Virus record (IMG/VR): IMGVR_UViG_3300025133_007152
Span: 1-25,536 of that record
Direction: 5' to 3' (one strand)
Length of the DNA stretch: 25,536 bases
Source of the DNA: a virus
The position numbers and the translations under genes are program-made. Shown piece by piece: positions 1 to 25,536 of this stretch (positions are counted from its first letter, which is position 1; the number at the start of each line of letters is the position of its first letter). Under the pieces are notes generated by a model. The model had not been told where the DNA came from. It was given only the letters and a program-made list of their open reading frames with translations, and searched no databases.

Positions 1-240
1 TACTTTAGTATCTCCATTTAGGGTTATAGAACAGGTAGTATGTAATATATCTCCTGTTGAAGTGTCCTCAGTATGAGTATGGATAATTACTGTTTTATCC
101 TCGTCCATTTTGGAAACATGGGAAATGACTCGGTATCTTCCTATTTCAGGAATGATAGTAGTATTTTTAGGATATAGTAATCCCACTATTGCCAAGCATA
201 GTAATCCTGTTACCGTTACTGTTGTTAGTATTTTATTCAT
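1..240 (-). CDS. Membrane-anchored or exported small protein, 3' end outside window
   Basis: Reading leftwards from an ATG at 240, the frame stays open for 80 codons to the window edge, so the C-terminus is missing. The N-terminus (MNKILTTVTVTGLLCLAIVG) is a short basic stretch followed by a hydrophobic helix. The remainder is polar and rich in Thr, His and Asp (for example the segment VIIHTHTEDTSTGD) and should lie outside the cytoplasm. No lipobox is convincing because the Cys is preceded by Leu-Leu. The start overlaps the upstream gene by 8 bases (ATGAATAA), a coupling pattern seen repeatedly here. The family is not recognised. The call rests on the open frame, the signal/anchor and the overlap. 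Confidence 0.7.
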   Translation of the reverse strand, partial: MNKILTTVTVTGLLCLAIVGLLYPKNTTIIPEIGRYRVISHVSKMDEDKTVIIHTHTEDTSTGDILHTTCSITLNGDTKV

Positions 241-403
241 TGTTTTTAATTTTATGATAAAGGTTAGTTATTTGAGATTCTATTTTAGCAATCTCGATTT
301 TAGCATAAAAGGTATCAATACCTAAATGCTGATTAAAGTAATCAAGAAGATTCATAATGCTCTTGATTTGTTGTTTATGGGTTTGCTTTTGTTCTCTATT
401 CAT
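233..403 (-). CDS. Small basic helical protein, unknown function
   Basis: This is a 56-residue frame from the ATG at 403; an ATG at 406 would add one Met. Longer upstream extensions would run deep into the 396-902 gene, so the short start is preferred. The protein starts MNREQKQTHKQQ, is rich in Lys, Gln and Ile, has no TM segment, and its C-terminal half (AKIEIAKIESQITNLYHKIK) looks like an amphipathic or coiled-coil helix. Its stop lies inside the start of the next gene (8-base overlap), and its start overlaps the end of the previous gene, so it sits in a tightly coupled operon. The family is not recognised. Confidence 0.65.
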   Translation of the reverse strand: MNREQKQTHKQQIKSIMNLLDYFNQHLGIDTFYAKIEIAKIESQITNLYHKIKNNE

Positions 404-902
404 CATCGTCCTCGTAATCTTCTTCTTCGTAACCCATGAAATTTCTCCATTCTTTTTGGCTATATGAGTGTTCTTCAAACATCTCTCCATTTTGAACAGA
501 ACAAGTTCCTCCAAAACCACTTTCCTCAGCCCATTCTAAATTAAACCTAATGTTAGGAAATTTTTTAGAAACTTTGTTTATCCATTCAAAGGGTGGACTC
601 CACGCAGTATCAAAGCAATATGTTGTATAATTATCTTCGTGATTAAGAGTTAGTTCATAAGCATCCCATTTTGTTCCCCAATTACTATTACACCAACCAT
701 ACCAATCTGAGTTTGATGAGTTTTTAAGATGGCTATTTATATGTTTCTTAGGGATAGGACATTGAGCATGAAAAGAAAGGTCTTTATATTCTTTCTCTTT
801 TTTAGTATCTGACCAATCGAAACCCTTGTTCTTATCTACAAATTCTTGACGGTGTTTTATATCTCCGTCAAGATGCAAAACTGATGTGCAATGATTAGGC
901 AT
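396..902 (-). CDS. Api92/DUF1281-like phage protein with ferredoxin-like fold
   Basis: The 168-residue protein begins MPNHCTSVLHLDGD and continues through WGTKWDAYEL and a central Trp-rich region to a run of Glu/Asp at the C-terminus. An N-terminal 'MPNxC' motif followed by a WGTKWDA-type motif is typical of the phage and plasmid Api92/YubB (DUF1281) family with a ferredoxin-like domain, whose role is unknown. It is a soluble protein. The start at 902 overlaps the upstream gene's stop by one base (TAATG). The acidic tail (EEEDYEDDDE) is a distinctive addition. Family assignment is by recognised motifs. No biochemical role is claimed. Confidence 0.7.
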   Translation of the reverse strand: MPNHCTSVLHLDGDIKHRQEFVDKNKGFDWSDTKKEKEYKDLSFHAQCPIPKKHINSHLKNSSNSDWYGWCNSNWGTKWDAYELTLNHEDNYTTYCFDTAWSPPFEWINKVSKKFPNIRFNLEWAEESGFGGTCSVQNGEMFEEHSYSQKEWRNFMGYEEEDYEDDDE

Positions 903-1129
903 TAGTTATACCCCATACTGATTAGCTGTGCTTCGATGTATAATGTTCCCCACATATCTTGTAATTCATTATATGGAGTTCCATCTAAAGTTTTCATATT
1001 TCTATATATCTCTATATCATATCTGTGCTGTTCATAAGCATCAAGTTTAGGTGGAGTTGTGCAACCTGTTAATTGGCAAAGCATCATTCCAAAAATTATA
1101 ATTGTAATAATAGTTCTTATAAACGCCAT
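902..1129 (-). CDS. Small lipoprotein with LTGC lipobox
   Basis: Starting at the ATG at 1129, the product is 75 residues. It has a classic signal: MAFIRTIITIIIFGMMLCQ followed by the lipobox L-T-G-C at residues 19-22. The mature part starts CTTPPKLDAYEQ. An alternative ATG at 1183 (TAATG with the upstream stop) adds 18 residues (MKINYNKFELL...) ahead of the signal. The inner start gives a normal lipoprotein signal and is preferred, though the coupled outer start cannot be excluded. Thr at +2 favours outer-membrane retention in a Gram-negative cell. The gene sits directly after a TM/coiled-coil gene, an arrangement reminiscent of spanin pairs (see findings for the topology caveat). Confidence 0.65.
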   Translation of the reverse strand: MAFIRTIITIIIFGMMLCQLTGCTTPPKLDAYEQHRYDIEIYRNMKTLDGTPYNELQDMWGTLYIEAQLISMGYN

Positions 1130-1182
1130 AGTATTAAAGACCTTTTCTAGTAATAGTTCGAATTTATTATAGTTTATTTTCA

Positions 1183-1362
1183 TTATACTGTAGTCATTAG
1201 TTGTTCTTTAAGTAGCTTTTGCAACTCAAAGTATTGGTAATTAAGCATTTCAATCTCTTCATCTTGTTGGTCTATTTCGTCCATTATTTGTGATAGTTTA
1301 CGAAAGAAAAATATCTGCAACAATGTGTTGAGTGCTAGTATTGTGATTATGATTATTTCCAT
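1183..1362 (-). CDS. Single-TM plus coiled-coil small protein
   Basis: This is a 59-residue protein from the ATG at 1362. An upstream start at 1419 would overlap the neighbouring gene by 53 bases and is unlikely. Residues 2-19 form a hydrophobic helix (MEIIIITILALNTLLQIFFF). It is followed by RKL and a Glu/Asp/Leu-rich helix with heptad-like spacing (IDQQDEEIEMLNYQYFELQK). Positive charge after the helix predicts the coiled coil on the cytoplasmic side. It lies immediately before the lipoprotein gene 902-1129. The family is not recognised. It could be an adaptor or membrane anchor, or an i-spanin-like protein with unusual charge distribution. Confidence 0.6.
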   Translation of the reverse strand: MEIIIITILALNTLLQIFFFRKLSQIMDEIDQQDEEIEMLNYQYFELQKLLKEQLMTTV

Positions 1363-1366
1363 TGAT

Positions 1367-1615
1367 TTAGTTTTCGTTTCGGAAGTAGCTTCCAAGAAAT
1401 ATACTTGATAGTTTATCAAGCACGAGTTGTAATTGTTCTAAGATATGGGCTTGATGCTCTTTTTCAGCATCTGTCCATTCTTTATGATTTTTAATATATA
1501 AGGTTTCTGCCATATAATATGTTTGCTGAATAGCATATGCTTCTTCAGTAGTAATATTGCATGAAATCGCTATTGCAGATTTAACATTATTTTCTGTGAT
1601 GATAGGTTTGGTCAT
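1367..1615 (-). CDS. Small soluble helical protein, unknown function
   Basis: The 82-residue protein starts MTKPIITENNVKSAIAISCN and continues through a Tyr/Ala-rich helix (EEAYAIQQTYYMAETLYIKN) to a Leu/Gln-rich helix. There is no signal or TM. It overlaps the upstream gene by 4 bases (ATGA), which indicates translational coupling and fixes the start at 1615. Its 3' end is separated by four bases from the ATG of the next small membrane protein. The family is not recognised. Coding potential is supported by the overlap and by amino-acid composition. Confidence 0.65.
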   Translation of the reverse strand: MTKPIITENNVKSAIAISCNITTEEAYAIQQTYYMAETLYIKNHKEWTDAEKEHQAHILEQLQLVLDKLSSIFLGSYFRNEN

Positions 1616-1932
1616 TTTGCTAATTCTCCTTGTTCAATATACATTTTATGATTATCATTTAATTCCCATGATGCCCACATTATCTCTCCACTTTTAATAT
1701 TCACAATACAAATATGATAACTATGACCCCAATTAACATAAGTTTGTGCTTTTCTAATTGCGTGTCCTAATTGAGTATAAGGATAACCCCAACTATTATG
1801 AAGTGGAGTCCATTCTTTTTGATTTGTTGAACGATTATCATGGCAGATTAGAACTGCATAACCCTCATTTAATTGGCTAAAAGAGGGAAGTCCTACTTCC
1901 GTATTGGTTCTAATATATGGTTGTTGTTTCAT
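1612..1932 (-). CDS. Soluble protein of unknown function (aromatic-rich)
   Basis: The 106-residue protein starts MKQQPYIRTNTEVGLPSF and contains several Trp, His and Tyr residues (for example the segment YVNWGHSYHICIVNIKSGE). That pattern suggests a compact beta-rich fold. There is no TM or signal. It overlaps both neighbours by 4 bases, so it is embedded in the operon and its start is well supported. The family is not recognised. Confidence 0.65.
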   Translation of the reverse strand: MKQQPYIRTNTEVGLPSFSQLNEGYAVLICHDNRSTNQKEWTPLHNSWGYPYTQLGHAIRKAQTYVNWGHSYHICIVNIKSGEIMWASWELNDNHKMYIEQGELAK

Positions 1933-2153
1933 TTGATTTTATGGATTTGGGTTTCTATCATTCCTAAACGCATTTCGATTTGTTCCAATCTAAGTTCGTT
2001 TAATTCGATATGTTTAGTGTTTCTATCACGTTGCTTACGACGCTTAATGCGTTTTTCGTTAGCATCTGATAGCATTGTTATTCCTACTAATATTATTACA
2101 AGAATAAGAGATAGTATTGTAAGCATGATTAAGAGTAAAGTGAACTGTTCCAT
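1929..2153 (-). CDS. Single-TM protein with basic coiled-coil tail
   Basis: This is a 74-residue protein. Residues 5-27 are very hydrophobic (LLLIMLTILSLILVIILVG). A strongly basic segment follows (KRIKRRKQRDR), then an amphipathic helix (LEQIEMRLGMIETQIHKIK) with heptad-like Ile/Leu/Met spacing. The positive-inside rule puts the basic tail in the cytoplasm. The basic patch could contact nucleic acid or the membrane surface. It directly follows a putative lipoprotein gene (2156-2383) and overlaps the next gene by 4 bases. The family is not recognised. Confidence 0.65.
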   Translation of the reverse strand: MEQFTLLLIMLTILSLILVIILVGITMLSDANEKRIKRRKQRDRNTKHIELNELRLEQIEMRLGMIETQIHKIK

Positions 2154-2155
2154 GC

Positions 2156-2383
2156 TTACGGTATTTGCGTATTGTAATCTTCGCAGAAACTACAGTCTAT
2201 TCTAGTTTCTCCATCTTGAAAATGTATTTTATGGTTTAACCATTGTGCGTCTGAGTAAGCATATTCTATAGTTCCACAGCTTATGGTCATACACATTAAA
2301 ATTATAATTAACACAACGGATATGAAAGAATACTTTCTAGCTTTACGATGGTTCGCATCTTCTTTATTCGGTATGTATTTCAT
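2156..2383 (-). CDS. Putative lipoprotein or membrane-anchored protein
   Basis: This 75-residue protein has a long basic N-terminal region (MKYIPNKEDANHRKARKYS), then a hydrophobic stretch ending ILMCMTISC followed by GTIEYAYS. The TISC sequence is a weak lipobox because Thr replaces the usual Leu at -3. The mature region has two more Cys in the motif CSFC near the C-terminus, which might form a disulfide outside the cytoplasm. The start is coupled to the upstream stop (TAATG). It could instead be a simple signal anchor. The family is not recognised. Confidence 0.6.
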   Translation of the reverse strand: MKYIPNKEDANHRKARKYSFISVVLIIILMCMTISCGTIEYAYSDAQWLNHKIHFQDGETRIDCSFCEDYNTQIP

Positions 2384-2535
2384 TATTTGCTAATATGTTC
2401 GAGTAATCTTGCTATAGCTTCGTAAACTTGGGGTTCTGCTAAGAAACCTTCTTGATTTGTTTTTGGTATTCTACGATGTAAATCTTCCAAAACAATAGAG
2501 ATAGCTTCTTTAATTGTTAATGAGTGTTTAGGCAT
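2383..2535 (-). CDS. Tiny helical protein, 50 residues
   Basis: Reading from the ATG at 2535 gives 50 residues starting MPKHSLTIKEAISIVLEDL and ending ARLLEHISK before a TAA that shares its last base with the next ATG (TAATG). The start lies 8 bases inside the end of the upstream gene. Both junctions match the coupling pattern of neighbouring genes, which makes this a real gene despite its size. The sequence is predicted almost entirely helical. It is soluble and the family is not recognised. Confidence 0.65.
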   Translation of the reverse strand: MPKHSLTIKEAISIVLEDLHRRIPKTNQEGFLAEPQVYEAIARLLEHISK

Positions 2536-2719
2536 TACGCTTACTCCCTTTACGAGTTATAGTTCTAATAGAAAATGATTTCTTATCCTTATCTCTCCAT
2601 TGTCTTTCAATCATTTGGAATTGTAATTTAGGATAAGTTTGTTGTAATCTTTTTAATGCTTTTGTAGCAGTATTTTTATTCTTGGTTGTTTTCCAATTCT
2701 TAAATTTTGTTGTTGTCAT
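2528..2719 (-). CDS. Small basic protein, unknown function
   Basis: The protein is 63 residues and highly basic: MTTTKFKNWKTTKNKNTATK at the N-terminus and a C-terminal RTITRKGSKRNA. A central segment (LQRLQQ-type helix then QFQMIERQWRDKDKKSFSI) suggests an alpha/beta mini-domain. The charge suggests nucleic-acid or ribosome contact, which is inference only. The gene abuts the sigma-like gene with no gap and overlaps the next gene by 8 bases. No family recognised. Confidence 0.6.
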   Translation of the reverse strand: MTTTKFKNWKTTKNKNTATKALKRLQQTYPKLQFQMIERQWRDKDKKSFSIRTITRKGSKRNA

Positions 2720-3262
2720 TTAATTCTCCCAATATTCATTAAGGTCTGTTTCTAATTGTGTTATGTAAAGTTTTACTTTACCCTTTTCTTTTCCCAACTC
2801 TTTAGATAAAGCATTGAGATTGATAGAACCATTAGGCTTAATTAGCTTTGGGTTCTGATGTATTGCATCTACAATATCACGACATTCTTCAACTAAATCG
2901 GAATCCTCAAACATAATAGATGATGTATCAAGATGGCACATCTCAGCATCTATAAGTTCTTCTTCTAAAGTTACTTTATTCTGCAATACTTTCTTCTTAG
3001 TAATTGTTGAACCTTTATTATTCTTACAATTCCATAATACTGTTTTTAGATATTTATCAAATCCTGTTGTATCAACAAAATCTGTAAACTTCATAGCTAC
3101 ATTTTTACGATACGCATTAACTGCGTCCATACAAGCTATACTTAAATCTTGGTAACTATCTTCAACACTATTTGTAATATTATCTCCACCAATTCGATGT
3201 GCAATATGGTATAATAGCTTTCCGTATCTACTTTTTAAGATATTCCACTCTTCTTCACTCAT
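2720..3262 (-). CDS. Sigma-70 region-2-like protein, possible phage sigma factor
   Basis: This is a 180-residue protein. Residues 11-85 look like sigma region 2: a helix with LLYHIAHRI, then EDSYQDLSIACMDAVNAY (compare the ED-x-x-QE-x-x-x-x-L-x-x-A pattern), then FDKYLKTVLWNCKNN in place of region 2.3-2.4. Near the C-terminus INLNALSKELGKEKGKVKLY resembles a helix-turn-helix. The size is close to T4 gp55-type late sigma factors (about 185 residues). If correct, it would direct host RNA polymerase to phage promoters, and TATAAATA-like boxes do exist in this window. The start is coupled by an 8-base overlap with the upstream gene. Resemblance is by pattern only. A generic phage HTH protein remains possible. 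Confidence 0.5.
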   Translation of the reverse strand: MSEEEWNILKSRYGKLLYHIAHRIGGDNITNSVEDSYQDLSIACMDAVNAYRKNVAMKFTDFVDTTGFDKYLKTVLWNCKNNKGSTITKKKVLQNKVTLEEELIDAEMCHLDTSSIMFEDSDLVEECRDIVDAIHQNPKLIKPNGSINLNALSKELGKEKGKVKLYITQLETDLNEYWEN

Positions 3263-3581
3263 TAGTTTCTTCCTCTTCTTGTGGGCTAAAATCTAATTCA
3301 CGTTGCCAAGTATTCTGTTTATCAAAAATGGCTTGCTTCTCAGCATCATTCTCAAAGATAGTATCTTTATTCCAACAACTAGGAACTTGCCCACGCTGAG
3401 AAACTTTACCGTCAGCATCATAGCATGAAACATATTCTGATACTAACTCAACTGATTTTTGTAAACGCTCTTTATACATATACTCCTCATAAGATTCTTC
3501 CGAACCTAAAAGATGTTTAATAGCATTGTTTACATGAGATATGGAATTTAATAATTCCAAGTTAATTTCGGTTACTTTCAT
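3255..3581 (-). CDS. Soluble acidic protein, unknown function
   Basis: The 108-residue protein starts MKVTEINLELLNSISHVNNA and ends in an acidic tail (SPQEEEETNE). The middle has a helix with many Glu/Tyr (EESYEEYMYKERLQ) and a segment containing two Cys. No TM or signal is present. The stop lies inside the start of the sigma-like gene (ATGAGTGA, 8-base overlap) and the start overlaps the upstream tiny gene by 4 bases. Co-translation with the sigma-like protein hints at a shared process. The family is not recognised. Confidence 0.65.
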   Translation of the reverse strand: MKVTEINLELLNSISHVNNAIKHLLGSEESYEEYMYKERLQKSVELVSEYVSCYDADGKVSQRGQVPSCWNKDTIFENDAEKQAIFDKQNTWQRELDFSPQEEEETNE

Positions 3582-3721
3582 TTTTTGTTTACCTTCTTTT
3601 CTAGTAATAAAAGTGCTTCTTTTAATTGTTTAGCATCTTTAGGGAATGTGAAATCTTTAGCACCTGTATTATACTCAATAAGTATTTTTAATGCTTTGGC
3701 GTGTTCTTTATTAAGATACAT
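3578..3721 (-). CDS. Tiny helical protein, 47 residues
   Basis: From the ATG at 3721 a 47-residue frame starts MYLNKEHAKALKILIEYN and ends EALLLLEKKVNKK before TGA (ATGA overlap with the next gene). The start lies 11 bases inside the 3' end of the upstream gene. Junctions on both sides match operon neighbours. It is predicted as two amphipathic helices with a basic C-terminus. No family recognised. Confidence 0.6.
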   Translation of the reverse strand: MYLNKEHAKALKILIEYNTGAKDFTFPKDAKQLKEALLLLEKKVNKK

Positions 3722-4463
3722 ATGCTTGTCCTCCTAATTCTAAGAATAAGTTTGCTGTTTTAGAAACTTTAATATCGCCTATTGTTTTATGATTATGCTT
3801 ATCTAATAATTCAAGTGTGCTTTTACACTCTCGAATACTATTACACTTTCTGACATTATCACTATGTAAGTTTAATATCTCATTCATTATACGAGTAAAC
3901 TCAAGCCTTTCAGATATAAGATGTGTAGTATAAACTTCTAACTTAAAGTAATCACTTCGAGATATCATACCCTCACTATACCTATCAATTCTTCTAAACT
4001 CAGCTTTACTAGATGAAGATATACAAGTCTTACCACGCTCTTTCATATAGAAAAGAATATCAAGTGCTTGTATTGCTTTGTTAGTTGTAGGGGTGTTACC
4101 ATTACGTCTATATCCATAAGAATTACGCTCTTGAGAATGATTTCTATTATCATATAAATCGTTAGTATTTTTATTCTCAAAAGTATATTTTTTAGGTTCA
4201 ATACTATCGTATTGATTTCTTTCTAAGTTAATAGCGTAAAATGTTTGGATACAATCCAACATAAATTGAGTAGTAATATAAAGTGATTTACCTTTAAATA
4301 CAATTTTACCCTCATTATCATCTACGATAAAAACAGACTCTATATTTTCATCTTCTATGTAATTATCTTTTGCAATAGCATTTGCAAAGGCGAACAAAGG
4401 TAGGGTAGGGCATTTATCGTAATTAACGAGTTTAGTGGATTTCTTTTTAGCGAATTTGCTCAT
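3711..4463 (-). CDS. Protein of unknown function downstream of VWA gene
   Basis: This 250-residue soluble protein has a basic N-terminus (MSKFAKKKSTKLVNYDKCP). A beta-like region follows (ESVFIVDDNEGKIVFKGKSL), then a polar Asn/Arg-rich linker around residues 95-125, and a C-terminal helical part with Cys-containing segments (NVRKCNSIRECKSTLELLDK). It overlaps the VWA gene by 4 bases and so belongs to the AAA+/VWA operon. It may be an accessory or substrate of that machine, inferred from position only. No family recognised. Confidence 0.65.
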   Translation of the reverse strand: MSKFAKKKSTKLVNYDKCPTLPLFAFANAIAKDNYIEDENIESVFIVDDNEGKIVFKGKSLYITTQFMLDCIQTFYAINLERNQYDSIEPKKYTFENKNTNDLYDNRNHSQERNSYGYRRNGNTPTTNKAIQALDILFYMKERGKTCISSSSKAEFRRIDRYSEGMISRSDYFKLEVYTTHLISERLEFTRIMNEILNLHSDNVRKCNSIRECKSTLELLDKHNHKTIGDIKVSKTANLFLELGGQAYVS

Positions 4464-5380
4464 GTGATTGATTTATTAAAGATTTTGATTAGTGTGTCGA
4501 ACATTGGAGTTATAAAATCTCCATCTGTTCCAATTAAGTTGTTTCCGTAAACTTGTTTAGCTTCAGGAGTTTCTTCTCCATCAATATACAAAGTTACATT
4601 TTCAGTATGTCGTAAGTATTTCTCACGCATTTGTTGAGTAAACTCATTCCCAATACTAACATTGTTAATCATTGAATAAGTATCTCCGTCGGTTAAGTTG
4701 AATACAACAACATTTTTAGTTGTAACATTTTTCTTAATCCAATTAAATAGTGCAGGTAAAACTGCATATTCTGGTGTGGAACTTCCTATACCCTCTCTAC
4801 CTCCATCATCTCGCTTTCTAATAATGGGAGACATAGTATCGAGTTGCAAGATACGGTTTACGTCCATTTTCTTTCTAGTGTTTGTAAACACTCTAGTCAG
4901 AGCAGGAAATGCGCCTTTCATACCTAGTATATTAGAATCTGAAATATCAGCACTTGTCTTAGTGAAGACTTCTAATTTAATTGCATTATTAGTTACTCTA
5001 TCAACTGATTTTGCAAAAGCAGATACAACAGCATTACAAGCCTGTAATTGAGATATTCTATATCCCTCTGTTCCTAAGTTAATATTAACAGTTCCGTCCA
5101 TACTTCCACTAGCATCAATTAACATTACAATAGTAGTGTCTGATGTAGGGATATTATTATGTTTAGTAAAGACGTTATCATTAAAAGGAGTTTGGTATAG
5201 CCTACGAGAACATAGTTTACCTTTAGTTGAATAGGATTTACGAGGTCGTTTGCTTTCTAAAAGGAGGTTAATCTTTTTAGAAAACATCTGTTCCATAATG
5301 TCTCTAGCATTTACAACATTACTAGAGACATTCTCCCTATAAATACTTTCCGAACTTAATACAAAGTTATTTTTTGCCAT
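4460..5380 (-). CDS. CobT C-terminal-like VWA domain protein
   Basis: The protein is 306 residues. After an N-terminal helical region, residues 54-62 (GKLCSRRLY) match the GxLxxRRLx element that precedes the VWA domain in CobT. The MIDAS motif is D89-A-S91-G-S93 within VMLIDASGSM. A later Thr in GIGSSTPEYAVL and the VVFNLTDGD strand complete the metal site pattern. In the CobN-CobS-CobT chelatase and in MoxR/VWA systems this domain is the adaptor worked by the AAA+ ring, binding divalent metal to grip a client. Here the AAA+ partner is 2 kb upstream in the same operon. The chelatase large subunit is absent, so a generic remodelling role is more likely than cobalamin synthesis. Confidence 0.8.
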   Translation of the reverse strand: MAKNNFVLSSESIYRENVSSNVVNARDIMEQMFSKKINLLLESKRPRKSYSTKGKLCSRRLYQTPFNDNVFTKHNNIPTSDTTIVMLIDASGSMDGTVNINLGTEGYRISQLQACNAVVSAFAKSVDRVTNNAIKLEVFTKTSADISDSNILGMKGAFPALTRVFTNTRKKMDVNRILQLDTMSPIIRKRDDGGREGIGSSTPEYAVLPALFNWIKKNVTTKNVVVFNLTDGDTYSMINNVSIGNEFTQQMREKYLRHTENVTLYIDGEETPEAKQVYGNNLIGTDGDFITPMFDTLIKIFNKSIT

Positions 5381-6127
5381 TTAATTGTTATCCTCTACCA
5401 TTGATTTAACAACTACTTTACCATGAATATCTACGCCTAATTCCATTTCCATATCATAAGAAACTGACCCACAGGCACACTCATTGTGTATTTGATTTTC
5501 ATGTAATGTCATTTCAAATTGTTGTGTTTTACAAACCTCAGAACAATTATCACTATGCTTTATAAACGATTGTTTAAGAGTATCTGATGTTGCTATATCG
5601 TGAGACATTTCTGATTTTGCTATATTAACTGCATTACTTGAAGTAAAATCTTCTCCATAAGTAAAACCTTTCTCAATTAAGTATTTAATTGCTAAATCAA
5701 TTTGTTCTACATCATTATCTGCTAAAACTATATTAGAAGAATGTCGAGAGTTTTCTCTAGCTTCCGCGACTTCTCTTTTAACTGTATGAATATCACTCAT
5801 CTCATTAAAATATGAACTTAGCAAAGTTCCTTTATTCGAGGCACGATGAAAGTATTTACTTTCCTTACTATTACTACCAAAGATGTTATTCACAGCTTGG
5901 ATAATAAATTGCATAACCTTATCCTGTTGGCGCGATAAAGGTCTATACACATCTGTTGTATAAGTATTTAATTCTGACTCATACGCATCTATCTGTTCGT
6001 CTGTAACATTAGCGAGAAAAGAAGTATCTAACTTCTCACAATTTTGTAAAGGAGAATTTAGTGTTGGTCTAACTGAAAACTTAGTATTAAACAATTCATC
6101 AGTTGTTTTTGGTTGCGATTGTGGCAT
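5381..6127 (-). CDS. Cys/His-cluster protein within the AAA+/VWA operon
   Basis: This 248-residue soluble protein is not recognised as a family member. The N-terminal 180 residues are polar and helical, with an Arg/Glu-rich stretch (VKREVAEARENSRHS). Residues 190-220 carry a dense potential metal site: H191, C195, C199, then H209, H214, C217 and C219 (segments HSDNCSEVC and HENQIHNECACG). The final 25 residues look beta-rich. It directly abuts the VWA gene and follows the metallopeptidase-like gene, so it probably works with that module. Zinc or other metal binding is inferred from the residue pattern. Confidence 0.65.
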   Translation of the reverse strand: MPQSQPKTTDELFNTKFSVRPTLNSPLQNCEKLDTSFLANVTDEQIDAYESELNTYTTDVYRPLSRQQDKVMQFIIQAVNNIFGSNSKESKYFHRASNKGTLLSSYFNEMSDIHTVKREVAEARENSRHSSNIVLADNDVEQIDLAIKYLIEKGFTYGEDFTSSNAVNIAKSEMSHDIATSDTLKQSFIKHSDNCSEVCKTQQFEMTLHENQIHNECACGSVSYDMEMELGVDIHGKVVVKSMVEDNN

Positions 6128-6158
6128 TTGTAATTATTATTTAGGTTATTGGGTTTTA

Positions 6159-7370
6159 TTAAGCGCAGTCATCATAAACTACACATGAGTATTCGATAAA
6201 GTCTTTATCACTACGATAATTATTTATCAATTCTTCTGTTGTGGTATGGATTTTAACTTTACCCATAACATCTATACTATCAGCTAATGTTGGAGTTATT
6301 GGAATATATTGTGGTTCATATTTTTCCATAAACTCAACCATAGCTTCATTTTCTTCTGTATTATTTTTCTCTGTAGATGATTTAACAAACTCACTTTCAG
6401 GAATTTCACAACCATCGCTTAAATTATAATCAGAATTATCATCATTTTGTGTTTCCAAAAGTTCGTCTAGGTTTCCACCTTTAGAACTCTCAGTTGGCAT
6501 ATCTTGGTTATCGTATTCTGCAAGAACGGAATCTCTAATTTCATTTTTGTAAATATCAAATATAACAGGGATATATTCAAGAGGAGTAGAATCTAACAGG
6601 TCAGTTAAATTAGGATAAGTTGAATCTATGTAATCATCATGGAGAAAATCCTTATGATGAAACAAGAACTTATATCCTGTATTTTCAATGTTACGTTCTT
6701 CAAACTTACCCTCATTATACTTTTCTATAAAATAAGGTGCGTGTAACGCATCTCCTTTATCAACATACTTCTTTAAGTTTGGCTGTGCCATACTGTCAAT
6801 TCTAACATCTTCAACACAGTTTAACAACATAGCTAAACCTTTAATAGATTTTAGATAGAAGTTTTCATGCGCAGTTGGCTGAGCCTTTCCATCATATATC
6901 TTTCTCAATTCAACCATTCCGATTGTTTTATGAGATTGTATAACTTCGTAAAGACTTTCCCAACCCTCATCATCATTTCCTACATAAGTATTTTTCAATA
7001 CTTTGTTTACCATGTAGAAACATATTTCTGATATTTCAGAACCTTTTAATGATAATTTAAGGTGGTGTAACTCATGAATCATTAAGCCAATAGTATGGTC
7101 TAACTCTCCTTGTAGTAATGTTGAAGTTGGAATAAACACAACACCTTTATCAGTATCGGCACAAGCAGATGCGTCAAGAGATGTTGGATATTCAACTTTT
7201 ACATTAGTAGAAGGAACAATGATACTAGCGTAATGTGAAATTAACTGTTGTAGGTCATACAAAGTCTTTTCATCTATTGAATCTAAATCTTCTTCTAACC
7301 ATGCTTTGAGATAATCAGCATTTAAGTCTGTTATCTCAAAACTTTCGATTTCAGTAATAGGATTAAGCAT
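6159..7370 (-). CDS. CobT N-terminal-like protein with HExxH metallopeptidase motif
   Basis: The protein is 403 residues. H99-E100-L-H-H103 (MIHELHHLKL) is a complete HExxH zinc motif in a helix, and N184-x-x-E187-D188-x-R190 (LLNCVEDVRID) could supply the third ligand. That second motif also resembles the 'EDxRxE' helix of CobT-type proteins, whose N-terminal part is linked to a VWA domain. Residues 290-350 are an acidic, low-complexity linker (for example TQNDDNSDYNLSDG), as in CobT. The VWA part appears as a separate gene (4460-5380). Either a VWA-associated putative metallopeptidase or a degenerate CobT-like scaffold is possible, but the conserved HExxH favours real metal binding. It follows the AAA+ gene with one base between. 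Confidence 0.7.
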   Translation of the reverse strand: MLNPITEIESFEITDLNADYLKAWLEEDLDSIDEKTLYDLQQLISHYASIIVPSTNVKVEYPTSLDASACADTDKGVVFIPTSTLLQGELDHTIGLMIHELHHLKLSLKGSEISEICFYMVNKVLKNTYVGNDDEGWESLYEVIQSHKTIGMVELRKIYDGKAQPTAHENFYLKSIKGLAMLLNCVEDVRIDSMAQPNLKKYVDKGDALHAPYFIEKYNEGKFEERNIENTGYKFLFHHKDFLHDDYIDSTYPNLTDLLDSTPLEYIPVIFDIYKNEIRDSVLAEYDNQDMPTESSKGGNLDELLETQNDDNSDYNLSDGCEIPESEFVKSSTEKNNTEENEAMVEFMEKYEPQYIPITPTLADSIDVMGKVKIHTTTEELINNYRSDKDFIEYSCVVYDDCA

Positions 7371-7371
7371 T

Positions 7372-8187
7372 CTAGTTCTTAAAAGTGATTCCTACACTAT
7401 CTGCGTATTCACGAATAATAGATGCGTCTGATATAATGCTAGAACTATCAGTTTGGTATATTGATAGAATAACATTCTCAAGAATTTGTCCAATTGTAAA
7501 CTTAGAAACTAAAGGAACAACATCAAGAATCATACGAGTAGAAAGTGCTGTGCCAATCTTGCTTTTCTTCATCATCTTATGTGTATATCCATAAACTTGA
7601 GAAAGTGGTTTCATTTGGTCAGCGATTTCTTTACCATGCAATTTCTTAATGTAACCATTTAATTGCGTAGGTGTGATATAAGGAATGTTGAAACATAGAA
7701 AACGGTCTTGTAAAGCGCGGTCAATACTACGAGTAGCTGAGTATTCTAATCCTACGTTTGCAGTTGCTACAAATTTAACATTATCAGCAACTTTTACCAT
7801 TCTATCTTCATCACGTTCTTCAACACGAATGTCTGCGCGGAAATCCAATAATGGGAATAAGATGTTTAGTGCGTCGTCTGATGCTCTTGATAATTCATCT
7901 AGTATAACCATAGTATTTGGTTCTTGGATAGCTTTTAGTAAATCACTTTCTTGAAATACTGTATCGCCATTCTTTAGAGTGAAATATCCAATTAGCGCAG
8001 AACGAGCGTCTTGTGTAGAACCACAATTTATTACGACAGGATTAAGATTTAATTCTTCTGCCATTTCCAATGCGAAAGTTGTTTTTCCACAACCTGTTCC
8101 ACCTGTGAGAAGAACGTTTTTTCCTGTTTCGACAAGTGCTTTACAGATGTCTGATTTTGTTTTTTCAATTACGAAGTTAGATGTCAT
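7372..8187 (-). CDS. MoxR/CobS-type AAA+ ATPase
   Basis: The 271-residue protein has all the ATPase motifs: Walker A at residues 29-36 (GGTGCGKT), Walker B VILDELSRA (D97, E98), a sensor-1 Asn in FVATANVG, and an arginine finger in RALQDRF. The compact AAA+ core with this 'DELSRA' signature is typical of MoxR/NorQ/CobS-like ATPases, which act as rings with VWA-domain partners. Such cobS-like genes occur in several large phages. The partner VWA gene lies in the same operon. The start at 8187 has no clear Shine-Dalgarno but follows an extended -10 promoter about 50 bases upstream. Likely function is ATP-driven remodelling of a client held by the VWA protein. Confidence 0.85.
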   Translation of the reverse strand: MTSNFVIEKTKSDICKALVETGKNVLLTGGTGCGKTTFALEMAEELNLNPVVINCGSTQDARSALIGYFTLKNGDTVFQESDLLKAIQEPNTMVILDELSRASDDALNILFPLLDFRADIRVEERDEDRMVKVADNVKFVATANVGLEYSATRSIDRALQDRFLCFNIPYITPTQLNGYIKKLHGKEIADQMKPLSQVYGYTHKMMKKSKIGTALSTRMILDVVPLVSKFTIGQILENVILSIYQTDSSSIISDASIIREYADSVGITFKN

Positions 8188-8239
8188 AGTGTTGATTAAA
8201 GTGTTTAGAGAGGGGGCTAATCATGCCCTGTGAGAAATC

Positions 8240-8248
8240 ATTATACCA
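8240..8248 (-). promoter_or_regulatory. Extended -10 promoter for the AAA+/VWA operon
   Basis: The minus strand reads TGGTATAAT, a perfect extended -10 element (TGnTATAAT). No good -35 hexamer is visible at the expected distance, which is acceptable for extended -10 promoters. A start point near 8233 would leave a leader of about 45 bases before the AAA+ gene. The element is embedded in inverted TGGTA/TACCA repeats, so a repressor could block it. Confidence 0.6.
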
Positions 8249-8267
8249 CAGTTTTGGTATTTTACCA
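8243..8267. promoter_or_regulatory. Putative operator, three TGGTA half-sites
   Basis: ATACCA (8243-8248) is the inverse of TGGTAT (8255-8260), and TGGTA (8255-8259) is in turn the inverse of TACCA (8263-8267). Three alternating half-sites with 3- to 6-base spacers overlap the -10 and spacer region of the promoter. This arrangement is typical of a dimeric repressor site, although a hairpin in the DNA or RNA is another reading. No matching regulator is identified in the window. Confidence 0.45.
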
Positions 8268-8282
8268 CCCTATTTGGGAGGT

Positions 8283-8296
8283 TATTTATATTTCTA
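8283..8296 (-). promoter_or_regulatory. TATAAATA-type late-promoter-like box
   Basis: The minus strand reads TAGAAATATAAATA. It contains TATAAATA, the T4 late-promoter consensus recognised by gp55-type sigma factors. The identical 14-mer recurs at 8887-8900, also upstream of a transcription unit. Together with the sigma-like gene at 2720-3262 this suggests phage-specific promoters. The match is short and AT-rich, so chance cannot be excluded. Confidence 0.4.
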
Positions 8297-8325
8297 TTAG
8301 AAAGTTGTTAGGTAGAACGCGAAAT

Positions 8326-8349
8326 ACCCACCACTAAGAAGTGATGGGT
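8326..8349 (-). terminator. Hairpin terminator after the 8371-8691 gene
   Basis: On the minus strand ACCCATCACT pairs with AGTGGTGGGT across a TCTT loop: a 10-bp stem with one G-U pair. It lies 21 bases after the stop of 8371-8691 and before the promoter of the next operon. The U-tract is weak (ATTT), so termination may be partial. Position and stem quality support the call. Confidence 0.55.
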
Positions 8350-8370
8350 ATAAACACACTTTACAAAAAC

Positions 8371-8691
8371 CTAACTGTTCTTCAAGAAGTATCTTACTCG
8401 TGATTGCTTAAAAGACTTAAATGAAGTTTTAGCATTACGAGATGAAGAAATCGCTTTTGATTCTTTATCAGCCAATGGAATATTTAAGTTCTGAACTTTA
8501 CTCCATGTCTTTTCAAGAGCATTGATTTGACGAGTTGTCATTTCGGAAATATCAAATCCTCGTAGAGAGTTTTGATTTTGCGCTGTTACTAATACTTTCC
8601 GATTACTTTCACTTCCGTTTGCACGATAACGGAAAGCACGAGGATACATAGGAGTTGAACGCTTTGTTGATTTAGTTTGGGTTTTAGCCAT
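8371..8691 (-). CDS. Small, strongly basic protein, possibly nucleic-acid-binding
   Basis: The 106-residue protein starts MAKTQTKSTKRSTPMYPRAF and is rich in Lys, Arg and Ser throughout, ending with the basic FKQSRVRYFLKNS. The middle has a predicted helix (EMTTRQINALEKTWSKVQNL). There is no TM. The composition suggests DNA or RNA binding, or a virion internal protein, which is inference only. It is monocistronic, with a structured leader upstream (8731-8841) and a terminator downstream (8326-8349), unlike nearly all neighbours. No Shine-Dalgarno is visible before the ATG; the leader there is AT-rich (AATAATAATAACAAC). Confidence 0.65.
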   Translation of the reverse strand: MAKTQTKSTKRSTPMYPRAFRYRANGSESNRKVLVTAQNQNSLRGFDISEMTTRQINALEKTWSKVQNLNIPLADKESKAISSSRNAKTSFKSFKQSRVRYFLKNS

Positions 8692-8730
8692 GTTGTTATT
8701 ATTATTTGATTGTTAAAAAAATTGTTAAAA

Positions 8731-8841
8731 AATGTAAGGAATAATGCTTTTATTTTATGAGAAATTATTCAGTAAAAGATACCTCAAAACACACTTCGGT
8801 TTGATTTAGTAAATTATTTTACTAGCATTATTCCCTACATT
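8731..8841 (-). ncRNA. Cloverleaf-like structured RNA element
   Basis: On the minus strand an 18-bp closing stem pairs bases 8824-8841 with 8731-8748 (one G-U). Inside it three hairpins sit in series: AGTAAA/TTTACT (8808-8823), TCAAAC/GTTTTGA with one bulge (8784-8804), and TTTTACTGA/TCATAAAA with one bulge (8753-8777). The 3' side is followed by U-rich sequence (TTTTAACAATTTTTTT), compatible with termination. It lies just downstream of a TATAATATA box and upstream of the basic-protein gene. It could be a small RNA or a structured 5' leader. It is not a tRNA: there is no T-arm signature or acceptor. Only sequence complementarity supports it. Confidence 0.5.
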
Positions 8842-8850
8842 ATATTATAG
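8841..8850 (-). promoter_or_regulatory. CTATAATATA box upstream of the structured RNA
   Basis: The minus strand reads CTATAATATA, the same 10-mer found immediately before the starts at 10385, 16461 and 19476. Here no coding region follows directly (ATG TAG), so the box would drive the cloverleaf element and then the gene 8371-8691. A start point 6-7 bases downstream would fall within the first stem strand. Confidence 0.45.
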
Positions 8851-8856
8851 GTAAAA

Positions 8857-8918
8857 GGGCGGAATTGTAAAAGTTTTATTAGCCGATATTTATATTTCTA
8901 ATACGCCCCTTTCCGCCC
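8857..8918 (-). ncRNA. Nested GC-rich hairpin with T-run
   Basis: On the minus strand GGGCGGAA (8911-8918) pairs with TTCCGCCC (8857-8864). Within the loop, TATTAG (8898-8903) pairs with CTAATA (8877-8882). The 3' arm is followed by TTTTA, so this may be a terminator for the open frame ending at 8923 or a separate structured RNA. The inner loop contains the TATAAATA box. GC-rich arms stand out in this AT-rich sequence. Confidence 0.4.
8887..8900 (-). promoter_or_regulatory. Second TATAAATA-type box
   Basis: This is an exact 14-base copy of the 8283-8296 motif (minus strand TAGAAATATAAATA), located upstream of the cloverleaf element and the gene 8371-8691. Its position inside the loop of a hairpin (8857-8918) is unusual. 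It may be a late promoter or simply part of the structured element. Confidence 0.35.
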
Positions 8919-8922
8919 CATT

Positions 8923-9093
8923 TTAATCTACTTTTCCTAAGTTCTTAAAAGTTCGCCCTTTAGAGCGATTTATTACTTGTCGGTATAAGACTATAATATA
9001 TTGCCACGCCACTTTTGGGTTGTCGTAAACTTGATTCAGAATTACAACTTTCCACTCATTTTTTCGGCGGATTTTGGTTTGTGGTATTGTTAT
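8923..9093 (-). pseudogene. Protein-like open frame without a standard start
   Basis: A minus-strand frame of 56 codons runs from an ATA at 9093 to TAA at 8923-8925; it is open further up to 9129, through the terminator. The translation looks like a real basic protein (segments KIRRKNEWKVVILNQVYDNP and VLYRQVINRSKGRTFKNLG) with Trp and Arg residues in a coherent pattern. No ATG or TTG is in frame. The only standard alternative, GTG at 9012, would give 29 residues. It is either a decayed gene that lost its start, or one using a rare start. It sits directly after a strong terminator. Confidence 0.4.
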
Positions 9094-9126
9094 AAAAAAA
9101 GGGATACAGCATAAAGCTATATCCCT
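9094..9126 (-). terminator. Strong intrinsic terminator
   Basis: On the minus strand AGGGATATAGC pairs with GCTGTATCCCT across a TTTAT loop (11-bp stem, one G-U), followed by a run of seven T. It begins 23 bases after the stop of the gene 9150-9371 and ends the long operon coming from the right. Confidence 0.9.
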
Positions 9127-9149
9127 AATTTATAATTCGAACTTAGAAG

Positions 9150-9371
9150 TTACACAGGTGCGACTTCTGGTTCTTCGGTTACGACTTCTACTGTATCGTC
9201 AATTCCAAGCATTTCCTTGAGTTCTTCGATTTTAGAAACCATTGTTTCCCGATGTTCTTTTGCTTCAGTTAATTGTGTCTCTTGTTGTGCAAGAAACTCA
9301 TCTACTTGAGTTAAGCTTTTGGAATACCCTTCATAGGCTTCCGTTAAATAAGATTTAATGTTATCATTCAT
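9150..9371 (-). CDS. Small acidic coiled-coil protein
   Basis: This 73-residue protein is predicted to be almost all helix (LAQQETQLTEAKEHRETMVS) with heptad-like hydrophobic spacing, followed by an acidic tail rich in Glu, Val and Thr (VEVVTEEPEVAPV). It has no TM or signal. It is the last gene before the terminator at 9094-9126 and follows its neighbour by seven bases. The family is not recognised. A structural spacer or virion-associated role is conceivable but unsupported. Confidence 0.7.
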   Translation of the reverse strand: MNDNIKSYLTEAYEGYSKSLTQVDEFLAQQETQLTEAKEHRETMVSKIEELKEMLGIDDTVEVVTEEPEVAPV

Positions 9372-9378
9372 AATTATG

Positions 9379-9750
9379 TTAATTGATTTTCTCAGGTTGA
9401 GATTGTTCCATTTCGGAAATTGATTTATCTAAATCAGAAAGTAGTTTATCTAATTCTTGTTTTCTAATTAAGGAACTTGGTATTTCCATTCCAAATTTAT
9501 TTTCTAAAGGAATTGAAATCATTTTTAGATTTTCAACATTTTCAATGTTGTATTTCTCTCTTAAGTTTTGACTTTTTACAAACTCGTTTATTAAAAATAT
9601 AATATCTTCTTTATAATTGTAAGCTGATAATATATTTTCTTCTGTTTCAGAAACTTGATAAATCAAAAGATGAATTTCATTTGTAACAACTTGAATATTA
9701 TCTTTGACTTTTTTAGAGCTAGAAACTTTCCCTTTGACTTTTTTACTCAT
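9379..9750 (-). CDS. Lys-rich N-terminus plus helical protein, unknown
   Basis: This is a 123-residue protein from the ATG at 9750; a GTG one codon upstream is possible. The N-terminus contains two copies of KKVK (MSKKVKGKVSSSKKVKD), encoded by the same nucleotide repeat that encodes KKSKQ in the gene 9916-10224 in another frame. The rest is helical and acidic (ETEENILSAYNYKEDIIFLI, then LDKLLSDLDKSISEMEQS). No TM. The start overlaps the upstream gene by 8 bases (ATGAGTAA). No family recognised. Confidence 0.65.
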   Translation of the reverse strand: MSKKVKGKVSSSKKVKDNIQVVTNEIHLLIYQVSETEENILSAYNYKEDIIFLINEFVKSQNLREKYNIENVENLKMISIPLENKFGMEIPSSLIRKQELDKLLSDLDKSISEMEQSQPEKIN

Positions 9751-10020
9751 CACGTTTTTTTATATCTTTATAGGTTAAATATAGCATTGCAGAAAAACTA
9801 GTAAAAAATAAATATCCTTCTGCTGAAGGTAATGAGTTCCATAACATTATGATGGTAGATGCTGATAAGCATGCCATCCATAATTTATAAGATGCTTGTT
9901 CTGTATAATCTTCTTTCATTGCTTTGACTTTTTTAGGGTAGGTAACTTCTCCATTTCTAAAAGAAGTTGTTTTGACTTTTTCGGGCTATTCTTTTTGTAA
10001 AGTTGCTTTGACTTTTTTGA
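9702..10020. repeat. Five dispersed copies of CTTTGACTTTTTT
   Basis: The plus strand shows CTTTGACTTTTTTA-like copies at 9702-9716, 9732-9745, 9922-9936, 9969-9983 (TTTTGACTTTTTC) and 10005-10020. The first two lie in the gene 9379-9750, where the minus strand is read as KKVK. The other three lie in the C-terminal part of 9916-10224, read as KKSKQ in another frame. Conservation of DNA rather than peptide suggests duplication or a nucleic-acid-level role. Confidence 0.7.
9743..9919 (-). CDS. Small two-TM membrane protein
   Basis: From the ATG at 9919 a 58-residue frame starts MKEDYTEQASYKLWMACLSA. It has two hydrophobic segments (about residues 13-30 and 35-50, the second containing YLFFTSFSAMLYLTY) joined by a short polar turn (SLPSAEG), then a basic tail KDIKKRDE. 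The stop lies in the start of the next gene (ATGAGTAA) and the start overlaps the upstream stop by 4 bases. A hairpin topology with both ends in the cytoplasm is predicted. It could be holin-like by size, but nothing specific shows this. Confidence 0.65.
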   Translation of the reverse strand: MKEDYTEQASYKLWMACLSASTIIMLWNSLPSAEGYLFFTSFSAMLYLTYKDIKKRDE

Positions 10021-10224
10021 AGTTTCTATTTGACTTATGAGATTATCGAGATACCATTGAGCCTTTTTTAAGTCTTCAAGTCCTTCTTTGAATTGGTAGC
10101 GGGTAATATATTTGACAATATTACCCTCATTAAATCCCATATTCCACGAATTAATATATTCGATAGCTTCAATACCTTGATTATAATGTTCAGGGTGATC
10201 CACTTTCTCTATAAGATTTCCCAT
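9916..10224 (-). CDS. DUF3310 domain protein with KKSKQ tail repeats
   Basis: This is a 102-residue protein. Residues 8-68 match the DUF3310 pattern of phage proteins: DHPEHYNQGIEAIEYIN, then a GNIVKYITRYQFKEGLEDL core and KKAQWYLDNLI. Members are sometimes labelled nucleotide kinase, but activity is unproven. The C-terminal 35 residues add three KKSKQ repeats (SKKSKQLY, PKKSKQLL, LKKSKQ), which look like a recent basic extension encoded by a DNA repeat. It is soluble. The stop overlaps the next ATG by 4 bases. Confidence 0.85.
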   Translation of the reverse strand: MGNLIEKVDHPEHYNQGIEAIEYINSWNMGFNEGNIVKYITRYQFKEGLEDLKKAQWYLDNLISQIETSKKSKQLYKKNSPKKSKQLLLEMEKLPTLKKSKQ

Positions 10225-10229
10225 AAGAA

Positions 10230-10385
10230 TTACTTTAGCGCTTCAGCTTCAGTTACCGTAGGGGTAGAAGTTTCTTCCTTGTCAGAGAACGCATATTGCA
10301 ATAAACCGATTATAAGAAATACTCCCATAATTTTAAAGAAATTTGTTTTCACAAACCCCATGATATTAGATGTATTTATATCCAT
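10230..10385 (-). CDS. Small single-TM protein, 51 residues
   Basis: From the ATG at 10385 the frame starts MDINTSNIMGFVKTNFFKIM, followed by a hydrophobic helix (GVFLIIGLLQYAF) and a polar acidic tail (SDKEETSTPTVTEAEALK). Lys residues before the helix and acidic ones after it predict N-in, C-out. The CTATAATATA box lies two bases before the ATG, and no Shine-Dalgarno is visible. The gene ends five bases before the DUF3310 start. The family is not recognised. Confidence 0.65.
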   Translation of the reverse strand: MDINTSNIMGFVKTNFFKIMGVFLIIGLLQYAFSDKEETSTPTVTEAEALK

Positions 10386-10387
10386 AC

Positions 10388-10397
10388 TATATTATAG
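10388..10397 (-). promoter_or_regulatory. CTATAATATA box abutting a start codon
   Basis: The minus strand reads CTATAATATAGTATG, with the ATG at 10385. If it is a -10-type promoter, the start point would fall at or next to the A of the ATG, giving a leaderless mRNA. The same 10-mer precedes 16461 and 19476. Confidence 0.4.
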
Positions 10398-10420
10398 TAT
10401 TTTTTACTCTATTTTTGAAA

Positions 10421-10591
10421 CTAATCTAAGAGTAATTTGGATTTCTCGTAACTTTCAAATAGAAGTTGGGAGCTGTCCTCTTTAATAAAGACCTTTGCCC
10501 ATTCCATTGCTTCTTCGAGTGTTTGGAAATCCTCATGGATTATCTTACCATTAACCACAATTCTAATTGCTTTCTCTTGCTGATTTTTCAT
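10421..10591 (-). CDS. Small soluble protein, 56 residues
   Basis: From the ATG at 10591 the frame starts MKNQQEKAIRIVVNGKIIHE, then DFQTLEEAMEWAKVFIKEDS and ends SYEKSKLLLD before TAG. The pattern (beta strand with a 'VNGK' turn, then an amphipathic helix with EEAMEWAK) suggests a compact beta-hairpin/alpha fold. The start is one base after the stop of the fibre-like gene (10593). It is probably translated by reinitiation. The family is not recognised. Confidence 0.65.
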   Translation of the reverse strand: MKNQQEKAIRIVVNGKIIHEDFQTLEEAMEWAKVFIKEDSSQLLFESYEKSKLLLD

Positions 10592-10592
10592 T

Positions 10593-11555
10593 TTAACTAT
10601 AATCCGCTACTTTATAATACACAGTACCCACCAAATATGCTTGGGATACTGCTTCTGTTACTGATATATTTACAGCGTAGTTTGCTCTAATTGCTACTGG
10701 GTATGGGAACGTTAAGTCTGTTACAGCTACACCATTCCCCGCATCTATCGCACCTGAGCATTTGTTATAAGGACTTCCATTGTCAACAAAGGCGCCATCG
10801 TGTAAATACCAATAACCCCTTCCACTTGTCCCTGTTGAGGAGATAGTAATTCCATATATTAAAATCCTCTTACTAACCCCTTGTGCTGCAATAACTGCTA
10901 CGTCTGACGCTGGTATATCGCCGCCTGCGTCAAAAGTAAATGTAGCAGTTGATAGGAATTCTGAGTCTGCGGGTAAAACTGGAGAGGTTATCTCTGTAGG
11001 AGGGGACGCAGAGGTATTGAGCATTAAGTTACCGTCGGCGTCTGCCTGTAAAATTATATCATTCCCACCGACGGTGTGTGCATACATTTGAACGGGAATT
11101 TTAGAATCACCAGCCTCCACCGTAACGGCACCTGTAGTATCATATGATTTTACATTAACATCCATCTTGGAGGACTTTACAGCTCCTGAGATATTACTTG
11201 TGTTAGTTTCAATATCGTCTAATGAAGTTCCAGATACATCAACCGCACTTGTAGTAACTATAGTGTTTAGAACTCCACTTAAATTACCTAAATCAGCTTG
11301 GAGAGTCGCAGTCGAAGCTTGGATTGCATCTAAAGAAATGCCTGATACGTTTTGGTTCGCAGGAGCTGCTGTTGTAACTGTACCTGATACAGCCATGGGT
11401 GCATCTAAAACTATAGAAGATACTCCTATCGCGGGCATCGAAGAAACAACTATCTCGGGGGTAAATCCGGAGATATCCAAACTTTCCGCAATATCAACAA
11501 CTACAACAGAGGATGCGGAGGAAGCATCTTCAATAAGCCCGATATATTGAGCCAT
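10593..11555 (-). CDS. Fibre-like or virion surface protein
   Basis: The 320-residue protein is rich in Ala, Ser, Thr, Val and Gly, and higher in GC than its neighbours, as is typical of phage tail or head-fibre proteins. Two internal repeats share V-S-G-x-S-L-D-x-I (NVSGISLDAIQAST and DVSGTSLDDIETNT). The last 120 residues look like a beta-sandwich (SKRILIYGITISSTGTSGRG to YLVGTVYYKVADYS). Its ending resembles in pattern the C-termini of the two proteins encoded just upstream. It may bind the host surface or decorate the particle. It precedes small genes of unknown role. No enzymatic motifs are seen. Confidence 0.6.
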   Translation of the reverse strand: MAQYIGLIEDASSASSVVVVDIAESLDISGFTPEIVVSSMPAIGVSSIVLDAPMAVSGTVTTAAPANQNVSGISLDAIQASTATLQADLGNLSGVLNTIVTTSAVDVSGTSLDDIETNTSNISGAVKSSKMDVNVKSYDTTGAVTVEAGDSKIPVQMYAHTVGGNDIILQADADGNLMLNTSASPPTEITSPVLPADSEFLSTATFTFDAGGDIPASDVAVIAAQGVSKRILIYGITISSTGTSGRGYWYLHDGAFVDNGSPYNKCSGAIDAGNGVAVTDLTFPYPVAIRANYAVNISVTEAVSQAYLVGTVYYKVADYS

Positions 11556-11558
11556 GAG

Positions 11559-11990
11559 TTAGACTCCCGCGTGTACTATTGAATAGACAATAGTTATTAA
11601 GTATTTGGATGTACTCGCAACATCATCATATTTAAGACCGCTTCCGGGATTAATTTTAACAGGCTGTTCTGTATTCCAGAAAAAGGGACCTTGGCTATTT
11701 GCACCAAATCCTAAATATGTGGAAGAGTCGGCAGTACTACCTACGTGAGTTACATTGGAATCAAAAAGTAGTCCAAAAAATGGGTTAGTGCTGTCTGTAG
11801 TAGCTGTAACGCCCCATAAAAGATAATATGAGTCGGCACTACCCCCTGAAAGTGAGGAGGCATCAGCGAGTAATACAGCCCCATCCAATGGATCAAGGAA
11901 TGAGGTGGTGTTTAGAGTAGAATATTCTTTAATTTGAGCCATGGAAGGTCCACCAGCTCGTCCGAATCTATTTTCTGCGGGAGGTGTCAT
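11559..11990 (-). CDS. Virion-type beta protein, paralog 2 of 2
   Basis: The 143-residue protein shares clear motifs with its upstream neighbour: S-x-YxLWGV near residue 60, then QGPFFWNTEQPVKI and GSGLKYDD, and a VYSI-type ending. Ser/Thr/Ala/Gly-rich composition and beta-strand periodicity fit a phage fibre, spike or decoration domain. The start at 11990 shares a base with the previous stop (TAATG). A Met at residue 17 is an alternative, but the alignment with the paralog (RAGGPS vs LAGTPT) supports the upstream start. No enzymatic motifs. Confidence 0.6.
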   Translation of the reverse strand: MTPPAENRFGRAGGPSMAQIKEYSTLNTTSFLDPLDGAVLLADASSLSGGSADSYYLLWGVTATTDSTNPFFGLLFDSNVTHVGSTADSSTYLGFGANSQGPFFWNTEQPVKINPGSGLKYDDVASTSKYLITIVYSIVHAGV

Positions 11991-12433
11991 TAGTTTTTAA
12001 TTGAGTAGTATACGTATACGATATTATTTCTATCACGTCCGGTAGCATCTAACTTTAATCCAGATCCTTTAGGTAGTCCTATAGGATGATCAGTGGACCA
12101 GAAAAAAGGTCCTTCTTTGGAGGTTGCGAATGATAAAATTACTGCGTCGTCGGCAGAAGATGCTCCTGGGTATGCGACATGGGAGTTTGTAGTATTAATA
12201 AGGTATCCGGAGAAGGTATTTGAAGTTGCTGCTTCGGCGGTTGCACATATAACCCCCCATAAAATATACTGAGAGTTGGCAGTGCTTCCCGGTAACGAGG
12301 AAACATCCGGAAGAATAGTAGTAATACTTGTAGTAATATCATTACCTGCACCGCCGCCAATCCCAGATACGGCTGTAAAGCCGTAATCTCGTAAATGTTG
12401 AACCGTAGGGGTTCCTGCTAATCCGTATACCAT
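11990..12433 (-). CDS. Virion-type beta protein, paralog 1 of 2
   Basis: This is a 147-residue protein with a Gly/Thr-rich N-terminus (GIGGGAGNDITTSITTILPD). It shares a core with the next gene: NSQYILWGV, then EGPFFWSTDHPIGLPKGSGL and an ending VYVYYSI. It probably forms the same beta-sandwich fold as its paralog and may assemble with it on the virion. A GAGGAT Shine-Dalgarno lies about 9 bases before the ATG, and TATATAAT about 25 bases upstream may be a promoter. It follows rmlD by 26 bases. The specific virion role is unknown. Confidence 0.6.
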   Translation of the reverse strand: MVYGLAGTPTVQHLRDYGFTAVSGIGGGAGNDITTSITTILPDVSSLPGSTANSQYILWGVICATAEAATSNTFSGYLINTTNSHVAYPGASSADDAVILSFATSKEGPFFWSTDHPIGLPKGSGLKLDATGRDRNNIVYVYYSIKN

Positions 12434-12459
12434 ATTTAATTATCCTCGTATTATATAGA

Positions 12460-13185
12460 CTAATTCAATGAACAATCTATTGGATAATTATATCCTAATT
12501 TTACGTCTTTATGGGAAATAATATTAATTTCTGGATAATCTTCTTTAGCCAAGCTCTCTAATGACTTGCGCTTAGTCCCGATATGGATAACACCTTTACG
12601 TTTTAAAGCTTTTACGATCTTAGGGGCTATAATATCAACCCAATCTTTGGAAGTATAAATATCTTCAAATACAGCTTGTAAATGCTTTTTCGTAGGTCCC
12701 CAAGTCCCTCTTTTACAGAATGAAGTTCTAATAATCAGATCAGTAGGAAGCATAAAAGCTTCACCTGCTAACTTAGACCAGCCATAAAATGTCCCAGGGT
12801 TAGGTTTAGATTTAATCGTATAACCCCCTTCAGTTCCTTCATATACATAATCTGTTGAAATATATACGATTTTAGTCTTTCTGGGTTGCCATTTCGCAGC
12901 TACTCTCATATTCATAGTACCGTAAATATTTGTTTCAATTACCGCTACTTTGTTTTTAGGTTTTTCAGCGCCTTTAACGTCTGTCCAAGCAGCACAGTGA
13001 AGAATACAATCAAATCTTTTTTCGTCTTTTAAATACTCACTCACCCCAATAATATCCTCTACTGGAAATTCTTCGTGAGTTGGTGCGAATATTTTATATC
13101 CGGCTTCCTTTAATAAGGGTAGGAGAGTTGAACCAAGCGTCCCAGACCCTCCAGTTAGTAATATTGTTTTAATTTCTCGATTCAC
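12460..13185 (-). CDS. rmlD: RmlD-like dTDP-4-dehydrorhamnose reductase, short
   Basis: The protein is 241 residues. An N-terminal Rossmann motif TGGSGTLGS (residues 11-19), a YISTDYVYEG strand and the catalytic YGWSK (Tyr/Lys pair) identify an extended short-chain dehydrogenase. The RmlD type is indicated by the STDYVYxG motif and the KPNPGTFYGWSKLAGE segment. It is shorter than typical RmlD (about 290), with a reduced C-terminal substrate domain. It reduces dTDP-4-dehydro-L-rhamnose to dTDP-L-rhamnose with NAD(P)H. It overlaps rmlB by 17 bases, and rmlA lies just upstream, giving the pathway context. A related reductase with another product cannot be excluded. Confidence 0.75.
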   Translation of the reverse strand: MNREIKTILLTGGSGTLGSTLLPLLKEAGYKIFAPTHEEFPVEDIIGVSEYLKDEKRFDCILHCAAWTDVKGAEKPKNKVAVIETNIYGTMNMRVAAKWQPRKTKIVYISTDYVYEGTEGGYTIKSKPNPGTFYGWSKLAGEAFMLPTDLIIRTSFCKRGTWGPTKKHLQAVFEDIYTSKDWVDIIAPKIVKALKRKGVIHIGTKRKSLESLAKEDYPEINIISHKDVKLGYNYPIDCSLN

Positions 13186-14107
13186 TCTGTAAAAATGCTT
13201 CTAAAGGTGTAAAGATTTTGTCTCCTTGATAAGCTTTTAGCTTCTTACAATCTAATGCGTATTTTTTATCATGTCCCAGTCTGTCTGCTACATATTCAAT
13301 ATTCGCGGGGATACCTAAAACTTCGGAGATCTTTTCGATTACTTCTATATTAGTATATGCAAATCCTGAACCAATATTATAAGTCTCAGAATTATAGTGG
13401 GAATGCATGAGGTCTAGCATTATCCTTACATGGTCATCCGTATGAATCCATTCTCTAATTTGCAGCCCATCACCATACACTGGGATAGGTTTGTTGTTTT
13501 TCATAGCTTCAAACACAGTAGGGAGGAATTTCTCAGCGTGTTGCCCAGGTCCAAAGTTATTACAACATCTAGTAATTAAATATGGTAAATCAAAGGTTCT
13601 ATGTGCTGATAAAACTAACATTTCCGCAGCAGCTTTAGAAGCTGAATAATAAGAAGATGGTTTTAAATTAAAGGACTCTGTAGCTTCAGGGGAGCCATTA
13701 AGATCTTCCATATCCCCGTAAACTTCGTCTGTAGAGACTTGTACAAATTTACGAAATATGTTCTTAGGCTGCTTTTTTGCTATTTCAAGTAGATTGAACA
13801 CCCCTTCGATATTTGATCGAACGAATGGTCTACCATCAGATATAGAATTATCCACATGAGACTCAGCGGCAAAATTAACAATGTAACTAAGAGGAGGCAG
13901 GTCAGTAGAGGTAATATCGCAAATATCGCCAACAACCAAATTAAAACGTTTTTCATCTTTTTTTATATATTTAGGGATTCTATCACTATCAGCCGCGTAT
14001 GTAAGTTTATCTAATACGGTGATGTTATAGTCAGTGGCATCGTAAATATGCCTAACAAATCGGGAACCTATAAATCCAGCCCCGCCAGTAATTAAAATGT
14101 TTTTCAT
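13169..14107 (-). CDS. rmlB: dTDP-glucose 4,6-dehydratase
   Basis: The protein is 312 residues. NAD-binding TGGAGFIGS at residues 7-15, the catalytic STDEVYGD motif (Thr-Asp-Glu) and YSASKAA (Tyr/Lys) are all intact, with CNNFGPGQ and a C-terminal GHDKKYALD motif as in RmlB. It converts dTDP-glucose to dTDP-4-dehydro-6-deoxyglucose, the common intermediate for rhamnose and other deoxysugars. It is somewhat shorter than bacterial homologs (about 350) at the C-terminus. It follows rmlA by a one-base overlap (TAATG) and precedes rmlD, so the three form one coupled unit. Confidence 0.9.
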   Translation of the reverse strand: MKNILITGGAGFIGSRFVRHIYDATDYNITVLDKLTYAADSDRIPKYIKKDEKRFNLVVGDICDITSTDLPPLSYIVNFAAESHVDNSISDGRPFVRSNIEGVFNLLEIAKKQPKNIFRKFVQVSTDEVYGDMEDLNGSPEATESFNLKPSSYYSASKAAAEMLVLSAHRTFDLPYLITRCCNNFGPGQHAEKFLPTVFEAMKNNKPIPVYGDGLQIREWIHTDDHVRIMLDLMHSHYNSETYNIGSGFAYTNIEVIEKISEVLGIPANIEYVADRLGHDKKYALDCKKLKAYQGDKIFTPLEAFLQSESRN

Positions 14108-14859
14108 TAATGAGTATTTTTATAATCTTCTAGCACGATAGCATTCGCTTCTGCCAAGGATTGCGGAGTTCCGCAGTCTAACCAAGCCCCGTTAATCTTG
14201 TGGGCTGTGAGGGTACCTTCTTTTAGGTACATTCGATTAATGTCAGTAATCTCTAATTCTCCCCTTTCGGAGGGTGAAAGTGAATTAATCTTCTTGAAAA
14301 TAGTGTTGTCATACATGTATAACCCAATAACAGCGTCATTCGAAGGTGCAATTTCCGGCTTTTCTATGATGTCCTGGATTGAGTTTCCTACGGGAGCATA
14401 TTCTACTACTCCAAATCTTTCAGGGTCGGGAACTTCTTTGGTAAAAATATGAGCTCCTTTGGCTTCCCATGAGAACTCATTTACAGCCTGTGAGACGTCC
14501 TCAAAGATTAGATTGTCTCCCAGAACCACCACGCACTTATTAGAGCCTACAAACGATTGTGCCATAGCTAGAGCGTGTGCTATACCCCCTTCTCCTTCTT
14601 GGTAAGCGTAATTTAGCCTGTCCAAGCCTAAATCCTCACCATTTCTAAGAACTTTGATAAAATCTCCAGCGTGGGGACCTCCAGTAACAACTAAAATATC
14701 TTTAATACCCGCATTTACTAATGTTCGAATCGGATGATAAACCATTGGCTCGTCAAAAACTGGAAGTAAGTGCTTATTTGTGGCTCTAGTTAAAGGGTCT
14801 AATCTAGACCCTAAGCCACCTGCTAAAACCACGCCTGTTATATTATGTAAATTTTCCAA
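14107..14859 (-). CDS. rmlA: Glucose-1-phosphate thymidylyltransferase, TTG start
   Basis: The protein is 250 residues. GVVLAGGLGSRLDPLT followed by NKHLLPVFDEPMVYHPI is the signature nucleotidyltransferase N-terminus, with VVLGDNLIF (metal-binding Asp), an EKPE segment and GLYMYDN, and WLDCGTPQSLAEA near the C-terminus. It couples dTTP and glucose-1-phosphate to dTDP-glucose. It is shorter than enteric RmlA (about 290), as in the short, archaeal-like forms. The start is TTG at 14859, decided by AAGGGG eight bases upstream. A hairpin (14870-14892) overlaps this ribosome site, suggesting control of translation. Confidence 0.9.
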   Translation of the reverse strand: MENLHNITGVVLAGGLGSRLDPLTRATNKHLLPVFDEPMVYHPIRTLVNAGIKDILVVTGGPHAGDFIKVLRNGEDLGLDRLNYAYQEGEGGIAHALAMAQSFVGSNKCVVVLGDNLIFEDVSQAVNEFSWEAKGAHIFTKEVPDPERFGVVEYAPVGNSIQDIIEKPEIAPSNDAVIGLYMYDNTIFKKINSLSPSERGELEITDINRMYLKEGTLTAHKINGAWLDCGTPQSLAEANAIVLEDYKNTH

Positions 14860-14869
14860 AAATAAAACC

Positions 14870-14892
14870 CCTTATACCATTATAGTATAAGG
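14870..14892 (-). promoter_or_regulatory. Hairpin overlapping the rmlA ribosome-binding site
   Basis: On the minus strand CCTTATAC pairs perfectly with GTATAAGG across the loop TATAATG; the right arm runs into AAGGGG, the Shine-Dalgarno of rmlA. The T-rich sequence after it (GGTTTTATTTTT) also resembles a weak terminator. It could act as attenuator, RBS sequester or protein site. The loop includes a TATAAT hexamer. Confidence 0.5.
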
Positions 14893-14915
14893 AGTTCCAA
14901 TTATAACAAAAATAT

Positions 14916-15203
14916 TTATTCTTTTTCGAGTTTTTTCTCCATCCTTTCCATTGTTTTTATCATGGTATCAATTTGGACTGTCATTACTCTTATATCAATT
15001 ACTAAAGTGTTCATACTCTTTTCCATACTTTCCACTTTCTGTTCTATTTTCATAATCGCAGTCATGTTATCTTCAATATGGTCTGCATTTACTTTTATAT
15101 CTGCCTGTAATTGGAAAAAGAAATATAATACAGTGATTAGGGGTATAAGAAGACCCATTAAGAGTCTAGCGTTTGTGAGGATTAAGTTAGGTTTATCAGA
15201 CAT
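14916..15203 (-). CDS. Single-TM protein with long coiled coil
   Basis: This is a 95-residue protein. After MSDKPNLILTNARLL comes a hydrophobic segment (MGLLIPLITVLYFFF), then a long amphipathic helix with heptad-like Ile/Met spacing (IEDNMTAIMKIEQKVESMEK and MIKTMERMEKKLEKE). The fold resembles small phage membrane proteins that anchor a coiled coil. The flanking charges do not settle the topology. It follows the Clp gene by one base and is placed before the rml cluster. The function is unknown. Confidence 0.7.
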   Translation of the reverse strand: MSDKPNLILTNARLLMGLLIPLITVLYFFFQLQADIKVNADHIEDNMTAIMKIEQKVESMEKSMNTLVIDIRVMTVQIDTMIKTMERMEKKLEKE

Positions 15204-15204
15204 A

Positions 15205-16461
15205 TTATATTTCTTCTACAAGGAGTTCCCCCTGTTGGAATTTAGGCTTGAATTTCTTAGCTTCAGAGCCATTTAGGATTTTATCAGCGAGTTTTAGTGT
15301 TACATTTTGCTTTATATAGCGCTTTATATTCCTCGCCCCATACTCAGGCGAGTATGCATTATCTACTACGTGAGATACCAGTTTTTTAGTAATTTTTATG
15401 GGTAAATTACGTAAATTTAGTTTTGTGATGTTTTCTGCGTCTTCTCTAGTTAATTGGTTAAAGAAAATTACCTCATCAATGCGATTAATAAACTCTGGGG
15501 AGAACTCTCTTTTGAAAGCGTCCATTATATTCTCTCTAACCCCTTTATAAGTACTTACCTTACTATCGAACCCTACAGTCTTTATTCCCACGTTATCATG
15601 GATACCCACATTACTTGTGAAGAGAAAAATTGAATTTGTGAAATCTAATAAATTACCTTTGTTATCAGTGATTTTACCATCATCTAGAAATCCAAGTAAC
15701 AAATTATGAAGCTTTGTATCGGCCTTTTCAATTTCATCAAATAAGATTACCCATTCTGAAGATTCCTCAGCTTTGCTAGCTAAGATACCAGGCTCATTAG
15801 AGCCCACATAACCCGGGGGGCTTCCGATTAATTTAGCGTATTCATGGGGTCCTGCATATTCGGAACAATTAATTTTTAAAATCTTCTGGGGGCTTCCCAT
15901 GTAATGTTCAGCTATAAGGTTTGCTATATGAGTTTTACCTACTCCGGTAGGTCCAATAAAAAATGCAGAACCAAAGCTCTCAAATCCAGAATTCACTAGT
16001 TTAAACATATTAAACATTTTCTCAACCGCATTTTCTTGACCTATTAAATCCTTTTCTATATTTTTACGGATTCTTTGCAAATCTACCATATTATAGTTGG
16101 AAGATTCATTTACACTCTTAATTATATCTTTTGGGGATACTGAAGACCCCTCTTCCGCCAAATAATTAAAATGCATACACGCGGATTCGATAGTTAGTAT
16201 AGGGTAAACTTCAACTACACATGAGTATAAAGATTCTGATAATAAATTAGAATTACCATGGACTTTAACTAGTTTCTCGTACTCATGGACTAAAGATTTA
16301 CAAATGAATTCTGTAAACTCCTCAATACTATAATTGGTATCCGAAAGTTTATTATCCAGAGTAGCGAATATTAAATCGATTTCCCCTTTTTCAATTTTGC
16401 GGACTTTAACAAAACAGTCTAGTGCTTGACTGTAGGTAACGAAGTATTTTTGTTCACTCAT
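15205..16461 (-). CDS. Clp/Hsp100-type AAA+ unfoldase with ClpP-docking loop
   Basis: This is a 418-residue protein with one AAA+ module (from about residue 138) most like the D2 ring of ClpA/B/C. It has Walker A GPTGVGKT (170-177), the pore loop SPPGYVGSNEPG (GYVG 217-220), Walker B ILFDEIEKA, sensor TSN (282-284), V-G-F at 296-298 and NRID (Arg finger 327). VGF lies where ClpC carries its ClpP-binding V-G-F and ClpA its I-G-L, so docking to a ClpP protease is predicted. The first 135 residues show no standard Clp N-domain and probably select substrates. No ClpP is encoded in the window, so host ClpP is the likely partner. The start follows a CTATAATATA box, without a Shine-Dalgarno. Confidence 0.85.
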   Translation of the reverse strand: MSEQKYFVTYSQALDCFVKVRKIEKGEIDLIFATLDNKLSDTNYSIEEFTEFICKSLVHEYEKLVKVHGNSNLLSESLYSCVVEVYPILTIESACMHFNYLAEEGSSVSPKDIIKSVNESSNYNMVDLQRIRKNIEKDLIGQENAVEKMFNMFKLVNSGFESFGSAFFIGPTGVGKTHIANLIAEHYMGSPQKILKINCSEYAGPHEYAKLIGSPPGYVGSNEPGILASKAEESSEWVILFDEIEKADTKLHNLLLGFLDDGKITDNKGNLLDFTNSIFLFTSNVGIHDNVGIKTVGFDSKVSTYKGVRENIMDAFKREFSPEFINRIDEVIFFNQLTREDAENITKLNLRNLPIKITKKLVSHVVDNAYSPEYGARNIKRYIKQNVTLKLADKILNGSEAKKFKPKFQQGELLVEEI

Positions 16462-16463
16462 AT

Positions 16464-16473
16464 TATATTATAG
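16464..16473 (-). promoter_or_regulatory. CTATAATATA box before the Clp gene
   Basis: The minus strand reads CTATAATATAATATG with the ATG at 16461, the same 10-mer as at 10388 and 19479. There is no Shine-Dalgarno in the 30-base gap, so either a leaderless message starts here or the translation signal is A/T-rich. Confidence 0.4.
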
Positions 16474-16493
16474 GAGAAACGGTTTCGAAAATA

Positions 16494-16838
16494 CTATTGA
16501 TATTTTTTTTGTTTTAGATCATCGAAAGAAAGCATTTCCAAATTTTCTGCGCTTTTATCAGGTGCAGGAGTTTTATCAAGATGAACTCTAATTTTAACCA
16601 AAGAGTCCAATGCTTTCATTTTAGTATTTTGAGTATTAGTGTAAATTTCTAAACACTTAACCATTTCGGATTTAGCTTTCATGTCGTCAGGATTTGCCTC
16701 TACGAGTGCTTTAAAGTATTCGTATGCTTCCCACGCCTTTACTCTATCACCTTCGATATCTTTAAGAATTGTTTTAAATTCCTTTTGAATACGAGGTGCG
16801 TTATAAAGGTCAGTCTTAGGATTATAGGGACGAGCCAT
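16494..16838 (-). CDS. Small helical protein, unknown function
   Basis: This 114-residue soluble protein starts MARPYNPKTDLYNAPRIQ. It has two to three long helices (for example RVKAWEAYEYFKALVEANPD and KAKSEMVKCLEIYTNTQN) and a polar C-terminal tail ending DDLKQKKYQ. The size and helical make-up are seen in several phage packaging or head-related small proteins, but no specific motif identifies it. It is coupled by one base to the upstream SAP-like gene. No family is claimed. Confidence 0.65.
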   Translation of the reverse strand: MARPYNPKTDLYNAPRIQKEFKTILKDIEGDRVKAWEAYEYFKALVEANPDDMKAKSEMVKCLEIYTNTQNTKMKALDSLVKIRVHLDKTPAPDKSAENLEMLSFDDLKQKKYQ

Positions 16839-17089
16839 TATCCTTGCGCTTTTAGAATTGCTTTTACTAAAAAGCCTTTTCTCTTACGCTTATCAAGTTC
16901 AATATCAAAAGAATCACGAGCTAATTGCTCTAATTCATCTTTACTCATTTTGTTTAATGAGGCTTTTGTAAACTTAGCGTCTTCTACGGCGGGGGCTGCT
17001 GGAGCTGCTGGAGCTGCTTGAGCTGCTGCTTTTTGCTCAGCTTCTAATGCGGCTATTCTAGCTGCTCTTCTACGTTGATGTATGTTCAT
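16838..17089 (-). CDS. Ala/Pro-linker protein with SAP/HeH-like C-terminus
   Basis: This is an 83-residue protein from the ATG at 17089. A longer start at 17119 would overlap the upstream gene by 26 bases and is less likely. The N-terminus is a basic helix (MNIHQRRRAARIAALEAEQK), then an Ala/Pro repeat linker (AAPAAPAAPA) and a C-terminal motif LNKMSKDELEQLARDSFDIE with KRKRKGFLVKAILKA, which resembles the SAP, Rho-N or HeH/LEM helix-extended loop-helix fold. Such domains bind nucleic acid in many proteins. It is positioned among replication and packaging type genes. Confidence 0.65.
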   Translation of the reverse strand: MNIHQRRRAARIAALEAEQKAAAQAAPAAPAAPAVEDAKFTKASLNKMSKDELEQLARDSFDIELDKRKRKGFLVKAILKAQG

Positions 17090-17093
17090 AATA

Positions 17094-17633
17094 TTATTTT
17101 TTCTTTTTAAATTTAGCAAGATCTACGTGCTTGCCTTTACCTCTAAGCATTGTAGGGGTTACTTCATCTTTATCTAAAATGTTTATAGCGGAACCGCCAT
17201 GCTTTACTTTAGTTCTTTTTGCGTATTTTTTAATTTTATCCATATCCGTAGTTAGCGCAAATCCTTTAACTACCTTGTTATCTGATTTCTCACCCCAAGT
17301 TCCTTTAGTAATCACATAGATTCTGTCAGATTGTGGGGTCGTAAAAATAGTGCCAAATTCCTGGGTCCCTAGGGCTGTATGGATAGACTTAAAAGATGGT
17401 ATTTTAGATTTTTTAGACTCGGTCTCGCCTTTTTTATTAGGGGACGCGTGTTTAAATTTGGAGAATTCCTCACGAAGTAGTTCGATAATCTTAGCTTCAG
17501 AGTACCCTGTGTACGCATCGCAAGATTTATCAGCCATTTTTGACTCTACAAATAGCTTAAATTCTCTATCAGCTTCTATCGCTTTAGTGGTGTTTTGGTA
17601 ATTAATAGTGGTGTTGTTTCCGAAAATACTCAT
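17094..17633 (-). CDS. Soluble basic protein, unknown function
   Basis: This 179-residue protein starts MSIFGNNTTINYQNTTKAIE. The first half is helical (AKIIELLREEFSKFKHAS) and contains a Lys/Glu-rich linker. The second half looks beta-rich (TIFTTPQSDRIYVITKGTWG) and ends in KFKKKK. No TM or signal is present. A GGAT element is 8 bases before the ATG. The C-terminal poly-Lys tail suggests contact with nucleic acid. No family is recognised. Confidence 0.65.
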   Translation of the reverse strand: MSIFGNNTTINYQNTTKAIEADREFKLFVESKMADKSCDAYTGYSEAKIIELLREEFSKFKHASPNKKGETESKKSKIPSFKSIHTALGTQEFGTIFTTPQSDRIYVITKGTWGEKSDNKVVKGFALTTDMDKIKKYAKRTKVKHGGSAINILDKDEVTPTMLRGKGKHVDLAKFKKKK

Positions 17634-17659
17634 GAGTTTATCCTATGTTATATACCCTC

Positions 17660-17833
17660 TTACTTCCCTTTCTTTAATTTTTTACACGGTTTGCAAATAT
17701 ATTGGTGTTTCTTATTAAACGCGGAAGAATTCCATAAAGTTCCTAGTTTTATCCTAATTTCGGACTTTTCTTTACAAGTCGCGCATTTTACCCCATGCCA
17801 CTCCCATTTAGAATCTTCTTTAATAGTAGGCAT
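17660..17833 (-). CDS. Small two-CxxC zinc-ribbon protein
   Basis: From the ATG at 17833 a 57-residue frame begins MPTIKEDSKWEWHGVKCATC and ends KPCKKLKKGK before TAA. C17-x-x-C20 and C47-x-x-C50 form a classical four-Cys zinc pair separated by 26 residues, with a basic tail. Related small zinc-ribbon or treble-clef proteins are common in phages and usually bind nucleic acid or act as small regulators. The start is coupled by one base to the upstream gene (TAATG). Confidence 0.75.
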   Translation of the reverse strand: MPTIKEDSKWEWHGVKCATCKEKSEIRIKLGTLWNSSAFNKKHQYICKPCKKLKKGK

Positions 17834-18051
17834 TAATCGTCGAATTGCAGAGGATCTTTTATCGTATATTTAGGATCGAAATTTCTTTCGTCTTTAGCAT
17901 CGAAATCTCTCTTCCAGATTGATTCTTTAATCAAATACTCTGTATCCTCATTAAGTGTATCAAATCCATAAAACTCTGCGATTGCGCAGATAATCATACA
18001 TACAGCTATTATGCTGGACATTATCCATATAAAAATTTCAAATAGAATCAC
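17833..18051 (-). CDS. Small single-TM protein with acidic tail
   Basis: This is a 72-residue protein. Residues 1-28 are hydrophobic (MILFEIFIWIMSSIIAVCMI then ICAIAEFYGF) and form an N-terminal membrane helix. The remainder is polar and acidic (LNEDTEYLIKE, then DAKDERNFDPKYTIKDPLQ). It overlaps the cupin gene by 4 bases and the zinc gene by 1, so it belongs to the same operon. No family is recognised. Confidence 0.65.
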   Translation of the reverse strand: MILFEIFIWIMSSIIAVCMIICAIAEFYGFDTLNEDTEYLIKESIWKRDFDAKDERNFDPKYTIKDPLQFDD

Positions 18052-18515
18052 TTGTTCTCAGGTTTCCACCAATCTTTGTCTACGAAATCTGTATAGCTAG
18101 CCCTTTCTTCATCTGGATTTTGGGGATCATACTTACAGGTAACAAAATATAGAAGCCCGCAAGATTCATCCCCTATAGGGGTTAGTCCGTGCCATTCTCC
18201 CGCATCAATTCTTACTACACAAGGATTATGCTCCCCTATAAAGAATTTTTCAGCTCTTTTAGTCTTAGGGTTATAAACTCCTACTTGAGCCATACCCTTC
18301 ACTATGCAGAAATAGTCATCTTGGCATTTGTGACGATGCCAGGCTTTAATTATCCCAGGATTTACTACCGAATAGTTTATTTGAAAGCTGTTACACTGCT
18401 TACAATGGGGAGATACTCCCTTCACGCTTCCTATCACAAAATCGGCATTTGCGTAAATATCGTTTAAACTCCAACCCCTGGAATCAGCGAACTTGTCTAA
18501 TTTAAATATTTTCAT
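18048..18515 (-). CDS. RmlC-like dTDP-sugar epimerase (cupin)
   Basis: This is a 155-residue cupin. The N-terminus has D-S-R-G-W (residues 11-15), as in RmlC. NPGIIKAWHRH carries the catalytic-type His near residue 62, and IDAGEWHGL and YDPQNPDEER near the end match the RmlC layout (the latter like YxPxxER). It would epimerise C3/C5 of dTDP-4-dehydro-6-deoxyglucose, supplying the missing step of the rhamnose pathway encoded by rmlA, rmlB and rmlD 3-5 kb away. It is shorter than RmlC (about 180), and a related ketoisomerase (QdtA/FdtA-like) or WxcM-like role is possible. It overlaps the RecA-like gene by 14 bases. Confidence 0.65.
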   Translation of the reverse strand: MKIFKLDKFADSRGWSLNDIYANADFVIGSVKGVSPHCKQCNSFQINYSVVNPGIIKAWHRHKCQDDYFCIVKGMAQVGVYNPKTKRAEKFFIGEHNPCVVRIDAGEWHGLTPIGDESCGLLYFVTCKYDPQNPDEERASYTDFVDKDWWKPENK

Positions 18516-19476
18516 TTTTCTTTAACCCCTCTGCTATTTTAGAATCTAAATCTCCTTTGCGATGCTTTGTAGCGCCTTCATCAAGAGAAAACCAGCCTGG
18601 AGTAGGTTTAGAAGCTTTACCATCTTTATAATATTGCTCTGTAAGCCCATACTCTGATACTATACCTTCATCATATAAAAGCTTAAATTCACATGATTGG
18701 AAAGGCTTGGTAATTTTATTCTTAACAGCCTTTAATGTACCTGTAATACCTAGTGGGTTTTTACGCTCATCAAACATTTGGTCGCTTTTACCTGATGCGG
18801 TCTCTAATGAAGTACCGCAATAATATAGAAGTGCTTTTCCCCCTCCTGCTCTAGTACGAGGGTCCCCGAACATTACTCCGACTTTACTTCTAACTTGATT
18901 GATAATGATTAATCCCGCCTTGTATTTACGTAATAGAGGGTTAATTCTCCTCAAACATTGACCTGCTACTTTAGCCCTAAGAGCTCCACCCATCTCTGAA
19001 TTCTTACCGAAATCATCGTCCATTTCCTTTTTTGTGGGGGATGTTCCAATGGAATCATACCCAATCATAATAGGAGTATCTTTATCCTTCTTACGAATAG
19101 CTTTAATAACCTTTTCAATAGTTTCAAAGCAATCTTCTAAAGATTCTGGGTTGGTGTAAATTAGCTTTTTGGAGTCAAGTCCAAGTTTTTCGGCGAAGGA
19201 TGGTGAGTAAGCATGTTCGTTATCCACCATAACAGTGTGGAACCCTTCTCGTTGAGCTCCGATGAACGCGTGTGTAAGAAACACCGTCTTTGCGCTCGAG
19301 CTCTCTCCGTAGATCTCTGTAATCGAACCGATGGGGTAACCGCCATTATAATCTCCTGAAATAATTTTATTAAGGGCATATGAGCCCGAGTCTACGTATC
19401 CGTAGATTTTGCTTTCATCAGCTAAGATGGCAGCATTATCAAGTTGTTTACATATATCGTCTAAGAATGATGTCAT
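18502..19476 (-). CDS. RecA/UvsX-like recombinase
   Basis: The protein is 324 residues. Walker A lies at residues 57-64 as GESSSAKT, with Ala in place of the usual Gly before Lys-Thr, similar in spirit to the altered loop of T4 UvsX. The Walker B-like strand IMIGYDSIGTS, LIIINQVRSKVG (with the terminal Gln of the RecA L1/L2 region) and RAGGGKALLYY follow in family order. It catalyses ATP-dependent strand exchange and supports phage recombination and replication. Length fits phage RecA (320-390). It is preceded by a CTATAATATA box and overlaps the RmlC-like gene. Confidence 0.9.
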   Translation of the reverse strand: MTSFLDDICKQLDNAAILADESKIYGYVDSGSYALNKIISGDYNGGYPIGSITEIYGESSSAKTVFLTHAFIGAQREGFHTVMVDNEHAYSPSFAEKLGLDSKKLIYTNPESLEDCFETIEKVIKAIRKKDKDTPIMIGYDSIGTSPTKKEMDDDFGKNSEMGGALRAKVAGQCLRRINPLLRKYKAGLIIINQVRSKVGVMFGDPRTRAGGGKALLYYCGTSLETASGKSDQMFDERKNPLGITGTLKAVKNKITKPFQSCEFKLLYDEGIVSEYGLTEQYYKDGKASKPTPGWFSLDEGATKHRKGDLDSKIAEGLKKNENI

Positions 19477-19478
19477 AC

Positions 19479-19488
19479 TATATTATAG
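19479..19488 (-). promoter_or_regulatory. CTATAATATA box before the recombinase gene
   Basis: The minus strand reads CTATAATATAGTATG with ATG at 19476. Its first bases also encode the end of the upstream HAD gene (CTA TAA = Leu, stop), so the element is part coding. AAAAGGA precedes it by one base but is 12 or more bases from the ATG. The repeated motif at four loci suggests function. Coincidence of AT-rich stop/start junctions is the alternative. Confidence 0.35.
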
Positions 19489-19833
19489 TCCTTTTTTGGA
19501 ATTTTGAAGGAAGGGTCCTTTATTATTTTCCCAATCACGAGAATTTAAAACTTTATCATCTATGAAAATATCAAAATGAGGCTTGTCTAGTTTAAGTTGC
19601 TGGTATTTACATCCCCAAGTTGAAAGTTGAGTTTCTGTCAATTTAGTATGGTCTATCCCGGACACAGCTCCTCGAGCGGTCCAGTAAATTATCGTATGTC
19701 CGTTTTCATATAATTCGTTAACTCGTTTAATATTTTCCATTAAAGGTAGCGCGAGAGAGTAATCAGGAATCTCCCCTGAAGTTGTCTCCTTGTAAAAGCA
19801 AATAGTATCGTCTATATCCACATAAATAATCAT
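19483..19833 (-). CDS. HAD-superfamily phosphatase-like protein
   Basis: This is a 116-residue protein. The N-terminal VDIDDTI motif (D6-x-D8-x-T) is the HAD nucleophile/acid pair, WTARG is the second motif, and FIDDKVLN holds the acidic metal-binding site. Small HADs of this type are frequent in capsule and LPS gene clusters, where they dephosphorylate sugar phosphates. It overlaps the sialyltransferase-like gene by 4 bases and is thus likely part of the glycan pathway, possibly acting on a nonulosonate or heptose intermediate. Confidence 0.8.
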   Translation of the reverse strand: MIIYVDIDDTICFYKETTSGEIPDYSLALPLMENIKRVNELYENGHTIIYWTARGAVSGIDHTKLTETQLSTWGCKYQQLKLDKPHFDIFIDDKVLNSRDWENNKGPFLQNSKKGL

Positions 19834-20519
19834 GGTAACTTAGGGATTAGTACTTCATTCCCCTCCATTTGAAAAGACGTAAAAGGGTTAAGGGAGTAGA
19901 TATTAGTATTGTAAACCTCTAAAAGTTTTTCTTTTACTTGTATAGTATGGGGTGCCATTCTCTCTATAAATTTAAAGTACTCAGACTTAAAATCTTGCGA
20001 AGATGTAGTATTTAAAGCAGTTACTTCTTTTGAATTTTCATAATAGCCTTTAAACGTATAATTATTATTAACTAACCCACAATCATGACCGCACAGTATA
20101 ATATTCTTAGCGCCCATATACGCCGCTATATGCATTGCACTTGTAATAGTACTATAACTTACTATAATCTTATCACTATTCTTTTGTATTGTATGTAATA
20201 ATGGTTCTTGATTGGGTTTGTCGGGATGCTCAAAAATCCAGTAATCTCCATGTAGTGAATTTTCTCGTTGCCAAGTATCCCCACAATTATGCTTAGATAT
20301 TATTAGTTTAGCGTTTTTCGTATCCACTTTAGAAAAACCGATAGAATCTTTACTTACAATATAAGAACAATCGTATTTCATAGAAACTCTGTTTAATCCT
20401 ATAGTAATTTTCCCCTCGAAGAATGAAGGATCTATAAAGTCCATCGAAGCCCCAGCCCCGATAATCCAAATATCAGCACTTTTATGAATATCTTTAAATT
20501 CTTTAATTGATTTTTTCAT
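19830..20519 (-). CDS. MptE/DUF115- or GT42-like transferase
   Basis: This 229-residue protein begins with a Rossmann-like IWIIGAGASMDFIDPS, comparable to the GxGPSL motif of MptE-like (DUF115) proteins and GT42 sialyltransferases (Cst type). A central TITSAMHIAAYMGAKNIILC followed by GHDCG resembles the second donor-binding half of those families (TSG-x-x-M...L-x-G-x-D). Given a NeuA/NeuB pair three genes upstream, transfer of a CMP-activated nonulosonic acid is the most attractive reading. A motility-accessory-factor-like glycosyltransferase is the alternative. No TM segments. The substrate is not shown. Confidence 0.55.
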   Translation of the reverse strand: MKKSIKEFKDIHKSADIWIIGAGASMDFIDPSFFEGKITIGLNRVSMKYDCSYIVSKDSIGFSKVDTKNAKLIISKHNCGDTWQRENSLHGDYWIFEHPDKPNQEPLLHTIQKNSDKIIVSYSTITSAMHIAAYMGAKNIILCGHDCGLVNNNYTFKGYYENSKEVTALNTTSSQDFKSEYFKFIERMAPHTIQVKEKLLEVYNTNIYSLNPFTSFQMEGNEVLIPKLP

Positions 20520-20520
20520 T

Positions 20521-21129
20521 TTATTTAAGTTTTTTTAGTATAAGACCATGTGGGTTTATATGTTTAATATATTTAAACCCTACTGCCTCACATTGGGATA
20601 CCCACCATTTAGTAGGTTTGACGGTTAAATGCAAATGACCTGTCCTATCCTGAAAGGGGTAAGGCGCTAAAACTGCGAAATGATTAGGTTTTAAGACTCT
20701 ATAAATCTCAGTAAGAGCGGAAATAACATCAGAAGTGTGTAAATGCTCTAAAACATCTATAGAAGTTACTAGTTCAAAAGTGTTAGAAGGGTAAGGATAC
20801 TTTTCCGCTGCAGAATTTTTAATACAGTTAATTCCATTCTTATTTGCTTGTTCTATACTTTTATCCACAATATCCATACCATGTACTTCTATACCCATAT
20901 TAATTGCTTTTTTAAGAACTCCACATGACCCACAACCAACGTCTAGCCATTTATCCCCCTTACTCACCAAATCTATACAAGTTGGGTAATATAAACCTAA
21001 ATGAATTCCAGGTGATACATAATTTATATCATTATAGAATTTATCATAATTTACTTCCATATCGGAAGAGTATTTACTTAAAGATTTTTTAATATCTTTA
21101 ATTCCTTTATGTGGATTTTTAGGTGTCAT
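20521..21129 (-). CDS. Class I SAM-dependent methyltransferase
   Basis: This is a 202-residue protein. The SAM motif I is WLDVGCGSCGVLKKA, followed by an acidic residue in VHGMDIV, then LVTSIDVLEHLHT as motif III and a YRVLKPNHFAVLAP strand (motif IV-like). The order and spacing are those of type 11/23-like methyltransferases used for sugar or small-molecule modification. It lies between the GT42-like and pyruvyl-transferase genes and so probably methylates the glycan or a sugar precursor. The acceptor is unknown. Confidence 0.8.
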   Translation of the reverse strand: MTPKNPHKGIKDIKKSLSKYSSDMEVNYDKFYNDINYVSPGIHLGLYYPTCIDLVSKGDKWLDVGCGSCGVLKKAINMGIEVHGMDIVDKSIEQANKNGINCIKNSAAEKYPYPSNTFELVTSIDVLEHLHTSDVISALTEIYRVLKPNHFAVLAPYPFQDRTGHLHLTVKPTKWWVSQCEAVGFKYIKHINPHGLILKKLK

Positions 21130-22176
21130 TTATTTTAAAATTTTGGTACTAATATTTTTAAGCTTTGAGAAGATTGAATCCTTGTTTAAATCTACGTAGT
21201 TTTCGATTTCATATTCATTGATATCCTCAAGAAAATATTTAAGCTTATCGTGGCTAATTAAACTGATTATTTTGCACCCAGCAGCATGCCCAATCATTTG
21301 GCTATGTCCCGCCATGCACAAAAGGACATCTATGTTTTTAAAGTTATTTAGAATATCATATTCTTTTGCTTGGCAATTTTTAATTATTTCAGGGTTAATA
21401 CCCTTATCTGTAAGATATCTTAATAAAGAGATATTTCTAGTCTCATGCATTAAGTATTTAACATTAATATTATGCGATTCTTTCATATACACTATAAATT
21501 TATACAATTCATTGTATACTTTAGATTTTGATGTATTATAAAATCTTCTCCATTCTCTATCCTCTTTTATCTCAATAGCCCAAGTTTTGGGGGCTTTAGA
21601 GGCTATATCTACGGTGCTTATCCTTTTCTGAGTATAAGATACGGTAGGACATATTTGGAATTTAATTTTTGATATGGAAGAAGGGTTTAATATCTTAGAT
21701 AACTGTGCGATATCTCCTTTGTGTCTAACTGAAAAATAATCGGCTTTAGATATTAATAATTCCATATGCTTTTTAAATAATTCAAGTCTGCCTTCTATAA
21801 TCTTATTAGAATCTCTATAGGGCATTTCTACTGTCTGATGGTAAAATAAATTATATCCAATAGATACAACATAAATAGGGATTTTTAATGAATTTAAATT
21901 TTCAACTGAAATGTTCCACTGCCATGCGGATAACATATTGGGAGCGGTGTCAGGCAAGCATAACCCTCCACCTCCGATTACAAGATAATCAAAATTATTA
22001 TTAATATACTCTATATCTTCTGTTTTAAAAATATCCCGGCAAGATTTAGAAGCCCACTGTATTTGAGGGCATGAATCTTTAATATAATCTGCGAACCATT
22101 CTTTAGTAGCATTCCCAAGTAAATTATCTCCAGCATTATCCGCGGAGACTCCCCATAAATGAAGTGCTTTTTTCAT
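21130..22176 (-). CDS. Polysaccharide pyruvyl-transferase family protein
   Basis: The protein is 348 residues. An N-terminal motif WGVSADNAGDNLLG and a first-domain FDYLVIGGGGLCLPDT, then IYVVSIGYNLFYHQ and SVRHKGDI, match the pyruvyl-transferase (CsaB/WcaK/GumL-like) superfamily with a GT-B-like fold. The family adds ketal pyruvate from phosphoenolpyruvate to sugars, or is used in other glycan modifications. It overlaps the NeuB-type gene by 4 bases. Decoration with pyruvate would add negative charge to the glycan. The specific acceptor is unknown. Confidence 0.75.
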   Translation of the reverse strand: MKKALHLWGVSADNAGDNLLGNATKEWFADYIKDSCPQIQWASKSCRDIFKTEDIEYINNNFDYLVIGGGGLCLPDTAPNMLSAWQWNISVENLNSLKIPIYVVSIGYNLFYHQTVEMPYRDSNKIIEGRLELFKKHMELLISKADYFSVRHKGDIAQLSKILNPSSISKIKFQICPTVSYTQKRISTVDIASKAPKTWAIEIKEDREWRRFYNTSKSKVYNELYKFIVYMKESHNINVKYLMHETRNISLLRYLTDKGINPEIIKNCQAKEYDILNNFKNIDVLLCMAGHSQMIGHAAGCKIISLISHDKLKYFLEDINEYEIENYVDLNKDSIFSKLKNISTKILK

Positions 22177-22997
22177 TTCCGTAAACTACTTCTCTTAGAC
22201 AGCTCAGATGGATATAATACTCTTTCGCTATTTATAGGTCCTAATGCTCTTTCAATGTCACGAATACCTTTAACAAGTTTTGTTATTCCTTGAGGTTCCA
22301 ATGATGCTAAATGATCGCTACCCCACATAGTTCTGTCTAGCGTTATATGCCTTTCAATCCATGTTACTCCCATAGGTACAGTCGCAAAAGTTGTAACTAG
22401 ACCATATTCATGTCCACTATACCCAATATCTTTACTCGGATTTTGTGAACTTAAAGTATGGATATAATTTAAATTTAGCTCGGGTAAAGGTGACGGGTAA
22501 GTTGAATTCGTGTGCATAATAACGTCCGGATTACATACTTCGATACACTTGTCAATCTCTTCTTGTGTACTCATCCCTGTAGAAATTATTAATGTTTGAA
22601 AAATCTCTCTAGCGGTTTTGCATAACTCTAAGTCAGTAATTAAAGCTGAGGGGATTTTAGCAGTATTTGCGTATTTGCTCATAAAATGGCAAGATGGAAT
22701 ATCCCATACAGATGCGAACCATTGAATATTTTTGGATTGGCAATATTTAGATATTTCGATATATTCAGCGTCTTCAAATTCAATTTTCTTTTTATAATCT
22801 AAATAAGACATTTCACCCCAAGGGGTATCTCTTCTCTTTTCTTTTTGGGAATCGGGGACACATATATCTGGATCGCGTTTTTGGAATTTAACATAATCAC
22901 ATCCTGCAAGAGTGGCTATGTCTATTAAGTCTTTTGCTAGTTGGACGCTACCGTTATGGTTAATGCCAATTTCAGCTATTATTTTTATAGGTGTCAT
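22173..22997 (-). CDS. neuB: NeuB-type nonulosonate synthase lacking SAF domain
   Basis: This is a 274-residue protein with all core motifs of the family: AEIGINHNG, KFQKRDPD, STGMSTQEE, STYPSPLPELNLN, GYSGHEYGL and ERHITLDRTMWGSDH followed by SLEP. It condenses phosphoenolpyruvate with an N-acetylated hexosamine (NeuNAc, legionaminate or pseudaminate type). Bacterial enzymes are about 340-350 residues with a C-terminal SAF domain that closes the partner's active site. Here the protein ends at SKRSSLRK just where SAF begins, and the stop overlaps the next ATG. The truncation is therefore genuine and not a window edge. Which acid is made cannot be told from this window. Confidence 0.85.
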   Translation of the reverse strand: MTPIKIIAEIGINHNGSVQLAKDLIDIATLAGCDYVKFQKRDPDICVPDSQKEKRRDTPWGEMSYLDYKKKIEFEDAEYIEISKYCQSKNIQWFASVWDIPSCHFMSKYANTAKIPSALITDLELCKTAREIFQTLIISTGMSTQEEIDKCIEVCNPDVIMHTNSTYPSPLPELNLNYIHTLSSQNPSKDIGYSGHEYGLVTTFATVPMGVTWIERHITLDRTMWGSDHLASLEPQGITKLVKGIRDIERALGPINSERVLYPSELSKRSSLRK

Positions 22998-23598
22998 AAT
23001 CTAAGTTATAGTCGATGTCTAATACATCAGGTATTGGGAAAAATACAGTATTTTCATTATAGAGATTATCATTTAATTTTGATATCTCATCTCTTTTAAA
23101 GATAGAAATAAAATGACTAACCTCAAAGCATTTAGGATAATCCTGTCTTCGGTATAAATTGTGGGGGGTAATTTGTGACCCTTTGCACAATGGCTCTTCT
23201 TTAAGTGTTAAAAATGGATGAACTTTTAAATCTTTACGGCATAACAAGCTATTAGCTTTTTGGTCTTGAAGGAATTGAATAGCATTTTGAATATCCTGAA
23301 GTTTCCTTTGAGGGTAGGTAAGATATAAAACTGAAATTAAATTAGTAGTAACTTCCATTGAATCTATTACGTCTAATATTACATCTTTAGTTGATATTTT
23401 ATCCCCTTTCAGATGTGGTGGTCTATTATGAATTTTAATATTGTTAGAATCACAGAATTCTTTTATAACCTCATCATCTGTACTAATAATTAAATTGTCT
23501 TTTATTTCTTTAAGATATTTATGTTCATACATTAAAATTCTATTTTTAAAAGGAAATCCTTTAGACCCCCTTCGGGCGGGGATAATATAAGTAATCAT
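22972..23598 (-). CDS. neuA: CMP-nonulosonate cytidylyltransferase (NeuA-like)
   Basis: This is a 208-residue protein. The N-terminus IIPARRGSKGFPFKNR is the cytidylyltransferase signature (ARxGSK, KN). NLIISTDDEVIKEF and LYLTYPQR follow in the family order, with an ILDVID segment and a C-terminal LDIDYNLDYD that matches the IDT/D segments of NeuA-type enzymes. It activates a nonulosonic acid with CTP. It is slightly shorter than usual (about 225), with a reduced region after the KN motif. It overlaps NeuB by 26 bases, so the pair is translationally linked. Confidence 0.85.
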   Translation of the reverse strand: MITYIIPARRGSKGFPFKNRILMYEHKYLKEIKDNLIISTDDEVIKEFCDSNNIKIHNRPPHLKGDKISTKDVILDVIDSMEVTTNLISVLYLTYPQRKLQDIQNAIQFLQDQKANSLLCRKDLKVHPFLTLKEEPLCKGSQITPHNLYRRQDYPKCFEVSHFISIFKRDEISKLNDNLYNENTVFFPIPDVLDIDYNLDYDTYKNNS

Positions 23599-24194
23599 CG
23601 GTGTTCCCCTAAAATTTTGGGGATATATTTTACATTGTATTTGTTGGCAAAATATGGATACATAACTCCATCACTTTGCTCTCTTTTATCTTTCCAGCCT
23701 TCCTCAGATCTCCATAATAAGGTTTTCATTACTAACTGCACACAATCTATATTTCCATACACTGCAGGATTACCGGTAAGGGTAACGCTTTTAGATATAT
23801 CTCTGGGGGTTGAATAGAACCTAACACCTTTAGACTCTTCCATCCCTATCATTTTAATCGAAAAAACTTGCAAAGGGTCATTATTTTTTTGCAATTCTTC
23901 TAAGGCATCTGAGTATAATATATTATCAGGGTTAAAGTGTATAATATATTCCCCTTTAGCTTCTTGAATACCTAAATCCCGTAAACTATGTCCCCAATCA
24001 TTGTATCTCTTATCTGTACATTTTACCGGAATTGGAAATTCAACTGAATCATCTAAAAGGGGTCCATCGTGGTAGCATAGGATTTCAAAATCTTGGCAAG
24101 TTTGATTTTGTAAACTTTCAATCCCTTCAAGAAATCTCTCGTGTGAAATCACTCCTTGGTAATGAGGAACTATAATGGTAAACTTAGGATTCAT
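23595..24194 (-). CDS. Family 2 glycosyltransferase
   Basis: This is a 199-residue protein with a GT-A fold. FTIIVPHYQGV is the nucleotide-binding start, LQNQTCQDFEILCYHDGP is the conserved second strand, GHSLRDLGIQEAKGEYIIHF precedes NPDN, which takes the place of the DxD motif. No TM segments are seen. It probably transfers a hexose in the surface glycan assembled by this cassette. It overlaps the GT4 gene by 11 bases and NeuA by 4. Donor and acceptor are unknown. The DxD-like element is only partly conserved. Confidence 0.8.
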   Translation of the reverse strand: MNPKFTIIVPHYQGVISHERFLEGIESLQNQTCQDFEILCYHDGPLLDDSVEFPIPVKCTDKRYNDWGHSLRDLGIQEAKGEYIIHFNPDNILYSDALEELQKNNDPLQVFSIKMIGMEESKGVRFYSTPRDISKSVTLTGNPAVYGNIDCVQLVMKTLLWRSEEGWKDKREQSDGVMYPYFANKYNVKYIPKILGEHR

Positions 24195-25341
24195 TTTTAT
24201 TTAAAAGTTGTTTATATAAATCCAACCTAAGGTGTACCACCTTGTTTATATTATAACGTTCATCTACGATTTTTTTCAAATTTCTTCCCATTTCTCTTGC
24301 GTGTTTAGGATCTTTTACACATTTAGAAATAGCTTTAGTCCAATCCGATCTTTTATTTTCTTTGGATATAAGATATCCAGTTACTCCGTCTTTAATAATT
24401 TCGTCGTATGCGCCACAATCAGTAGCAATAAGAGGAATGCCATAACGCCCAGCTTCCATAAGTTTAATTTCAGATTTTGAATCATTAAAGTTGTTCCATT
24501 CTAAGGGTGCGATAGCTACATCAATGTTAAGATACATAGATCCATACCTATCAGTAGGCATAGCTTGGTATACAGCCCAATTTTTATGCTTTTGGGGTCC
24601 TACTAAGATACGGGTATACTCATCCCATACTTTCTGTTGCCAATCCTCAGGTCCTTCGTCCCCTAAAGGAGGTCTACCGTAAAACCCCCATCTAATATTC
24701 TCAGGACCTACTTTAGCATTTACACTAATACCCAGCCCTGGTACTTGTTTAACATCTTGCTCATGGTGGATACCCCCTACCCATCCAATCTTACATGGTT
24801 CCTTTTTGGAAGTTCTATAGTTTTTCGCTAGGTTCCAACAAGGTAAATCAAAATCAATAGCGTTTTTAATTACGGCTAAAGTCCCCCGAACATTTTTTTC
24901 GATACGTTTAGCAAATTTTGCTTGAGTTACTGTAACTAAGTCTGCATTATAATATAATGTTGAGGTAAGTTCACTTAAATCTCTTTCTTTGTAAACTTCA
25001 AACAATCTATGCCCTGGATAAATCTCTGTAAGAAGGTCATCGGTATCGTAATGGATAAAGCAACGGTTTTCTTTTGCTTGTTTAAAAAGCTCAATCATGA
25101 AGTGAGGTCCGAAATTAGAAATATTCTGAGTCATCATAATATCACACCAATCCATATCTTCATGAGTTTCAGCTGACGTATTAGACGTAGGGTTCCAATT
25201 TAAAGGATTTTTGTTGAACCTAATTTCTACTTCATCGCTGCAATATTGTAGAAGTTTCTCAAAAGGCATAATTGCTCTATAATAGCTACAACCGCCGTCA
25301 TTGGCAGGAACTACTAATATCTTTAATTTATCTTTACTCAT
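24184..25341 (-). CDS. Family 4-like glycosyltransferase
   Basis: This is a 385-residue protein with a GT-B fold. The N-terminal KILVVPANDGGCSYYR is the first beta/loop. Then come HYDTDDLLTE, IGWVGGIHHEQD (start of the donor domain) and the C-terminal E-x7-E-type motif in KLMEAGRYGIPLIATDCGAYD with GVTGYLI. It probably adds a sugar to a glycan or lipid carrier. Its start at 25341 overlaps an upstream frame by 8 bases (ATGAGTAA), and no Shine-Dalgarno is visible. Confidence 0.85.
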   Translation of the reverse strand: MSKDKLKILVVPANDGGCSYYRAIMPFEKLLQYCSDEVEIRFNKNPLNWNPTSNTSAETHEDMDWCDIMMTQNISNFGPHFMIELFKQAKENRCFIHYDTDDLLTEIYPGHRLFEVYKERDLSELTSTLYYNADLVTVTQAKFAKRIEKNVRGTLAVIKNAIDFDLPCWNLAKNYRTSKKEPCKIGWVGGIHHEQDVKQVPGLGISVNAKVGPENIRWGFYGRPPLGDEGPEDWQQKVWDEYTRILVGPQKHKNWAVYQAMPTDRYGSMYLNIDVAIAPLEWNNFNDSKSEIKLMEAGRYGIPLIATDCGAYDEIIKDGVTGYLISKENKRSDWTKAISKCVKDPKHAREMGRNLKKIVDERYNINKVVHLRLDLYKQLLNKNES

Positions 25342-25435
25342 TATTAAAAAAAGGACCGCTCTTAAGGATCTGTGAAATTATAGTAATTAAACTAGGTAAT
25401 ACTATCCCTAAAAGCAGCCCAACACAAAAAAATAA
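25334..25435 (-). other. Hydrophobic open frame directly after an amber codon
   Basis: In the same frame as the gene ending at 25436, translation would continue past TAG for 33 codons: LFFCVGLLLGIVLPSLITII followed by SQILKSGPFFNNE and a TAA that overlaps the next start (ATGAGTAA). It is a single hydrophobic helix. No ATG, GTG or TTG is in frame, so readthrough of the amber codon or a rare start would be needed. A chance open frame is possible. Confidence 0.3.
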
Positions 25436-25536
25436 CTATTCTAGACCCTTAAGGTGCGAGAGATAGTCGTCGCCTTCATCTGATTTAGACTCGGTTGACG
25501 TAGATGCAACAGCTTTAACCTGCTCTACGATATCTT
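25436..25536 (-). CDS. C-terminal end of an unidentified protein
   Basis: The last 32 residues of a minus-strand gene enter from the right edge: DIVEQVKAVASTSTESKSDE then GDDYLSHLKGLE and TAG at 25436-25438. The tail is acidic and Ser/Thr-rich, as in linker or flexible C-termini. The start lies outside the window, so function and length cannot be judged. An in-frame hydrophobic frame follows its stop (see 25334-25435). Confidence 0.6.
   Translation of the reverse strand, partial: DIVEQVKAVASTSTESKSDEGDDYLSHLKGLE

Follow-up and report, generated by a model that had tools for sequence, protein, structure and literature searches.

A conserved four-gene module of MoxR-type AAA+, HExxH, accessory and VWA proteins in tailed phages, a candidate split form of the phage CobS/CobT-like complex

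The window analysed here is an entire IMG/VR virus record of 25,536 bases, for which no close relative was found among the phage records searched. A first-pass annotation of this DNA had placed four minus-strand genes of a phage at positions 4460-8187, and open reading frames were found at exactly these coordinates. The viral origin of the record agrees with that description, as does a terminase match in three related records that carry the same module, which indicates that the group consists of tailed phages. The genes and features that concern us are as follows.

7372-8187, minus strand: MoxR/CobS-type AAA+ ATPase, 271 aa (open reading frame and profile matches)
8077-8103, minus strand: Walker A of the AAA+ protein
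7882-7908, minus strand: Walker B of the AAA+ protein
7750-7773, minus strand: sensor 1 of the AAA+ protein
7699-7722, minus strand: arginine-finger region of the AAA+ protein
6159-7370, minus strand: HExxH protein, 403 aa, CobT N-terminal-like, a gluzincin-like metallopeptidase candidate
7062-7076, minus strand: HExxH of the 403-aa protein (HELHH, residues 99-103)
6795-6821, minus strand: NCVEDVRID of the 403-aa protein (residues 184-192), with the candidate third ligand E187
5381-6127, minus strand: Cys/His protein, 248 aa, accessory and mostly helical
5843-5878, minus strand: conserved core of the Cys/His protein, G-x2-SK-x2-KY-x2-R
5468-5557, minus strand: Cys/His cluster, seven in 30 residues, found in some members only and of low model confidence
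4460-5380, minus strand: VWA protein, 306 aa, homologous to the CobT-like C-terminal part
5198-5224, minus strand: CobT-like pre-VWA motif of the VWA protein
5099-5116, minus strand: MIDAS of the VWA protein, with its Thr within 4766-4783 and its Asp within 4682-4696
2720-3262, minus strand: sigma-70 region 2-like protein, linked to the module by association only
8371-8691, minus strand: 106-aa protein, linked to the module by association only

The four genes would be transcribed in the order AAA+, HExxH, Cys/His and VWA. The intergenic gaps are 1, 31 and 0 bases, and because of this spacing the four genes are presumed to be co-transcribed. The gene that follows (3711-4463) overlaps the VWA gene by 4 bases. 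Two elements on the 5' side of the module could mark the start of the transcription unit, namely a hairpin that carries a run of U (9126-9100) and a promoter-like site (8871-8844, 11 of 12 matches), although sites of these types hardly exceed chance frequency there.

The assignment of the 271-residue protein as a MoxR/CobS-type ATPase was backed by matches to Pfam AAA_5 (E 4e-18) and to PHROG 249, the phage CobS family labelled "porphyrin biosynthesis" (E 2e-28), and by its relatives of solved structure in the PDB, which are midasin, NorQ, CbbQ and CobS. The VWA protein had a weak match (E 8e-6) to PHROG 459, the phage CobT-like "peptidase". The full MIDAS that the first-pass annotation had read in it (D89-x-S-x-S, T202 and D231) is indeed complete, and it is invariant in the relatives.

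Scans with the HExxH and AAA+ proteins recovered 20 further contigs of the type in which the HExxH and VWA proteins are separate genes, 21 with the window and including some near-copy pairs. Gene order in other phages had been put forward as a check on the four-gene set, and the order AAA+, HExxH, Cys/His, VWA was kept in 21 of 21 contigs; the set is complete in 17 of them (16 and the window) and the other four contigs end inside it. Identity of the HExxH protein to that of the window falls to approximately 25% in these relatives, which indicates that the split is of long standing. A maximum-likelihood tree of the AAA+ protein set the split group, including the window, to one side of a branch supported at 100/98. 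Wherever the contig of a relative extends far enough, the sigma-like gene is located 3' of the module, either close or 1-2 kb off. The gene of the 106-aa protein immediately precedes the AAA+ gene in the closest relatives and has other positions in the others. The prokaryote genomes searched contained no split-form copy.

Profiles from Pfam, PHROG and NCBIfam gave no meaningful match to the HExxH protein, a PDB sequence search with its own profile returned none, and neither the HExxH nor the VWA protein had a match by direct tblastn among 50,697 phage records. The earlier claim of an intact HExxH with a candidate third ligand was nevertheless upheld by the alignment of the split group, in which H99, E100, H103, N184, E187, D188, I191 and D192 are all invariant. 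When the 403-residue protein was shuffled, HExxH alone arose in 3.5% of the shuffles, and HExxH and N-x2-EDVRID both arose in 0.01%.

An AlphaFold2 model of the HExxH protein (mean pLDDT 82.7, pTM 0.81) has helices at residues 90-106 and 167-193 that carry the HExxH and the E187 motif, respectively, and an acidic stretch of low confidence at approximately 290-340. The leading Foldseek/VIA matches of the model were minigluzincins (abylysin, jannalysin and selecase), then leukotriene A4 hydrolase (LTA4H) and M1 aminopeptidases, all of them HExxH-Glu enzymes. The scores were low: the best Z was 6.1, a range that the tool grades as possibly a common arrangement, Foldseek E values were at least 0.3, with none passing E 0.001, and sequence identity in the structural alignment with the minigluzincins was 10-19%. 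The model thus weakly suggests a fold closest to the minigluzincin proteases, and this lead gains weight only because the fold matches agree with the motif. The gluzincin feature of an HExxH within a helix and a candidate Glu ligand in the following helix is present, and E187 is the predicted third metal ligand.

The Cys/His protein had no match among the known profiles searched and no known relatives were found. The first-pass annotation was correct in counting seven Cys/His within 30 residues, an arrangement found in 0.8% of shuffles, but the cluster is not conserved in the family: approximately half of the full-length members have the CxxC/Cx3C...CxC pattern, and the others have it incompletely or not at all. 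It is present in the window and in contigs L003, L006, L097, L098 and L101, missing or incomplete in L017, L018, L057, L104 and L107, and in L105, L108, L110 and L111 the whole Cys/His segment is absent; a form of 129-132 aa without the segment was found in six contigs. The conserved part is instead the N-terminal helical domain with the G-x2-SK-x2-KY-x2-R core, and the model was confident in the helical part only (pLDDT 69, pTM 0.42). Its top structural match was T4 UvsY (Z 6.3), but the profile comparison with UvsY gave a probability of 0.1% and we rejected this identification; a UvsY family search of the records gave no match, and it gave none in any control genome either.

Tracing the AAA+ protein led to phages with one protein of 600-800 aa that has an HExxH near residue 100, an N-x2-ED-x2-I motif and a terminal VWA domain. 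The gene for this fused protein adjoins that of the AAA+ protein in LR756508 and in Bacteroides phage BS162P1, and in Microcystis phage Mel-JY01 it is approximately 13 kb away. An alignment-based scan of IMG/VR yielded 80 loci, most of which, outside the split group, hold a fused protein near the AAA+ gene; approximately 60 other viral contigs have a single CobT-like protein (HExxH...ED...VWA) near CobS. The profile of the sigma-like gene detected nothing beside these fused modules. A search of prokaryotes found the viral fused type in four MAG contigs, which are probably viral sequence in the bins.

Profile-profile comparison placed the HExxH protein on columns 85-290 of the fused family, in its N-terminal part (probability 95.5%), and the VWA protein on columns 475-727, in its C-terminal part (98.2%), and matched nothing of the Cys/His protein to the fused CobT profile (0.2%). 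Since the first falls on the front, the second on the back and the third on nothing, the HExxH and VWA proteins would together represent one CobT-like protein and the Cys/His gene would be an addition. The earlier proposal that the CobT architecture is divided into separate genes is borne out by these matches, and the conserved metal-site signature does sit in the N-terminal part, where a metal-dependent activity had been placed. By contrast, the idea that the Cys/His protein supplies a metal module to CobT was not supported: the protein has no counterpart in the fused profile, and about half of its full-length members lack the Cys pattern or have only part of it. Based on that unconserved pattern, the confidence of the model in helices only and the failure of the UvsY match in the profile test, we treat it as an accessory; it constitutes a clade-specific helical family outside CobT. 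As to how the arrangement of the split group arose, fission is the simpler account, given that bacterial CobT and the fused proteins of the other viral relatives found are each a single chain; the AAA+ tree is unrooted and the direction is not provable from it. In a global alignment the HExxH protein terminates immediately ahead of the VWA part, but its tail, taken alone, has no significant similarity.

The metal-site residues are conserved well beyond the split group. In 57 distinct fused viral proteins, with a median pairwise identity of 38%, the Glu and second His of HExxH and the ED pair were present in 57 of 57 and the first His in 56 of 57, the single exception being a record that starts inside the gene. 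HExxH was absent from all six bacterial CobTs that could be read at the site (Shinella, Sinorhizobium, Sphingomonas, Cereibacter, Pandoraea and Caballeronia), which retain the acidic residue of the second motif; the CobT of Methylobacterium, unreadable at the site, and that of Burkholderia, which begins after it, were left out. Four of five further chelatase-like phage CobTs had HExxH, and it was lost in that of Pseudomonas phage nickie.

Two published proposals bear on what these proteins do. In the group 2.2 jumbo phages a MoxR-VWA pair with an N-terminal metallopeptidase has been described and proposed to act in virion assembly with proteolysis (PMC7824862, Viruses 2021). That module resembles ours in its three domains, its adjacent genes, an HExxH region ahead of the VWA and the proposal of an ATP-driven chaperone pair coupled to proteolysis; going by its description, it differs in that peptidase and VWA are one protein there, whereas the tailed phages studied here, which are others and form one branch, encode them in two genes with a gene of a family without known relatives between them. 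The second study instead considered viral CobS and CobT to be cobaltochelatase subunits that use the CobN of the host, deemed the peptidase annotation mistaken, and reported a split cobT in HHTV-2 with the vWA domain in a separate ORF (PMC8651126). The AAA+ and VWA proteins of our module belong with that viral pair in their families (PHROG 249 and 459) and in the order of AAA+ then CobT-like gene, and it differs, HHTV-2 being compared by description, in the extra gene between the halves. The cobaltochelatase CobS-CobT itself (structures such as 9uka and 9ujv) resembles the module in its AAA+ partner, in an E-x2-R-[IV]-E motif of the N-domain that is similar to the second motif here, in an acidic linker and in a VWA with MIDAS, but its CobT is a single chain without HExxH (DSMALR, DAFALR and similar at that place). 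That the protease signature is kept in the viruses and lost in the bacterial enzyme favours, at the level of sequence, the kind of reading offered in PMC7824862.

We therefore lean towards the module being a version of the phage CobS/CobT-like MoxR AAA+/VWA/metallopeptidase complex that is encoded by split genes and in which a separate gluzincin-like protease clips a remodelled client, a reading that we consider somewhat probable. Comparative analysis has shown homology for three of the four genes, a conserved gene order and invariant metal-site and MIDAS residues. In the proposed mechanism the AAA+ protein would form an ATP-driven ring that supplies force. The VWA protein would be an adaptor that docks on the ring and holds the client through its MIDAS metal, similar to NorD, whose VWA has been modelled as plugging the NorQ MoxR ring, with the MIDAS needed for the target and not for ring binding (PMC9976466). 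The HExxH protein would be a separate gluzincin-like metalloprotease, recruited non-covalently, that clips the remodelled client during infection, and the Cys/His protein may bridge the protease and the VWA protein. A virion protein, as proposed in PMC7824862 for the fused form, or a nucleic-acid-bound protein would be the leading candidates for the client. In the records holding both, the terminase is tens of kilobases from the module, and the neighbours of the module are of other kinds (recombination, nucleotide-sugar and regulatory genes), so a virion role is without positional support.

A motor combined with a protease of this type has a parallel in Cdc48 and Wss1 (Wss1/Spartan; PMC4559962), where an AAA+ motor is likewise partnered with a minigluzincin-like protease; the likeness is in the way of working and not in kinship. 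The minigluzincins are the closest structural matches of the model (Z ~6) and, like our protein, have an HExxH with a downstream Glu, but they and Wss1 are much smaller, are without a VWA and, where there is an AAA+ partner, have it from another family.

It is also conceivable, if rather unlikely in our estimation, that the complex is a MoxR-VWA chaperone without proteolysis, acting on a protein of the phage or the host only to remodel or assemble it, the HExxH protein serving as a client-recognition or scaffold domain with a structural metal. Most characterised MoxR-VWA pairs are protease-free chaperones (overview in PMC7159879), and NorQ-NorD, which like our module has a MoxR ring acting as an ATP-driven remodeller and a VWA partner that keeps DxSxS-T-D, lacks a peptidase and inserts a cofactor (PMC9976466). 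The cobaltochelatase CobT N-domain, being part of a working machine without HExxH, likewise indicates that the fold can serve non-catalytically. However, E100, the putative catalytic Glu, would be dispensable in a purely structural site, yet it is as invariant as the metal ligands.

We judge it improbable that the module is an auxiliary cobalamin enzyme, with CobS and CobT joining the host CobN to raise the B12 supply for B12-dependent nucleotide reduction, as argued in PMC8651126. This reading draws on the CobS and CobT homology and on the ribonucleotide reductase (large subunit, one type) found in 5 of 13 split records, which passed the class II, B12-dependent cut-off in both records scanned; the class I small subunit was found in 0 of 16 split records. 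Set against it are the lack of CobN in all 13 split records and the fused group, in which 13 of 46 records have the class I small subunit and only one record passed the class II cut-off, and since the records are fragments these absences are soft. Viral CobTs are also encoded by phages that infect Vibrio cholerae, E. coli and Klebsiella, in which CobNST is not known to be used. The metallopeptidase reading is favoured over the cobaltochelatase because the HExxH-Glu of the viral proteins is absent from the six bacterial CobTs. A phage-borne conflict module directed at the host or at competitors, similar to the MoxR-vWA ternary systems of multicellular bacteria, is highly improbable: conflict systems with a MoxR-vWA pair at their core have been proposed (PMC7159879), but PADLOC models matched none of the three partner proteins and gave generic P-loop matches only to the AAA+ protein, and the module, unlike cargo genes, is a constant element of a phage group that has itself diverged, and sits there in conserved surroundings.

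Within the scope of our tests, the fixed arrangement of four genes with an additional family is new, the fused version (PMC7824862) and one split CobT (HHTV-2, PMC8651126) having been published already. The most useful result is the difference between viral and bacterial CobT in whether HExxH is present. It raises the tentative idea that viral "CobT" proteins as a whole are active AAA+-assisted metalloproteases and not cobalamin enzymes, that the cobaltochelatase CobT has lost the site and that in the phages studied here the protease has become free and interchangeable, tied to the motor through a novel adaptor of this clade. It is routine to class viral cobS and cobT among the auxiliary metabolic genes for vitamin B12, and an HExxH-Glu that is near-perfect in the viral proteins and absent from six bacterial CobTs makes the reading as a protease machine simply testable. 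The split form would provide a handle for this, with protease, adaptor and motor that can be separately expressed, removed and recombined.

The AAA+, HExxH, Cys/His and VWA genes of the module share the window with several other genes encoded on the same strand:

2720-3262, minus strand: sigma-70 region 2-like protein
12460-14107, 19483-20519 and 24184-25341, minus strand: nucleotide-sugar epimerase pair, phosphoheptose isomerase-like, sialyltransferase-like and glycosyltransferase genes
15205-16461, minus strand: second AAA protein, ATP-dependent protease-like (PHROG 4871)
18502-19476, minus strand: UvsX-like recombinase

A homologue of the sigma-70 region 2-like protein was found downstream of the module across the split group, in those contigs that reach that far, and this is an association only. 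The CobT-like gene of Rhizobium phage V1VFA-S is followed by an adjoining gene and then directly by a sigma-70 gene. The epimerase, isomerase-like, sialyltransferase-like and glycosyltransferase genes constitute a sugar-modification cassette.

In the related locus L102, homologues of both the UvsX-like recombinase and the second AAA protein are likewise upstream of the module, the latter by some kilobases; L100, L103 and L104 gave weaker AAA matches of a size similar to the second AAA protein. The UvsY family had no match among the related records, and the same search was also silent in the control genomes. Five of the 13 split-group records (L112-L116) encode a large-subunit ribonucleotide reductase, and the two of these that were scanned passed the cut-off for class II (adenosylcobalamin-dependent, NrdJ).

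Thermus phage P23-45 (L011, 6594-8282) has an AAA+ gene followed by one for a VWA protein of similar size. The protease site of this VWA protein may be absent or lost, as a motif scan identified no HExxH with a downstream ED motif.

Relatives of the viral CobT-like protein were also encoded on four MAG contigs (L117, L118, L119 and L120), labeled Nitrosopelagicus, Wolfebacteria, Flavobacteriaceae and Eubacteriales, which are probably viral sequence within the bins. In the plasmid collection searched, some 950 records carried a CobT-like VWA gene, frequently annotated as porphyrin or cobalamin biosynthesis. These plasmids come chiefly from Klebsiella, Escherichia and Acinetobacter and look like phage-plasmids; among the listed records, many are close to 110 kb.
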